From: Rhodospirillales bacterium
GTDB taxonomy: Bacteria > Pseudomonadota > Alphaproteobacteria > Rhodospirillales > SHVU01
Assembly (NCBI GenBank): GCA_009691105.1
Contig: SHVU01000009.1
Span: 1 to 64,000 of the forward strand
Direction of reading: 5' to 3'
DNA: 64,000 nt
In this document: positions 1-64,000 of the stretch, piece after piece
Position numbering within the stretch: position 1 is the stretch's first letter
Layout of the letters: each line of letters begins with the position of its first letter
Notes under the pieces: generated by a model
The model's input: only the letters and a program-made list of their open reading frames with translations
Told to the model about the DNA's origin: nothing
Databases searched by the model: none
Translations under genes and position numbers: made by a program

Positions 1-1
1 C

Positions 2-2023
<2,022 letters not shown>

Positions 2024-2054
2024 ACGCGAGCCGATCTACGATTAAACCAGCCGG

Positions 2055-2531
2055 TTAGGATCCGTGGCGCCGCGGCGCCGATCTGGCCGGCGGGTTGTAC
2101 TTCCCAAAGTTTCCGAAAATCTGTTCGAAGAACCCGAGCTCGTTGCCAGACGTCGGGGTGATGCGCTCGTTGAGTTCGATCGTCTTGCCGTCCTCCGCCG
2201 CGAGGACGTGAATGTCGGACACCACGCCCTGAGGGTCGAAGCGGACGACGACGACCTGACGTTCTGTCAGTTTGGGCGAGAAGAACGCGACCGTCTCGGT
2301 GCGTTGGCTCAGGTAGTACCAGCTTTCTTTGTCGAGAACGCCGATGCTGGAAGGCGAGCCGAGGGCATCCCGGACATCGTCGCGACTCTTACCGGGCGTG
2401 ATTTGCGACATCTTTTCGGGGTCGATCACGTGGCCGCGGCTATCGATCCGGGGCGTGCAGGCGGCGGTGGAGGCGATCACGGTCGCGGCGATGATCAGCC
2501 CAGATAGTCCGGATCCCAGCGAAAAAGCCAT
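2055..2531 (-). CDS. bamE: Outer membrane protein assembly factor BamE (SmpA/OmlA family lipoprotein)
   Basis: Small periplasmic-face lipoprotein of the BAM complex, which inserts beta-barrel proteins in the outer membrane. The 158-residue product starts with a hydrophobic signal and a lipobox ending ASTAAC, with the lipidated Cys at residue 25. The SmpA/OmlA fold follows: ITPGKSRDDVRDALGSPS is the typical G-x-S/T-x-x-x-V-x-x-x-L-G-x-P signature, then the W-Y-Y strand and a VVVVRFD strand. The C-terminal tail is Pro/Arg-rich and unconserved. It is transcribed away from the yceD-rpmF-plsX-fabH group, and the divergent promoters would share the roughly 240 bp between them. Confidence 0.92.
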   Translation of the reverse strand: MAFSLGSGLSGLIIAATVIASTAACTPRIDSRGHVIDPEKMSQITPGKSRDDVRDALGSPSSIGVLDKESWYYLSQRTETVAFFSPKLTERQVVVVRFDPQGVVSDIHVLAAEDGKTIELNERITPTSGNELGFFEQIFGNFGKYNPPARSAPRRHGS

Positions 2532-2628
2532 ATGCGATGTCCTTTGCCTGACGGCCTCGTTTAAAAATGTGCGGCACGCGCGGTGGGGCTCTAGACGTTG
2601 CCCGCTATGGTCAGCGGGTCAGGCCCTG

Positions 2629-2656
2629 TTCACCTGCGGCGAGCCGCCTATATAAT
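2629..2656 (+). promoter_or_regulatory. Putative sigma-70 promoter of the yceD-rpmF-plsX-fabH operon
   Basis: A -35-like TTCACC at 2629-2634 is followed after 16 bases by a perfect TATAAT at 2651-2656. It lies about 115 bases upstream of the GTG start of the DUF177 gene, in the only AT-rich patch of the divergent intergenic region. This is inference from consensus matching only. Confidence 0.5.
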
Positions 2657-2769
2657 TCATGCCGAGACGGGGGTGAAGCCCCTTAAGAGGCACTCGCTGT
2701 TGTCCGACACTGTCGGGGACACGCTCGCGCCGCAGCGGCGCGGTCGAATCGGTCGAGGAGGGCCATCAC

Positions 2770-3306
2770 GTGAACATCGGAACCGAGAAGGAATTCTCCC
2801 GCCGGATCACGGCCGTGGATTTGCCGGACGGCGAATCCGACTTCACGATCAGTGCCGATTCCGGCGAGCGAGCGACGTTGGCCCGTCGCCTAGGAATTTC
2901 TGCCGTGGACAGTCTGGAAGCCCAGCTTCTCCTGACGGCGTCGCCCGGCGGCCGTCTGGTCCATATCCAGGGCCGTCTCAAGGCCGACGTCAGCCAAGCC
3001 TGCGTCCTGACCCTGGTTCCGGTGCGCCAGCAGATCGAGGTCGAATTCGAGCGGTCCTATTCCTCGAAGCCCGAGCCGGATGACGACGCCGAGGTCGTAT
3101 CCTGGAGGGCCGAGGACTGGGTCGAACCGATAGAACACGGCTCGATCGATCTCGGGCGGGTTGTTCTTGAGCAGTTGGCCCTCGAGGTCAATTTGTATCC
3201 CCGGGCGCCGGGAGCCCGATTCGAAGGCTTTTCCAGTGAATCAAAGGGCGATGAAGGAGGGCCAGGACCCTTCGCCGCACTCGCCAAGTTGAAACCAAAG
3301 CGATAA
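2770..3306 (+). CDS. DUF177 (YceD-family) protein
   Basis: Member of the YceD/DUF177 family, which almost always precedes rpmF and is linked to 23S rRNA or ribosome large-subunit maturation. The product is 178 residues. The GTG start is chosen because GAGGAGG lies about 9 bases upstream and family similarity begins near residue 5. The family pattern is visible: a hydrophobic strand near [13 protein letters not shown], a single conserved Cys in [10 protein letters not shown], and an acidic stretch ending [23 protein letters not shown]. Many relatives have two more C-terminal cysteines, which are absent here. It is the first gene of a run with rpmF, plsX and fabH. Confidence 0.88.
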
Positions 3307-3395
3307 GCTGCCCACGGCCGGGCTTGCCGGGTTCGGCCGGGTCGTCTACAAGCGCCCCGCCCGGAACTTTCAATGCCGACAAGGAATGTGACGTC

Positions 3396-3581
3396 ATGGC
3401 CGTCCCTAAGAAAAAAGTATCCAAATCGCGCCGCAACATGCGTCGCTCCCATCACGCGCTTACGCCGTCGATGCGGGGCGAATGCCAGAAATGCGGTGAG
3501 TTGAAGCGCCCGCATCACGTCTGCGGCCACTGCGGCCACTACCGCGACCGCGAAGTGCTGCCGTCGGTCGAGACCGCCTAG
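3396..3581 (+). CDS. rpmF: 50S ribosomal protein L32
   Basis: Structural protein of the large ribosomal subunit, 61 residues. The N-terminus [20 protein letters not shown] is the L32 signature. The protein carries a zinc ribbon with two CxxC pairs (CQKCG and CGHCG), so it is the zinc-binding form. The ATG at 3396 is chosen because mature L32 starts AVPKKK. It lies between the DUF177 gene and plsX, the usual bacterial order, and is probably co-transcribed with them. Confidence 0.97.
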
Positions 3582-3591
3582 GTCTCTTTCG

Positions 3592-4644
3592 TTGCCCGAT
3601 ACCGTCACCATTTCGATAGACGCCATGGGCGGCGACAACGCCCCTGCCATGGTCGTCGATGGGCTCGCGCTTGCGCTTAAGGCGCGGCCGGAACTTCGCT
3701 TCCGCCTGTACGGCGACCAAGCGAAGATCAAGACGCTGCTGACCCGTCATTCGGATTTGGCCTCCAAGTGTGAGGTCGTCCACACGGACGACGTCATCAC
3801 CAACGACGCCAAGCCCGCGGTGGCGCTGCGCGGTGGCCGGAATTCGAGCATGCGTCTTGCCGTCAATGCTGTAGGCGATGGGCAAGCCCAGGCCGTGGTC
3901 TCGGCCGGCAACACCGGCGCCTTGATGGCGATCGCGAAGTTCGTGCTCAAGACGTTGCCCGGCATCGACCGGCCAGCGATCTCGACATCGTTTCCGAGCC
4001 AGCGCGGCGATACCGTGATGCTCGATCTCGGCGCTAATATCGAATGCGACGCCGACAATCTGGTTCAATTCGCGGTTATGGGCGAAGTCTTTGCCCGGCA
4101 CATTCTCGGTCTTGAGAAACCGTCGATAGGTCTGCTGAACGTCGGGTCCGAAGACATCAAAGGCCGCGAAGCCGTGCGCCAGGCCGCGGCGATCCTGAAA
4201 TCCAGCCCGCTTCCGATTCGCTTTCACGGCTTCGTCGAAGGCGACGACATCGGCGCCGGCACCGTGGACGTCGTCGTGACCGACGGCTTCACCGGCAATA
4301 TCGCGCTCAAGACCGCCGAAGGCACCGTCAAGCTGCTGGCTCAAGCCCTGCGCGACGCGATCAATGGATCGTGGCGCGGCAAGATCGGCGCCTGGATGGC
4401 GAAGCCGGCCCTCATGGCCTTCCGTCGCCGGATGGATCCGCGTCGTTACAACGGGGCTCTTCTCGTCGGTCTGAACGGCATCTGCATCAAGAGCCATGGC
4501 GGCACCGACGCCGTCGGCTTTGCGAACGCGGTTCGGGTCGCGGCCGATCTTATCCGCCGTGACTTCAACGAGCGGATCAAGGAAGACTTGGAGCGGCTGA
4601 TCTCGGGGCCTCGGCTCGAGCCGCCAGTGGCCGCCGCTTCATGA
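3592..4644 (+). CDS. plsX: Phosphate acyltransferase PlsX
   Basis: Makes acyl-phosphate from acyl-ACP, the first step of the PlsX/PlsY route to phosphatidic acid at the inner membrane. The product is 350 residues, the usual length. Family motifs are the N-terminal [48 protein letters not shown] and the C-terminal [19 protein letters not shown]. The start is a TTG only 10 bases after the rpmF stop, and no better ATG exists before the conserved N-terminus. Its stop overlaps the fabH start in an ATGA, so the two are translationally coupled. Confidence 0.96.
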
Positions 4645-5639
4645 CGATCCGTTCGGTGCTCGCCGGGACCGGCTCCTATCTGCCGGCCCGCGTGGTGACC
4701 AACCAAGAACTCGCGGCGACGGTCGACACCACCGATGAGTGGATTGTCGAGCGCACCGGCATCCGTGAGCGCCATATCGCCGCCGAAGGCGAGTTGACCT
4801 CCGACCTAGCGGTTCGTGCTGCGGAATCGGCGCTCGAAGCAGCTGGCGTCAAAGGTGAGGTCTTGGATCTCATCATCATCGCGACGACGACTCCAGATAA
4901 TACGTTCCCGGCCACCGCGACGAAGGTTCAGGCCCGTCTCGGCGCGAACCGGGCCATGGCCTTCGACGTCCAGGCCGTCTGCACCGGCTTCGTGTACGCC
5001 CTCGCCATTGCCGACAATTTCATCAAGGTCGGCCAGGCCAAGACGGCTTTGGTCATCGGCGCCGAAACCCTGACCCGTCTCGTCGACTGGAAAGACCGGA
5101 CGACCTGCGTCCTGTTCGGCGATGGGGCCGGGGCGGTGGTGCTCAAGGCCGAGAACAACGGCAATGGGGCGAGTGCCGGAGCGATCCGCAATTCGCCGCC
5201 CAAGGGCATTCTGTCGACCCATCTTCACTCCGATGGGCGGCACTACGATCTTCTCTACGTCGACGGCGGGCCGTCCTCGACCCAAACCACCGGCCAGATT
5301 CGGATGGATGGGCGCGACGTATTCCGTCACGCCGTAAATAACTTATCGTCCGTTCTTGAAGAAGCGATGCAGGCGAACGGCGTGACCGCCGCCGACATCG
5401 ATTGGGTCGTTCCTCATCAGGCCAACCGGCGCATCCTCGATTCGACGCTCCGCAAGCTCGGCTTGCCCGAAGAAAAGCTCGTCGTGACCATCGATCGCCA
5501 CGCCAATACGTCCGCGGCTTCTATCCCCTTGGCCCTCGACGAGGCCTGGCGGGACGGCCGCATTCAGCCGGGCCAACTCATCCTCTTGGAAGCGATGGGA
5601 GGCGGGCTGACCTGGGGCGCCGCCGTCATCCGACTCTGA
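4641..5639 (+). CDS. fabH: 3-oxoacyl-ACP synthase III (KAS III)
   Basis: Condenses acetyl-CoA with malonyl-ACP to begin fatty acid synthesis. The product is 332 residues. The catalytic triad is visible: Cys at about 113 in the AVCTGF segment, His in VPHQANRRI, and Asn in [15 protein letters not shown]. The glycine-rich GGGLTWGAA end is typical. The start ATG overlaps the plsX stop by four bases, and with yceD-rpmF-plsX this is the common lipid/ribosome operon. Confidence 0.97.
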
Positions 5640-5771
5640 TAGTCCGAGCCTGTCGCGGGCTCTGTCACAAAGCGGCGACGGCAACTTAAAGATTCTTCCC
5701 ATCCCACTGACATTGACGGCTTTCGGCGTCAGGGTTAGGCTCGCCCCAACAATTAAAAAGTGGGGTCGGGG

Positions 5772-6068
5772 ATGTCCGGACGGACGGTAACGCGGGCGCA
5801 ATTGAGCGAGGCTGTGTACCAAGAGGTTGGGCTGTCCCGGAACGAATCGGCCGAGTTGGTCGAGGCGATCCTGGCCCGCATGACCGACGCGCTGACCCGC
5901 ACGAAAACCATCAAAATTTCGTCGTTTGGCACGTTTTCGGTGCGGACCAAGGGCCAGCGCATCGGCCGGAACCCGAAAACCGGCGAAGAAGTCACGATTT
6001 TACCGCGCAAAGTCCTGGTTTTCCGCCCGTCCCAGGTCCTTAAGAAGCGCATCAATGATAGAAAATAG
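5772..6068 (+). CDS. ihfA: Integration host factor subunit alpha
   Basis: DNA-bending nucleoid protein that acts as a heterodimer with IhfB in transcription, replication and recombination. The product is 98 residues. The HU/IHF fold is clear: an N-terminal helical hairpin, then [26 protein letters not shown], in which the RNPKTG arm with its intercalating Pro is intact, and the end [15 protein letters not shown]. The ATG at 5772 is preferred to the in-frame GTG at 5760 because IHF-alpha proteins start close to the TVTRA segment. It overlaps the MerR gene by 14 bases, the usual ihfA-merR pairing of proteobacteria. Confidence 0.95.
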
Positions 6069-6531
6069 CCCGGAAGCGGCCGCTGTTGCCGAGTCCGAGC
6101 CTTCGGCGTCCTCGGGGGCCGGCCGGCGAGTCGAGAAATCGCAGTCTGCCTTTCGAACGATCAGCGAGGCGGCGACCGAGCTTGGCGTCGCCCAGCACGT
6201 TCTCCGCTTCTGGGAATCGCGCTTTCCGCAGATCCGCCCGCTCAAGCGGGGTGGTGGCCGGCGCTATTACCGGCCCGAAGACATGGCGCTGCTGCGCCGG
6301 ATCCGCGTCTTCCTCTACGACAAGGGCTACACGATCCGGGGCGTCCAGAAGCTTTTGAAGGGCAACGGCCGGCGCGATGCGTCGGATACGACCGCCGAAT
6401 CCGTCTCCGCCGTTACTCTCGAGTCCGAGCCCACCGTTCGGCCGGCCCGGGACAATTGCCAGCACACCGAGCTTCGCGCCGTCCTCGCCGAGATCGAGGA
6501 AATGCGGCGCCTGCTTCGCGGCCGGATGTAG
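6055..6531 (+). CDS. MerR-family transcriptional regulator next to ihfA
   Basis: DNA-binding regulator of 158 residues. The winged-helix MerR domain spans about residues 33-100: [27 protein letters not shown], then [31 protein letters not shown]. The W-E-x-x-F-P-x-L/I-R-P pattern defines the subfamily found beside ihfA in many proteobacteria. The C-terminal 55 residues are low-complexity and end in a short coiled-coil-like helix ([13 protein letters not shown]). No metal-binding Cys cluster is present, so it is not a metal sensor of the MerR/CueR type. The effector is unknown. Confidence 0.88.
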
Positions 6532-6540
6532 CTGCGCCTT

Positions 6541-6562
6541 CGGGGCTTCTAGCCCCGGTTTT
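6541..6562 (+). terminator. Putative intrinsic terminator after the MerR gene
   Basis: A six-base-pair GC stem (CGGGGC / GCCCCG) with a five-base loop is followed by GTTTT. It sits 10 bases after the MerR stop and just before the convergent transporter gene. The T run is short, so efficiency is uncertain. Confidence 0.5.
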
Positions 6563-6564
6563 CC

Positions 6565-7587
6565 TCACCGTGACGTATCGCGTTCCGACCCCGGCAATGG
6601 GGGCAGGGCTGGTGCGGCGCCGGTTTGGCGCAAGGTTGCGCTTGCGGCGCGGACCGATCCTTCGACCTGGGACTCGCGGTGCACCGTGTAGAGGGCCGCG
6701 GCAAAGACGATGGCGCCGCCGATCCACGTCCAGATGTCCGGCCTCTCGTTGAACATCAGATACGAGAAAACCGACACGAAGATCAGGCGCGAGAAATCGA
6801 ACGGCATGACGGCCGAGGTCTCGGCCACCTGGACGGCCCGAACGAACGCAAGGTGCCCAACCGTCGAAACCGCGCCCATGACCATGATCCAAGCGATTGC
6901 CTCGACGGGCGGTGACGTCCAGGCGAAGGCCAGCGGGATCGCCGACAGCGGCGTCGTCAGAAGTCCCATGTACAGAACGATCGTCGCCGGCGAGTCGGTG
7001 CGGGTAAGCGACCGGGCCAGCAAGACCGAGGGCGCGGCCAGCGCCGCGCTGGTGAGGGCCAAGACGGCAGGAAACGTGACGGACTCGACGCCGGGGCGAA
7101 GGATCACGAGCGTTCCGGCAAATCCGATGATGGTCGCCGACCACCGTCGTAGACGGACGCGCTCGCCCAGAAACAGCGCCGCGCCGAGGGTCGCGAACAA
7201 GGGCGTCGCGAAGGACAGCGCCGTGGCTTCGGCGAGCGGCATCAGGGTGATCGACCAGAACCACGCCAGCATCGACAGGACCGTGGCGATGGCCCGAATG
7301 ACGTGCCAGCCGAGCTGCGGGGTGCGTAAGGTCGCGCCGGCGCCCTTGAACAGCCACGGCAGCATGAAGGCGAGGCCGAAGACGTTCCGCCAGAACGTGA
7401 TTTCAAAGGCGTTCATGTCGTCGTCGATGAAGCGGACCATGCCGACCATCATCGAGAAGCAGAAGCACGATACGAGCATCCACACGCCACCCCGAACCGC
7501 GGCGGGCAATTTTGCGAAAGCTTCGGCGATGGCGTTCAACGTGGCCTCGGGGGCGAGAATGGGGGGCGAACGATGACGATACAGCAT
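6565..7587 (-). CDS. EamA/DMT-superfamily transporter
   Basis: Inner-membrane drug/metabolite transporter of 340 residues. Two EamA repeats of about five helices each are visible. The first covers about residues 35-165, with FWRNVFGLAFMLPWL and LSFATPLFATLGAALFLGERV. The second covers about residues 175-310 and ends FSYLMFNERPDIWTWIGGAIVFAAALY. The GERV and NERPD motifs at the repeat ends are characteristic. The cargo cannot be predicted. The first ATG is used, though one about 17 codons in is possible. A second member of the family lies at 14721. Confidence 0.9.
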   Translation of the reverse strand: MLYRHRSPPILAPEATLNAIAEAFAKLPAAVRGGVWMLVSCFCFSMMVGMVRFIDDDMNAFEITFWRNVFGLAFMLPWLFKGAGATLRTPQLGWHVIRAIATVLSMLAWFWSITLMPLAEATALSFATPLFATLGAALFLGERVRLRRWSATIIGFAGTLVILRPGVESVTFPAVLALTSAALAAPSVLLARSLTRTDSPATIVLYMGLLTTPLSAIPLAFAWTSPPVEAIAWIMVMGAVSTVGHLAFVRAVQVAETSAVMPFDFSRLIFVSVFSYLMFNERPDIWTWIGGAIVFAAALYTVHRESQVEGSVRAASATLRQTGAAPALPPLPGSERDTSR

Positions 7588-7673
7588 ACGGCCGGGGTGC
7601 CGACCACCCGCGTTGCGGGACGGCCGGCCCGTCGGTATAGTGCCGCCGTCAACCGACGACGATCATCGAAAAT

Positions 7674-7750
7674 CGGAGCGTGGCGCAGCCTGGTAGCGCA
7701 CTAGACTGGGGGTCTAGGGGTCGTGGGTTCAAATCCCGCCGCTCCGACCA
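7674..7750 (+). tRNA. tRNA-Pro (anticodon GGG), CCA encoded
   Basis: A full cloverleaf can be drawn. The acceptor stem CGGAGCG pairs with CGCTCCG, the D arm is GCGC/GCGC, the anticodon stem CTAGA/TCTAG encloses the loop CTGGGGG, and the T arm GTGGG/CCCGC encloses TTCAAAT. Loop positions 34-36 are GGG, which reads Pro CCC and CCU codons. The 3' CCA is encoded at 7748-7750. It stands alone between divergently oriented neighbours. Confidence 0.98.
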
Positions 7751-7825
7751 TTTTGTCAAAGATTAGAATCGGTTCGACGTTCCATTGTTTACATCGCATG
7801 AAGTGACATCGACGAGGCAGGACCT

Positions 7826-8650
7826 ATGGCCGGACGGCTGAAGGACAAGATTGCAATTGTCACCGGGGCGGGCTCGGTCGGCACGGGTTGGGGTAACGGC
7901 AAGGCGGTGGCGGTGCTCTTCGCCCGCGAAGGCGCCAAGGTCTTCGCCGTCGATATCCGGCTGGAGGCCGCCGAAGAAACCCGCGCCATCATCGCCGGCG
8001 AGGGCGGTGTCGGCGCCACGCATCAGACCGACGTCACCAAGGGCGATCAGGTCAAAGCGATGGTCGATGCCTGCCTGGCCAAGTTCGGCCGCATCGACAT
8101 TCTGCACAACAACGTCGGCGGTTCGATGCCGGGCGGTCCGGTGGAGCTGTCCGAGGATGATTGGAACCGCCAGATCGCCTACAACCTGACCAGCGTCTTT
8201 CTGACCTGCAAGCACACCATTCCGGTCATGGAGCGCCAGGGCGGCGGCGCCATCATCAACGTCGCGTCGCTGGCGGCGCTGCGCCACACCGGCCACTACC
8301 ATGCCGCCTATGATGCCTCGAAGGCGGGGCTGATCCACTTCACCCGGACGTTGGGCGTGCAGTATGCCGCCAAAGGCATTCGCGCCAACACCGTGATCCC
8401 GGGGCACGTGCTGACGCCGTTGGTCGAGCATCGGCTCGCCAAACAATATCGGGGCGGCAATTTCGAAGAGTTTATCGCCCAGCGCTCCCGGAACATTCCG
8501 ATGGAGCGGATGGGTACCGCGTGGGACTTGGCCTATGCGGCCTTGTTCTTGGCTTCGGATGAAGCCCGCTACGTCACGGCAACGGAGATCCTGTCGGACG
8601 GCGGCGTCACGGCGAAACTCTACACAGCCCCGCGCGCCGGCGAGCACTGA
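7826..8650 (+). CDS. SDR-family NAD(P)-dependent oxidoreductase
   Basis: Classical short-chain dehydrogenase/reductase of 274 residues. The cofactor motif is TGAGSVGTGWGNG, an unusually long glycine loop with WGNG in place of the compact GxxxGIG. NNVG replaces the usual NNAG, the catalytic Ser is in INVASLAAL, and the Tyr-Lys pair is YDASK. The stop is 4 bases from the convergent SDR gene at 8655, but it is only distantly similar to that pair. The long glycine loop places it among SDRs of aromatic, terpenoid or sugar-acid catabolism. The substrate is unknown. Confidence 0.9.
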   Translation: MAGRLKDKIAIVTGAGSVGTGWGNGKAVAVLFAREGAKVFAVDIRLEAAEETRAIIAGEGGVGATHQTDVTKGDQVKAMVDACLAKFGRIDILHNNVGGSMPGGPVELSEDDWNRQIAYNLTSVFLTCKHTIPVMERQGGGAIINVASLAALRHTGHYHAAYDASKAGLIHFTRTLGVQYAAKGIRANTVIPGHVLTPLVEHRLAKQYRGGNFEEFIAQRSRNIPMERMGTAWDLAYAALFLASDEARYVTATEILSDGGVTAKLYTAPRAGEH

Positions 8651-8654
8651 TCTC

Positions 8655-9425
8655 CTAGCGTCGGCCGGCCGATACGATCAAGTGTTGGCCGGTGATAGCG
8701 CCTGAGTCCGGCCCGGCCAGGAACAACGCCGTGTCGGCGATCTCGCTCATCTCGACAAGTTTGTTGAGCGCCGCCGGCTTTCGATAGTCGGTGGCGATCA
8801 GTTCTTCGGTGTCGCGTCCCGCGGCCTTGGCGCGGATCGCGGTGCGTTCGAGAAGGCTCGGTGTATTCACGGTTCCGGGGCAGATCGAATTGACGCGGAT
8901 CCCATAGGGCCCGACTTCCTGAGCAAGGGATTCCGTAATCCCGCAGACCGCGAACTTGCTGGCCGAATAGCCGCTGTGGGTGGCGCGACCATGGATGCCC
9001 GAGAGCGACGCCATGTTAACGATGGTGCCTTGGGTCTTTTTCAACAGCGGAATCGAATATTTCATGCAGAGGATCACGCCGCGAACGTTGACGGCGATGG
9101 TCCGATCCCAGTCGGCCATATCCATTTCGGAGGCCGGGCCGCGGCGGGGAATCACCCCGGCGTTGTTGACGATGACATCGAGCCTGCCGGTTTCACGCTC
9201 GACGGTCGCGAAGAGGGCTTTGACGCTGGCTTCGTCGGCGACGTCGGTGGGAACGGCGATTCCGTTGACGGCTTTCGCGACCCGGTCGCACTTCGCCTTG
9301 TCGATGTCGGCGATTGCGACTTTGGCACCAGCGGCCGCGAAGGCGCGGACGATGGCTTCGCCGATACCGAAACCGCCGCCGGTGACGATGACGGTCTTGC
9401 CGGCGAACGCGGGCGCTGTACTCAT
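8655..9425 (-). CDS. SDR-family oxidoreductase, second gene of a tandem pair
   Basis: Classical SDR of 256 residues with TGGGFGIG (cofactor loop), NNAG, a catalytic Ser in NMASLSGI and YSASK. Asp in the ADIDKAKC segment after the second beta strand favours NAD(H) over NADP(H). It is clearly paralogous to the gene just upstream (9422-10183): both share the VNVRGVILC/INIRGVILC segment, IRVNSICPG and a C-terminus ending in GRR. Its start overlaps that gene's stop by four bases (ATGA), so the two are co-translated. The substrate is unknown. Confidence 0.9.
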   Translation of the reverse strand: MSTAPAFAGKTVIVTGGGFGIGEAIVRAFAAAGAKVAIADIDKAKCDRVAKAVNGIAVPTDVADEASVKALFATVERETGRLDVIVNNAGVIPRRGPASEMDMADWDRTIAVNVRGVILCMKYSIPLLKKTQGTIVNMASLSGIHGRATHSGYSASKFAVCGITESLAQEVGPYGIRVNSICPGTVNTPSLLERTAIRAKAAGRDTEELIATDYRKPAALNKLVEMSEIADTALFLAGPDSGAITGQHLIVSAGRR

Positions 9426-10183
9426 CGCCGGCCCACGTCGACTTTGATGTGCTCGCCGGTGATGGCGCTGGAGCGACTGCTCCCCAAGAAGACGGCCGTT
9501 TGGGCAATTTCGGATGGCTCGATGAAGCGGCCGAGCGCGGTCGGCGCGACCTGGGCCTTGATGAGCTCTTCGACGCTCTGACCCGAGGCCTTGGCGCGGC
9601 CGGCGAGGCGGCCCATCAGGGCTTCGGTTTTCACCGCGCCAGGGCAGATCGAATTGACGCGAATGCCGAACCCGCCGACTTCCTGAGCGACCGCTTCGGT
9701 GATGCCGCGTACCGCGAACTTGCTGGCCGAATAGCTCGAATGGCCGGGCGTGCCTTTGAAGCCGGCGATCGACGACATGTTGACGATCGCGCCACCCTGA
9801 CGCTTGAGGAGCGGGATCGAATACTTGGTGCAGAGGATGACGCCGCGGATGTTGATGGCGATCACCTTGTCCCAGTCCGCGATGTCGATGGACTCGGCCG
9901 GAATGCGTTCCGGCACGACGCCGGCGTTATTGATGAGGATATCGAGGCGGCCGAAGTGCTTTTCGCAGGCTGCGAACAGGTCTTTGACCGAGGATTCGTT
10001 CGTGACGTCGGTCGCGACCGCGAACCCCGAAATGGATTTGGCGACGGCTTCGCCGCGGCGCGCGTCGATTTCGGCAACAATGACCTTCGCGCCTTCGGCG
10101 GCGTAGGCCCGGGCGATGGCTTCGCCGATTCCGGCGCCCCCGCCGGTGACGATCGCAACTTTGTCCGATAGGGCTCCGGCCAT
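9422..10183 (-). CDS. SDR-family oxidoreductase, first gene of a tandem pair
   Basis: Classical SDR of 253 residues starting MAGALSDKVAIVTGG. The ATG at 10183 is chosen over upstream in-frame codons because family similarity begins there. Motifs are GGGAGIG, NNAGV, a Ser in NMSSIAGF and YSASK. Glu in the VAEIDAR segment favours NAD. It is followed by its paralogue at 8655 with a four-base overlap, an arrangement that suggests duplication in place. The divergent aldo/keto reductase at 10297 may belong to the same pathway. Confidence 0.9.
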   Translation of the reverse strand: MAGALSDKVAIVTGGGAGIGEAIARAYAAEGAKVIVAEIDARRGEAVAKSISGFAVATDVTNESSVKDLFAACEKHFGRLDILINNAGVVPERIPAESIDIADWDKVIAINIRGVILCTKYSIPLLKRQGGAIVNMSSIAGFKGTPGHSSYSASKFAVRGITEAVAQEVGGFGIRVNSICPGAVKTEALMGRLAGRAKASGQSVEELIKAQVAPTALGRFIEPSEIAQTAVFLGSSRSSAITGEHIKVDVGRR

Positions 10184-10296
10184 GGATGTGCTCTCCCGCG
10201 TCTTGTGGCGGGCCGACTGTACGAGGCCGGATCGGCCTTGTCGACGGGCCACCCAGGCAGGCACAATTCACCCGGAACCAGAACGAGGCGGGGACG

Positions 10297-11301
10297 ATGG
10301 AGCGGCGGCGGCTCGGCGGAAGCGGTATCGACGTGTCGGCGATTTGTCTCGGCACGTTGATGTTCGGGCATCAATCGACGGATGCCGAAGGCCGCCGCAT
10401 GCTGGACTTGGCCCGCGAGCGCGGCGTCAACTTTCTCGATACGGCCAATACCTACGGTCTCGGCCAGTCAGAAGACGCGCTGGGCCGCCTGATGTCACCA
10501 GGCGAGCGCCAGAAATGGATCATCGCCAGCAAGACCGGCATGATTTGGAACGACAAGCCCAACCGGTCCGGCATGAGCCGGAAATGGATTCTGGAATCGA
10601 TCGACGCCACTTTGCGACGTCTGCGCACCGACTACGTCGACGTCTACTACATCCATCGCGACGAGCCCGAGGTGCCCCTCGAGGAGCCGATGCGGGCCAT
10701 GGCAGACATCGTGCGTCAGGGGAAGGCGCGTTACATCGGGCTCAGCAACTTTGCGGGTTGGCGGATCGCCGAAGCGGTCGCCGCCTGCGATCGGCTCGGC
10801 GTGCCCCGGCCGACGGTGTGCCAGCCCTATTACAACGCCGCCAACCGCATGGCCGAAGTCGAAATCTTTCCGGCCTGCGTCCACTACCAGATGGGCATCG
10901 TCCCCTATAGCCCGCTGTCGCGCGGCGTCCTGACCGGCCAATACGGACGGCGCACGACGGTGACGCCGCACCTCAAAGCGCGGGCCAAGTATTCGCAAGT
11001 CATCCGTTCGGACTTCCGGCCCGAGTCTTTGGCGCTCGCCGAAACCATCGGCAAGCACGCCGCCGGGCGCGGGCAATCGACGATCCATATGGCCGTGAAC
11101 TGGGTCCTGAACAATCGCCTGGTGACGTCGGTCCTGGCCGGGCCGCGGACGGCCGCGCAACTGAAAGATTATCTCGACGCCGTGGACAAGCCGTTCACGG
11201 CCGCCGAAGAAACGCTCATCGACGGGCTTGTGCCGGCCGGCGCGCCGTCGAGTCACAATTGGATCGATCCGGTCCTGCCGGCCACCGGCCGAGGCGTGTG
11301 A
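10297..11301 (+). CDS. Aldo/keto reductase
   Basis: TIM-barrel NADPH-dependent oxidoreductase of 334 residues. The four catalytic residues can be picked out: Asp and Tyr in FLDTANTYG, Lys in ASKTGM and His in VYYIHRDE. The N-terminus MERRRLGGSGIDVSAICLGT is typical of the AKR11/AKR13-like group. The start ATG at 10297 follows GAGGCGGGG. It is divergent from the SDR pair, and the dioxygenase gene at 11309 starts 7 bases after its stop, so these two are probably co-transcribed. Confidence 0.92.
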   Translation: MERRRLGGSGIDVSAICLGTLMFGHQSTDAEGRRMLDLARERGVNFLDTANTYGLGQSEDALGRLMSPGERQKWIIASKTGMIWNDKPNRSGMSRKWILESIDATLRRLRTDYVDVYYIHRDEPEVPLEEPMRAMADIVRQGKARYIGLSNFAGWRIAEAVAACDRLGVPRPTVCQPYYNAANRMAEVEIFPACVHYQMGIVPYSPLSRGVLTGQYGRRTTVTPHLKARAKYSQVIRSDFRPESLALAETIGKHAAGRGQSTIHMAVNWVLNNRLVTSVLAGPRTAAQLKDYLDAVDKPFTAAEETLIDGLVPAGAPSSHNWIDPVLPATGRGV

Positions 11302-11308
11302 GAAAACT

Positions 11309-12175
11309 ATGAACGACACTGGGACCGCAAAATTGCGCGACGCCGACGCCGAGGCCTACGAGCGGGACGGATGCGTCTGCGTTCGCGGTGCGTTGGACAA
11401 GACCTGGATAGCCCGGATGCGCCAAGCCGTGGATCGGATCACGGTCGAACCCGGTCCGATGCGCGAGACCTACTATCCCGACAATCCCGGCATGTTTTTC
11501 AGCGAGAAGTTTCTGTGGACGGTCGATCCCGACTTCCGCGCTTACGTCTTGGACTCGCCGATCGCGGCCTTGGCGGGGCGCGTCATGGGGTCCCCTAAGA
11601 TCAATATTTTCTACGATCATCTTCTCGTCAAAGAGCCGTCGACGCCGTCGGAAACTGCCTGGCATCAAGATTTGAATTTCTGGCCCTTCGAGGGGCGTCA
11701 GATCTGTTCGATCTGGGCGCCGCTGGACGCCGTGACCTTGGAGAACGGAACGCTGGAATTCGTCCGGGGCTCGCATCTCTGGTACGACCGGCCGATGGCG
11801 CGCACCCAGATCTTCGGGAACCGGGCCGGCCAGCCCCAAGCCGCGGCTGACCCGGCCGCTAAGCGCGTTGATGACACTCCGCCGCAACCTGATATCGAGG
11901 CCGACCGCGGCCGCTATGACATCGTGTCCTGGGACATGGAGCCCGGTGACGTGATCGTGTTCTCGGCGCTGGCGGTCCACCACGCCCCTGGCAACGCGAC
12001 GGCCGGGCGACGGCGGGCGCTGTCGACGCGGTGGCTCGGCGATGACATGCGGTTCGTCCGCAAAACCAAGATGCTCCAGATGATCCGCGATCCCGGCCTG
12101 CAGACCGGCGATCCGGTGACCTGCGAGCTGTTTCCGGTGGTCTGGCAGAACGCTGCCGTTTCCCCAGCGGAATGA
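11309..12175 (+). CDS. Phytanoyl-CoA dioxygenase (PhyH) family protein
   Basis: Non-haem Fe(II)/2-oxoglutarate-dependent oxygenase of 288 residues with the double-stranded beta-helix fold. Iron ligands are the HQD triplet in AWHQDLNFWPF (about residues 119-121) and a distal His near residue 223 in LAVHHAPGN. An Arg about a dozen residues further on (RRRALSTRW) would bind 2-oxoglutarate. The aromatic HQD-LNFWPF context is usual for bacterial PhyH proteins that act on small molecules. It starts 7 bases after the aldo/keto reductase. The substrate cannot be read from sequence. Confidence 0.88.
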   Translation: MNDTGTAKLRDADAEAYERDGCVCVRGALDKTWIARMRQAVDRITVEPGPMRETYYPDNPGMFFSEKFLWTVDPDFRAYVLDSPIAALAGRVMGSPKINIFYDHLLVKEPSTPSETAWHQDLNFWPFEGRQICSIWAPLDAVTLENGTLEFVRGSHLWYDRPMARTQIFGNRAGQPQAAADPAAKRVDDTPPQPDIEADRGRYDIVSWDMEPGDVIVFSALAVHHAPGNATAGRRRALSTRWLGDDMRFVRKTKMLQMIRDPGLQTGDPVTCELFPVVWQNAAVSPAE

Positions 12176-12539
12176 CCTTCCGCGTCTGGGTCGGCCCTCG
12201 AAAAACGGCGGGTAACCAGCCGCCTCATCGTGAATCGGCGTGCCAACGGCCACGCGCAAACCATTGAAATTATTAGTTAACTCCGCTACAGTTCCGGCGG
12301 GGTTTGAGACCGACACCGCGGGCCGAAACGTCGTTTCGGACGCGTGGTGTCTTTTGAGTTGGACAAAGGCGGGTACGGCCCATGGCCGACGTCGCGCTTC
12401 CAACGGTCAGCGGCTGCTGAAGCACTAAGGCACGTTGCCATCCTTCTCCGGTCCTATTTTTTGCGGCAGTTTTCGGCGCGGCGGGCCATGCTATGGTCGC
12501 TCCGACGGCTCTCCGTTGAGAAAGAGCTTAGGAGCCTAA
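12176..12539 (+). other. Gene-poor stretch downstream of the dioxygenase
   Basis: No convincing coding frame is visible on either strand. The left half has modest dyads (for example AAACGTCGTTTC near 12327-12338). The right half has a T-rich patch near 12460 that could hold a promoter for the small secreted protein downstream. Nothing stronger can be supported. Confidence 0.4.
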
Positions 12540-12599
12540 ATGGCCATGGGGAAGCGTCAAACTCTGCCCCCAAAGTGCCACGCACAGGAAGATGAGTAA
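12540..12599 (+). CDS. Possible 19-residue leader ORF before the small secreted protein
   Basis: An ATG at 12540 preceded by AGGAG with good spacing opens a 19-codon frame that ends with TAA at 12597-12599, four bases before the ATG of the next gene. The peptide (MAMGKRQTLPPKCHAQEDE) has no recognisable family. The position would allow translational coupling or a regulatory leader. It could equally be chance. Confidence 0.3.
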   Translation: MAMGKRQTLPPKCHAQEDE

Positions 12600-12603
12600 C
12601 ATC

Positions 12604-12945
12604 ATGAAATTACATAAGAATTATGGGTTTGCCACGCGGGACTTGCGGTGCTGGATGGGTGCTGTCGCGATGGCTGTCGTGTCGACGGCAGCCTTCGGCC
12701 AAGCGCTCGATCAGGACGTCGTGTTCAAGGAGCTGACCGATCCCGCCAAGGCGTTGGTCGTCGAGACGGCGTCGCGTTACAGCGGCGACTATCGGAACTT
12801 GTGCAAGCTCAACACGTCGCAGCTGAACTCGGAAGCTAGCGAGTCCGGAAAGTCGCTTCGCGCTAAAGGCCAAACCCCGCCACCGGGCTTCTACGAGCTC
12901 GAGGCGGTCAACTTCTTCATGAAGAAGTGCCGCACGATCCGCTAA
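12604..12945 (+). CDS. Small exported protein of unknown function
   Basis: I do not recognise a family. The 113-residue product has a basic N-terminus, then a hydrophobic segment CWMGAVAMAVVSTAAFG that looks like a Sec signal peptide with cleavage near AFG-QA. The mature part is about 80 residues with two cysteines (LCKL and KKCRTI) that could form a disulfide in the periplasm. The ATG at 12604 is preferred to the in-frame one at 12592, because AGGAAG abuts the latter with no spacing. It is followed by a strong hairpin and the convergent binding-protein gene. Confidence 0.65.
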   Translation: MKLHKNYGFATRDLRCWMGAVAMAVVSTAAFGQALDQDVVFKELTDPAKALVVETASRYSGDYRNLCKLNTSQLNSEASESGKSLRAKGQTPPPGFYELEAVNFFMKKCRTIR

Positions 12946-12966
12946 GCGGCACGTTTTCGTAGGCCT

Positions 12967-13000
12967 AAAAAACGTCCGGCGCCCCTAGGGGCGCCGGACG
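12967..13000 (-). terminator. Strong intrinsic terminator, mainly for the binding-protein gene
   Basis: Positions 12973-13000 form a perfect 13-bp GC-rich inverted repeat with a two-base loop. On the minus strand it is followed by six T residues (A run at 12967-12972). It lies between convergent genes and on the plus strand is followed by only a short GTTT, so it would mainly stop transcription from 13028-13846. Confidence 0.85.
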
Positions 13001-13027
13001 GCGTTTAAGCTCAAAGGCGAGACAGGC

Positions 13028-13846
13028 TTACCAATAGGGTTGCGGAACGACCGGGACGACCGGCGGCATTCCGTGATGCTTTTCCCACAGCTGGTTATGA
13101 ATGCCCTGGCTCTGGATGTCGTAGAGCCAAGCGTTCACCCAATGCCGCAGGGTGTCGTTGCCCTTCCCGATGCCGATCCCGTCATAGGCCGTCCGAATGA
13201 TTTTCGGCAGGATGTACCATTTGACGTCCGGGTAGCTCTTCAAGAAGGTCGAGTAGAAGTCGAGATTGGCGACGCTGGCGTCAGCACGTCCTTGCGCGAT
13301 CATGCGGACGATGTCGACCGTGCCTTCGACGAGCTCGAGCTTTGCGTTCGGCGCGTTGTCTTGCATGAACTTGGCCGGCATGCAGCCACGGCATCCGACC
13401 AACGTGAACTTCGGATCGTTGAAGTCCTCGTAGCCTTTCTTGTCTTTGTATTTGTCGGTGGTCAGAACCGCCATGTTCTCGGTGTGAAGCGGGAACGAAT
13501 AGTCAATGATTTTCATGCGGTCTGGCGTACGCGTCAGTCCGCCCAGCGACACGTCGATCCGACCCGAGATGATGTTCGGAACGCGATCGGGAACCTGTTG
13601 GGCAACGAACTCGGCTTTCACGCCAAGCCGTTCGGCCAGAAGATTGCCGATGTCGATGTCGAAGCCGGTCCAGTTGCCCGCCTGGTCGATGACGCTCATC
13701 GGCGGCTGAACGGGATGCACACCGATCTTGATCGAGCCGGATTTGATGATGTCGTCGAGGGTGCGGGCCTCTACGGCGGCGTTCGGCAGTAGAAGCGCGG
13801 CCGCTACCGCGCCAGCCAGTACTGGCAGGAGTCTTCTCATAGCCAT
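13028..13846 (-). CDS. Family 3 periplasmic substrate-binding protein (amino-acid ABC type)
   Basis: Extracellular solute-binding protein of about 272 residues. The signal peptide is MAMRRLLPVLAGAVAAALLL, with cleavage near VEA. The SBP_bac_3 fold follows: GSIKIGVHPVQPPMS, then GFDIDIGNLLAERLGVKAEF, GRIDVSLGGLTRTPDRMK and SFPL. This is usual for polar amino-acid transporters. A Cys pair in GCRGCMPAKF is unusual. The start at 13846 follows AAGG; an ATG six bases further in also has a good ribosome site. No permease or ATPase gene is adjacent, so it is an orphan component. Confidence 0.88.
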   Translation of the reverse strand: MAMRRLLPVLAGAVAAALLLPNAAVEARTLDDIIKSGSIKIGVHPVQPPMSVIDQAGNWTGFDIDIGNLLAERLGVKAEFVAQQVPDRVPNIISGRIDVSLGGLTRTPDRMKIIDYSFPLHTENMAVLTTDKYKDKKGYEDFNDPKFTLVGCRGCMPAKFMQDNAPNAKLELVEGTVDIVRMIAQGRADASVANLDFYSTFLKSYPDVKWYILPKIIRTAYDGIGIGKGNDTLRHWVNAWLYDIQSQGIHNQLWEKHHGMPPVVPVVPQPYW

Positions 13847-13986
13847 CCCCTTATCCTTGCTTAGATGACAGCTGCGACCAAGCGCTGATCTGGCGCTAGG
13901 CAGCCGCCGTATGAAATTGAATCCGACCACCCCGGTTGAACAAAGTCAATCCTGGACCCGCCAATATCATCCAGAATAAAGGGCTT

Positions 13987-14616
13987 TTACGCTTCCAGGC
14001 GAAAGCCCTTCTTTACGGCCGGTCGAGCCGTCAGCTCGTCGACCCAACGGCGGATATTGGGAAAACGGTCCAACAGGGCAGGGTCGGCGCGCGGCCCGCC
14101 GATGAAGACAATCGAGGCGATATCGGCGATCGAATAGTCATCGGCCATATAGCGCGATTGGCCGAGGCGCTGGTCGAGGCGGGCGCAATAGCGATCGACC
14201 AAGCCTTGTAGGTCATTAATCGCATATTCGTCGGGGGCATCGCCGCGACGCGGCAGCATCGTCTGGTAGCGGAAGCGGAAATCGAAGGCGAGGCCGAGGT
14301 CGGACACCGCGAACATCAGCCATTCGAGCGCCGTGGCCCGGGCCCGACCTTTGGTCGGCAGCAACCGGCCGGTCTTTTCGGCGACGTACATGAGGATGGC
14401 CGGCGAGGAATAGACGATGACCGGTTTGCCGTCGGGACCGTCGTGGTCCTCGATCACCGGCAGGCGGCCGAGCGGGCTTTTCGATTGGAAGGGCGGCTTG
14501 AACTGCTCGCCTTCCCGCAAGTTGATCCATTTCACGGTGTACGGAAGGCCGAGTTCCTCAAGAGCGATCGAGGCCCGCCAGGAATTTCCCGTCGAAAACA
14601 TGTAGAGATCGATCAT
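13987..14616 (-). CDS. Glutathione S-transferase family protein
   Basis: Cytosolic GST-fold protein of 209 residues. The N-terminal thioredoxin-like domain starts MIDLYMFSTGNSWRASIALEELGLPY. The glutathione-contact segment has a conserved cis-Pro in RLPVIEDHDG and a Ser in VIVYSSPAILMYVAEKTG. The all-helical C-terminal domain contains YSIADIAS, the N-capping box typical of GSTs. The STGNSWR start resembles the YfcG/Ure2p-like group, many of which act as disulfide reductases. The ATG at 14616 is where family similarity begins. Confidence 0.9.
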   Translation of the reverse strand: MIDLYMFSTGNSWRASIALEELGLPYTVKWINLREGEQFKPPFQSKSPLGRLPVIEDHDGPDGKPVIVYSSPAILMYVAEKTGRLLPTKGRARATALEWLMFAVSDLGLAFDFRFRYQTMLPRRGDAPDEYAINDLQGLVDRYCARLDQRLGQSRYMADDYSIADIASIVFIGGPRADPALLDRFPNIRRWVDELTARPAVKKGFRLEA

Positions 14617-14720
14617 CCGCTGTTCCTCACCAAAAGGGGCCGGCGCTTGGCCGCCGGCCCTTGAGTCTCTAGGATGCGCCGCTCTGGGGCGACGGCGCAA
14701 CGACCGTCGCGAACATTTCC

Positions 14721-15656
14721 ATGGATCTAGATCGACTGCTGGGACTAACGGGGATCGGGCCACGATCGCGCGCCCTGCGCGGCATGATCTTCATGTTGAT
14801 TTCGGCGTTCTTCGGCGTCGTCATGTCGGCGCTTATTCGCGGCCTGTCGAGCGATCTTCACCCCTTCGTCATCGCGTTCTTCCGCTCGCTGTTCGGCGCC
14901 ATCATCTTCATACCGATGCTGGCGCGCTATGGCGTGCAGCCGTTTCGCACCGGGCGGCCCGGACGGCATTTCATCCGCGGTCTCACCAACGTCGCGGTCA
15001 TCCTATCGTCCTTCATGGCGCTGAGCTTGGCGCCGCTCGCCAAAGTCACCGCGCTCCACTTCACTTCGCCGTTGTTCTCGACGCTGCTGGCCGTCCTCCT
15101 TCTGGGTGAGGTCATTCGGGCTCACCGGATCGCGGCACTCGTCCTCGGCTTTGCCGGAACCTTGGCGATCGTTCGGCCCGGCATCGATGGCTTCGATCTG
15201 GGTTCGTCACTGGCGATCGTGTCCGCGCTGGCCGGCGCGATCAGCACCATCGTCGTCAAGGAGTTGTCGCGCACCGAGTCGAGCGTGACGACGGTGATGT
15301 ACATGAGCCTTGTAGCGTCGCCGATGCTGCTGCTCTGCGCCTTGCCGGTGTGGCGCACGCCAACGCCCACGGAGTTCATGTGGCTGCTGGCGCTCGGGCT
15401 TGTCGGCACGATCACGCATCTCACTACCAACCAAGCGTTGAAGGAAACGGACGTCTCCTACACGCAGACGATGCGCTACACGCAGCTCATCTGGGCGGCG
15501 GTGGTGGGCTATCTGGCCTTCGGCGAAATTCCCGATATCTGGACCTGGATCGGCGGGATCATGGTTGCCGTCTCGGCGGCGTACATCGGCTATCGCGAAC
15601 ACCGCGAAATGGAAGCCCAGGCCAGAAAAAAGGGGTCGACCGGGGTCGACCCCTAG
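14721..15656 (+). CDS. EamA/DMT-superfamily transporter
   Basis: Inner-membrane permease of 311 residues with two five-helix EamA repeats. Repeat 1 contains FFRSLFGAIIFIPML and LHFTSPLFSTLLAVLLLGEVI. Repeat 2 contains TQLIWAAVVGYLAFGEIPDIWTWIGG. It shares the IPDIWTWIGG-type end with the transporter at 6565, so the two are paralogues. The Lys/Arg-rich tail would lie in the cytoplasm. Its 3' end overlaps the hairpin of a terminator serving the opposite strand. Confidence 0.9.
   Translation: MDLDRLLGLTGIGPRSRALRGMIFMLISAFFGVVMSALIRGLSSDLHPFVIAFFRSLFGAIIFIPMLARYGVQPFRTGRPGRHFIRGLTNVAVILSSFMALSLAPLAKVTALHFTSPLFSTLLAVLLLGEVIRAHRIAALVLGFAGTLAIVRPGIDGFDLGSSLAIVSALAGAISTIVVKELSRTESSVTTVMYMSLVASPMLLLCALPVWRTPTPTEFMWLLALGLVGTITHLTTNQALKETDVSYTQTMRYTQLIWAAVVGYLAFGEIPDIWTWIGGIMVAVSAAYIGYREHREMEAQARKKGSTGVDP
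15626..15653 (-). terminator. Intrinsic terminator for the minus-strand gene at 15780
   Basis: A perfect 9-bp inverted repeat (GGGGTCGAC / GTCGACCCC) with a four-base loop at 15632-15653 is followed on the minus strand by six T residues. It lies inside the last codons of the plus-strand EamA gene, so the coding end and the terminator share sequence. Confidence 0.65.
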
Positions 15657-15779
15657 GGAGGGAGCTTCAGATAAGGTGAGACCAAGCGTTGTCACACCTT
15701 GGAACACCATCACGATGACAGGCTGCGGCACGGCGCGCTGTGATCGCGCTCACTTTGCCAACGAAATTCGGACGGCAGA

Positions 15780-16124
15780 CTAGGCGTGACCGGCGGGATG
15801 CGTGGGCATCGGCATCGGTTCGGGCGTCGCGTCGTCCTCGTCACCCGACTCCGCGACCCCGACCGCGTCACGGCCCACCGCGGTCAATTTACAGACCAAC
15901 CAATTCGGTTTGAGAGGATTGGAAAACCACGGCTCGGCCCAGCCGTTCTCGATGCAGCTTCGGACCGTCCGTTCGTTGATCCGCTGGCCGCCGCGATCGA
16001 ACAGCGGCAGTTTTCCGCCGGCTTGTTCAAGCCCGCGCCGTAGCCAACGTCGTTGAATGGAACTCGGACGCGCCGCCGCCGAAGAACTCGACGACGGGGC
16101 CAAGGACTCGCCGTCCCGTGCCAT
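15780..16124 (-). CDS. Conserved hypothetical protein, possible winged-helix fold
   Basis: A 114-residue product with disordered Ser/Ala-rich N-terminal and Pro-rich C-terminal ends around a conserved-looking core of about 65 residues: RRWLRRGLEQAGGKLPLFD, then INERTVRSCIENGWAEPWF and PNWLVCKLTAVGRDAV. The T-V-R-S-C-I-x-x-G-W-A-E and L-T-x-x-G-R pattern resembles the recognition-helix and wing layout of small winged-helix proteins in alphaproteobacteria. This is inference. No catalytic motif is seen. It is followed by its own terminator. Confidence 0.6.
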   Translation of the reverse strand: MARDGESLAPSSSSSAAARPSSIQRRWLRRGLEQAGGKLPLFDRGGQRINERTVRSCIENGWAEPWFSNPLKPNWLVCKLTAVGRDAVGVAESGDEDDATPEPMPMPTHPAGHA

Positions 16125-16218
16125 GGCGGACCTCCCTGGACCGCTTTGTTATTTGAGGCCCATGCTAGGGTAATTCGCTGTCACGGCCAACCCCAACCCA
16201 TTGATCCTGAACAACATC

Positions 16219-16536
16219 ATGACCCCGGCCATTGCGTATGTGACGACCGCGGATCGCGACGAAGCGATCGCTATCGGACGCGCCGTCGTCGAGGCGCGAC
16301 TGGCGGCCAGCGTCAACGTTCTTCCCGGCGCGACGTCGTTCTATTGCTGGGAGGGCGAGGTTAAGGAATCGGCGGAAGCGGTCTTGGTCTGCAAAACTCG
16401 CGACGACTTGGTCGACGCGCTGATCGAAAAGATCTAGGCGATGCACAGCTACGAATGCCCGTGCATCGTCGCCTGGCCGATTGCCAAAGGCCACCGACCG
16501 TATATCGACTGGTTGTTTCGCGAAACGAAGGCGTAG
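16219..16536 (+). pseudogene. cutA: Divalent-ion tolerance protein CutA, interrupted by an in-frame TAG
   Basis: CutA is a trimeric cytosolic protein linked to divalent-metal tolerance. The reading frame MTPAIAYVTTADRDEAIAIGR continues through AASVNVLPGATSFYCWEGEVKE to the helix ending LIEKI. It then meets TAG at 16435-16437 and resumes in the same frame with AMHSYECPCIVAWPI and a normal end at 16536. The part after the stop contains the hallmark H-S-Y-E-x-P strand, so the truncated product would lack the core. Relatives usually have Lys or Arg at the stop position. This is a single-base nonsense change or a sequencing error. Confidence 0.88.
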
Positions 16537-16554
16537 CCGTCCGCGCGAGCGGGC

Positions 16555-17568
16555 TTAGTGCTTGGCTTTGCCTTCTTGGATCGACTGGGAAATCTTGCGG
16601 GCGATTTCCGCGGCGTCGCCCTCGACGGCGAAGGCGCCTTGAATGGCTTGGGCGAGGGGTTGCAGAAGCCGCAGGTCCTTTGCGGTCGGGCTCTGGACGT
16701 TCGCGGCGATGTTTCCCGCGACCTTGATCAAGCTCTGACACAATTCGGAGACGTGGCCGTACTTGGTTCCGACCAAGCGCCGACCGGTATCTTCGGCGAC
16801 GCTGCGCAGGCGTTCGAGGTGGCGCACGAGATCGTCGTTGATTTCGCCTTTCTGATACGACGGCAGGATCAGCTGGACGAGCACGCCAATCTGGATGGCA
16901 TGGCGCTCGAGCTTTTGAAGATTGATGGCGGCGGTCGCTTTCTCGATCGCCATATCCATCAGCTGAGCGGCTTCGATGGAGCCGGTCGCTTTGATCTTAA
17001 GGATATTAGGCACTTCGATCGGGATGATCCGCATCCCGGGCCGCTGCTCGGCGCCTTCTTTGTCCTTGCGCCGGTCGGGACCGATGTAGTCGCTCGTGAC
17101 GATGAAGTGCTTGCACGCTTTGATCAGGTTGGTGATGCGCTCCATGACCTGAGCGGCGGTGACTGGCTTCGCCACGAAATCGTCAGCGCCGCTGAACATC
17201 ACGCGTCGGATCAAATCCGGAGTCGGATGACGCGACATCAGGATGGCCGGCAAGAACGGATCGGTCCCGAGCGCCTGGTGACGCACTTCGGTCATCAGGT
17301 TGCAGGTGTTGCCGTCGGGCAGGGCGACTTCGGAGATCAGCAGATCGACCGGGCGCTCGCCGATCGCCGCGCGCAGTTCCGCAACCTACGTCCCGGTACG
17401 GATGTCGCGGAAACCGTTTTCGTGGATCACGCCTTTGACCGCCTCGCGGGTGGCCAAGTCATGATCGATCAGCAAGACGCTGACTTCGGAGAAATTAAAT
17501 TTGACCTCGTCAGTCGCGCCAGGACCCGTACGGGCTGACGGTTGCATCTCCAGTCTACCTTCGCTCAA
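16555..17568 (-). pseudogene. Response-regulator receiver protein with a premature TAG and Glu at the phosphorylation site
   Basis: A 337-codon frame. The receiver domain begins near codon 29 (VSVLLIDHDLATREAV), is broken by TAG at 17386-17388 (codon 61), and resumes in frame with VAELRAAIGERPVDLLIS through FVAKPVTAAQV. The remaining 160 residues are mostly helical with no recognised output domain. At the expected phospho-acceptor position the sequence is SEVALPDG, with Glu instead of Asp, a change that can mimic phosphorylation. The conserved Lys is present. The part after the stop could be translated alone only from an internal start, which would lack the N-terminal half of the receiver. 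Confidence 0.8.
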
Positions 17569-17648
17569 GAACCCATTGGGGGCGTTACCGATTCTTTGTC
17601 TAGCCCCTCAGTAGTTAGGCCTAGTATCGGCGAACTTTTTACCCTCGG

Positions 17649-18821
17649 TCAATCCTGAAAAGGCAGGCGAACGTTGGCGACGGCCTGGGCGGCGATGCCT
17701 TCGCCGCGGCCGGTAAATCCCAGCCTTTCCGTGGTCGTAGCCTTGATGCTGACCCTGTTTGGAGAGATTCCAATGATGTCGGAGATCCTGGCGATAATAG
17801 CCGGGCGGTGGGGGCCCATACGGGGCTGTTCGCAGATAACTGTCAGGTCGAGATTAACGATCGCGCCCCGGCGCTCCCGGATCAGTTCTCCGGCATGGCG
17901 GAGGAAAATGTCGGACGAAGCCCCCCGCCAGCGGGCATCCGTCGGCGGGAAATGAACGCCAATATCCCCGGCGCCGATGGCGCCGAGCAGGGCATCGGTC
18001 AGGGCGTGAAGACCGACGTCGGCATCGGAATGTCCCTCGAGACCCTGCGTGAAGGGGATCTTGATGCCGCCGATCACGACGTGGTCGCCGGGCCCGAAGC
18101 GGTGCACATCGAAACCGAACCCGGTCCGGGTTTCGCCGGTTGCGAGTCGGCGTTCGGCCTGTCGAAGGTCTTCAGGTGTTGTCACTTTGACGTTCTCATC
18201 GCTGCCGGGAACAAGGGCGACTGGAAGTCCGGCTTTCTCAAGCACGGCGGCATCGTCGGTGAGCTCCGCGCCTTGGAACCTCCGATGCGCGGCCAAAAGA
18301 TCCGCGTAGCGAAATCCCTGCGGCGTCTGGACGCGCCAGAGACCATCACGAGCCACCGTCGTGTCGACGAGGCGCGGCGCCTTCGCCGGGGCGGACGCGG
18401 TCTCGCGTTTCAACGTGTCGGTCACGGGAAGGGCGGGCACGGCGCCGGCATGATCGGCGAGCGCGGCGACGACGCGGGCGATGAGATCGCGATCGGCGAA
18501 GGGCCTTACCGCGTCATGGACGAGCACGATGTCGGGTGCTTGCAAGGCGAGATGTTCGAGACCGAGTCGGACCGACTCTTGACGGGTCGCGCCACCGTCG
18601 ATCGGCGGCAAGGTGCCGAGGCCGTTGGCCGCGTCCGCGAACAATGTCCAATCGTCGCGGGCGATCACCGGAAGCACCGCGTCGATCCCTGGATGATCGA
18701 GAAGCGCCATCAGGCTGCGGCGAATGATCGGTACGCCGTCCAGCATTCGGTACTGCTTGGGGACGTCGCCGGGGAGCCTGGTTCCGCGCCCGGCCGCGAC
18801 GATGAGCGCGATGCAGGTCAT
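17649..18821 (-). CDS. ispDF: Bifunctional IspD/IspF enzyme of the MEP isoprenoid pathway
   Basis: Fusion of 2-C-methyl-D-erythritol 4-phosphate cytidylyltransferase (about residues 1-225) and MECDP synthase (about 232-390), which catalyse the third and fifth steps of the non-mevalonate pathway. IspD motifs are ALIVAAGRGTRLPGDVPKQY, VHDAVRPF and WRVQTPQGF. IspF shows the zinc ligands in GFDVHRF and GLEGHSDADV, then IGVHFPPTDARW. Such fusions are common in alphaproteobacteria. The gene stands alone, divergent from the CcsA-like gene across an AT-rich spacer. Confidence 0.96.
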   Translation of the reverse strand: MTCIALIVAAGRGTRLPGDVPKQYRMLDGVPIIRRSLMALLDHPGIDAVLPVIARDDWTLFADAANGLGTLPPIDGGATRQESVRLGLEHLALQAPDIVLVHDAVRPFADRDLIARVVAALADHAGAVPALPVTDTLKRETASAPAKAPRLVDTTVARDGLWRVQTPQGFRYADLLAAHRRFQGAELTDDAAVLEKAGLPVALVPGSDENVKVTTPEDLRQAERRLATGETRTGFGFDVHRFGPGDHVVIGGIKIPFTQGLEGHSDADVGLHALTDALLGAIGAGDIGVHFPPTDARWRGASSDIFLRHAGELIRERRGAIVNLDLTVICEQPRMGPHRPAIIARISDIIGISPNRVSIKATTTERLGFTGRGEGIAAQAVANVRLPFQD

Positions 18822-19145
18822 GAGGTCGTCGTGGCTCCTCGTAACTGGTTGGCGCGAAGGCTAGGGACTAGCAAATAAGATACCCAAAAAGTAGTCAATG
18901 TTTACGCGGCTTAGAAAGCGGTTGACTACAGTGTGTGAGTAAGTGTGTAAGTAGAGCAACTCTACAAAACTTGCTTCAGCTTTTTTCGTTGCTTGTTTCG
19001 ATTCCCATAAACACTTGCTACACGTAAAATCAGTGTCTCAACATTAGCACAAAAGAGGACAGCACTTGCCAAGGCCGTCGTCCGGCGCGATGGTGCGAAT
19101 GATCGCATTTCCCTTTGATTCCATTGCAAGGTCGCGTCGCCGGCC
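18822..19145 (+). other. AT-rich divergent intergenic region
   Basis: About 320 bases between ispDF (minus) and the CcsA-like gene (plus). Base composition is clearly more AT-rich than the surrounding genes. It contains an inverted repeat (see 18891-18929), repeated GTGTGTGAGTAAGTGTGTAAG-type steps near 18931-18955, and a T-run (TTTTTT near 18982). No convincing coding frame was found. Confidence 0.5.
18891..18929 (+). promoter_or_regulatory. Inverted repeat, possible operator or promoter element
   Basis: GTAGTCAA at 18891-18898 is matched by its exact reverse complement TTGACTAC at 18922-18929, 23 bases apart. The right arm contains a TTGACT -35-like hexamer pointing right. Its location between divergent genes suits a regulator site. 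There is no direct evidence of the binding protein. Confidence 0.35.
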
Positions 19146-19949
19146 ATGATCGCGTCTGTGCTGTTCGGTCTTTCGGCCTTGTTGGCGCTCGTTCCGTGGT
19201 CGCTGGTTGTCTGGCGGCGTTCGGACGTGCGGCCCGAAGCCCTGTTCTGGCTGACGTTTGCCGTTGCCGTCGTCGGACCGCTGGCGTGGGTCGTCTCGTC
19301 GAGCGGCCTTTCGTGGCGCACCGGATTATCGGCGGTGTTGTGGATCACCGTGGTTGCGACGCTGGTGACCTTCGGGGTCATCGCCGCGATAACGCGCGAC
19401 GCGTGGCGGCTCGCCCCGTTGTTTGGACCTTACATGATCGCGGTCGCCGCGATCGCCGTGTTTTGGCAGCACGCGCCGGAGCGGGTGCTGGCCTGGGCCC
19501 AGGTCTCGGCCTGGCTGGAAATGCACATCATTGTATCCGTGCTGACCTACGCCTTGGTCACGATCGCCGCCGTGGCGGCGCTGGCGGCGACGATTCAAGA
19601 AGCTGCTCTCAAGGCTAAACGTCCGAACACTCTGACCCGACGCTTGCCGTCCGTCGCCGACTGCGAGCGCCTATTGCTCGGTATCTTGTTGGCCGGGGAA
19701 GCGGTGCTGGCCCTGGGTCTCGCCAGCGGCATGGCGGCGCATTATCGCGACAGCGGAACCGTCCTCGGCTTCGATCACAAGACGGTCTTGTCGGTCGCCG
19801 CCTTCGTCGTCATCGGCTGTGTGCTCCTGGCGCATTATCAAAGCGGGTTGCGGGGCAGGCGGGCGGCACGGTTCGTCCTGCTGGCTTATCTTCTGATCAC
19901 CTTCGGCTACCCCGGGGTCAAGTTCGTCACCGACGTCATAATGGCCTGA
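19146..19949 (+). CDS. CcsA/YpjD-like inner-membrane protein
   Basis: Polytopic membrane protein of 267 residues with about eight hydrophobic helices. The pattern fits the cytochrome c assembly family that includes HemX/YpjD. A His lies at the start of a helix in WLEMHIIVSVLTYALV, a second His is in LGFDHKTVLSV, and the end is LAYLLITFGYPGVKFVTDVI. Family members handle haem or cytochrome c assembly, although YpjD proteins are poorly characterised. No other cytochrome biogenesis genes are adjacent. It lies about 100 bases upstream of dusB. Confidence 0.78.
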   Translation: MIASVLFGLSALLALVPWSLVVWRRSDVRPEALFWLTFAVAVVGPLAWVVSSSGLSWRTGLSAVLWITVVATLVTFGVIAAITRDAWRLAPLFGPYMIAVAAIAVFWQHAPERVLAWAQVSAWLEMHIIVSVLTYALVTIAAVAALAATIQEAALKAKRPNTLTRRLPSVADCERLLLGILLAGEAVLALGLASGMAAHYRDSGTVLGFDHKTVLSVAAFVVIGCVLLAHYQSGLRGRRAARFVLLAYLLITFGYPGVKFVTDVIMA

Positions 19950-20047
19950 TCCGCAAAGGATTTTAGGCCTGCCTGCCTGTCTCTTGGGCAGGGCTGTTGC
20001 TCTGAGGTGACAACTGCCCAGATCTTAGGCAAAATCGGCAGACACCC

Positions 20048-21043
20048 ATGGCACTCACACCCATTCAGATCGGCCCGGTCCGGTTGGACCATCCGGTGAT
20101 CCTCGCCCCGTTGTCGGGCGTCACGGATATGCCGTTCCGCTGCTTGGTCAAGCAGAGCGGGGCGGGGCTTGTCGTGTCTGAAATGATCGCATCCGAGGCG
20201 ATGGTCCGGGCCAGCCGCAAGACCCTGACCCGCGCCGCTCACGCTCCCGAGGAACGACCCATTTCCGTGCAGCTTGCCGGTTGCGATCCGGAGCTGGTGG
20301 CCGAAGCGGCGCGGATCAACCAGGACCGCGGCGCCAAGATCATCGATCTCAACATGGGCTGCCCCGTAAAAAAGGTCACCAACGGCCAGCATGCTGGTTC
20401 GGCCCTCATGCGCGACGAGATTAAAGCGGCGCGGATCATGGAAGCGGCCGTGAAGGCGGTGAGCATTCCGGTGACGCTCAAGATGCGGACCGGCTGGGAC
20501 GACACGAACCGCAACGCGCCCGCACTCGCCCGTATCGCCGAGGCGTGCGGCATCCGCATGATCACCGTTCATGGACGGACGCGCTGCCAGATGTTCGGCG
20601 GCAAGGCCGACTGGCCCTTTATCCGCACCGTCAAGGACGCCGTGTCGATCTCGGTGATCGGCAACGGCGACGTCAACACCGTCGAGGATGCGCGCGATCT
20701 GTTGGCGGCGTCGGGCGCCGATGGCGTGATGATCGGACGCGGCGCTTGTGGGCGGCCGTGGTTCCTGTCTCAGGTGATCCGCTTCCTCGAGACCGGCGAG
20801 CGCCTTCCCGATCCGCCGCTCGACGCGCAACGCATCACCGTTCAGGCCCATTACGACGCTATGCTGTCCCACTACGGGACGAGTGCCGGATTGAAGATCG
20901 CCCGCAAGCATCTCGCCTGGTACAGCCGTGGCTTGCCCGGTTCCGCCGAGTTCCGCCGCGACGTCAATGTCGCCGAGGATCCGGCCCAGGTCCGCGCCTT
21001 GGTCGATCGCTTCTACGGCGCCACTATGGATGCGGCGGCCTGA
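20048..21043 (+). CDS. dusB: tRNA-dihydrouridine synthase B
   Basis: FMN-dependent enzyme that reduces specific uridines in the tRNA D-loop. The product is 331 residues. Dus motifs are [12 protein letters not shown], the catalytic Cys in [12 protein letters not shown], the LKMRTGWDD strand, ITVHGRTR and IGNGDVN with [13 protein letters not shown]. In alphaproteobacteria dusB (formerly nifR3) heads the ntrBC operon, and here the next start codon follows its stop directly. Confidence 0.96.
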
Positions 21044-21613
21044 ATGGGAGACGTGACGGCGCTTCCCAAGCTTGCGACCGGCCCCCGGTTCGCCGCCGCG
21101 GAAGTCCTCGACGTCTTGTCTCAAGCTGTTCTTGTTATTGATCGCGACGACGCCATCGTGTTCGTTAATCCGGCCGCCGAGCAATTGTTGCAGGCGAGTG
21201 CCGCGCATATCGTCGGTCGCGGCGTCGACACGATTTTTTCAACCGACAGTCCGCTGTTCGCGGCGATCCTCAAGGCGCGGCGAGACGATCAACCGGTCGC
21301 CGAGTTCGGCGTCGATCTCGCGAGCCCGCGCTTTGGACGGCGCATCGTTGACGTATCGGTGGCGCCGCTCGCCGAGAACGCCTTCCTCGTGATCGGGCTG
21401 CACGAACGTTCAATTGTCGATCGCGTCGACCGCCAACTGAACCACCGCGCCGCGGCTTGCTCGGTCAGCGGTCTTGCCGCCATGCTCGCCCACGAGATCA
21501 AGAATCCCTTGTCGGGTATTCGCGGCGCCGCGCAGCTTCTCGGCCTCAACCGCAACACGCTCCGCAAGAAGATCCGCGAACTCAATATCGCGGTCGGGCT
21601 GGCGCCGCGATGA
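21044..21613 (+). CDS. In-frame fusion of truncated NtrB to the C-terminal end of NtrC
   Basis: The first 166 or so residues are NtrB: a PAS domain (ALPKLATG to FLVIGLHERS) and the start of the dimerisation/phosphotransfer helix with the H-box MLAHEIKNPLSGIRGAAQLL. The next residues, GLNRNTLRKKIRELNI, are not NtrB. They are the recognition helix and C-terminus of the NtrC Fis-type DNA-binding domain. Missing are the NtrB ATPase domain and the NtrC receiver, AAA+ domain and most of the HTH, about 2 kb in relatives. The 189-residue product cannot be an active kinase or activator. It starts directly after the dusB stop and overlaps ntrY in an ATGA. Confidence 0.9.
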   Translation: MGDVTALPKLATGPRFAAAEVLDVLSQAVLVIDRDDAIVFVNPAAEQLLQASAAHIVGRGVDTIFSTDSPLFAAILKARRDDQPVAEFGVDLASPRFGRRIVDVSVAPLAENAFLVIGLHERSIVDRVDRQLNHRAAACSVSGLAAMLAHEIKNPLSGIRGAAQLLGLNRNTLRKKIRELNIAVGLAPR

Positions 21614-23866
21614 TGGCGGCCACTCGCACGCTGGATCGACGGACCATGCGCGTCCGGCTCTGGGCGCGCCGCATTGGGCTTGGTCGCAAACTGGCCTTCG
21701 CGCTGGCGGCGGCGGCGGCGGTGTCCGGGACCACGACGGCTGCAGCGCTTGCCGGCTATTCGCCGTTGGGGATCGGTCCCGACGTCGTTCGCGCGCTGCT
21801 CTATCTCGACATCGTGATCGTGTTGGCGCTGGGCGCCGTCGTGACGCGTCGCGTCGTGACGGTGTGGGTCGAGCGACGCCGCGGCTTGGCCGGATCGAGC
21901 CTGCTCATCCGGATGGTGGCGTTGTTCAGTGTGGTGGCAGTGACCCCGGCGATCGTCGTCGCGGTGTTTTCGGCGCTGTTTCTCGATTTCGGCGTGCAGG
22001 CGTGGTTCAGCCAGCGGGTTCGGACCGCTCTCGATGAATCGCGCGCCGTCGGACACGCCTATCTTCGCGAGAACCAGCAGAATATCCGCGCCGACGCGTA
22101 CGGCATGGCTTTCGATCTGAATCGTCAGGCGTTCGAGCTCATGCGGTCGCCACCGCAATTTAGCCAGGCGGTTGCCTTCGGAGCTGCGAAGCAGGGCCTC
22201 GACGAAGCCATGGTCATCGACCGCTCCGGACACATCCTGGCGCGGGGGCCGTTCAGTCTGGCGCTCGAGTTCGAGAAAATTCCCGCCGAGGCGCTCGATC
22301 GCGCTATGCAACGCACCATCGTCACCATTGCCAGCAGCACCGACGAACGTGTGCGCGCCATCGTCTTTCTCGAGCCGTTCGGCGATGCGTTTCTGGTTGT
22401 CGGGCGACGCGTCGATCCAAAGGTTCTGGAGTCGATTCAACGGACGGATAGCGCCGTTGCGCAGTACCAGTCTCTGGAGCAGCGCCAAGCCGATATCCGG
22501 ATCACCTTCGTCGTCATCTACGGTGTCGTCTCGGTCCTGATGTTGCTGGCTGCCGTCTGGGTCGGCATATCGTTTGCGACTCAGCTCGTCGAGCCGATCG
22601 GCTCCGTGATCTCCGCGGCCGACCGCGTCGCCAAGGGCGATCTGACGGCGCGAGTCGAGGCGACCGTCGCCAGCGACGAAATCGGGGTCTTAAGCCGCGC
22701 CTTCAATCGCATGGCCGAGCAGATCGACAACCAGCGCCGCGGCTTGGTCGAGGCCAACCGCGAACTGGCCGAGCGGACGCGCTTTACGGAAACCGTGCTG
22801 ACCGGCGTCTCCGCCGGCGTCATTGGCCTGGATGCCGAAGGACAGATCCGCCTTGCCAATCGCTCGGCCTCCGATCTTCTCGGGGTTCAGCTCGACGCCG
22901 AAGTCGATCGGCCCTTCGCCGAAGCGATCCCGGAGATGGCGGACCTCTTCGCCGAAGCGGCGCGACGGTCGGACCGGCCGGCGAATGACGAAGTCAAAGT
23001 GGCGCGCAAGGCGCGCTCCCAGACTCTTCAGGCGACCATCGTCGCCGAGAAACTTGAAGGACAGATCGTCGGATATGTCGTGACGTTCGACGACGTGACC
23101 GAACTTCTGTCGGCGCAGCGGACGGCGGCTTGGGCCGATGTGGCGCGTCGCATCGCGCACGAAATCAAGAACCCGCTCACGCCGATTCAGTTGTCCGCCG
23201 AACGCCTCAAGCGTAAGTATCTGAAAGAGATCACCAGCGATCCGCAAACCTTCACGGCCTGTACCGACACCATCGTGCGCCAAGTCGAAGACATTGGCCG
23301 GATGGTGGACGAGTTCTCGTCCTTCGCGCGGATGCCGCAGCCCTCGCTGAAACCGGAGAGCCTCGCCGAGATCTGTCGTCAGGTCGCGTTCCTGGAACGC
23401 AGCCGGAGCACGGCGATTGCCATCGACCTCGATCTGCCGCCCGCCGACGTAACGTTGAATTGCGATCGTCAACAGGTTGGGCGGGCGTTGACGAACGTAC
23501 TCAAGAACGCCGCCGAGTCGGTCACGGCCCGGCCGAAGTCCGAGGACGGACCTTTGGCCAAGGGTCGCATCCGCCTGACGTTGCAGGAGGCCGACACCGC
23601 CGACGGCCGCGAAGTGCGCCTGATCGTCGAGGACAACGGTATCGGCTTGCCTCGCGAGCAGCGCGATCGATTGACCGAGCCCTATGTCACGTCGCGCGAA
23701 AAAGGGACGGGGCTTGGCCTAGCCATCGTCAAAAAGATCATGGAAGACCACGGCGGCCAAGTGATGCTCGAAGACCGCGAGGGCGGCGGCGCGCGCGTCT
23801 CGCTGGTCTTCGGGCCGACGCGCAGCGCTCCGATCGCCGATGAGGCGGTGCCGAGTTTGGTGTCCC

Positions 23867-23877
<11 letters not shown>
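21610..23877 (+). CDS. ntrY: Sensor histidine kinase NtrY
   Basis: Membrane sensor kinase of 755 residues. Two N-terminal hydrophobic hairpins lead to a long periplasmic region (FSQRVRTALDESRAVG onward). They are followed by a transmembrane helix and HAMP segment (VEPIGSVISAADRVAKGDL), then a PAS domain (TGVSAGVIGLDAEGQI). The H-box is WADVARRIAHEIKNPLTPIQLS, and the ATP lid shows NVLKNAAESV, VEDNGIGLP and GTGLGLAIVKKI. It pairs with NtrX in nitrogen and redox control. The start overlaps the stop of the ntrB-ntrC fusion, so the junction of the fused gene with ntrY is undisturbed. Confidence 0.95.
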
Positions 23878-25267
<1,390 letters not shown>

Positions 25268-25279
25268 GGCGGAACGATC

Positions 25280-26655
25280 ATGAAGGTCATCGTCTGCGGC
25301 ACCGGCATGGTCGGCTCGAATATTGCCCGCTATCTAGCGGCGGAAAACAACGACGTGACGGCCATCGATCAATCGAGCGACCTAGTCCGACGGTTGAGTG
25401 ACACCACCGACGTCCAAGGTGTCGTTGGGCATGCGGCGCATCCCAACGTCCTCGAGCAGGCCGGGGCCGAGGGCGCCGACATGCTGATCGCCATCACCCG
25501 GGCTGACGAAGTGAACATGGTGGCCTGTCAGGTGGCGCATGCCGTCTTCGCGGTTCCGACCAAGATCGCGCGGGTCCGTCATCAGGACTATCTGCAACCC
25601 ATCTGGTCGAAGCTGTTTTCGCGCGACCACATGGCGATCGACGTCGTCATCTCGCCGGAAATGGAAGTCGCCCGCGCCGTGACTAGGCGGCTGCGCGTCC
25701 CCGGCGCCATCGAAATGATTCCGCTGGTCCAGGACCGGGTCCGGCTTCTCGGCGTTCGGCTGGAAGCAAACTGTCCCGTGTTCACACGCCGCCGCGCCAG
25801 CTCACGCAGCTGTTTCCTGATCTCAGTATCATCGTCGTCGGTATCATGCGTGGCGAGCGCGCCTTCGTCCCGGAACCGGACGATCAACTTGAAGGTGGCG
25901 ATCACGTCTATTTCGTCGTCGACAGCGAAAAAGTGCGTCGCGCCATGGCGACGTTTGGCCACGAGGAAGTGGAGGCGAAGCGCCTCGTCATCTTCGGCGG
26001 CGGCAATATCGGGCTGTTCGTCGCCGAGCAGATCGAGCGCGACTATCCCTGGATCAACGCCAAGATGGTCGAGGCCGACCGCGAGCGTGCCGAGTTCGCG
26101 GCGAGCCGCTTGAAGCGGACTGTCGTTATCAACGGCAGCGTGCTGGAGCCCGAGATCCTCGACGAATCCGAGGTCGGCTCGGCTGAGACCGTCGTCGCCG
26201 TCACCAATGACGACGAGACCAATATACTGGCGTCGCTGCTCGCCAAGCGCGAAGGTTGCGAGCGCGCCATCACGCTGGTGAACAAAGACAACTACGAGTC
26301 GCTGGCGCCGACCCTCGGCGTCGACGTCGTCATCAACCCGCGCGGCATCACGGTGTCGTCGATCCTGCAGCACGTCCGCCGCGGCCGCATTCATTCGGCC
26401 CACGCGCTCCGCCAAGGCTTTGGCGAGTTGATCGAAGCCGAGGCGCTGCCGACGTCCGGGCTCGTCGGACCGCCGCTGCGCGATATCAAATTGCCGGACG
26501 GCGTGTTGATCGGGGCCGTCGTCCGCGACGGCCAGGTCATCATTCCGCGCGGCTCGACGGTCATCAACGCCAAGGACCGCGTCGTCTTGTTCGCGACGAC
26601 GGCGGCGATCCGTGACGTCGAGAACATGTTTTCGGTTCGCCTCGAATATTTCTAG
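25280..26655 (+). pseudogene. trkA: Potassium uptake protein TrkA, split by a single-base deletion
   Basis: TrkA is the peripheral NAD-binding regulator of TrkH/TrkG potassium channels. The first frame covers the N-terminal RCK domain (MKVIVCGTGMVGSNIARYLAAE) up to LEANCPV, then leaves family similarity. The next frame back picks up at HTPPRQLTQLFPDLSI and continues to the normal end, including the second Rossmann domain (VIFGGGNIGLFVAEQIE). The break is near 25780, where CCCGTGTTCAC would read through as Cys-Pro-Val-Val-His if one G were added. Each half is well conserved, so the event is recent or a sequencing error. Confidence 0.9.
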
Positions 26656-26671
26656 AAGGGAAGGGACTCCC

Positions 26672-27382
26672 ATGACCCCACGACGGTTGGGTGTTCTCGG
26701 CGGCATGGGGCCGCTCGCGACCGCCGACTTCATGCGCAAAGTCATCGCAGCGACTCCGGCCGAGCGCGACCAGGATCACATCCCAATGGTCGTCTATTCG
26801 GTTCCGCAAATCCCCGATCGCTCGGCGGCCATCCTGGCCGACGGTGTGTCGCCGCTGCCGGCGATGATCGAGGGCGTAACGTCGCTCGAACGGGCGGGGG
26901 CCCAGGCCATCGCCATTCCCTGCAACACGGCGCATCACTGGTACGACGATCTCGTCAAAGCAAGTCGCGTGCCGATCCTTCATATCGTCGATGCCGCGGC
27001 CCGCGCCTTGGATGCGCGGCGGATCTCGACGAAGAAGCTCGGTCTTCTCGGAACGACCGGCACTATCGCCTCGCGCGTCTATCAGAACCGGCTCGAAGCT
27101 CTCGGTTACGAATGCATCGCGCCGAGCGCCGCCGACATGGACCGGCTGGTGATGAAAGGCATCGGCGAAGTCAAAGCCGGCCGTCTGGCCGAAGCCAAGA
27201 CGTTGTTGACCGCCGCTGCCGACACTTTGTTTGCTCGCGATATTGGCGCGGTCATTCTGGGATGCACCGAAATCCCGTTGGTCCTCATCGATCCGAGCCG
27301 CTACGTCGATGCCACCCACGCCTTGGCCCAGGCATCCGTGAAATGGGCCATGACCGAGGAACGCCTTGCGCGCGCCGGCTAA
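26672..27382 (+). CDS. Aspartate/glutamate racemase family protein
   Basis: Cofactor-independent amino-acid racemase of 236 residues. The N-terminus RRLGVLGGMGPLATADFMRK is typical of the YgeA/aspartate racemase group. The two catalytic cysteines are in IPCNTAHHW and ILGCTEIPL. A probable role is interconversion of L- and D-aspartate or a related amino acid. It lies between trkA and hfq, where many relatives have a D-amino-acid aminotransferase gene. The ATG at 26672 follows AGGGAAGGGA. It overlaps the HAD gene by 17 bases. Confidence 0.9.
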   Translation: MTPRRLGVLGGMGPLATADFMRKVIAATPAERDQDHIPMVVYSVPQIPDRSAAILADGVSPLPAMIEGVTSLERAGAQAIAIPCNTAHHWYDDLVKASRVPILHIVDAAARALDARRISTKKLGLLGTTGTIASRVYQNRLEALGYECIAPSAADMDRLVMKGIGEVKAGRLAEAKTLLTAAADTLFARDIGAVILGCTEIPLVLIDPSRYVDATHALAQASVKWAMTEERLARAG

Positions 27383-28049
27383 AACGTCTGCTGAGGGATC
27401 GTCGGGTCGGCCGAAAGTCGTCCTCTTCGATTGGGACAACACCCTCGTCGAATCCTGGCCGACGATCGAGCATGCCTTGAACGCGACCTTCGCCGCGTTC
27501 GGCTTGCCGCAGTGGACCCACGAAGAAGTTCGGGGGCGGGTGCGGCGCTCGTTGCGCGAAAGTTTCCCGCCGCTCTTCGGGGCACGGTGGGAAGAGGCTG
27601 CGGTGCATTACTACGAAATATTTCACGCCATCCATCTCAAGAAGCTGACGCCCTTGATGGGCGCGCGGCAGATGCTCGACGAGTTGGCGGCGGATGGGTT
27701 CACCCTCGGCGTCGTCAGCAACAAGAAAGGCGACGTGCTCCGCCGCGAGAGCGCCCATCTCGGATGGGACGGTTATTTTCTCCGGATCGTCGGCGCCCAG
27801 GACGCGCCGCGCGACAAACCGTGCATCGACGTCGTCGATCTGGCGCTGACCGGCAGCGGTGTCGCACGCGGGCCTGACGTCTGGTTCGTCGGCGACACCG
27901 AGATCGATCTAGAATGTGCCGCCAATGCCGGCTGCATAGGCGTGCTGTTGCGGCCGTCGGAACCGGGTCCGGCGGAGTTCCAATCGTACCCGCCGGCGCG
28001 CCATTTCGCAGACTGTCAGGAGCTTTCCAAGGCCTTACGAAGATTGTAA
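27366..28049 (+). CDS. HAD-family hydrolase (phosphoglycolate-phosphatase-like)
   Basis: Haloacid-dehalogenase-superfamily phosphatase of 227 residues. Motif I is LFDWDNTLVES with both Asp residues, motif II is LGVVSNK (Ser), motif III is a Lys in ARDKPCI-type context (APRDKP), and motif IV is FVGDTEIDLECA. The helical cap lies between motifs I and II. The TTG start at 27366 gives a 17-base overlap with the racemase gene and leaves an unconserved N-terminal tail of about 17 residues. The substrate is not predictable. Confidence 0.87.
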   Translation: MRAPAKTSAEGSSGRPKVVLFDWDNTLVESWPTIEHALNATFAAFGLPQWTHEEVRGRVRRSLRESFPPLFGARWEEAAVHYYEIFHAIHLKKLTPLMGARQMLDELAADGFTLGVVSNKKGDVLRRESAHLGWDGYFLRIVGAQDAPRDKPCIDVVDLALTGSGVARGPDVWFVGDTEIDLECAANAGCIGVLLRPSEPGPAEFQSYPPARHFADCQELSKALRRL

Positions 28050-28190
28050 TCTGACCAATGAGGCCGGCCATTTCGGACCAGTCGCGTACCGGCGACTTTG
28101 GCAGGCGTCAAAAAACGAAGAAGGCACGCAACCAACAAGGCTATTCCCAATCGACACGAGGGACACGCCGCAACAAAGAGGCCGAAGATC

Positions 28191-28454
28191 ATGTCGTCCG
28201 AAAAATCGCAAAACGTTCAGGATGTCTTCCTCAACGACGTCCGAAAGAACAAGACTGCGGTCACGGTGTTCCTCGTCAACGGCGTCAAGTTGCAGGGAAT
28301 CATCACGTGGTTTGACAATTTCTCGATGCTCTTGCGTCGGGACGGTCATACGCAGCTGGTCTATAAGCACGCCATTTCGACGGTGATGCCGGGAATGCCG
28401 ATTCAACTCTTTGAGCCCGATAAGGACGACAAAGAGCCTCCCGCTCAATCTTGA
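28191..28454 (+). CDS. hfq: RNA-binding protein Hfq
   Basis: Hexameric RNA chaperone that pairs small RNAs with mRNAs. The product is 87 residues. Sm1 is seen as [23 protein letters not shown] with [16 protein letters not shown], and Sm2 as the diagnostic VYKHAISTV. The ATG at 28191 is chosen because Hfq starts a few residues before QNVQD. The hflX TTG start overlaps its stop by four bases, the usual hfq-hflX coupling. Confidence 0.97.
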
Positions 28455-29818
28455 CCGACGCGAATATCGATCGGAGCACGGGTCGCAGCCGTCCTATGGC
28501 CGGCGGCCGTTGTGCCGTCGTGCATCCGTCGCGACGCGACGGCAATCGCGCCCGGCGGCCCGAACTGCGTCTCGAAGAAGCCGCCGGTTTGGCGCGTGCC
28601 ATTGCGCTCGACGTCGTTCATGCCGAGGTCGTCAACCTGGCGCGACCGACGCCGGCGACGCTTCTCGGCAGCGGCACGGTCGAGCGTCTCAAGACCCTGA
28701 TCGCTGGCGGCCCGCACGAAGACGACGTCAAAGACGAGGCCTACGAAAAGGCGAAGGCGGCCGCGATCAGCCTTGTGGTCATCGACGCGCCCTTGAGCCC
28801 CATTCAGCAGCGCAATTTGGAGAAGGCTTGGGGTTGCAAGGTCATCGACCGCACCGGCCTCATCCTGGAAATCTTCGGAGCGCGAGCCCGGAGCCGCGAA
28901 GGCCGGCTGCAAGTCGAACTGGCCTCTCTCAACTATCAGCGATCACGGCTGGTTCGTACCTGGACCCATCTTGAGCGGCAACGCGGCGGCGTTGGGTTCT
29001 TGGCCGGTCCTGGCGAAACTCAACTCGAAACCGATCGCCGCTTGATCGTCGAGCGGATCCGCCGGATCGAAGGCGAGATCAAAGAGGTTCGCCGGACGCG
29101 CGAACTGCATCGTCGGGCGCGGCGCAAGCGCGGCCATCCGGTCGTCGCGCTCGTCGGCTACACGAACGCTGGCAAATCGACGCTGTTCAATCGCCTGACC
29201 GGGGCCGACGTGAAGGCCGCCGACATGCTGTTCGCAACCCTCGATCCGACCATGCGCGAGTTCACCTTGCCGTCGGGACGGCCGGCCGTTCTGTCCGATA
29301 CGGTTGGGTTCATTTCCGATCTGCCGCACGAGTTGGTCGCGGCCTTCCACGCGACCTTGGAAGAGGTCCGGGAGGCCGACGCCGTCGTCCATGTGCGCGA
29401 CATCGCCCATGACGAAACCGAATCCCAGGCCGAGGATGTGAAAAGGGTCTTGAAGGACATCGGCCTCGACGGGATCATCGACAACGGCATGATCGAAGCA
29501 CTCAACAAGATCGACCGGCTGTCAGCAGGCGAGATCGAGACCGTGAAGGCGCGGTCCGTGCGCAGCAATGCCGCGGTCGTACCGATTTCGGCGATCAGCG
29601 GCGAAGGCTGCGATCAGCTTCTCGCCGTCATCGAAGAAGACATCGTCAGCGATTCCGAACTGCTCGAACTGACGCTATCCTCCGCTGATGGCGCCGGACT
29701 GGCGTGGCTCTATGATCACGGCGATGTCGTCGAGCGGCGTATGGAGGACGAGGTTATTCACGTGAAGGTGCGCCTGAACGCCGCCGATGCCGCCCGGTTC
29801 GCCCGCCGCCAAGCGTAG
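28451..29818 (+). CDS. hflX: Ribosome-associated GTPase HflX
   Basis: GTPase that splits or rescues stalled ribosomes. The product is 455 residues. The N-terminal HflX domain contains GSGTVERL and [28 protein letters not shown]. The glycine-rich [19 protein letters not shown] linker leads to the G domain with G1 [10 protein letters not shown]3 DTVGF and G4 NKID. The start is a TTG overlapping the hfq stop. No ATG occurs before the conserved region except one 15 codons in (MAGGRCAVV), which is an alternative start. Confidence 0.95.
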
Positions 29819-29824
29819 CTCGCC

Positions 29825-30163
29825 ATGGATCTCCTTTTCATCGCGCTCTTCGGTGTCGCCTTGTGCGTCTACGTGGTTACCAAGTGGCCGTTCGACGTCC
29901 GCCGCAAATCCGACCGCCAGCTCGTCTACGAGTACACGGTCTATCTGCACAAGAAGTCGCTACGCGACCGAGCCGGACGGCTGTCGTTCACGTCGAGCCA
30001 AGGCTCGCCCGCCGAGGCCGAATTGCGGCGTCGCGGTTTCGATCCCGAGAAGGTCGTTGCCGAACGGTTCGACGCCAAGCGCGAGGGCCGGCCGATGCGG
30101 TGGGAGACCTGCCGTCTTGCCGACGACGCAACAGCGGTCCAAGCCGAAGCGTCACCCCGCTAG
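29825..30163 (+). CDS. Small membrane-anchored protein of unknown function
   Basis: A 112-residue product with one N-terminal hydrophobic helix (LLFIALFGVALCVYVVT), followed by a basic, mostly soluble domain with repeated Arg/Lys and Tyr (YEYTVYLHKKSLRDRAGRL). It starts six bases after hflX and is probably co-transcribed. I do not recognise a family. Its last 12 bases overlap the end of the convergent methyltransferase gene. Confidence 0.65.
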   Translation: MDLLFIALFGVALCVYVVTKWPFDVRRKSDRQLVYEYTVYLHKKSLRDRAGRLSFTSSQGSPAEAELRRRGFDPEKVVAERFDAKREGRPMRWETCRLADDATAVQAEASPR

Positions 30164-31846
30164 TTTCTGACACCAGAATGTATAGCCGGTGAAGAGATCG
30201 GGGCGTTCCGCCTCGAGCTGTTCCCAGTTCGCAAGATCCGAACATGTCGGCTCGTTCGGATAGCGGACGCGATAGAATTGGCGGGCCGGCGGTTCGGCCA
30301 GCGCCCGGCCCGACAAACCGGCTGGAAACTCGAATCCCAGAACCCGTAACGGCAGATCGGCAAGCAATCGCCGCAGCCCCGGCATCGTGAAGCGATGCTC
30401 GTGAACGTGAAAGACCAGATCGCGCAGCAAACTGAGGCTGTAGAAGTCGTCGTCGGCCAACAGCGGCGCGAGGCTTGGCCAATGTCCGGTCGCGACGTCG
30501 TGGCGGAACTGCCGTAGGACGTCCGGTGTCGCGGCGTAGACCTGCTCGGCAATGATGCGGCGGGCCTCGACGACGGTGCGGCGGCCGCCCTCGGCGTAGA
30601 GGCCGATGCGCATCAATCCACCGGGCACGAGGCATTCGCTCAACACACGGAGGCCCGCATTCGGGTCGCCCATGTGGTGAAGCACGCCGACGCATTCGAT
30701 GTGATCGAACGTCCGGCCGAGACTGCCGAGAGCGAGAATGTCGCCTTGGCGAAACTCGATGTTGCCGATGCCGTGGTCGATCGCCATGCGTTTGCCGTAG
30801 GCGAGGCTCGTCAGGCTGAGGTCGACCGCGAAGACTTGGGCATCGCGATAGTTCGTAGCGACGCTCAAGGGATGCTGGCCGGTTCCGGCGCCGGGCATCA
30901 GGATCGAAAGCGGCCCCGCGACCGGCAGCAGCGGTGCCATACGCGGATAGGTGCGAGCCAAGGCGGCGCGGATATCGATCGGCTCGCGTCGGCCAAGAGC
31001 AATCCACCGCGGATAGGGATTGGCCTCGTACATGGCCCGGACTTGGCGTGACGTCGGATCGGCGATCGGCGTGATCGGTTGGATATTGGCGGCGAGGCGT
31101 CGCTCCGTCAGTGGCGCAAGAAGGGCGCGGCCGATGAGCGGCGCGATCGGCCCCGACCAGCGATCCAACGGAAGTGCTGCCAATGCTTCGGCATTCGGAA
31201 GATCGGCGAGGGGGGCGTAGAGCGCGGCGAGGAGAAGGTCCGCATCCTGCGGCGTTTCGCTGGCGGCGATTCGGCCGATGGCGGCCTTGCTCAACTCCGC
31301 TTCGGTTTCGCTCACGGCGAAAACGAATTCGTTGTTGAAGGCTTGGAGTGCCACCGCTGCGGCGACCGTTGCGATATCGGAGCCGGCGTTACCGCTCGCG
31401 AGCTGCGTCGCGAGAGCTCGCCGAAGCGCTGTCAGCCAGCACTCAAAACTGTAGTCGCGGTTGATGGTGTTGCTCAGGGTCCGTTGGAATAGGACGTCGC
31501 TGGCCAAGGTCGCGAGTAACTCCGGAGTTGCTGCAAAGGATTCCGGAGGCTGGCGCGAATCCGGAACGTCATAGCGCAAGCGAAGCTGATGCACCGCTGG
31601 CCGCGCCAAGGCTTCCCAGTTGGCACCAGGCGCGCTCAAGCAATCGGCGATCCGTGCCGCAAGCCGGGGATGGAACGTTTCGGTCCGGGCCATCTCGAGA
31701 ATGGCGATCAAGTTGTTGCGGGCGCCGCGATAATCCGGCGCTGCCGCCAAAACACGCGCGTAGAGCGCGCTGGCTCCATCCAGATCGCCCTGACGGTGCG
31801 CGCGCGTCGCGGCGGCAAATGCCTGATCGATCGAGGGGTTGTTCAT
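30152..31846 (-). CDS. TPR-linked class I SAM-dependent methyltransferase
   Basis: A 564-residue protein. The N-terminal ~60 residues have TPR character (AFAAATRAHRQGDLDGASALYARVL). A helical middle region follows. A Rossmann methyltransferase domain from about residue 310 shows motif I as ILMPGAGTGQHPL, VFAVDLS as the acidic loop, GDILAL, and FDHIECVGVLHHMGDP as the post-I segment. TPR-plus-methyltransferase proteins often modify small molecules or glycans, but the substrate is not known. The ATG at 31846 is chosen because it opens the TPR-like repeat. Confidence 0.82.
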   Translation of the reverse strand: MNNPSIDQAFAAATRAHRQGDLDGASALYARVLAAAPDYRGARNNLIAILEMARTETFHPRLAARIADCLSAPGANWEALARPAVHQLRLRYDVPDSRQPPESFAATPELLATLASDVLFQRTLSNTINRDYSFECWLTALRRALATQLASGNAGSDIATVAAAVALQAFNNEFVFAVSETEAELSKAAIGRIAASETPQDADLLLAALYAPLADLPNAEALAALPLDRWSGPIAPLIGRALLAPLTERRLAANIQPITPIADPTSRQVRAMYEANPYPRWIALGRREPIDIRAALARTYPRMAPLLPVAGPLSILMPGAGTGQHPLSVATNYRDAQVFAVDLSLTSLAYGKRMAIDHGIGNIEFRQGDILALGSLGRTFDHIECVGVLHHMGDPNAGLRVLSECLVPGGLMRIGLYAEGGRRTVVEARRIIAEQVYAATPDVLRQFRHDVATGHWPSLAPLLADDDFYSLSLLRDLVFHVHEHRFTMPGLRRLLADLPLRVLGFEFPAGLSGRALAEPPARQFYRVRYPNEPTCSDLANWEQLEAERPDLFTGYTFWCQKLAG

Positions 31847-31968
31847 GACGATGGCGATACGACGTTCCCAGCGGTCCAACGTACTAGTAGCCGCGATGCA
31901 GCTGGTGCAGCAAGGATCGCGACCGTGCCGCAATCAGGGTAAACTCGGGCGAGCGGCAGGAGGCGATC

Positions 31969-33253
31969 GTGACACGGTTTCGGGCTCTACTAGGACTGGC
32001 GCTGTTTGTCGGTTTCGTTGGCGGCGCTTCGGCGGCGGAGGAGGCGATGCGCCTCAACCACCGCGGCCTATTGCTCGTTGCGCTCAAACCCGATCCGGTG
32101 GCGCGTTACGACACCGCCTTGCTGGAGGCCGCTCCGGCGATCGAGGCGCTCAAGACTGCGATCGATCTGCTCTACGCAAAGTCGCCGGGCAGCGTCGCGG
32201 CGATCGAAACCTTCAAGGCCAACGGCAACGTCCTGCTCGTTTACGAGCCGGCCTTTCCGGACGCGAAAATGATCAGCTCCAATCGGGTGGCGGCGTTCTT
32301 TCCTGACTTCTACCGGAAGGATGGATCGGCCAATGACTTTCTGGTCCAGGTCGGGCGGCACGGCATCAATTGGCCCGCCGACGAGCTTGCCGGAATTATC
32401 GTCCACGAATTGGTCGGTCACGGCATTCAGCATCTGAAAGGGCGTCTCGAGGGTGTCCGAGAAATCGACCTCGAATGCGAGGCTGAACTGTATCGGGAGC
32501 AAGCCCATCAGGATTTGAACGTCGACAAGACGTCGCCGGTGATGGTCCGCTTCCGTCGCGCCCTTGAAAATCAGTGGTGCCCGGATTTCCGCCGCTATCT
32601 CGCTAAAGAGAAGGCGGCTTTGGTGCCGCTCTGGGATCAACTCAATCCCGATATCAAACAACTGCTGGCAGCCTTCGAGCCCTATGTCGGTGCTCTGCTC
32701 GCGAGCGGCGTTGCCGGTAACGCCATCGCCGCGGCGCGACGCATACAGGACGCGGATTTCGACAAGAACGTCCGGAAGCCTGCCGAAGACGGCTCGGCTG
32801 CGGCGCAGAACAATCTGGGCATCCGCTATCGGGACGGCGTCGGCGTCGAGCACGATTTAGCATAATCTCTCAAATGGTTCCGCCGCGCCGCGGATCAGGG
32901 ACACGCCCAAGGTCAGTTCAATCTCGGGGGGGGCTGTACTGGGACGGTCGCGGCGTCGTGAAGAATCCGGTCGAGGCGGCAGTGTGGTGGCGAAGTGGTA
33001 CGCGAAAGCGGCCGCGCAAGGCCACACCTTCGCCCAGGTCAAATTCGGCGAGGCGCTCGGGACGGCGCGCGGCATCCCGCAGGATCTGGAAAAGGCCTAC
33101 TTCTGGCTGACGATTGCGTCGCAGCGCGATGCTGGCGATCTCAAGACCCGGGCGCTATCGGTGCGCGATCAGATCACCCGCGTGCTGCCGCCGGCCAAAA
33201 TTGTCGCCATCGAAGCCAGCGCCAAAGCCTGGCGTCCTGGCGCCACGAACTAA
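31969..33253 (+). pseudogene. Exported Sel1-repeat protein with an HExxH-like motif, broken by TAA and two frameshifts
   Basis: The GTG start opens a signal peptide (FRALLGLALFVGFVGGASA). A conserved-looking region follows, with HELVGHG near residue 146, an HExxH-like zinc-peptidase motif, and EIDLECEAELYREQA, which could supply a third ligand. Sel1 repeats begin near AEDGSAAAQNNLGIRYRDG. The frame then meets TAA at 32863-32865, where a Gln codon fits (EHDLA-stop-SLKWFRRAA). A frameshift follows at the eight-G run 32926-32933, and another near 32983, before the last repeat and the end (KWYAKAAAQGHTFAQVKFG to 33253). Three separate lesions argue for a true pseudogene. Confidence 0.82.
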
Positions 33254-33257
33254 CCAG

Positions 33258-34490
33258 CTAAACGAGTCCGGCGGCGCGTAACGCCGCAATGTCGGCTGCG
33301 CTCAAACCGGCGACGCTGCGCAGCACCTCATCGGTATCGGCGCCGAGCGCCGGCGGAGCGAGGCGGGGCCGGTTCGCCGCACCATCGAGTTGCACGCCGG
33401 TGTTGACCTGTGGGGCCGGGGGCGCACCGGGACGTTCCAAGCGATAAAACAGCCCGCGCTCGATCAGGGCCGGATCAGCCGCCACTTCGTCGATGCGGTT
33501 GATGGGCCCGGCAGGAATGCCGTTGGCGGCAAAGACCTCAAGCCAGTGGGCGCGGGGTTTGGTTTTCAAGATCTCCTGGATGTCGGCAACGATCTCGGCT
33601 CGGTGATCGCGCCGCTGGGCGTTGGAGGCATAGCGCGGGTCCTCGCCGACGGCATCGCGTCCTACGGCTTTCCAAAACCGCTTCCAGATCGAGTCGTTGC
33701 CGAGGCCCAGCGTCAGTGGGTCGTCGGAGGCGTGAAACGTCTGGTAGATGGCGATGACGCTGTCTTTCGCTCCCGTCCGGCGCGGCAACTCGCCCGAGCC
33801 GAGATAGCTCACGAGCCGGGGGCTCATGAACCGGGTCATGCTTTCGACCAGCGAGATATCGACCTTGCGTCCCTGGCCGGTCCGCGTCCGCGCGAACAGC
33901 GCCGCGATCGTCGCCATCGCTGCGTCCATGCCGGCGAGAAGGTCGGCCGCCGCGGTGCCGACCTTTTGCGGATCGTTGGCGGCTTCGCCGGTCAGGTCCA
34001 TGACGCCGCTCAAGCCTTCGGCGATCAGGTCGTAGCAGGGCCGTTCCCGACGGTCGCCGCTGAGCCCGAAGCCCGTCAGCGAGACGAAGACCAGATCGGC
34101 CCTGTCGCGGCGAAGCGAGTCGTAATCGATCTCGAGCTTGGCCTGGACTCGCGGCAGCTGGTTGGTGATCAGGACGTCGCTTTTGGCGACGAGCTGGCCT
34201 AGGACGCGCCGGCCCTCGGGCTTCGAGAAGTCGAGAGTGACGCTCCGCTTGTTGCGGTTAACAGCCAGGAACCAGAGGGACTCGCCTTCGAGAAAGGGCG
34301 GACCCCATTGGCGGGCGTCGTCGCCTTGGCCGGGGCGCTCGATCTTGATGACGTCGGCCCCGTAATCGCCCAGCAGCATGGCCCCGTAGGGCCCGGCGAT
34401 CGAGGTCGTCAGGTCGAGAACGCGGACGCCGTCGAGGAGCGCGAAGCCTTCGCCGGTCGAAATCGTCGGGTGGCCATGATCGGGCAGCAT
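33258..34490 (-). CDS. CaiB/BaiF family CoA-transferase
   Basis: Class III CoA-transferase of 410 residues that moves CoA between carboxylic acids. Family features are the N-terminal VLDLTTSIAGPYGAMLLGDYGADVIKIERP, the NRNKRSVTLDF segment, and the catalytic Asp in ADLLAGMDAAMATIAAL. The C-terminus is the usual NGIPAGPINRIDEVAADP region. The first 15 residues are unconserved, so the real start may be slightly downstream. The substrate pair is unknown. It is a single gene between the Sel1 pseudogene and a phosphatase on the other strand. Confidence 0.93.
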   Translation of the reverse strand: MLPDHGHPTISTGEGFALLDGVRVLDLTTSIAGPYGAMLLGDYGADVIKIERPGQGDDARQWGPPFLEGESLWFLAVNRNKRSVTLDFSKPEGRRVLGQLVAKSDVLITNQLPRVQAKLEIDYDSLRRDRADLVFVSLTGFGLSGDRRERPCYDLIAEGLSGVMDLTGEAANDPQKVGTAAADLLAGMDAAMATIAALFARTRTGQGRKVDISLVESMTRFMSPRLVSYLGSGELPRRTGAKDSVIAIYQTFHASDDPLTLGLGNDSIWKRFWKAVGRDAVGEDPRYASNAQRRDHRAEIVADIQEILKTKPRAHWLEVFAANGIPAGPINRIDEVAADPALIERGLFYRLERPGAPPAPQVNTGVQLDGAANRPRLAPPALGADTDEVLRSVAGLSAADIAALRAAGLV

Positions 34491-34601
34491 TGGGATCGGT
34501 CGGTTGGGGATGGGAGGGGCGGGAGCCGAGCTTCCTCGGTTCCGATGGCCGGTTCAAGATTTCCTCTATCGCTCGCCCCGGTTTCCGGGCGAAAAATCAC
34601 T

Positions 34602-35411
34602 ATGATTCCCAACATCCAGCCTGTCGTCGATTTGATCGCCGAGGTCTCAGCCGAGATCATCCTGCCGCGCTTCCGTAAGCTCGCCGCTCACGAGGTCAGC
34701 GAGAAGGGGCCGGGCGACGTCGTCACTATCGTCGATACCGAGTCCGAAGCGCGTATGTCTGCCCGCCTGCAGGATCTCGTTCCGGGAAGCCGCGTCGTCG
34801 GTGAAGAAGGCGCCAGCGCCGATCCGTCCGTCCTCGCGATGCTCGCCGGCGACGATCCGGTCTGGATCATCGATCCGCTGGACGGGACTCAAAATTTCGC
34901 AAATGGAATAGCCTGTTTCGCGGTGATCATCGCGTACTGCGTGAAGGGTGAAACCGTCGCCGGCTGGATCGGCAACCCCACGGCCGGGAGCGTCTCCTGG
35001 GCGGCGCGCGGCGAGGGCGCCTGGGCGAACGGCTCGGCCATGCGTGTGGCGACGGCGCCGATCCCAGAAATGGTCGGTTCGGTCGGCAGCAAAACCCGCC
35101 GATACATCGAAAATCTGCCGACCTCAGCCCGGGCGAAAGCACCCACCGAGTTCGTTCGTTATGCCTGCGTCGGCCGGGAATACATCGACTTGGCGCGCGG
35201 GGCGCTGCATTTCGCCCAATACGCCGGGCGCCTCAAGCCGTGGGATCATGCGGCGGGAGTGCTGTTGCACGCCGAGGCCGGGGGATATGGTCGCATGGTG
35301 AAGGGCAAGGCTGCCTACAGCGCGGCTCAGGGGATCTTCGAAGGGCCGTTACGGATGGCTCCTGACGAGGCTAGTTGGAACGCTCTTCATTCAATATTTC
35401 CAGATCGTTAG
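34602..35411 (+). CDS. Inositol-monophosphatase family phosphatase
   Basis: Mg2+-dependent, lithium-type phosphatase of 269 residues. Metal-binding motifs are GEEGA (Glu), WIIDPLDGTQNFANGI and KPWDHAAGVLLHAEAGG. The product resembles the SuhB/CysQ/HisN group, and these features do not separate inositol-phosphate from histidinol-phosphate or PAP activity. The ATG at 34602 places the N-terminal helix at the usual distance from the GEE motif. The next gene starts 36 bases downstream on the same strand. Confidence 0.9.
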   Translation: MIPNIQPVVDLIAEVSAEIILPRFRKLAAHEVSEKGPGDVVTIVDTESEARMSARLQDLVPGSRVVGEEGASADPSVLAMLAGDDPVWIIDPLDGTQNFANGIACFAVIIAYCVKGETVAGWIGNPTAGSVSWAARGEGAWANGSAMRVATAPIPEMVGSVGSKTRRYIENLPTSARAKAPTEFVRYACVGREYIDLARGALHFAQYAGRLKPWDHAAGVLLHAEAGGYGRMVKGKAAYSAAQGIFEGPLRMAPDEASWNALHSIFPDR

Positions 35412-35447
35412 AATGGTTTCGTCATAACACTGGAGAGGGTCGCGTCG

Positions 35448-36326
35448 ATGGCATCGAACCAAAAAGTGGCGTTCGTTGGGCTTGGGGTCATGGGCTATCC
35501 GATGGCCGGGCATTTGAAGAAGGCGGGCCACGACGTCACGGTCTACAACCGCACGGCCGCCAAGGCTGAGGCCTGGGCCAAAGAGCATGGCGGCAAGGCC
35601 GCGAAGTCTCCCGCCGCCGCCGCCGCGGGTTGCGACGTGGTCTTTGCCTGCGTCGGCAACGACGACGACCTGCGCAGCGTCGTCTATGGCGACAACGGCA
35701 TTCTCGCTGGCATGAAGAAGGGCGCGATCTTCGTCGATCACACCACGGCCTCGGCCGACGTCGCCCGTGAAGTGGAAGCCAAAGCCAAAGCCGCTGGCAT
35801 CGGGTTCCTCGACGCGCCGGTTTCGGGCGGCCAAGCCGGAGCGGTCAACGGCAAGCTGACGGTCATGGTCGGCGGCGATGCCCAGACCTTCGCCAAGGCC
35901 GAGCCGGTGATCGCGGTCTATGCCCGGGCCGTGACGCATCTCGGCGGCGCCGGGGCAGGGCAGCTCGCCAAGATGGTCAACCAGATCTGCATCGCCGGTC
36001 TCGTCCAAGGCCTCGCCGAGGGCTTGAACTTCGCGGTCCGTGCCGGCCTCGATGGGAAGAAAGTCGTCGACACGATCTCGAAGGGCGCCGCCCAGTCCTG
36101 GCAGATGGAAAACCGTGCCTCGACGATGCTCGAGGACAAGTTCGACTTCGGTTTCGCCGTCGACTGGATGCGCAAGGATCTCGGCATCTGCCTGAACGAA
36201 GCCCGACGCAACGGAGCGCGGCTTCCGGTGGCGAGCTTGGTCGACCAGCTCTACGCGCAAATCCAGCAGCGCGGCGGCGGACGCTGGGATACCTCGAGCC
36301 TGCTCCGGTTGCTGACGAAGGCGTAG
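35448..36326 (+). CDS. NAD(P)-dependent beta-hydroxyacid dehydrogenase (3-hydroxyisobutyrate dehydrogenase family)
   Basis: A 292-residue enzyme of the GarR/MmsB/GLYR family, which oxidises 3-hydroxyisobutyrate or reduces tartronate semialdehyde. The Rossmann motif is VAFVGLGVMGYPMAGHL, the substrate-binding segment is DAPVSGGQAGA, and the catalytic Lys is in GAGQLAKMVNQI. The Asn-Arg of VYNRT after the second strand suggests NADP(H). The start is preceded by GGAGAGGG. The pathway is not clear from the neighbours. Confidence 0.9.
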   Translation: MASNQKVAFVGLGVMGYPMAGHLKKAGHDVTVYNRTAAKAEAWAKEHGGKAAKSPAAAAAGCDVVFACVGNDDDLRSVVYGDNGILAGMKKGAIFVDHTTASADVAREVEAKAKAAGIGFLDAPVSGGQAGAVNGKLTVMVGGDAQTFAKAEPVIAVYARAVTHLGGAGAGQLAKMVNQICIAGLVQGLAEGLNFAVRAGLDGKKVVDTISKGAAQSWQMENRASTMLEDKFDFGFAVDWMRKDLGICLNEARRNGARLPVASLVDQLYAQIQQRGGGRWDTSSLLRLLTKA

Positions 36327-36438
36327 GGAAGGGCGTCGCGGACATCGTCCCCGTCGGGGCTAGTTCGATGCCCCGTGGCCGACGCAGCGGACGGGTTTTA
36401 GCCTTTCGGGAGACAATGATCGCCGAGGAGGCGAGCCC

Positions 36439-36591
36439 ATGATCCGCAAGCTGCCGTCGGGCGGTTACCGCCTGTATTCACGGAAGAAGAACCAGAAGAC
36501 CGGGAAGCGCCGCAACCTCGGCACGTTCAAGACCTTGGTCGCCGCTCAGAAGCACGAGCGGGAGGTCCAATACTTCAAACGCGCTGGTTAG
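36439..36591 (+). CDS. Conserved small basic protein, about 50 residues
   Basis: A short frame with a strong ribosome site (GAGGAGG) encodes a very basic 50-residue protein starting MIRKLPSGGYRLYSRKKN. The K-x-G-x-Y-R-L-Y-S-R-K-K, then G-K-R-R-N-L-G-T-F-K, then a helix ending V-Q-Y-F-K-R matches, from memory, a small uncharacterised family common in proteobacteria. Net charge and size suggest nucleic-acid binding. It is easily missed by length cut-offs. Confidence 0.75.
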   Translation: MIRKLPSGGYRLYSRKKNQKTGKRRNLGTFKTLVAAQKHEREVQYFKRAG

Positions 36592-36614
36592 CGCAGGGTC
36601 ATGACAAGGCGGGG

Positions 36615-37199
36615 CTAACTCGTCGGTATGCCCTTCATGTCCCAGACGTAGGTCTTTTCGCGGCTCAGTGCCGACTCGACGACCCGCGTGGCGTTGTGGT
36701 CGACCACTCGGCCCTCGGTCTTGACCCGAAGCTGGCCGTCCATCACCAGGCCGATCTGGGCCAGTTTCTGAATATCCGAGGGCGGGATCTGGGCCGCCTG
36801 AACGGTGATCTGGCCTGTGGTCTGAATGTATTTGATCGAGAGCAGGTTCTCGTTCCGGCGCAGGAACGTCACCAGTTTGGTGACCGTCAGATCGCCTTCG
36901 TCCACCCAGTTGATCTTGAAAAGACCCTGGCGGACGTAGCTGGCCTCTTTGGTGTTCCGATCGCGCTTGAGGTCGGTGACGATCGACTGGGCTTTACGGG
37001 TTTCGTCGGCAGCAGTGATCTCCCGCTTCCGCAGCCCGTCGAACAGCGGGACGTCGGCGATATAGCCGTCGTAGGTGATCTTGTAATAGCCGATCCGGGA
37101 AATCTCGATCTCGGCGTCGAAGCGGGCGGGGTAATAGCAGGCCGCCGACGCCAACAGGGCGGCAATTGCGACCACAACCCCGAGGGGGGCCGGCGCCAA
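36615..37199 (-). CDS. Putative lipoprotein of unknown function
   Basis: A 194-residue product with a signal sequence and lipobox LLASAAC (Cys at residue 21). The mature part is rich in beta-strand patterns: RFDAEIEISRIGYYKITYDGYIADVP, then a helical basic segment and TVTKLVTFLRRNENLLSIKYIQTTGQITVQA. No enzyme motif is visible. It starts 39 bases after the mazG stop on the same strand and may be co-transcribed. I do not recognise a named family. Confidence 0.75.
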   Translation of the reverse strand: MAPAPLGVVVAIAALLASAACYYPARFDAEIEISRIGYYKITYDGYIADVPLFDGLRKREITAADETRKAQSIVTDLKRDRNTKEASYVRQGLFKINWVDEGDLTVTKLVTFLRRNENLLSIKYIQTTGQITVQAAQIPPSDIQKLAQIGLVMDGQLRVKTEGRVVDHNATRVVESALSREKTYVWDMKGIPTS

Positions 37200-37238
37200 C
37201 GATGCTTCGCCACGTCCATCATCCGAATCCGAAGGCCA

Positions 37239-38036
37239 TCATACTTCGCGTTTGGCCCGATTCCACAATGCTTCGCGGCCTTCATAGGTCCGATCGGCGA
37301 GGGGCTGGCCTTCGGCGGCGGCCACGGTCTCCATCCGTCGGAACCGGGTATCGAACTTCCGGTTGCCGTGACGGAGAGCGTCCTCGGGGTCGACCCCAAG
37401 TTTTCGCGCCAGATTGACGCAGGTGAACAACAGATCGCCGATCTCGTCCATCAAGCGCTCGTCGCTGCCGTGGGACTCCATCTCGTGGGCGACCTCGGCG
37501 ACTTCTTCCTCGAACTTGGCGAGAACGTCTTTGGGTGTTCGCCAATCGAAGCCGGCGCGTTCGGCCCGTTTCTGAATCTTGAGGGCGCGGGTGAGGGCGG
37601 GAAGGGCGAGCGGCACCCCATCCAGGGCGCTGACCGGCTGATCCGATCCGGCGGCTTTGGCCCGACGCTCGCCGGCTTTGTGGTCTTCCCAGGCTTTGGT
37701 CTGGGCTTCGGCCGAGGCGACTTTGACGTCGGCGAAGACGTGCGGATGTCGCCGGATGAGCTTTTCGGAAATGCCGCGGGCGACGTCGGCGTAATCGAAC
37801 AGGCCAGCCTCGTGTGCCATCTGGGCGTGGAAGACGACCTGGAGGAGAAGGTCGCCGAGTTCTTCCTCGAGTCCCGGCATGTCCTTTCGCTCGATCGCGT
37901 CGGCAACCTCGTAGGCTTCTTCGATCGTGTACGGCGCGATGGTCGGGAACGATTGCGCGACGTCCCACGGACATCCGCCGTTGGGGTCCCGCAGCTTGGC
38001 CATGATGGCGAGAAGGCGGTCGGTTTCGGCGCTCAT
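37239..38036 (-). CDS. mazG: Nucleoside triphosphate pyrophosphohydrolase MazG
   Basis: House-cleaning enzyme that hydrolyses (d)NTPs to monophosphates and is linked to (p)ppGpp control. The product is 265 residues with two MazG domains. The first has CPWDVAQSFPTIAPYTIEEAYEVADAI and LEEELGDLLLQVVFHAQMA. The second has KFEEEVAEVAHEM and MDEIGDLLFTCVNLARKLGVDPEDALRHGNRKF. All E-x-x-E and E-x-x-D Mg2+ ligands are present. The upstream 115 bases are AT-rich and probably hold its promoter. Confidence 0.96.
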   Translation of the reverse strand: MSAETDRLLAIMAKLRDPNGGCPWDVAQSFPTIAPYTIEEAYEVADAIERKDMPGLEEELGDLLLQVVFHAQMAHEAGLFDYADVARGISEKLIRRHPHVFADVKVASAEAQTKAWEDHKAGERRAKAAGSDQPVSALDGVPLALPALTRALKIQKRAERAGFDWRTPKDVLAKFEEEVAEVAHEMESHGSDERLMDEIGDLLFTCVNLARKLGVDPEDALRHGNRKFDTRFRRMETVAAAEGQPLADRTYEGREALWNRAKREV

Positions 38037-38151
38037 CGGCCTCGCTCCTGTCGATCCGAATATCGCATAAGATATATTATGGAAAATAATAACAGTTAAT
38101 TTAAGATCAAAGACTTAAGGGTCTAAAGCCGATATAGAAATCGCGTGGAAA

Positions 38152-38928
38152 CTAGCCGTTCGCCTCGACGATCATGCCGTCGTACGCGGGTTCGATTCCT
38201 TGCGGCAGCCTGGCCTTCATGGCTCCGTAATCGAGCCCTGGCCCGAGGCCGGTCATCACCGCCAGCCGTGGCTTCACACGCTTGATCCAGTTGAGCGCCT
38301 TGTCGACGTGGGCATGAGTCGGATGCGGGTCGGCGCTCAGGACGTTGACGACCCAGACCTCGACCCCGGCCAAATCCTCAAACGCCTTGTCCGAGAGTTC
38401 GAGGACGTCGGTCGAATACGCGATCGGCCCGAACCGAAAACCGAGGGTCCGGCCGCCGAGACCATGATCCTGTTCCATGGGCATGACGTCGATCGACCCG
38501 GCCCGGAACAGCGTCCCGGGAACGACCTGGATCGGAATGAGCATGGGTTTGTAAAACAGAGTGCCTTGAAGCGGCTCGAGGACGTAGCCGAAACGGGCCC
38601 GGATGGCGGCCAGTGTTTTGGCGTCGGTGTAAATCCGGATCGGCGCCTTCATGTGCCGGTTCACGGGCCGCAAATCGTCGACGCCGTGAAGATGGTCGGC
38701 ATGGGAATGGGTGAACAGAACCCCGTCCAGCCGTTTGACCCCGGCGGCGATCAGCTGTTGGCGAAGGTCCGGCGGCGTATCGACCAACAGGCGCGTATCG
38801 CCGGATTCCACCAAGACCGAAGGCCTCGATCGGCGATTCCGTGGCTCTTTGGGATCGCAGCGGCCCCAGCCGAAATCGATGCCGGGGGTTCCGGATGAAC
38901 TGCCGGAGCCGAGGATAGTCATTCTCAT
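38152..38928 (-). CDS. MBL-fold metal-dependent hydrolase (PhnP-like), last metal-site region altered
   Basis: Metallo-beta-lactamase-fold protein of 258 residues, similar to the PhnP-type phosphodiesterase that follows tatD in many alphaproteobacteria. Metal-site motifs THSHADHLHG, QDHG and YSTDVLEL are present. In the C-terminal motif, where relatives have T-H-[ML]-x-x-x-[LM]-D-Y, this protein reads TGLGPGLDY, so the expected His is Gly. That could reduce or change activity. Its ATG overlaps the tatD stop, and both belong to the metG-tatD run. Confidence 0.85.
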   Translation of the reverse strand: MRMTILGSGSSSGTPGIDFGWGRCDPKEPRNRRSRPSVLVESGDTRLLVDTPPDLRQQLIAAGVKRLDGVLFTHSHADHLHGVDDLRPVNRHMKAPIRIYTDAKTLAAIRARFGYVLEPLQGTLFYKPMLIPIQVVPGTLFRAGSIDVMPMEQDHGLGGRTLGFRFGPIAYSTDVLELSDKAFEDLAGVEVWVVNVLSADPHPTHAHVDKALNWIKRVKPRLAVMTGLGPGLDYGAMKARLPQGIEPAYDGMIVEANG

Positions 38929-39752
38929 GTCTGGCTCCGGGCTGGTTCGGTCCCTGCCCCCGTCCCGGCTTTCGTGGCCTTGGTGAAAAGCCGGAAGAAG
39001 TTGTCGGTCGTCGCTTGGGTGAAATCGGCGAGCGGCACGCCTTTCAGTTCGGCCAGGAACGCCGCGGTCAAGGCGACGAAGGCCGGCTCGTTGCGCGAAC
39101 CGCGTTTCGGCACCGGTGCCAGATACGGCGAGTCGGTTTCGACCAGGATCCGGTCCAAGGGCACGCGCTTGGCGATGGCGCGAAGATCGTCGGCCTTCTT
39201 GAACGTGACGATCCCGGAAAACGAAATCGAGAAGCCGATGGCCAGAGCCCGTTCGGCGAATTCCGCGCCGGCCGTAAAGCAATGGATGAGCCCCGGAAAT
39301 GGGCCTTTGGCGTATTCGGCCTCGAGGATGTCGGCGGTATCGGCGTCAGCCTCGCGGGTATGGATGATGATGGGCAGTCCGGCTTCGCGGGCCGCATCGA
39401 TATGAGCCTTGAAGCTCGCGACCTGATCGGGCTTTGGGCTGTGCTCATAGTGATAGTCGAGGCCGGTCTCGCCGAACCCGACGACTTTGGGATGACGGGC
39501 CCGTTTGAGCAACGCTTCGGCGGTCAAGCCTTTGGCCTTCGCGGCCTCGTGCGGATGAACGCCGACGCTGCAGAAGACGTTGGGCAGGCTGGCGGCAATG
39601 TCTCGGACCGCATCGAAACGCTCCAGATCCGTGGCGATGGTCAGCATCCAGCCGACGCCGGCGTCGCGAGCCCGGGCCAGAACTTGGTCGCGCTCGCTGT
39701 CGAAATCCGCGAAGTCGAGATGGCAATGGCTGTCGACCAGACCCACGCTCAC
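38925..39752 (-). CDS. tatD: TatD-family metal-dependent DNase
   Basis: TIM-barrel metal-dependent hydrolase of 275 residues with 3'-5' exonuclease activity in characterised members. Ligand motifs are DSHCHLDF, GETGLDYHY, IIHTREA, HCFTAG and ETDSPYLAP. The C-terminal tail beyond TKATKAGT is low-complexity. Its start overlaps the metG stop and its stop overlaps the MBL start, both by four bases, so metG-tatD-MBL are translated as a coupled set. Confidence 0.95.
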   Translation of the reverse strand: MSVGLVDSHCHLDFADFDSERDQVLARARDAGVGWMLTIATDLERFDAVRDIAASLPNVFCSVGVHPHEAAKAKGLTAEALLKRARHPKVVGFGETGLDYHYEHSPKPDQVASFKAHIDAAREAGLPIIIHTREADADTADILEAEYAKGPFPGLIHCFTAGAEFAERALAIGFSISFSGIVTFKKADDLRAIAKRVPLDRILVETDSPYLAPVPKRGSRNEPAFVALTAAFLAELKGVPLADFTQATTDNFFRLFTKATKAGTGAGTEPARSQT

Positions 39753-41302
39753 GGCGTGGCCTCGACATAGCGCGGCACAATCCCGGTCGGCTTAGGAAGC
39801 TCGGTGCCGGGCGTAAGTGCGGAACCGGGACCGATGGAAGCGAACGTTCGTTGATCGGCCGGAACCGCGAGTTGGTCGAGAAGCTTCCCCGTAACGCCGG
39901 GCATGAACGGCTGGGCGAGAAGCCCCAAATGACGAATGGTTTCGGCAAGCACATAAAGAACGGTGCCCATCCGCGGCACGTCCGATTTGGCGAGAGCCCA
40001 CGGCGCTTGGCGGTCGACGTAGCCGTTGGCGGCCCGGACCACGGTCCAAATGCGATCGAGCGCCTCGTGAAACGCCTGCACGTCGATGTCGGCGCGGACC
40101 TCGGCAAGCAAACCATGGGCGGCGCCAAGCAACGCGTTGTCGGCGTCGTCGAGCGGTCCCGGTGTCGGAACGCGGCCGGCGCAGTTGCGGGCGATCAGCG
40201 ACAGAACGCGCTGCGCCAAGTTGCCGTAGTCGTTGGCGAGATCGCCGTTGGTCCGGTGGACGATGGCCTTGTGCGAAAAATCGCCGTCATTGCCGAACGG
40301 AAGTTCGCGAAGAAGAAAATAGCGAACTTGGTCGAGCCCATATTTTTTAGCAAGTTCAATTGGATCGACGACGTTCCGTAAGGACTTTGACATCTTCTGG
40401 CCTTCGATCGTCCACCAGCCGTGGGCGAACACCCGCTTCGGCGGCTCTAGATCGGCGGCCATCAGGAAGGCCGGCCATAAGATGGCGTGAAAACGCAGGA
40501 TGTCCTTGCCGACCATATGGACGTCGGCCGGCCAGAACGCCCGGTAGTCGTCGGTCTTAGTATCAGGGAAGCCGACGCTGGTCAGATAGTTGGTGAGCGC
40601 GTCGAGCCAGACGTACATGACGTGGGCCGGATCCTCGGGAACCGGAATGCCCCAGCGGAAGCTGGTTCGGGACACCGACAGATCCTGAAGCCCGCTTTTC
40701 ACGAAGCTCATGACCTCGTTCAAGCGGGCCTGCGGCAACACGAAGTCCGGATGCTTGGCGTAATAGTCGAGCAGCGGTTGCTGCCACGCCGACAGCTTGA
40801 AGAAGTAGCTCGGCTCCTCGACCCATTCGACGTCGGCTCCGGTCGGGGCGCGTTTTTCACCGTCGGGGGCTGTCACCAGTTCGCCTTCGGCGTAATAGGC
40901 CTCGTCGCGGACCGAGTACCAGCCGGAATAGCTGCCGAGATAGATTTGCCCCCTCTCCTTCAACCGCCGCCAGATTTCCTGACAGGCGGCGATATGGCGG
41001 GGTTCGGTGGTGCGAATGAAGTCGTCGTTGGAAAGGCCGAGGGCTTGGCTCAGGTTGCGGAACTTCGCGGAGTTCCGGTCCGAGAAGGCTTGCGGATCGA
41101 CGCCGGCGGCTTGCGCCGACTTCTCGACCTTTTGGCCGTGCTCGTCGGTGCCGGTCAGAAAGCGCACCCGATAGCCGTCGAGGCGCTTGAACCGGGCCAG
41201 CACGTCGCAGGCGAGCGACGTGTACGCGTGCCCGATATGGGGCGCGTCGTTGACGTAATAGATCGGCGAGGTGACGTAGAAGCTCTTGTCTGTGGTCATC
41301 AA
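39749..41302 (-). CDS. metG: Methionyl-tRNA synthetase
   Basis: Charges tRNA-Met. The product is 517 residues. The class I signatures are the HIGH-like HIGHAYTSL near residue 22 and KMSKSLRN near residue 310. No paired CxxC zinc knuckles occur in the connective peptide (SGWYSVRDEAYYAEGEL), so it is the zinc-free MetG type common in alphaproteobacteria. The anticodon-binding helices follow (FHEALDRIWTVVRAANGYVDRQAPW). There is no C-terminal tRNA-binding EMAP domain. Confidence 0.97.
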   Translation of the reverse strand: MMTTDKSFYVTSPIYYVNDAPHIGHAYTSLACDVLARFKRLDGYRVRFLTGTDEHGQKVEKSAQAAGVDPQAFSDRNSAKFRNLSQALGLSNDDFIRTTEPRHIAACQEIWRRLKERGQIYLGSYSGWYSVRDEAYYAEGELVTAPDGEKRAPTGADVEWVEEPSYFFKLSAWQQPLLDYYAKHPDFVLPQARLNEVMSFVKSGLQDLSVSRTSFRWGIPVPEDPAHVMYVWLDALTNYLTSVGFPDTKTDDYRAFWPADVHMVGKDILRFHAILWPAFLMAADLEPPKRVFAHGWWTIEGQKMSKSLRNVVDPIELAKKYGLDQVRYFLLRELPFGNDGDFSHKAIVHRTNGDLANDYGNLAQRVLSLIARNCAGRVPTPGPLDDADNALLGAAHGLLAEVRADIDVQAFHEALDRIWTVVRAANGYVDRQAPWALAKSDVPRMGTVLYVLAETIRHLGLLAQPFMPGVTGKLLDQLAVPADQRTFASIGPGSALTPGTELPKPTGIVPRYVEATP

Positions 41303-41383
41303 TCCGAACGCCGTTTCGCCGCTGCTGAAGCGAAGACATCGGCTGTCGCGGGCCTTCCGTCAAGCCCAACAGCGGGTGTGCGG

Positions 41384-42457
41384 CTAGCGTCGGGCCGCGG
41401 CCTCGACGGCGAACATGGCCCCCATCATCACTTGCTTGCGGTCGAGGTTCGCGAAGTCGTTGAGGCTGGCGAGGCGTTCGACCTGATCGCGGGCGGCGAG
41501 CCATGGTCGGGGATCGGTCGTGGCGACGGTTGGTGTCGGCGGCGGCGCGGCTCCGCTCAAGGCCAGGACGAGACGCGCCAGCCATCCGGCCAGCAGCTCG
41601 ATGACGATTCGGAACGCCGCTTCGTTGCGTTGGACGCGGTCGGCGAAGGCGTGAAGCCGCGACACCGGCAAAGCCGGCAGCGCCGACAGAAGCGCGAAGA
41701 GTTCGCGGCCGAGCTCCAAGCCTCCGGCCTGGGCGTAGCCGATGGCGCGGCCGATGCTGCCGTCGGCGAGCCGGGCGATTTCGGCGGCTTCCTCCGGGCC
41801 AAGATGCGGACAGTAGCGGCCGAGCAACAGCCGGACGTCGGTCTCGGCGAGCGCTTTCAAACTCAGGATGCGGCACCGCGACCGGACGGTGGCGAGCAGT
41901 CTGCCCGGTCGATGTGCGACCAGCAGGATCACCGCGCCGGGAGTCGGTTCTTCAAGCGTTTTCAGCAGCGCACTGGCGGCGTTGCGATTGAGTTCGTCGG
42001 CGGCATCGATGACCGCCACCCGATGCGATCCCGCGGCTGGCGTGAGGCGGAAGAACTCGCTCATCCGGCGCACGTCGTCGACGACGATCTCGCTTTGGCG
42101 CTTCTCGCCGTCGTCGCTCAAGCTCCGCTCGACCGTCACGAGATCGGGATGGCCGCCCGACGCGATCTTGCGAAAGACCGGATGGTTTGGATCGATGCCG
42201 AGGCCGCGGGTCGCGGGCGCAGCGGCCGGCGCCCCTCCGAACAGATCGATGCCGGCGGGTTCGTCGCCATTGCCGCCGGCCAGGATGTGGCGCGCGAAGC
42301 GAAAGGACAGCGTCGCTTTGCCGATCCCTTCCGGCCCCGTGATCAACCAGGCGTGATGGAGCCGGCTCGATCCGAAGGCGGCGCGCAAGGTTTGCTCGGC
42401 TTCGCTATGGCCGACGAGATCCGGATTGGCGCGGGGCGGCAGCGCGATCTCGCTCAT
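41384..42457 (-). CDS. holB: DNA polymerase III subunit delta'
   Basis: Clamp-loader subunit of 357 residues. The N-terminal RecA-like fold has LIGHSEAE-type start (DLVGHSEAEQTLRAAF), a Walker A-like GPEGIGKATLSFRFA, and sensor-type NAASALLKTLEEPTPGAVILLVAHRPGRLLATVRSRCR. The SRC motif is intact. The ATG at 42457 is chosen because it overlaps the tmk stop by four bases. The upstream open frame is Arg-rich and unconserved. Confidence 0.94.
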   Translation of the reverse strand: MSEIALPPRANPDLVGHSEAEQTLRAAFGSSRLHHAWLITGPEGIGKATLSFRFARHILAGGNGDEPAGIDLFGGAPAAAPATRGLGIDPNHPVFRKIASGGHPDLVTVERSLSDDGEKRQSEIVVDDVRRMSEFFRLTPAAGSHRVAVIDAADELNRNAASALLKTLEEPTPGAVILLVAHRPGRLLATVRSRCRILSLKALAETDVRLLLGRYCPHLGPEEAAEIARLADGSIGRAIGYAQAGGLELGRELFALLSALPALPVSRLHAFADRVQRNEAAFRIVIELLAGWLARLVLALSGAAPPPTPTVATTDPRPWLAARDQVERLASLNDFANLDRKQVMMGAMFAVEAAARR

Positions 42458-43101
42458 GCCCAGCGTACTCCCAGCTGTTGGCCCACGGCCGCGACGATCG
42501 CCGCTTGCACGGCTTCGGCGGTGGCGGCGGCGTCGACGACGACGCAACGTCTCGGTTCTTGGCGGGCGATGTCGAGGAAACGGCGGCGCAGGCGCTCGTG
42601 AAAGTCCGCGCCCATCCGTTCGTAGCGGCTCGAGTCCGGTCGGCTCGCTTTGATCCGGCGAAATCCGACCTCCGTCGGCAGATCGAGGATCAAGGTGAGG
42701 TCCGGCATGAAGTCTCCAAGGACCAAGCTTCGCAGCTTGGTGAGGGAGGCATCATCGAGCCCCTGCCCGGCACCTTGATAGGCCACGGTGGAATCGGCGA
42801 AGCGATCGGAGATCACCCAACTGCCGGCCGCGAGCTTCGGTTGGATCAGGCGAACCACATGTTCGCGCCGCGCCGCGAAGTGGAGCAGCGCTTCGGTGAA
42901 CGGATCCCAGCGGCCGGCGTCGCCTTCGACCAACAAGGTCCGGATCGCTTCACCGCCCGGCGTGCCACCCGGTTCGCGGGTGACGACGACATCCAGTCCG
43001 GTGCGACGCAAATCGTCGGCCAGGGCCCGGGCCTGGGTTGATTTCCCCGCCCCCTCGCCGCCTTCGAAGGTGATGAATTTGCCTGGCAACGGCGCTGCCA
43101 T
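42454..43101 (-). CDS. tmk: Thymidylate kinase
   Basis: Phosphorylates dTMP to dTDP. The product is 215 residues. The P-loop is FEGGEGAGKSTQ, the DR(E/Y) region is TREPGGTPGGEAIR, the dTMP-binding segment is WVISDRFADSTVAYQGAGQGLD, and the lid includes SRYERMGADFHERLRRRF. It is coupled to holB by an ATGA overlap, the usual tmk-holB-(metG)-tatD arrangement. Confidence 0.97.
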   Translation of the reverse strand: MAAPLPGKFITFEGGEGAGKSTQARALADDLRRTGLDVVVTREPGGTPGGEAIRTLLVEGDAGRWDPFTEALLHFAARREHVVRLIQPKLAAGSWVISDRFADSTVAYQGAGQGLDDASLTKLRSLVLGDFMPDLTLILDLPTEVGFRRIKASRPDSSRYERMGADFHERLRRRFLDIARQEPRRCVVVDAAATAEAVQAAIVAAVGQQLGVRWA

Positions 43102-43129
43102 GGGGATGCGTGCCGTATCGGGGTCGAGC

Positions 43130-44311
43130 TTAGCTCGACGTTCCCCAGAGGATCGACGTGACCGCGCTTTTTAGACGTCCGACGAGACCGAGCCGCTCGA
43201 CACCGCCGTCTGCGTACAGCGGAATTGTCCGGCGCTCGACGCCCGGCGCTGTCACCACGACTTTGGCGACTTGGGCTCCCGGCGCAATCGGTGCCGGAAT
43301 GGGGCCGTCATAAGTGACGGTGACCTTCATTTCGCGCCGCGCCTTTTTCGGCAAGGTCACGACGACGTCGTTCTTGATGACAAGAGGAACGGTCTTGGCT
43401 TCGCCCAACCACACATCGGCGTCGGTGATCCGCTCGCCGGCCTTGAACAAAGCGTAATTGCCAAACTCTCGCATGCCCCATTCCAGGAGCCGGTCGGATT
43501 CGCTTCCACGCTGCTTGATGCTGTCGAGTCCGTTGACGACGAGGATCAGCCGTCGGTCGCCGCGTTTCATCGAGGCGGCCAGGCCGTAACCCGCTTCCTT
43601 GATGTGGCCGGTTTTCAAACCGTCGACGCCATTGTCGGCGTAGATCAGCGGATTGCGGTTGCCTTGGCGGATGCCGTTAAAGGTGAACGTCTTCTCCGAG
43701 TAGTAGCGATAGAAATCCGGGAAATCGTTGATCGTGTGGAGCGACAGGATCGCGAGATCGCGCACCGTGGTCATTTGCTCCGGATCGGGAAGGCCGGACG
43801 CGTTACGAAAGACCGTGTTCTTCATGCCGAGCTCACGGCCGCGTTGTGTCATGAGTTCGGCGAAGGCCGACTCGCGCGCCGCCAAGCCTTCGGCCACGAC
43901 GATGCAGGCGTCGTTGCCGGACGCCACGATCATGCCGTGGAGCAGATCTTCGACCCGGACGCGCGTCCGCGGCTGGAGGAACATTGTCGAGCTGCCGCTG
44001 GGCGCCCCGCCCTTCCGCCACGCGTTATCGCTGACGGCGAACGTATCGTCGAGCGAGAGCCGGCCGTCCTTGAGCCGCTCGAACAAGAGATACGCCGTCA
44101 TCATCTTGCCCATCGAGGCCGGCGGCGTCGCTTCGTCCGCTTCCTTCTCGAACAAGACGGCGCCAGTCGTCGCGTCCATGAGGATGGCGTGCTTGGCGGC
44201 GGTTTCGATGGCCTGAGCGCGCGCCTCTGGCGTGACCGTCGCCAACAGCGCGGCCATGCCGAAGACCCCGGCGAGGATGGAAACGGCGAGACTGTGATGT
44301 GTGTTGCGCAT
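43130..44311 (-). CDS. dacC: D-alanyl-D-alanine carboxypeptidase (penicillin-binding protein 5/6 family)
   Basis: Periplasmic peptidoglycan carboxypeptidase of 393 residues. A signal peptide (LAVSILAGVFGMAALLATVTPEARA) precedes the transpeptidase domain with SxxK in PASMGKMMTAY, SxN in VASGNDACI, and KTG in GLKTGHIKEAGYGLA. The C-terminal PBP5_C beta domain begins near LFKAGERITDADVWLGEAKTVPL. The end, VERLGLVGRLKSAVTSILW, is the amphipathic membrane anchor. The ATG at 44311 starts the signal peptide. Family assignment is firm, but the exact dac letter is not. Confidence 0.93.
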   Translation of the reverse strand: MRNTHHSLAVSILAGVFGMAALLATVTPEARAQAIETAAKHAILMDATTGAVLFEKEADEATPPASMGKMMTAYLLFERLKDGRLSLDDTFAVSDNAWRKGGAPSGSSTMFLQPRTRVRVEDLLHGMIVASGNDACIVVAEGLAARESAFAELMTQRGRELGMKNTVFRNASGLPDPEQMTTVRDLAILSLHTINDFPDFYRYYSEKTFTFNGIRQGNRNPLIYADNGVDGLKTGHIKEAGYGLAASMKRGDRRLILVVNGLDSIKQRGSESDRLLEWGMREFGNYALFKAGERITDADVWLGEAKTVPLVIKNDVVVTLPKKARREMKVTVTYDGPIPAPIAPGAQVAKVVVTAPGVERRTIPLYADGGVERLGLVGRLKSAVTSILWGTSS

Positions 44312-44358
44312 GATGGGTCCGTCGCGTAGCGGGTGAATGGGGCGTTTCTGGGGCGAGA

Positions 44359-45336
44359 TCATTCGACGATGATCCGCGCCCCGGGATAGCCGGCGGCGAC
44401 GACTTTGGCGAGGGCATCGTCGGCCTGACCGACGTCGGTCAGCGGGCCAAGGCGGACACGGAAAAGATCGCGGGCATCGACCCGAATCGCCGAGACCCGG
44501 ACGTTGCCGAGCCGGCCCAAAACCGTCCGGACGCGCTCGGCATTGTCGGAAAAGGAAAAAGCCCCGGCTTGCACGAACAGATTCGTCGAGCGCACCGGCT
44601 GCAATGCCACCGTTCCGGTCTCGGGCGTGGCGAGGCTGGCGACAGCCGGCTCGGCCACCGGCGGTGGCGTGGGCTGCGGCAGCCCGACCGAAATCGACGA
44701 TGTCGAAACCTTGGCGCCCTCGACCGGCGGGAGAACCTCGCCGGAGACTTGGGCGCGCGGCAGCTTGGAGACGACGATCGGCGAATCGGCCTGGGCGATC
44801 TGAGTCCCGCCCTTCAGCCGCAGGGCGACGGCCCGGCTTTCGTCGGCAAGGACCTGGATTCGGACCCGCGCCGTGCCTTGGGGTTCGTAGCCGAGTAGCT
44901 GCGCGGCGCGACGCGATAGGTCGATGATTCGGCCACTGGCGAACGGACCGCGATCGTTGATTCGGAGAATCATGCTTCGGCCGTTGTCGAGATTCGTGAC
45001 CCGTACGAAGCTCGGCATCGGCAGCGTCGTGTGCGCCGCCGACAATTGATTCATGTCGAAGACTTCGCCGTTGGCGGTCTTTTGTCCGTGAAATTGCGGG
45101 CCGTACCACGACGCGATTCCGGTCTCGTCGTAGTCGTAGTCCTCGGCCGGATAGAACCAATTACCGTTGATTTGATAAGGGTTTCCGACCTTGTAGGTCT
45201 CGGTCGGAGCGGAGTCTTGGATTTGGGTGACCCGCTTCGCGGTGTGTACGACGAACTCCGTCGACGTGCATCCGCCGAGCCACAGCGCGAGGCCCAATAG
45301 AACAACCCAGCCGCGTTCTGACCCCTTTCCGATCAT
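44359..45336 (-). CDS. rlpA: Septal ring lytic transglycosylase RlpA family lipoprotein with SPOR domain
   Basis: Outer-membrane lipoprotein of 325 residues that cleaves naked glycan strands at the septum in characterised members. The lipobox is LWLGGC (Cys about 23). The double-psi beta-barrel has GIASWYGPQFHGQKTANGE, the conserved MILRINDRGPFASGRIIDLS with catalytic Asp, and AAQLLGY. A Pro-rich linker leads to a C-terminal SPOR domain (NLFVQAGAFSFSDNAERV to GYPGARIIVE) for septal peptidoglycan binding. The ATG at 45336 is preferred to an upstream TTG. It lies just upstream of the dac gene, a common pair. Confidence 0.94.
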   Translation of the reverse strand: MIGKGSERGWVVLLGLALWLGGCTSTEFVVHTAKRVTQIQDSAPTETYKVGNPYQINGNWFYPAEDYDYDETGIASWYGPQFHGQKTANGEVFDMNQLSAAHTTLPMPSFVRVTNLDNGRSMILRINDRGPFASGRIIDLSRRAAQLLGYEPQGTARVRIQVLADESRAVALRLKGGTQIAQADSPIVVSKLPRAQVSGEVLPPVEGAKVSTSSISVGLPQPTPPPVAEPAVASLATPETGTVALQPVRSTNLFVQAGAFSFSDNAERVRTVLGRLGNVRVSAIRVDARDLFRVRLGPLTDVGQADDALAKVVAAGYPGARIIVE

Positions 45337-45392
45337 GGCTGAATCAGCAATCGCGCGTGACAAATGAAGGCAGGCATCGTGCCTTCAGAAGT

Positions 45393-46388
45393 CTACACGC
45401 CGCCGCCGATGCCGTCAGCAAGAAAGCCGACACCGAGCGCGAAGAAGGTCGAGCGGTTCCACTTCATGATGACGTTGAAGTTGTCATAGACGAGGAACGC
45501 GCCGCCACCTGGGCTATCGACGACGATCACGCCGGCCGAAATCGCGCGCGCCGGAAGATCGCCGCCATCGTCGCGGCGAACGCCCAAGGCTTGCCATTCG
45601 GCCAGGGTCTTTCGCGTCTTGCCGTCGGTCAGTTTCGAATCGAATCCACTCGGCAATCTCGCCTTGCGGCCCCAGGTTTGGTCCCCGGCCCATCCCGATT
45701 TCGCCAGATAGCTTGCGGTCGAGGCGAAAACGTCGGCCTCGGATCGCCAGATATCTTTGCGCCCGTCGCCGTCGCCGTCGGCGGCGAAATTCAAGAAACT
45801 GGACGGCATGAATTGGCATTGCCCCATGGCGCCGGCCCACGAGCCGTACATGAACGTCGGCTCGACATGCTTGCCGTCGAGGATGCGCAGCGCATCGATC
45901 AACTCGCCGCGAAAATATTTGGAGCGACGGCCGTCATAGGCGAGCGTCGCCAAGGCTTGCACGACCGAGTACTTGCCGACGGCGCGGCCGAAATCGCTTT
46001 CGATTCCCCACAGCGCGGCGATGAAGCGTGGCTGGACGCCGTACTGGCGGCCGATTCGCTCGATGAGCTCCTGGCGCTCAGCGACCTTGTCGCGGCCTTT
46101 ACGAATCCGCGCCGGCGGTGCCACCCGCTCGATGTATTGGCCGAAGGTCAGGGTGAATTCCGGCTGCTTGCGGTCGAACTCGATAATTTCGGGAATCGGT
46201 GTGACCCCCTTCAACGCCGCATCGAGCGTTCCCTGTTGAATGCCGGCCTTTCCGGCATCGTCGCGGAATTCGGCAAGCCATTGCCCGAAGCTCATGGCCG
46301 GCGGCGTTTGCGCCGCGGCCGCGCTGAATCCGCCGAGCGTCGCCAATCCGATTGCCGCAAGGACGTGGCGCCATTGCATCGATGTCAT
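45393..46388 (-). CDS. mltB: Lytic murein transglycosylase MltB family
   Basis: Periplasmic lytic transglycosylase of 331 residues. The signal peptide is VLAAIGLATLGGFSAAAA. The catalytic Glu is in FIAALWGIESDFGR, followed by the YDGRR and FMYGSWAGAMGQCQFMPSSFLNFA segments typical of the SLT_2 family. The protein ends soon after the catalytic domain, without a separate peptidoglycan-binding domain. There is no lipobox, so it is soluble rather than lipid-anchored. It overlaps the preceding YdcF gene by four bases. Confidence 0.93.
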   Translation of the reverse strand: MTSMQWRHVLAAIGLATLGGFSAAAAQTPPAMSFGQWLAEFRDDAGKAGIQQGTLDAALKGVTPIPEIIEFDRKQPEFTLTFGQYIERVAPPARIRKGRDKVAERQELIERIGRQYGVQPRFIAALWGIESDFGRAVGKYSVVQALATLAYDGRRSKYFRGELIDALRILDGKHVEPTFMYGSWAGAMGQCQFMPSSFLNFAADGDGDGRKDIWRSEADVFASTASYLAKSGWAGDQTWGRKARLPSGFDSKLTDGKTRKTLAEWQALGVRRDDGGDLPARAISAGVIVVDSPGGGAFLVYDNFNVIMKWNRSTFFALGVGFLADGIGGGV

Positions 46389-47215
46389 CCTCGTACCTCT
46401 CTCGCCATGGCGATGTTCGTCGAATCCGGCCCCGGGAACAGTGCCTCGGATCGACCCGTTATCCAATAGGACGCAAGCCCCACCCATTCGTGAGTCGCGC
46501 CGCTTAATTTTCCCAAGCCGAGATAAAAATTGAACGTCAGTCCGAAACCTTCATTGCCTTCATAGTTGAAGTCGACCGGATACGGAATGACTGTCCATCC
46601 GGCTTGCCGAAAACAACCGACGGCGCGCGGCATGTGCGCGGCCGACGTAATCAGCACCCAGGTCTCGTCAGGCTTGGGCTGAACGAGATCGCGACTGAGA
46701 ACGGCGTTCTCATACGTGTTGCGCGATTGGTCCTCGAGAATGAGCCGCGTCGGATCAAGGCCCAGAAGATCGAGGAACGGCGCGGCCAGGGTCGCCTCTT
46801 TCAATTCCTGACTCATCAGACGGCCGGAGCCGCCCGTGAAGACCAGTTTGGCGTCGGGATAGCGACTGGCCAGTGCCGCGAACTCGCTGAGCCTTTCGAC
46901 CGTCCCGCCTAAGGAGACATGACCGCGGGCTTTGCTGATCCACGGATCGACGACGCCGCCGAGCGCGACGATGCCGTCGATCTTGTCGGGAAGTTTGTGG
47001 AGTGGCGGGAAACGATTCTCCAGCGCTTGGGTCATCCAATCGCCGACCGGCAGCACGGCGACCGCGACGACGAGCCCCATCGCGATGCTGACAACGGTTA
47101 CGCCCAAGCGCCGTTGTCGCGTCCACAACAGGACCGTCCCGACGATCAGGGCCGCCAGGAGAAGGTTCGCCGGATCGACGAACCACCACAGAATTTTCGA
47201 AAGCTCGAAGAACAT
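46385..47215 (-). CDS. YdcF/ElyC-family (DUF218) membrane protein
   Basis: A 276-residue inner-membrane protein. Two N-terminal hydrophobic helices (ILWWFVDPANLLLAALIVGTVLLW and GVTVVSIAMGLVVAVAVLPVG) are followed by a DUF218 domain with GIVALGGVVD, VFTGGSGRL, the acidic LILEDQSRNTYENA motif and WVLITSAAHMPRAVGCFRQAG. ElyC/SanA relatives affect envelope integrity and lipid-carrier use, which agrees with its position before a lytic transglycosylase. The start of mltB overlaps its stop. Confidence 0.9.
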   Translation of the reverse strand: MFFELSKILWWFVDPANLLLAALIVGTVLLWTRQRRLGVTVVSIAMGLVVAVAVLPVGDWMTQALENRFPPLHKLPDKIDGIVALGGVVDPWISKARGHVSLGGTVERLSEFAALASRYPDAKLVFTGGSGRLMSQELKEATLAAPFLDLLGLDPTRLILEDQSRNTYENAVLSRDLVQPKPDETWVLITSAAHMPRAVGCFRQAGWTVIPYPVDFNYEGNEGFGLTFNFYLGLGKLSGATHEWVGLASYWITGRSEALFPGPDSTNIAMAREVRG

Positions 47216-47335
47216 TCTGCCCTGATAGCCCCCGTTTTGAGCCGGTGCAACCGAGCGGCCGCGCAGACCGTAGGATCGCGCTCCCGAGATCGGCTATACT
47301 TGGCCGTTGCTTGGCACATTCAACGAGGGGCCGCG

Positions 47336-47602
47336 ATGACGCACTTCTTGGTTTCCTAAGAAAATCCCAAGGGCTACAAACTCGAAGACATTCTTCGGGC
47401 GGTTCGAAAAGACATCCTGACCCGGGCACAAAAGATCGTCGACGATCCCCGTCCCGAGGCCGCCCACGTCCTGACCAACAACATCAAGATCCTCGAGCTG
47501 ATCACCGGGTCCTTCCGGCTCTCGGAAGGTTCGACCTATGTCCTGCAGAAAGCCTTTGGCCCCAGCATCTTGGGCGGGTCGCCCCGCTTCGGCAAACACT
47601 AG
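47336..47602 (+). pseudogene. Conserved small protein interrupted by an early TAA
   Basis: An 89-codon frame starts ATG at 47336 (MTHFLVS), meets TAA at 47357-47359 and continues in frame as ENPKGYKLEDILRAVRKDIL, NNIKILELITGSFRLSEGS, to TAG at 47602. The sequence looks like a helical alphaproteobacterial small-protein family in which the second residue after the Ser is acidic, so a Glu codon GAA changed to TAA is plausible. No alternative start codon lies between the stop and the conserved core. This family recognition is from memory. Confidence 0.6.
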
Positions 47603-47744
47603 GGGGTAGCCGTTCGTAATGGGCTTGATCGGCCTACCTCGGCTCCTGTAGGCTTTATGACAAGCACCTGGATACAAAGGATTTATTGAGTCGCCGTTCG
47701 CCAGGGAGCGGGGCTCCGACCAATCCGTAGAAGGGGCACTTCCA

Positions 47745-48668
47745 ATGAAAACCGCCAACGAATTTCGGGGCGCCTACACCGTCATGGTCACGCCGTTCAA
47801 AGAGGACGGCTCGGGCATCGACGAAAAGGCGCTGCGTCGCTTTATCGATTGGCAGATCGCCGAGGGCGTGCCGGGCTTGATGCCCTTGGGCTCGACCGGA
47901 GAATTTCTCGCCTGCGACGACAAAGAGCGCACCGACATCACCAAGTGGACCATCGACCACGTTGCCGGTCGCGTTCAGGTTATCGTCGGAACCGCCAACC
48001 ACCGCACCGAAGTCGCGATCCGCTACAGCCAGGAAGCCGAAGCGTTGGGCGCCGACGGCGTGATGATCATCCCGCCCTACTACTACAAGCCTTCGGACGA
48101 CGAGATTTATACGTACTACGCGCGGATCAACGAAAAGATCTCGATCCCGATCATGCTCTACAACAACCCGTTCAATAACCGCGTCGACATGTCGGCGGAA
48201 TTCGTCGCCAAGATGTGGCGCGAGTTGGAGAACGTGAAGTACATCAAGGAAGCGAGCGGTGTGACCGAACGCGCCTATGAAGTCCGGCGCCTCACCGGCG
48301 ACGGCATGGTGGTGTTCGGCGGATGGCGTCCGCTTGAGGCTTACCTGATCGGCGCCAAGGGCCATGTCTCGCCCTACGGTAACTACATGCCGCGTCAGTC
48401 GGTAGCCTTGTACGACCTCGCCGTGAAGGGCGAGATCGCCAAAGCCGAAGCCCTCTACAACACCGTCCTCGAGATCACCAAGTTGATCGACGGCAAGATG
48501 GCGGTCCAGAAGGCGCTGTGCGGGTTGGCCGGTTACCCGATGGGCGAGCCGCGCGCGCCGCGTCACACCATGAAGGAACTTGGCAAGGACGGCGCTCAGC
48601 GCGTCGAGAAGCTGAAGGCGATCCTCGCCGGTCTTGGCGTTCTTTCGGCGGCGCAAGCGGCCGAATAA
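47745..48668 (+). CDS. Dihydrodipicolinate synthase (DapA) family aldolase/dehydratase
   Basis: Class I Schiff-base aldolase-fold enzyme of 307 residues. The GSTGEF pocket replaces the GTTGE of true DapA. The catalytic Tyr is in IMLYNNPFNNR (about 138) and the Schiff-base Lys in VKYIKEASGV (about 168). These fit N-acetylneuraminate lyase or 2-keto-3-deoxy-acid dehydratase relatives rather than lysine biosynthesis. It starts the accessory catabolic region, and the PLP enzyme gene follows 95 bases later on the same strand. A second, divergent member lies at 57585. Confidence 0.9.
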   Translation: MKTANEFRGAYTVMVTPFKEDGSGIDEKALRRFIDWQIAEGVPGLMPLGSTGEFLACDDKERTDITKWTIDHVAGRVQVIVGTANHRTEVAIRYSQEAEALGADGVMIIPPYYYKPSDDEIYTYYARINEKISIPIMLYNNPFNNRVDMSAEFVAKMWRELENVKYIKEASGVTERAYEVRRLTGDGMVVFGGWRPLEAYLIGAKGHVSPYGNYMPRQSVALYDLAVKGEIAKAEALYNTVLEITKLIDGKMAVQKALCGLAGYPMGEPRAPRHTMKELGKDGAQRVEKLKAILAGLGVLSAAQAAE

Positions 48669-48763
48669 GCGCCTTACATTCCGACTTTCGGACGCCGCAC
48701 CACGGTCATCGGGGCGCGGCGGTTTCTTTTGGATTCGTCGAAGGAACAGGGAAGGAGCCGATC

Positions 48764-50011
48764 ATGAGAAAGACGCTGCCCGACGATGGCCGCGGTTGGC
48801 AGGCCATCGAACGCGAGATGCTCGAGTTTCGCAAAGACGACGTCGATTGGCGCAACGGCCGGATGCCGTTCCAGATTTGGTACGGCGGCGACGATATCTT
48901 CGACGTCCAGAAAAAAGCCTACACCCTGTTCATGCAGGAGAACGGCGGCGGAGCCGGCAAAGCCTTCAAGAGCCTGAAGGCGATGGAAGACGGCGTTATC
49001 GATTTCGGCGCCGGCATCCTGCGCGGACCCGACGCGGTCGGCCACATTACGTCGGGCGGCTCGGAAAGCATCTTCGTCGCCATGAAGGCGGCGCGCGATT
49101 GGGGACGCGCCAACAAACCGGCGATCAAAGATCCCGAGGTCGTCGTCCCCTTCTCCGGCCATCCGACCTTCAACCGCGCTGCTCAATACCTCGGCCTGAC
49201 GATCAAGCGCGTCCCGGTCGGCAAAGACTTCCGCGCCGACGTTCCGGCCATGGCCAAAGCCATCACCCCGAACACCATCGCGCTCGTCGGCTCGGCCGTG
49301 TGCTTTCCCTACGGCGTCATCGATCCGATCGAGGATTTGGCCAAGGTGGCGCGCGATCGCGATCTCTGGCTGCACGTCGACGCCTGTGTCGCCGGCTATC
49401 AGGCCCCGTTTGCCCGCGAGCTAGGCTATCCGGTTCCGGATTTCGACTTCACGGTGCCCGGCGTCACGTCGATCTCGGCGGATCTGCACAAATACGGGTT
49501 CGGCGCCAAGGGCACGTCGACGGTGCTCTATCGCAACGCTGACTTCGAGAAGCATCAGCCATTTGAATTCACCGAATGGCCGATGGGGCATTTCTCGAAC
49601 CCCAACGTCGCGTCGACCCGGCCGGGTGGTTCGATCGCCGCGGCCTGGGCGGTGATGAATTACCTGGGACGCGACGGCTATTTGAAGCTCAACAAGCGCC
49701 TGATGGGGATGCGCGATCAGTACATCGCTGGCATCAACGGCATCGACGGTATTCGGATCAACGGCACGCCGCACTCGCTGATCATCACCTACAGCGCCTC
49801 ATCACCGGACGTAGATATGAACGTCGTCTCCGATGAGATGGGCGCGCGTGGCTGGTGGATCGGCCGGCTCGTTCAGCCGCCGGGCATTATGCTGGGTCTC
49901 TCCCTGCCCCACGAACCGGTGCGCGAGGAATATCTCGACCATCTTCGCGCCTCCGTCGCCAAATCGCGGACGACGAAGACCAAAGCCAAGGCCGCGAAGG
50001 CGAGTTACTAG
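48764..50011 (+). CDS. PLP-dependent group II decarboxylase / sphingosine-phosphate-lyase-like enzyme
   Basis: Fold-type I PLP enzyme of 415 residues. The cofactor Lys is in SISADLHKYGFGAKG (about 243). The SGGSESIFVAMKAARDW segment binds the PLP phosphate, and HVDACVAGY holds the Asp-Ala-x pair. This pattern is closest to the sphingosine-1-phosphate lyase/glutamate decarboxylase branch. The C-terminal tail is Lys/Ala-rich. The start follows GGGAAGGAG. It probably forms an operon with the aldolase-family gene at 47745. Its stop shares CTAG with the convergent gene at 50008. Confidence 0.88.
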   Translation: MRKTLPDDGRGWQAIEREMLEFRKDDVDWRNGRMPFQIWYGGDDIFDVQKKAYTLFMQENGGGAGKAFKSLKAMEDGVIDFGAGILRGPDAVGHITSGGSESIFVAMKAARDWGRANKPAIKDPEVVVPFSGHPTFNRAAQYLGLTIKRVPVGKDFRADVPAMAKAITPNTIALVGSAVCFPYGVIDPIEDLAKVARDRDLWLHVDACVAGYQAPFARELGYPVPDFDFTVPGVTSISADLHKYGFGAKGTSTVLYRNADFEKHQPFEFTEWPMGHFSNPNVASTRPGGSIAAAWAVMNYLGRDGYLKLNKRLMGMRDQYIAGINGIDGIRINGTPHSLIITYSASSPDVDMNVVSDEMGARGWWIGRLVQPPGIMLGLSLPHEPVREEYLDHLRASVAKSRTTKTKAKAAKASY

Positions 50012-50727
50012 GCTCTCGTCTTGGCTGGGGTCGGAGCCGGCGTCGGGGCCGGTGCGTCCGACTGAAACGCTGCGGCCGCGGCTTTTGCAGCAGCAGCGGC
50101 TTTCGCTGAGGCGGCGGCTTTGGTGAGCGCGGCGGCCGTCGCGGTGGGCGGCGGTGGCGGTGCGACCGGCTTGGTGCCGGGTTTGTCGAAGAACTCCGTC
50201 CACGTGAAGATCGCGGGCGGTCCGACCAGGCGGCGGTGCACGGCTCCGCCATCCAAGATCTGCACTTCCCAATGCACGCTCAGACCGCGACCGAATGTCA
50301 CCATGTTCGCGGGATAGAGGCGCTCGAAGACCGGATCGAAGGTGATGACCTCGTTCAAGAGGCCGTCGAGATCCGCTCCGCTCTTCGCGCCGGTCAACTT
50401 CTTGTGATAGAGGACGACGCCGCCGACCATTTCGCGGAACGGCGTGCGCCGCAGCCGGCCATGCTTGTCGAACACCAAGACTCGGCCGCGCTCCATGTTG
50501 CAGGCGATGATACGCAGGCTGGGTTCGGCGGACGGCGCGTCGAGTTTGGCGCCGACCAGGTCGCCGACCCGCATCCTGGTGCCGCGTTTGATCTCGGGCG
50601 GCAGAGTTTTGAAGCGCAACGTCACGAAGCCTTGCAGCTGCTTGTCCATCAAGGCGAAGACCAGCCCGCCGATCAGATCCAGGATCACGATCACGGTCAC
50701 CGGAATCGCGATGATTTGAACGATCAT
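50008..50727 (-). CDS. Membrane-anchored protein with Ala-rich tail, last gene of the catabolic operon
   Basis: A 239-residue product. One strongly hydrophobic N-terminal helix (IVQIIAIPVTVIVILDLIGGLVFALM) is followed by a beta-rich soluble domain (GTRMRVGDLVGAKL, LRIIACNMERGRVLVFD, FREMVGGVVLYHKKL). A C-terminal low-complexity tail of about 50 residues holds Pro-rich and Ala/Lys repeats (KAAASAKAAAAAKAAAAAF). The function is not recognised. It starts 3 bases after the broken gene at 50731 and is the final member of the minus-strand operon. Confidence 0.75.
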   Translation of the reverse strand: MIVQIIAIPVTVIVILDLIGGLVFALMDKQLQGFVTLRFKTLPPEIKRGTRMRVGDLVGAKLDAPSAEPSLRIIACNMERGRVLVFDKHGRLRRTPFREMVGGVVLYHKKLTGAKSGADLDGLLNEVITFDPVFERLYPANMVTFGRGLSVHWEVQILDGGAVHRRLVGPPAIFTWTEFFDKPGTKPVAPPPPPTATAAALTKAAASAKAAAAAKAAAAAFQSDAPAPTPAPTPAKTRA

Positions 50728-50730
50728 CGT

Positions 50731-51314
50731 TCAGAGTTGCGAGTCGCCCAGGCTCTCGAAGGTCTCCAGGAGCCCCAGTCCATAATTGACGGCGATGTAG
50801 AACAACACGCCGCTGCCGACGATCAATGCCGTCAGAAACGCGATGAGCAGCGAGAACGAACGGTTCGTGGCCGACAGCAATTGGCCGATGTAGCGGACGT
50901 GGGTTTCGCGTCGGTCGGTGACAACGGCGTTTCCTCGCCCGGCCGGACATGGCGATCGAACGGAGCCGACTGGACCTTCGTGAACTCGACGCTCTCGCCG
51001 AAAAACGACGACTAGCCGAGCCGCACCACCGAAATCAACGAGATATCGATCCGCCGCCCCGGATAGCTGTAGCGGCGGAGATCGTCCAAGGGGACCGCGA
51101 ACTCGAGCGGCTTCTCGCCGATCTTCAGGTCGTTGCGATAGATTGTTCGTTCTTTGATTTCCGTCCGAGGGTCGCGCTCGCGGTAGCGCGCGATCAGGCG
51201 AAGCTGCGCCGGTTGCCCGTACAGAGCTTTGTCGGCGGTGCTGACATTAATTTTGAAGGCGGGCCGCGTGTCCGTCGCCGCCATCGTTACGTCGACCTCA
51301 ACGCGACTCGACAT
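50731..51314 (-). pseudogene. Broken gene for a membrane protein, with in-frame TAG and a frameshift
   Basis: From ATG at 51314 the frame (SSRVEVDVTMAATDTRPAF to RRIDISLISVVRLG) is a small soluble domain ending at TAG 51012-51014. The same frame continues as SSFFGESVEFTKVQSAPFD up to about EETPLSP. Near 50915-50930 sense moves to another frame (DRRETHVRYIGQLLSATNRS), which leads into a transmembrane helix (SLLIAFLTALIVGSGVLFYI) and ends at 50731. The first part may have been a separate gene, in which case the second lost its start. No family is recognised. It overlaps the flavoprotein gene by 17 bases. Confidence 0.6.
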
Positions 51315-52716
51315 CGCCGGCTCCCGGTTCGGCAACGATACTGGCGAGGCTCACGGGGCGCATCGGCGGCCGCGGGCGCGGCAATTCGATGTCGGCGAGT
51401 GGACGGCCGGTGCGTTCGGCGACAAGCCGCGCCAGCGTCGGCAGACAATTTAGTCCTTGGCAGCGTCCCATGGACATACGGGTAACGGCCTTAAGGCTAT
51501 TGAGCTCCGTGGCGCCATCGTCGAGGCGGCGTTGTGCCTCGGCGCACGTCACCTCTTCGCAGCGGCAGACAATGGTATCGTCGGTCAGGAGCGCCGAAAA
51601 GCTCGAAGGCGGCACATAGAGCGCTTCGATGGCGGCGCGAAACCGTTCGAGGCGCGCCAGCCGGGCTTGAACGCGGCGCATGGTAACGCTGGCCTCGGCG
51701 GCGTCGTAACCCAGGCGAAGGGCTACCGCGGCGCCGGCCAACTCGCCTTCCAGCAAAGCCTTTTCGACCCCAGCTGCTCCGGAGCATTCACCGGCGGCGT
51801 ACACGCCGTCCTTTGTCGTCTGCAAATCCGGACCGCGGAGCGGAGTCCAACCGCCCTTCCCGGCATCATAGCGGTGCTCGCAGCCCAAGGCCCGCGTGAT
51901 CTCGACCGCCGGCACTAAGCCGAAGCTGGCCACGACCGTATCGACGGTCAAAACGCGGGCTCGGTTGTGATCTATGACGCCGTCGGCGTTTATGGGCGCG
52001 ACCCGCGCCGCCTCGACCCGATCGCGGCCCAACGCTTCGACGACGACGTGGCCGTCGCGGAACGGAACGCCATGGCGGAGCAACGTGGTGCGATATCCGA
52101 TGCCGCGCAGCAGGATCGCCGGTTCCCTCACGAGCCCCGAGATGTGCCGCCACGGCGACCGCGATTGTGCTGCTTCGAGAACTTCCACGACCGACGCCCC
52201 CAGCCGGACAAGATTGGCCGCGGCGAGCAACGCCAAGGGGCCGTTGCCGGCGACCAGGATGCAACAGCCCGGAACGACGCGCTGGCTCTTCATCAGGTTC
52301 TGCGCGGCCCCGGCGCCGATGACTCCGGGCAGCGTCCAGCCGGGGAATGGCACGGGCCGTTCGGTCGCGCCGGTGGCGACGATGACGGAGCGCGGCGTCA
52401 CCGATTCGGTCTGGCCGTTGCGGACATAGGCAAGAACGCCATCTGGAAAGAGCGCGAAGACGGTGGCCTCGGGCAAATATCTGACCCGCGCATCGCGGAG
52501 CGCTTCGAGAAGCGGAGCGGCCCGTTCGCTTTCATCGAAGACGTCGCGGGCGATCTGGCGCAAGGCCGGGCTTGCGGCCTGGCGATAATATTGTCCACCC
52601 GGCAAGGCGTTGTCGTCGAGGATGAGAACGCTTGCGCCATGACGTGCCGCTTGGCGCGCCGCCGCCAAACCGGCCGGCCCTGCCCCGATGATGGCGATAT
52701 CGATCGTCGCGGTCAT
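51298..52716 (-). CDS. FAD/NAD(P)-binding subunit of a three-part amine/imino-acid dehydrogenase (HcnB/OoxA-like)
   Basis: A 472-residue flavoprotein. The N-terminal dinucleotide motif is IAIIGAGPAGLAAARQAARHGASVLILDD. GGQYYRQ, the second NAD-type motif VAGNGPLALLAAANLVRLGA and GVYAAGECSGAAG are typical of the family. The C-terminal domain has CRCEEVTCAEAQ and GRCQGLNC, the four-Cys [2Fe-2S] site of BFD-like domains. Relatives work with a small [2Fe-2S] subunit and a DAO-type flavoprotein in hydrogen cyanide synthase, opine oxidase and D-hydroxyproline dehydrogenase. Those two genes are directly upstream, each with a four-base overlap. Confidence 0.93.
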   Translation of the reverse strand: MTATIDIAIIGAGPAGLAAARQAARHGASVLILDDNALPGGQYYRQAASPALRQIARDVFDESERAAPLLEALRDARVRYLPEATVFALFPDGVLAYVRNGQTESVTPRSVIVATGATERPVPFPGWTLPGVIGAGAAQNLMKSQRVVPGCCILVAGNGPLALLAAANLVRLGASVVEVLEAAQSRSPWRHISGLVREPAILLRGIGYRTTLLRHGVPFRDGHVVVEALGRDRVEAARVAPINADGVIDHNRARVLTVDTVVASFGLVPAVEITRALGCEHRYDAGKGGWTPLRGPDLQTTKDGVYAAGECSGAAGVEKALLEGELAGAAVALRLGYDAAEASVTMRRVQARLARLERFRAAIEALYVPPSSFSALLTDDTIVCRCEEVTCAEAQRRLDDGATELNSLKAVTRMSMGRCQGLNCLPTLARLVAERTGRPLADIELPRPRPPMRPVSLASIVAEPGAGDVESR

Positions 52717-53021
52717 GGCGCCATCGGTGGACCGAAACCGGCTTGGGTTTCGATCCGCATCCCAGTTTGGACGAGCGTCATGCAGGCCCGGACGTTGGGG
52801 CGGCCGTCGACGACCAGGGCGCATTCCCAGCACACGCCCATGCCGCAGTAGTAGCCGCGCACGGCGTCGCGGATTGGAGTATGGCGCGAATGGGCGCGGC
52901 CGGCGGCGAACAACGCGCCGGCGATCGTTTCGCCCTCGAAGGCTGAGCACGGCATGCCGTCGACGGTGATGTCGACGCGTCGACCGCGATCGCCATCGAG
53001 ACGAAGGCTAGAGTTGCTCAT
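52713..53021 (-). CDS. (2Fe-2S)-binding subunit of the dehydrogenase (HcnA-like)
   Basis: A 102-residue ferredoxin-like protein. The cluster ligands are in YYCGMGVCWECALVV plus the later RACMT Cys, the plant-type CxxxxCxxC-C pattern of HcnA/SoxA-alpha-type subunits. It would pass electrons between the two flavoproteins. It is encoded between them with four-base overlaps on both sides, which supports an equimolar complex. Confidence 0.93.
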   Translation of the reverse strand: MSNSSLRLDGDRGRRVDITVDGMPCSAFEGETIAGALFAAGRAHSRHTPIRDAVRGYYCGMGVCWECALVVDGRPNVRACMTLVQTGMRIETQAGFGPPMAP

Positions 53022-54139
53022 TGAAAGAGTCTCGCTGGCGCCAAGGGCACGGCCAGAGGTGGCGGCGTTCCCGTCAACAAGGTCTCGGCGACGAGGCGGC
53101 CGACGAGAGGCCCGCCCGTGAAGCCGCCGCCGCCCGGCACGGCGAGATACAGGTTCGGCTGATCAGGCACGGAGCCGATCAGCGGCTTGCCGTCGTCAGG
53201 GACACCCTGGAGGCCGGCCCAGGAGCGAAGCAGGTTCGCTCCTTTGAGCGCCGGCACCACCGCGCATTGAAAACGAAGGTTGATGAGGAGTTGTTCGAAA
53301 TCCAATTCCTTCTCGCCGGTCTGGGTGTTGCCGCGTCCCTGAAACCCACCGCCGAGGATGCAGCTTCCATTCGGAAACTGTTTCAAGGTGAAACGGCCGC
53401 CGACATGGGTGACGATTTGATGATCCATGAACGACGCGACTCGGTCGGTGATGCTCAACATGTTGATGTTCAGGCGAAGCCCGATCTTGATTCCGAAGAG
53501 CGTCGCCACGGTGTCCGACCAAGCGCCGGCGGCGATGATGACGGAGCGGCAATCGATATCGCCGCCCGTGGTGTGCAGCCGATAACCCGTGGTGGTCCGT
53601 TCGGCGTGGCTCACGGTTGTATGCGTGACGACGCGTCCGCCGCGGCGTTCGACGGCGCGGATCAAGGCTCGACCGGCGAGAAGCGGACTGGCGAAGGCGT
53701 CGGTGGCGCAAAAGGTTGCGGCCGTGACGCTGGGTCCGAGCCAGGGGGCACGATCGCGCAGTACGTTGCCGTCGAGCCATTCGATGACGGCGCCTAAATC
53801 GCTCATCTGGCGCGCTTCGTCGCGCAGCTTCGCGACCTGCTCCGGGGTCTGGGCGACACGGAAGCCGCCATTCTGCATATAGCCCATGTCCTCGCTGACG
53901 ACTTCGGCGAGGCGCCGCCATTCGACGGTGCTTTCGAGGAAGAACGGGAACAAGGAGAGCGCTTTGTTTTGAATACCAAGGGTTCCGGCATTGACGCCGG
54001 AAGCTTCGCGCCACGGCTCAGCGCGGTCGATGACCACGACCTCCCGACCGGCTCCGGCCAGCCGCAGCGCCGCGGTCAGGCCGGCTATTCCGCCGCCGAG
54101 AATGACGATATCGGCGCGAGCCGCGAGAGCGGTGGCCAT
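53018..54139 (-). CDS. FAD-dependent oxidoreductase, DAO family (HcnC-like catalytic subunit)
   Basis: A 373-residue amino-acid-oxidase-fold protein. The FAD motif is DIVILGGGIAGLTAALRLAGAGREVVVID, and the DAO core includes VIIAAGAWSDTVATLFG. The C-terminal FAD loop is YLAVPGGGGFTGGPLVGRLVAE. It would oxidise an amino or imino acid and feed electrons into the small [2Fe-2S] subunit. It lies 3 bases from the ABC ATPase gene, linking uptake and oxidation of the same compound. Confidence 0.92.
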   Translation of the reverse strand: MATALAARADIVILGGGIAGLTAALRLAGAGREVVVIDRAEPWREASGVNAGTLGIQNKALSLFPFFLESTVEWRRLAEVVSEDMGYMQNGGFRVAQTPEQVAKLRDEARQMSDLGAVIEWLDGNVLRDRAPWLGPSVTAATFCATDAFASPLLAGRALIRAVERRGGRVVTHTTVSHAERTTTGYRLHTTGGDIDCRSVIIAAGAWSDTVATLFGIKIGLRLNINMLSITDRVASFMDHQIVTHVGGRFTLKQFPNGSCILGGGFQGRGNTQTGEKELDFEQLLINLRFQCAVVPALKGANLLRSWAGLQGVPDDGKPLIGSVPDQPNLYLAVPGGGGFTGGPLVGRLVAETLLTGTPPPLAVPLAPARLFQ

Positions 54140-54142
54140 GAC

Positions 54143-54949
54143 TTAGCTGGGGGCCGTGCCCATGTTGTGATGGAACCGGGCCAGAAAGGATTGCAGGCGC
54201 GGATTGCGCGGCTGAAGCAAGACGTCGTCGGCCGTCCCTTCCTCGACAATCTGGCCCGCGTCCATGAAGACGATGCGATCGGCGACTTCGCTGGCAAAGG
54301 CCATTTCGTGCGTGACGACGACCATTGTCGTCCCCTCCTCGGCCAGCTGAAACATGACGCCGAGCACTTCGCCGACCAGTTCAGGATCGAGAGCCGATGT
54401 CACTTCGTCGAACAGCATGACGCGAGGTTGCATGGCCAGGGCCCGGGCGATGGCGACGCGCTGCGCCTGACCGCCAGACAGGTTACGAGGATAGTTGTTC
54501 TCTTTCTCCGAGAGCCCGACTTTTTTCAAGAGCTCACGGGCCAATGTGAAGGCTTGTTTGCGCCGAATGCCTTTGACGGTGACTGGACCCTCCATGACGT
54601 TCTGGATGGCGGTCATGTGCGGGAACAGATCGAATTGTTGAAAGACCATGCCGATCTGGGTGCGGTATTTGGCCAGCACTCCGCCTGACGGCATACGATG
54701 GCCGGGACCGAAATGGATGACGTCTTCGCCGACCGCGACGGTGCCGGCCGCCGGTTCCTCTAGAAGGTTGATGCAACGCAGCAGCGTCGACTTGCCGCAG
54801 CCCGACGGCCCGATAACGAACAGGACTTCGCCCCGCTTGACGGTTAGCGAGACGCCCTTCAGGGCGTGAAGCTTGGCGTAGTGCTTGTGAAGATCCGTGA
54901 TCCGGATCATCACGTCGTCAGAGGCGGCTGGCAGGTTCGCGGCACTCAT
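54143..54949 (-). CDS. Polar amino-acid ABC transporter ATP-binding protein
   Basis: A 268-residue ATPase of the GlnQ/HisP group. Walker A is GPSGCGKST, the Q-loop is FQQFDLFPH, the signature is [16 protein letters not shown], Walker B is [12 protein letters not shown] and the H-loop is VVTHEM. It carries a short insertion ([12 protein letters not shown]) between Walker A and the Q-loop. It overlaps the permease gene by four bases. Confidence 0.95.
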
Positions 54950-55686
54950 ATGTCGACGCGGGCTTCGAGGCGCTTGGCGAACTTGGTCGCCGGGTACAGC
55001 ATCACGAAATACATCATCGCCACGGTCGTATAGAACTCGAAGGGCCGGAAGGTCTGCGACGTCAATTGCGCCGCGTAATACATCAGGTCATGGCCGGCGA
55101 CGACGTAGAGCAGCGACGTGTTCTTGAGCTGCAGGACCGACTGATTGGTGAACGGCGGGATCATGCGGCGCATCGCCTGAGGCAGAATGACGCGGCGCAT
55201 GAGCTGGAGATAGGTCATGCCCAGCGCCCGCGCCGCCTGCCATTGGCCCCGGTCGATGGACTGGATGCCGCCCCGGAAGATTTCGGCGCAGAACGCGCCC
55301 ATGTAGAGCGTCAGGCCGAGTCCGCTCGCCATCCAGGCCGGTAGTGAATAGCCGAGCAACATCGGCAACGCGTAATAGAACCAGACGATCTGGACCAAGA
55401 GCGGCGTGCAGCGGAAGAACTGAACGTAGGCGTTGAACGGCAGCGTCAGGAATTTGTGACGCGACAGCATCGCAGTCCCGCAGAGGACGCCGAGCACCAG
55501 GCCGCCGACGATCGTTCCGAACGCATATAAAAGGGTGATCCCAGCGCCGCGCAGCAGCGCGTCGAAGTGCTTCACGACGACGCAGAAGTCGGCCTGATAG
55601 GTGCCGTGGCCGCCGGCGAGGTCGTTGAGGAGATGCAGCCCCCGGCTCAACAGCCAGCAGATGTTAGCCCCAAAGATGGCGTCCAT
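54946..55686 (-). CDS. Polar amino-acid ABC transporter permease
   Basis: A 246-residue inner-membrane permease of the HisM/GlnP type. After a hydrophilic N-terminal stretch of about 40 residues come [41 protein letters not shown] and the EAA loop [29 protein letters not shown], which docks with the ATPase. Only one permease gene is present, so a homodimer is likely. It is followed by the coupled ATPase gene. Confidence 0.94.
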
Positions 55687-55701
55687 GCTGGCTCCCTCGC
55701 C

Positions 55702-56631
55702 CTAAAACGCGACCCGATCGCCGCCCTTGAGGCCGAGACGCCGGCGCGCTTCGTCGGGCGTCGCGATTTCAAGGGACAGGTGCTCGACGATGGTCCGGAT
55801 CTTGGCGACCTGCTCGGCGTTGCTTTTGGCGAGCCGGCCCTTGCCGATGTAGAGGCTGTCTTCGAGGCCGACCCGGACGTTGCCGCCCATCACGGCGCCC
55901 ATGGTGCAGAGCCCGAGCTGGTGGCGCCCGGCGGCCAGGATCGACCACTCGTAATCTTTGCCGAACAGCCGGTCGGCGGTGCGGCGCATGAACACGAGAT
56001 TGTCCGGATCGGCGCCGATCCCGCCGAGAATTCCAAAGATGGTCTGGACGAACAGCGGTGGCTTGGCGAGGCCGCGCTCCAGGAAATGGGCCAACGTATA
56101 GAGATGCCCGACGTCGTAGCATTCGAACTCGAACCGCGTTCCGCAACCTTCGCCGAGTTCCTTCAGGATTCGTTCGATGTCCTTGAATGTATTCCTGAAA
56201 ATATTGTCGCGCGATGCCTCGAGGTGCTTTGGCTCCCAATCGTATTTCCAGGTGCCGTAGCGCTCGAGCATGGGATAGAGCCCGAAGTTCATCGAGCCCA
56301 TGTTGAGGGACGCCATCTCCGGCTTGGTGCGAAGCGGTCCCGCCAAGCGGTCCTCGACGGTCATGCCCGGTCCGCCGCCGGTCGTGATGTTCACGACCGC
56401 GTTGGTGGACTGCTTGATGCGCGGCAGGAACTCCATGAAGACGTTCGCGTCCGGCGTCGGTCGTCCGTCCTTCGGATCGCGGGCATGTAAATGAAGGATC
56501 GCGGCGCCGGCCTCGGCGGCGGCGATCGCGCCTTCGGCAACTTCGGCCGGGGTGATGGGCAGGTGCGGCGACATGGTCGGGGTGTGGATGGACCCCGTCA
56601 CCGCGCAGGTGATGATCACTTTCTCAGCCAT
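55702..56631 (-). CDS. BKACE-family beta-keto acid cleavage enzyme (DUF849)
   Basis: A 309-residue TIM-barrel enzyme. BKACE proteins cleave a beta-keto acid with acetyl-CoA to give an acetoacetate-type product and a CoA thioester; the first known member acts in lysine fermentation. Zn ligands are in ILHLHARDP, the substrate loop in NITTGGGPGMTVEDR, and RFEFECYDVGHLYTLA follows. The position between the permease and the binding-protein gene ties it to the imported compound. The specificity residues cannot be read reliably by eye. Confidence 0.93.
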   Translation of the reverse strand: MAEKVIITCAVTGSIHTPTMSPHLPITPAEVAEGAIAAAEAGAAILHLHARDPKDGRPTPDANVFMEFLPRIKQSTNAVVNITTGGGPGMTVEDRLAGPLRTKPEMASLNMGSMNFGLYPMLERYGTWKYDWEPKHLEASRDNIFRNTFKDIERILKELGEGCGTRFEFECYDVGHLYTLAHFLERGLAKPPLFVQTIFGILGGIGADPDNLVFMRRTADRLFGKDYEWSILAAGRHQLGLCTMGAVMGGNVRVGLEDSLYIGKGRLAKSNAEQVAKIRTIVEHLSLEIATPDEARRRLGLKGGDRVAF

Positions 56632-56697
56632 CGCATTCCCGAAAAAGACGGCCCCCCACCCGAGGACCGGATGGGGGCGTGTCAGGTGACGAGCGGA

Positions 56698-57546
56698 TTA
56701 GAATGAAAATCCGGCAGGCAGAAGGTCGGGGTTCATCCCGGCCTTCTTGATGGCGTCGGACATCAGGCGCTTGGTCGTGCCGTCGGCACGGGCCTTGTCG
56801 GCCCAGGCCTGGACGAACTTATGGAAGCGGCCGTCGCCGTCTCTACGGATGCCGGCCGAGGACGGGAGGCTGCGGATCGGAGTCGGGAAGACGACCTCGC
56901 CAAAGAGTCCCGGATCGTCTTGGAGAAAGCGCAGGCCCGACAGCACAGAGGTGCCGATGGCGTCGGCCCGTCCCGCTTGGATCGCGAGAATGGTTTCAGG
57001 GCCGGTCTTCATTGAAAGCAGCGTCGCCTTCGGCGACAGCTCTTGGATCGCCTTCTCATCGCTCGTTCCCATCTGGGTCGTGACCCGGATGCTGGGCTTG
57101 TTGTAGTCCTCCCAGGTCTTGAGACCGGTCAAACCCTTGCGGTTCACATAGCAATGGGCGAGGTCGTACATCGGTCCCGCCATGTCGAGAGCCTTTTTCC
57201 GCTCCTCGGTGGCGCTCATGCCGGACCAGATGTCGATCTTGCCCGACTGCAGATCGAGGACGACGGTGGCGAAGGACGACTCGGCGAAATCGAGAGTGAT
57301 CTTCTTGCCCATCGGCACCGAGATCTTGTCGGCGATGTCGCGGGCGAAGTTGACGTAGAAGCCTTCGTAAGTGTTGCCCTCTTTCCAGACCCCGGGCTTG
57401 TTGTCGGCGAGAACGCCGACCACCATCTTGCCGGACGATTGGACTTTGTCCCAAACGTTCTGCTGGGCCGCCGCCGGTCCGGCTGCGACACCGGCCGCAA
57501 GGCCGATCGCGACAGCAGCTCCGAAGAAAAATTGGTTAAAGCGCAT
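56698..57546 (-). CDS. Family 3 substrate-binding protein of the ABC importer
   Basis: A 282-residue periplasmic binding protein. The signal peptide is FFFGAAVAIGLAAGVAAGPAAA. The SBP_bac_3 fold shows GKMVVGVLADNKPGVW, GFYVNFARDIADKI, GKIDIWSGMSATEERKKALDMAGP and IQAGRADAIGTSV. The start has a strong GAGGAGG ribosome site. It belongs with the permease and ATPase genes downstream in the same operon. The ligand is probably a small amino or imino acid, given the neighbouring oxidase. Confidence 0.93.
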   Translation of the reverse strand: MRFNQFFFGAAVAIGLAAGVAAGPAAAQQNVWDKVQSSGKMVVGVLADNKPGVWKEGNTYEGFYVNFARDIADKISVPMGKKITLDFAESSFATVVLDLQSGKIDIWSGMSATEERKKALDMAGPMYDLAHCYVNRKGLTGLKTWEDYNKPSIRVTTQMGTSDEKAIQELSPKATLLSMKTGPETILAIQAGRADAIGTSVLSGLRFLQDDPGLFGEVVFPTPIRSLPSSAGIRRDGDGRFHKFVQAWADKARADGTTKRLMSDAIKKAGMNPDLLPAGFSF

Positions 57547-57584
57547 GCGTATCCTCCTCTGGAATTTTTTCTGGATGGCGCGAA

Positions 57585-58526
57585 TTATTCGGCGGCTTTG
57601 GCGGCGCGTCGCTTTTCGGTTCCCTTCAGCACGCCCCATTTGGTGAGGCAGGCGCGAAGCTCGTTTTCCTGCTCGGGCGACAACGGCCGCAACGGATCGC
57701 GCAGGTGCCCCGCCGGCAGGCCCATCATGTTCCATGTCGCCTTATAGGCGGTCGGGATCGTCCCGAGGTAATTGATGACGTGGCCGACTTCTTGGCTGCG
57801 GACGACATGCATCCGGCGTTCGTCGTTGGTCATTTTTTCGAATTCGAAGATGCGGTCGGCGTCGTGACCGAACAGGTCGAGGACGGTGCCGATGATGCCG
57901 CCGGCGCCGGTCATCATAGCTTGGTAGAAGTTGCCGCCGCCACCCAAGAGGACCGACATCTTGTCGTGGAAGCGCAGGATGCGGGATTGCAACAAGTTGG
58001 AATCGTGGCTGGTGTCCTTGAGGCACTCGGCGTTGCAGACGCCGGTGATCGCTTCAAGATCGTCGTTCGAGATGTTGACGGCGGTGCGGTTCGGCGAGTT
58101 GTAGATCATCATCGGCAGATCGACGGCCTTGGCGATGGCCTCGAAGCGCCCGACGATGTCGGCTCGCGTCGCCGGCGCCCAGGCATGGACGTAATGCTGC
58201 GGCTTCACGCAGAGCCCGTAGGCCCCGGCATCGGCGGCGGCGCTAGCGCGCTCGATCGCTTCCTTTTCAGTGATCGCCCAGGCGCCGACATAGACCGGCA
58301 GCTTGCCCTTGCTCTCGCGCATGCAGATCTTGGTGATCTCACCGATTTCCTTCAGCGAGAGCGCCCAGTGCTCGCCGTTGTCGGCGGCGATCAGAAATCC
58401 GCGCGTCCCGTGTTCAAGATGCCAGCGGATGATCTCGGCATAGGCATCGGCCATGAAGTCGCCCTTCGCCGAGAACGGCGTAACGGGGGCTGAAATGCGG
58501 ATACGGTCGGGCAGGCGTCGGGGCAT
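57585..58526 (-). CDS. Dihydrodipicolinate synthase family protein, first gene of the catabolic operon
   Basis: A 313-residue Schiff-base aldolase-family enzyme. The Tyr is in MMIYNSPNRTAV and the Lys in AECLKDTSHDS (about 169). The phosphate/carboxylate pocket GTTGE is replaced by ADNGEHW, so it is not DapA. Beside a three-subunit dehydrogenase, DapA-like proteins can be deaminases or dehydratases, for example pyrroline-4-hydroxy-2-carboxylate deaminase of hydroxyproline catabolism. This role is inference. The start at 58526 is followed by a well-aligned N-terminus (RIRISAPVTPFS). Confidence 0.87.
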   Translation of the reverse strand: MPRRLPDRIRISAPVTPFSAKGDFMADAYAEIIRWHLEHGTRGFLIAADNGEHWALSLKEIGEITKICMRESKGKLPVYVGAWAITEKEAIERASAAADAGAYGLCVKPQHYVHAWAPATRADIVGRFEAIAKAVDLPMMIYNSPNRTAVNISNDDLEAITGVCNAECLKDTSHDSNLLQSRILRFHDKMSVLLGGGGNFYQAMMTGAGGIIGTVLDLFGHDADRIFEFEKMTNDERRMHVVRSQEVGHVINYLGTIPTAYKATWNMMGLPAGHLRDPLRPLSPEQENELRACLTKWGVLKGTEKRRAAKAAE

Positions 58527-58755
58527 GATGGGGCTCTCCGGGCTGGGTTGATGGGGTCGAACGGCGGGCGTGCTTCCTCCAGCGCTTGGTTTTTGCTTGG
58601 TTGACGGGCCCTTAGAGGCTCGCGTCGAGTTTCTTTGCGTCTTGCCGAAACGATAGGCCGCGACGCCGAGGTCGTCAATCGTCGGGACCAGCCCGGTCCC
58701 GCCTGGACGGATCGGCGCCGCCAGTGATACGACGGCGGATCGAGGGGGAGCGCCA

Positions 58756-59893
58756 ATGAGCCTGGTCATCAAGGATATCCGCCACTTCGGTCTTCGTTTC
58801 TAGATCGGCGCGAAGAACGCCTACGGCAATGCCCGGGGGCTTCGCACGTCGCGGTCGTTGTCGGTCGTCATCGTCCTAGACCAAGGACGGGACCATCGGC
58901 TACGGGGAGGCCTACGGTCCGCCGCAACCGACGGCGGCCTATCTCGATCTCGTGAAGCCGCATTTCATCGGTCGCGAAATCTGGGACCGCGACCAGATTT
59001 GGCACCGCCTGTACGACGAGAACTATCACCTCGGTCTTCAGAACCAGATGACGGCGGGGTTGAGCGCGATCAACATTGCGCTGCTCGACATTCTCGGAAA
59101 AAGCGCCGGGGAACCGTTGTGCAAACTTCTCGGCGGACAACGCCTCACCGAGATTCCGGCCTACGCGTCGACCGGATTTTTCACGCCCGATCCCCTGCCC
59201 GGTCTCGAACGCCAGATGAAAGCGATCGTCGGCCAAGGCTTCGGCGCCACCAAGATCAAGATCGGCCGTTCGCCGGCCGACGACGAAGCGCGCGTCAAGC
59301 GAACCCGCGAGATCATCGGCCCGGACATGCTGGTGATGGTCGACGTCAACGCCAACTACACGGTCGACGCGACTCTCGACAGCGCTCGGCGGATCGCGCC
59401 CTATGGCATCCATTGGTACGAGGAGCCGCTACCGCCAACCGACTTCGAAGGCTATCGCGAGGTTAGGGCCCTTTCGCCGATCCGCATCGCCACCGGCGAG
59501 GCTCTCTACACGGCGCATGATTTGAAGCGGCTGATCGATGGCCGCGGCGTCGATTTCGTTCAGCCCGATCTCACCATGTGCGGCGGTCTCGAGGAAGGCC
59601 GGCTCATCGCCAAGCTCGCCTATCTCGCCAATCTCAAGCTGACGCCGCATGTTTGGGGCGGCGCGGTCGGCCTGGCGGCGGCGGTGCATTTCGTTGCGGC
59701 GTTGCCGGCCTCGCCGCAAACCGACATCGAGGCTTTTCCGAATTTCATCGAATACGACCGCAGCCAAAGTCCGCTGCGCGACGATCTCGCCGTCAATCCG
59801 CTCGTCTTCAAGAACGGACGGATCGCCGTGCCGACCGCGCCGGGCCTCGGCATCGAGCTCGACATGAAAGCCGTCGAGCGCTACCGCATCTAG
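58756..59893 (+). pseudogene. Mandelate racemase/muconate-lactonizing (enolase superfamily) gene with early TAG and a frameshift
   Basis: From ATG 58756 the frame reads SLVIKDIRHFGLRF, meets TAG at 58801-58803, continues as IGAKNAYGNARGLRTSRSLSVVIV, then shifts near 58875, where a two-base loss fits. It resumes as TKDGTIGYGEAYGPPQPT. From there the enzyme is intact: KIKIG (KxK), MVDVNANY and WYEEP and GEALYT metal ligands, and PHVWGG with the catalytic His. The C-terminal frame alone would begin at 58952 and lack much of the capping domain. It is divergent from the catabolic operon and may have acted on a related acid. Confidence 0.85.
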
Positions 59894-60186
59894 GTCGTCG
59901 GCACGACTCCGGTCTGCGTGGTGATGATGCTGTAGTGTTCGATGCGGCGGTGCTGAGCGAAGTTGAAGGCCGTCTCTTTGCCGAACGTGCAGTTGTCCAA
60001 ATCGCAATTCGCGATGATCAGTTCGTCGGCCTCGGTCTGGGCTTGGGCGACGATCTCGCGCCTGCCGCGGCCCAGGCTTTTGGCGAGCGCGTGGACGACG
60101 CCGTCCTTGACGCCAATGTCGCAGGCCGCCGTGTCGGCGGCGGTGACGACAGTGCCGCCACGGATGACGAGATCGAATTCGGCCAT
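59890..60186 (-). CDS. Remnant: hydantoinase N-terminus fused in frame to carbamoylase C-terminus
   Basis: A 98-residue frame made of two parts. Residues 1 to about 45 (AEFDLVIRGGTVVTAADTAA to GRGRREI) are the N-terminal strand region of dihydropyrimidinase/hydantoinase, in which relatives continue with the D-A-x-G and metal-site segments. From about residue 46 (VAQAQTEADELIIANCDLD to HYSIITTQTGVVPTT) it is the C-terminal end of N-carbamoyl-amino-acid amidase. The metal site of the first and the Glu-Lys-Cys triad of the second are both lost. It appears to result from an internal deletion across two adjacent genes. Confidence 0.78.
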   Translation of the reverse strand: MAEFDLVIRGGTVVTAADTAACDIGVKDGVVHALAKSLGRGRREIVAQAQTEADELIIANCDLDNCTFGKETAFNFAQHRRIEHYSIITTQTGVVPTT

Positions 60187-60281
60187 GCGGTCGCTCCCTC
60201 TCAGGCCGCCTGTTATAAGATGAAATTTCCGGCGCGTGTCGGGTTTTCCAGCACAGTCGGACGGCATCTGAGGATCGCGTG

Positions 60282-60998
60282 ATGAGCCAGACCACGAACC
60301 ATTTGGGCCAGCCCATTGGCCTTCCCGTGCCCGGCTGGGCGGCGCGTCCCCGTCCACCGCAAACGCCCATGATCGGGCGCTATTGCCGGGTCGAACCTCT
60401 CGACGTCGAGCGTCATGCGGCCGACCTTCACGCCGCGAACCGTGAGAATACCGACGGCTCGAACTGGACCTACCTACCGGTCGAGGCGTTCTCCGATCTC
60501 GGCCGCTATCGCGCCTGGTTGGTCAAGATGTCGTCCGGCAACGATCCGTTGTTCCACGCCATCGTCGATTCCAGTGACGGCAAGGCCGCCGGTGTCGCCG
60601 GCTATTTGCGGATCGATCCGCCCAACGGCGTGATCGAGGTCGGCCACATCAACTATGCGCCGCGCTTGCAGCGGACCAGCGCCGCGACCGAGGCGATGTA
60701 TCTGATGATGCGGCGGGCTTTCGACGAGCTTGGCAACCGCCGCTACGAATGGAAATGCGACAGCCTCAACGCGCCGTCCCGCGCGGCGGCTTTACGGTAC
60801 GGATTTCAATACGAAGGACTCTTCCGCCAGGCCACCGTCGTCAAAGGTCGCAACCGCGACACCGCCTGGTATTCGATCATCGATCGCGATTGGCCGGGGA
60901 TCAAAGCCGGCTTCGAACGCTGGCTCGATCCCGGCAATTTCGATTCCAGCGGCCGGCAGCGCCAGCCGTTGTCGGCGTCGATGCCGGTCCGCCCCTAG
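60282..60998 (+). CDS. GNAT-family N-acetyltransferase (RimJ/RimL-like)
   Basis: A 238-residue acetyltransferase. The Acetyltransf_3 domain spans about residues 30-190: GRYCRVEPLDVERHAADLHAA, GVAGYLRIDPPNGVIEVGHI, then the acetyl-CoA region LQRTSAATEAMYLMMRRAFDELGNRRYEWKCDSLN and SRAAALRYGFQYEGLFRQATVVKGRNRDTAWYSI. This subgroup often acetylates small amino compounds or protein N-termini. The ATG at 60282 follows GAGGAT. Its TAG shares a CTAG with the stop of the convergent SDR gene. Confidence 0.9.
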   Translation: MSQTTNHLGQPIGLPVPGWAARPRPPQTPMIGRYCRVEPLDVERHAADLHAANRENTDGSNWTYLPVEAFSDLGRYRAWLVKMSSGNDPLFHAIVDSSDGKAAGVAGYLRIDPPNGVIEVGHINYAPRLQRTSAATEAMYLMMRRAFDELGNRRYEWKCDSLNAPSRAAALRYGFQYEGLFRQATVVKGRNRDTAWYSIIDRDWPGIKAGFERWLDPGNFDSSGRQRQPLSASMPVRP

Positions 60999-61765
60999 CG
61001 CTGGCCGCAGTCGACAACCACGACCTCGCCGGTGACGGCGCTCGATCGGCCGGTGGCGAGGAACAGCGCCGCTTGCGCGATCTCGTCGACGCTCGATAGA
61101 CGGCCCAGCGCCCGCGTCGCCAGCGAGCGCCGATAGACTTCGGCCTCTGGAACGCCGAGAGACGTGGCCCGTTCCGTAAAGACCTGTCGCAGCATCGCCG
61201 AGTCGGTCGCGCCAGGGGCCAGCACGTTGGCGCGGATGCCGAACGCTCCCAGTTCCTGGGCGACGGCTTTGGTGAGTCCGACGACCGCGAGTTTGCTGGC
61301 CGCATAGGCGCTGCGTTGCGCTTTGGGCCGCAGTATCGCGTCCGAGGCGACGTTGACGATGGCCCCGCCTTGGCGTTTCAGCAACGGCACGGCGTGTTTG
61401 ATCGCCAGCATCACGGCGCGGGTGTTGACCGCGAAGGTGTGATCCCACTCCGCCATGTCCTGGGCTTCGGCCGGACTCGTCGATCCCGGATCGGCCGCGT
61501 TGTTGATCAGGATGTCGAGCCGCCCGTAAGCGCGTTCGCAGGCCTTCATCAGGGCGGCGATGTCGGCTTCGCGGGTCAGATCGGTGGGGACAGCAAGCCC
61601 GTTGATCGCCGCGGCAATCGGTTCGAGAAGTTCGCGCCGCCGGCCCGCCACGACGACGCGGGCCCCTTCGGCGGCGAAAAGACGCGCCGTCGCTTCGCCG
61701 ATCCCGGTTCCGCCACCGGTAACGATCGCGACCTTGCCCGTGAGCGAGGCCGCGGTGGCGTTCAC
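60995..61765 (-). CDS. SDR-family oxidoreductase, second of a tandem pair
   Basis: Classical SDR of 256 residues. Motifs are TGGGTGIG, NNAADPG in the NNAG position, a Ser in NVASDAIL and YAASK. Arg in AGRRREL after the second strand favours NADP(H). It is a close paralogue of the gene at 61762: both share the RPKAQR-x-AYAASK segment and GITELV/GEVVV-type ends. Its start overlaps that gene's stop by four bases. The substrate is unknown. Confidence 0.9.
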   Translation of the reverse strand: MNATAASLTGKVAIVTGGGTGIGEATARLFAAEGARVVVAGRRRELLEPIAAAINGLAVPTDLTREADIAALMKACERAYGRLDILINNAADPGSTSPAEAQDMAEWDHTFAVNTRAVMLAIKHAVPLLKRQGGAIVNVASDAILRPKAQRSAYAASKLAVVGLTKAVAQELGAFGIRANVLAPGATDSAMLRQVFTERATSLGVPEAEVYRRSLATRALGRLSSVDEIAQAALFLATGRSSAVTGEVVVVDCGQR

Positions 61766-62523
61766 TGCTCGCCGCTGTCGGCCAACACCAGCTCGCCGGT
61801 GATGGCGCTGGATCGGGCCGAGGCCAAGAACACGGCGGTCCCGGCAATCTGTTCGACGGTGGCGAGGCGGCGCAGCGCTTTGACGTCGCGGGCCTCGCGC
61901 TCGATGACGTCGATGCTGACGCCGCGGGCTTTGGCCAAGTCAGCGCAGGAGCCGCGCAGCATCACGGTGTCGACATTGCCCGGCGCCAGCGCGTTGACGC
62001 GGATACCGAACGGCCAGCCTTCCTGCGCTACGGCTTTGGTGAGGCCGACGAGTGCGATCTTGCTGGCGGCATAGGCGGCGCGTTGGGCCTTGGGGCGGAA
62101 GACCGCACCTGAAGCAATGGTGATGATCGATCCGCCCTGGCGTTTCAAAAGCGGCATAGCGTACTTGATCGACAACAGAGCGCCGCGGGTGTTGACCGCG
62201 AACACCTTGTCCCAGGCGTCGAGATCGAAATCTTCAATGGGCATGGCTGGAATGGCGATGCCGGCATTGGCGACCAACACGTCGAGCCGTCCGTAGGCGC
62301 GATCGCAGGCTTGGGCCAAGGCGGCGAGATCAGCCTCGCGGGTAACGTCGGCGGCAACGGCTAGCCCCCCGACCTCTGCCGCGATTTTGTCGACGAGATT
62401 CTTGCGCCGTCCGGCGACGACGACCTTGGCGCCTTCGGCGGCGAAGCGCCGGACGATGGCTTCACCGATTCCGGTGCCGCCGCCCGTGACGATCGCGACC
62501 TTGCCGTCGAGTGCTCCGCTCAT
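61762..62523 (-). CDS. SDR-family oxidoreductase, first of a tandem pair
   Basis: Classical SDR of 253 residues. Motifs are TGGGTGIG, VANAGI in the NNAG position, a Ser in TIASGAVF and YAASK. Arg in AGRRKNL suggests NADP(H). It is followed by its paralogue at 60995 with an ATGA overlap. The arrangement copies the SDR pair at 8655-10183, although the sequences differ. The 190 bases upstream are AT-rich and probably hold the promoter. Confidence 0.9.
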   Translation of the reverse strand: MSGALDGKVAIVTGGGTGIGEAIVRRFAAEGAKVVVAGRRKNLVDKIAAEVGGLAVAADVTREADLAALAQACDRAYGRLDVLVANAGIAIPAMPIEDFDLDAWDKVFAVNTRGALLSIKYAMPLLKRQGGSIITIASGAVFRPKAQRAAYAASKIALVGLTKAVAQEGWPFGIRVNALAPGNVDTVMLRGSCADLAKARGVSIDVIEREARDVKALRRLATVEQIAGTAVFLASARSSAITGELVLADSGEQ

Positions 62524-62712
62524 GGCGGTCGTTGTGCCCTAAAGTTCGATCGGGCGCCAGCGCGGCCAGCCATTCGCTCCAGCAGCTCATCACAATTTAT
62601 AGTTACGCTAGATATCGTGCCTTATTGCTCATTATGGAACAATATCTATCGGTATAAGCTAGCGGGAGGGAATCCATTTCACGATTCGTTTCGAATATCA
62701 GATTCGAGATTT

Positions 62713-63255
62713 TTATGCCTTCTGCGGACTTTGCAGCCGGTCGACGGCGGCGATGCCAAGGGCCGACAGGATGAAGATGGTGTGGATGATGGTCTGCCAC
62801 ATGATCCCGGTTTCGGTGTAGTTCGAGTTCGGTTTGCCGAGATTGCCGGCTTCGATGAACGTCCGCAGCAAATGGATCGACGAGATGCCGACGATCGCCA
62901 AGGCCAGCTTGATCTTGAGGACGCTGGCGTTGACGTGATCGAGCCATTCGGGATGGTCGGGGTGGCCCTTGAGATTAAGCCGCGACACGAACGTCTCGTA
63001 ACCGCCGACGATGACCATCACCAGAAGATTGGAAATCATGACGACGTCGATCAACCCGAGAACGATCAGCATGATCTGCTGTTCGCCGATCGTCGTCGCC
63101 GTGGATACCAAGTGCCACAGCTCCTTGACGAACAGGATGACGTAGACGGCCTGCGCCACGATCAGGCCCACGTAGAGCGGCACCTGCAGCCAGCGCGATC
63201 CGAAGATGAGCTGCGGCAGCGGACGGAGACTGGGAAAATCGTGGTTCGAAGCCAT
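62713..63255 (-). CDS. YqhA-family (UPF0114) inner-membrane protein
   Basis: A 180-residue protein with four hydrophobic helices (WLQVPLYVGLIVAQAVYVILFV, QIMLIVLGLIDVVMISNLLVMVIVGGYETF, LKIKLALAIVGISSIHLLRTFI and TIIHTIFILSALGIAAVD). The D-V-x-M-I-S-N-L-L-V-M-V-I-V-G-G-Y-E segment and the I-S-S-I-H-L-L motif define the YqhA family. Its function is unknown. The gene stands alone upstream of tRNA-Ser on the other strand. Confidence 0.92.
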   Translation of the reverse strand: MASNHDFPSLRPLPQLIFGSRWLQVPLYVGLIVAQAVYVILFVKELWHLVSTATTIGEQQIMLIVLGLIDVVMISNLLVMVIVGGYETFVSRLNLKGHPDHPEWLDHVNASVLKIKLALAIVGISSIHLLRTFIEAGNLGKPNSNYTETGIMWQTIIHTIFILSALGIAAVDRLQSPQKA

Positions 63256-63459
63256 GGCGTGTTTTTCTATCCTCGATGAACGGATGGTGAGCGCAGGTTA
63301 TCGGACATAAAGCCAAGAGCCGGGAAGTGTATGCACTCCAGCCGCGCCGTAAAGCACTCAGGCGATCGTGATGGTCGAGCCATGCAACCCGGATGGCGGC
63401 TCGACCGGCCTGCCGCGAAAAGCTTGCGTCGCTCCGCTATGTGATTGAAATTCAAAGTT

Positions 63460-63549
63460 GGATGGGTGGCCGAGCGGTTGAAGGCACCGGTCTTGAAAAC
63501 CGGCAGGGGCGCAAGTTCCTCGTGGGTTCGAATCCCACTCCATCCGCCA
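63460..63549 (+). tRNA. tRNA-Ser (anticodon UGA), CCA encoded
   Basis: The acceptor stem GGATGGG pairs with TCCATCC, with G as the discriminator base and CCA encoded at 63547-63549. The anticodon stem CCGGT/ACCGG encloses CTTGAAA, which gives anticodon TGA. The long variable arm (CAGGGGCGCAAGTTCCTC) is that of a class II serine tRNA. The T arm is GTGGG/CCCAC with TTCGAAT. It is directly followed by an AT-rich junction. Confidence 0.98.
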
Positions 63550-63660
63550 GTTAATTTACTAAGTTATTGTTATAATGCATTAATTTCAATAGTACATAAA
63601 GAAAACCCACAAAATATCCCACATATTTTGGCGGGTTCGAAGCGCCTGCGCCCGTGTCAG
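63550..63660 (+). other. AT-rich junction behind tRNA-Ser with att-like and arm-site-like repeats
   Basis: The first 80 bases are far richer in A+T than the rest of the window. CCCACA occurs at 63606-63611 and again at 63618-63623, as direct repeats one helical turn apart. GGGTTCGAA at 63633-63641 repeats the T-loop sequence of the tRNA (63536 region). Such features fit the edge of an island integrated by a tyrosine recombinase at the tRNA gene. No integrase gene is visible in the window. Confidence 0.4.
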
Positions 63661-63897
63661 TCAGCCTTTTCCGCCAAGTTTCGCCGCGATCTTGCTGAAT
63701 TGCTCCAGAGCCGTCTCCAGGTCGTCGGCGATCTCGGCCGCCAGCACATCGGGCGCGGGCAGGGAATCGGTGTCTGTCAGGCTGCGGTCCTTGATCCAGA
63801 AGAGGTCGAGGCTGAGCTTGTCGCGCTTGAGCAGCTCCTCGTAGTCGAAGCAGCGCCAGCGTCCTTCGGGGTTCTCCTCTCTCCTAGTCGGGCTCAT
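63661..63897 (-). pseudogene. hsdM: C-terminal fragment of type I restriction enzyme methylase subunit HsdM
   Basis: A 78-codon frame contains REENPEGRWRCF, YEELLKRDKLSLDLFWIKD, SLPAPDVLAAEIADDLETALEQF. This is the C-terminal segment of HsdM proteins, where E-N-P-E-G-R-W and L-D-I-F-W-L-K-D are highly conserved. The SAM-binding and NPPY-containing catalytic regions are absent: immediately upstream lies the end of an unrelated Sel1-repeat gene, whose stop overlaps the ATG. It is a remnant left by deletion or recombination. Confidence 0.8.
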
Positions 63898-64000
63898 GGC
63901 TTGGGCGCTGGCGCTTCCTTTTTCGGCTTCCATTCCCGCGCAAGCCTCTGCGCCTCGGCGATTTGCGCCGGGGTCATTTTCGCGGCGACGCGGTCGCGGT
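63894..64000 (-). CDS. C-terminal end of a Sel1/TPR-repeat protein, cut by window
   Basis: The last 34 or so codons are visible: RDRVAAKMTPAQIAEAQRLAREWKP followed by a Lys/Pro/Ala tail and TGA at 63894-63896. The M-T-P-x-Q-I-A-E-A-Q-x-L-A-R-E-W pattern is the usual C-terminal helix of alphaproteobacterial Sel1-repeat secreted proteins. It overlaps the hsdM fragment by four bases (ATGA). Confidence 0.7.
   Translation of the reverse strand, partial: RDRVAAKMTPAQIAEAQRLAREWKPKKEAPAPKP

Follow-up and report, generated by a model that had tools for sequence, protein, structure and literature searches.

An in-frame fusion of the NtrB N-terminus to the NtrC C-terminal tail between dusB and ntrY in a draft Rhodospirillales genome

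The fused reading frame and its flanking genes

The window, the whole 64,000-nucleotide stretch of DNA that was analysed, contains a fused ntrB'-'ntrC reading frame at positions 21044-21613 (+), which encodes 189 amino acids and is open from ATG to TGA. Upstream is an intact dusB (nifR3) gene of 331 codons (20048-21043, +; TIGR00737, 405.7 bits against a cut-off of 293.3), whose end lies one base before the fusion ATG. Downstream is an intact ntrY (21610-23877, +) with NtrY_N, HAMP, PAS, HisKA and HATPase_c domains, and its ATG overlaps the fusion TGA to form ATGA. It is followed by an intact ntrX (23867-25267, +) that scores 694.5 bits with NF051870, above the cut-off, and has no GAFTGA motif. 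These TIGR00737, Pfam and NF051870 matches agree with the first-pass annotation of the DNA, which had described clean dusB and ntrY junctions and an intact ntrY-ntrX pair. Two other genes in the window are interrupted. A frame change near 25770-25850 divides the trkA gene (25280-26655, +), both halves of which match PRK09496 TrkA. A response-regulator-like gene (16555-17568, -) carries an in-frame TAG that leaves reading frames at 17386-17568 and 16555-17295, and its receiver match contains one stop inside.

In the fused product, NtrB contributes residues 1-166 and the end of NtrC contributes residues 167-189. The NtrB PAS domain (residues about 21-110; 21104-21373, +) was detected with Pfam PAS models and is modelled by AlphaFold with a pLDDT of 91-98 over residues 21-120; the solved NR(II) PAS structure 3b33 was a top PDB structural match to the fusion (TM 0.80 by target length). 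DHp helix 1 is represented by its first part (21470-21541, +), which matches positions 4-29 of the 66 in the HisKA model over residues 143-169 and aligns to the relatives. This part contains the phospho-accepting H-box, HEIKNPLSGIRGAAQLL (residues 150-166), and ends with AAQLL. Directly after it stands the NtrC C-terminal tail, GLNRNTLRKKIRELNIAVGLAPR (21542-21613, +), which comprises the last helix of the Fis-type helix-turn-helix (HTH), the protein end and the stop codon, and which matches positions 24-41 of 42 in HTH_8. In profile searches, PRK11073 (NR(II)/NtrB) matched the fusion only at positions 8-156 of 349 and TIGR01818 (NtrC) just at positions 443-463 of 463; the latter match was found again by an independent search, at 21521-21583. 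The open frame and the PAS, HisKA, HTH_8, PRK11073 and TIGR01818 matches confirm, as sequence, the fusion of an NtrB N-terminus (PAS plus H-box) to an NtrC tail that had been read from the letters.

Pfam searches of the fusion gave no match to HATPase_c, to the receiver domain (Response_reg) or to the AAA+ sigma-54 interaction domain with its GAFTGA motif, and the HisKA match breaks off at position 29. The Fis-type HTH is incomplete as well, since in the alignment H-box sequence takes the place of its first helix (helix A) and the GNQI turn, and HTH_8 is matched at positions 24-41 only. The fusion resembles NtrB/NR(II) (PRK11073, NF008293) in its PAS domain, its H-box and its position after dusB, and over residues 18-167 it shares 42-55% identity with the intact NtrBs of the order, but it lacks most of DHp and all of HATPase_c and, at 74 bits, stays below the cut-off of 240. 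It resembles NtrC/NR(I) (TIGR01818) in the last 21 model positions and in its place before ntrY, but lacks the receiver, the AAA+ domain with GAFTGA and most of the HTH. Without the kinase, the receiver, the AAA+ domain and the first HTH helix, the product can have kept the activity of neither NtrB nor NtrC. It would have a foldable PAS domain and would lack a complete dimerisation domain, the ATPase, the receiver, the AAA+ domain and a complete HTH. Dimerisation through the DHp helix, which had been suggested earlier, appears doubtful given that just the first part of helix 1 is left and that AlphaFold models the helical end (residues 124-153, 155-165 and 170-183) with low confidence (pLDDT about 53-72). 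Judged by this domain content, the fused frame is most likely a dead, non-functional scar.

The missing stretch and the search for other copies

The interval between dusB and ntrY was compared at 57 alphaproteobacterial loci carrying both genes, where it holds ntrB and ntrC and has a median of 2727 bp. It measures at least 2.55 kb at 50 of these loci, room for both genes, which fits the earlier claim that relatives have a full-size ntrBC here; the seven short intervals range from 181 to 1395 bp. Both break sites could be aligned at 13 loci, and there AAQLL in ntrB lies 1964-2033 bp from AA-x-LLG in ntrC. This bears out both the loss of about 2 kb and the break site that the first-pass annotation had proposed. 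In the window, the break tract AA-x-LL lies at 21527-21541 (+); by comparison with the 13 relatives its ntrB and ntrC codons are interchangeable, and the junction falls in the tract or adjoins it. Recombination between short similar stretches had been put forward as the cause. The site stands, but homologous recombination overstates the similarity, because exact in-register identity at the break sites of the 13 relatives amounts to just 2-9 bp, which is better accommodated by microhomology-mediated joining or replication slippage.

We therefore favor microhomology at this step, and the event would have been one deletion of about 2.0 kb that kept the frame, with its ends joined where the codon registers of AAQLL and AA-x-LLG coincide; NtrB would have lost its catalytic half and NtrC everything but its last helix. 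The shared codon register at AA-x-LL makes an in-frame join expected with no further assumption. Ribosomes would still arrive at the ATGA overlap, so that ntrY would be translated from the dusB-ntrYX operon without disturbance, which may be the reason the allele was tolerated.

The genome is a 1.88-Mb draft in 54 contigs, 85% complete, and was examined by family searches and through 20 sampled stretches. Family searches of the contigs found no other NtrB or NtrC in the 85%-complete assembly, to which extent the expected absence of further copies holds, and no orphan ntrB or ntrC fragments were found on other contigs. Searches of 60 and then 297 genomes of the order, which include no second genome of the same family, gave no second NtrB-NtrC-tail fusion among the about 150 best matches listed, and all other NtrB matches in that list end at or before query residue 180. 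NtrB went undetected in about 25 of the 297 genomes. A plasmid search returned just remote NtrBs of less than 60% identity.

Divergence of the NtrB part was compared with the expectation from NtrY. The mean residual was -2.5 points (pair SD 6.3; rank 11 of 47), and the residuals in the five closest comparisons, -4 to -8, are a hint of relaxed constraint in this sequence, short of significance. The NtrB part has thus diverged about as expected from NtrY, consistent with a fairly recent loss; selection is not thereby demonstrated.

Sigma-54, NtrX and nitrogen control

Family searches detected NtrX as the single strong sigma-54-activator-domain protein in the assembly. Alignment to the solved structures of NtrX (5m7n) and NtrC1 (4l4u) confirmed that GAFTGA is absent from the NtrX of the window; among relatives the motif occurs in all 33 full-length NtrCs and in none of 42 NtrXs. 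Loss of NtrC consequently removes the sole expected GAFTGA activator of sigma-54. The first reading had assigned nitrogen control to NtrYX or to nothing at all: NtrYX does stand as the remaining system, but a simple takeover of the sigma-54 role of NtrC does not, NtrX having no GAFTGA either here or in any of the 42 relatives. We infer that nitrogen control would rest on PII, AmtB and GlnA at the protein level together with NtrYX acting without sigma-54. Alphaproteobacteria with NtrYX only exist, for example Ehrlichia. The window genome is like them in that NtrYX is its remaining Ntr two-component system, but it still has rpoN remnants and a sigma-54 promoter before amtB.

A search for PII and sigma-54 targets, as had been advised, located an intact, contiguous amtB-PII-glnA cluster with one PII gene (contig C53, 7570-10843) and, upstream of amtB, a perfect sigma-54 -24/-12 element, TGGCACAGCGCTTGCT (10847-10862, -). 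Two such perfect elements occur genome-wide, while the reversed pattern, used as a control, gave none. A palindromic NtrC site was not found near amtB, where one weak match lay below chance expectation. With NtrC gone, the operon would be left without its activator. An intact amtB promoter is expected if NtrC and RpoN still work in the population and equally if the loss is recent. Within about 1.2 kb the rpoN gene (contig C32, 11594-12689) shifts frame twice, and it is cut short by the contig end near position 315 of the 434 in the model; its C-terminal part was not found on other contigs. We did not adopt the reading of rpoN as a pseudogene, because the frame breaks sit at the contig end and may be sequence errors. 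If the deletion is real, this alphaproteobacterium has lost its NtrC switch but not the promoter of the ammonium operon that NtrC is expected to drive, and the case would show the disappearance of a global regulator at an early stage, when its target promoters have yet to decay.

Erosion of ntrBC at the same locus and the origin of the fusion

The ntrBC genes are lost or eroded at 7 of the 57 dusB-ntrY loci, including those of isolates of Haematospirillum, Gluconobacter and Neokomagataea, and the same locus is eroded independently in several related bacteria. A small separate reading frame with the NtrC DNA-binding tail is kept between dusB and ntrY at six of the seven, with ntrB gone. The NtrC HTH stands alone in Haematospirillum (L067, 9585-9986) and at loci L055 (1426-1788) and L075 (1275-1604), and is accompanied by a degraded AAA+ domain in Gluconobacter (L100, 9252 to about 10010), Neokomagataea (L099, 9054 to about 9810) and L086 (1960-2995). 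At the seventh locus (L097) everything of ntrBC is lost. Between two Haematospirillum genomes the stub is 97.5% identical in nucleotides, compared to 93-94% in the flanks, and its HTH part shows zero amino-acid changes. The genomes of Haematospirillum, Gluconobacter, L055 and L086 have RpoN; in those of Neokomagataea and L075 it was not found. This conservation and the RpoN pattern suggest retention of the HTH stubs and, in part of the genomes, independence from sigma-54. The window resembles these six loci in the place of the deletion and in the small frame before ntrY, but they have a complete NtrC HTH and no NtrB, whereas the window has the NtrB PAS and H-box and one NtrC helix. The fusion appears to belong to the same erosion but to have kept the wrong end for a stub function. 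Translational coupling was ruled out as a general reason for retention of the NtrC tail, as ntrC-ntrY spacing varies.

The fusion could also be an amplification, library or assembly chimera, or a minority allele that won the assembly, in an organism with a normal ntrBC. It is present in one genome only, an incomplete draft in many contigs whose production method is unspecified; frames are broken elsewhere, in trkA within the window and in rpoN at a contig end, and a codon-model scan of 464 kb gave 20 unvalidated frame-break candidates. The intact promoter before amtB would also suit such an organism. Multiple displacement amplification (MDA) can produce chimeras where short stretches, of up to 21 bp, are complementary (PMC1855051), but those that join segments in direct orientation and less than 10 kb apart are rare, making up 11 of 475 chimeras (PMC1855051). 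An ordinary de Bruijn assembly collapse is disfavored, and a real deletion favored, by break-site identity well below assembler word lengths. Moreover, no stray pieces of ntrB or ntrC lie on other contigs, both flanks read cleanly, the break falls exactly at codon-register homology, and erosion of ntrBC at this locus in other lineages makes a real loss plausible. The two frame changes in rpoN are likewise in keeping with a loss, as are the roughly 25 genomes of the order in which NtrB went undetected. An artefact is on these grounds somewhat unlikely. We infer that the deletion exists in cells, with odds of about two in three, and that it is recent.

A further reading makes the product a functional small protein, with the PAS sensor domain, the H-box helix and the NtrC recognition helix combined into a new adaptor or DNA-binding protein that would target NtrY/NtrX or NtrC sites. 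The frame is open, the PAS domain is well modelled, the end has a helix-turn-helix-like form (residues 155-165 and 170-183) where the HTH_8 and HisKA matches overlap, and the NtrC HTH tail is kept and conserved alone in other lineages. In the fusion, though, H-box sequence has been swapped in for helix A and the GNQI turn, the model has low confidence at precisely this end, and with the fusion in no second genome selection cannot be demonstrated, which makes such a function very unlikely. A refinement compatible with a scar is that the frame is held by selection for ntrY translation through ATGA, whatever the peptide does. The overlap of the fusion TGA with the ntrY ATG is in keeping with this, as is the Haematospirillum stub, which ends in the same -4 overlap; coupling is nevertheless not general, with 0-340 bp between ntrC and ntrY in most relatives, and with codon-register microhomology the join falls in frame by itself, without any need for selection. 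We regard a selected bridge of this kind as unlikely. The reading that we prefer, at a probability of roughly 0.6, is that about 2.0 kb were deleted in frame at microhomology, leaving a most likely non-functional scar and removing the sole expected GAFTGA activator.

In mechanism the fusion is ordinary, and its interest lies in what the deletion removes and in the recurrent pattern. A broader proposal is that ntrBC has been dismantled repeatedly and that pieces beside ntrY, a free NtrC HTH elsewhere and a PAS-H-box-helix hybrid here, still work, for instance as competitors for NtrC sites or as sigma-54-independent partners of NtrYX; we consider it speculative and quite unlikely. Literature searches on ntrBC loss in Acetobacteraceae, ntrBC pseudogenes and Gluconobacter ntrC found nothing relevant. 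Isolates would allow a test of the pattern in which ntrBC erodes independently and the NtrC HTH stays behind as a small conserved reading frame, even where rpoN was not detected. The complete genome of Commensalibacter melissae, in which no rpoN was found, has ntrB and ntrC homologues at the locus, as if NtrC worked there without sigma-54.
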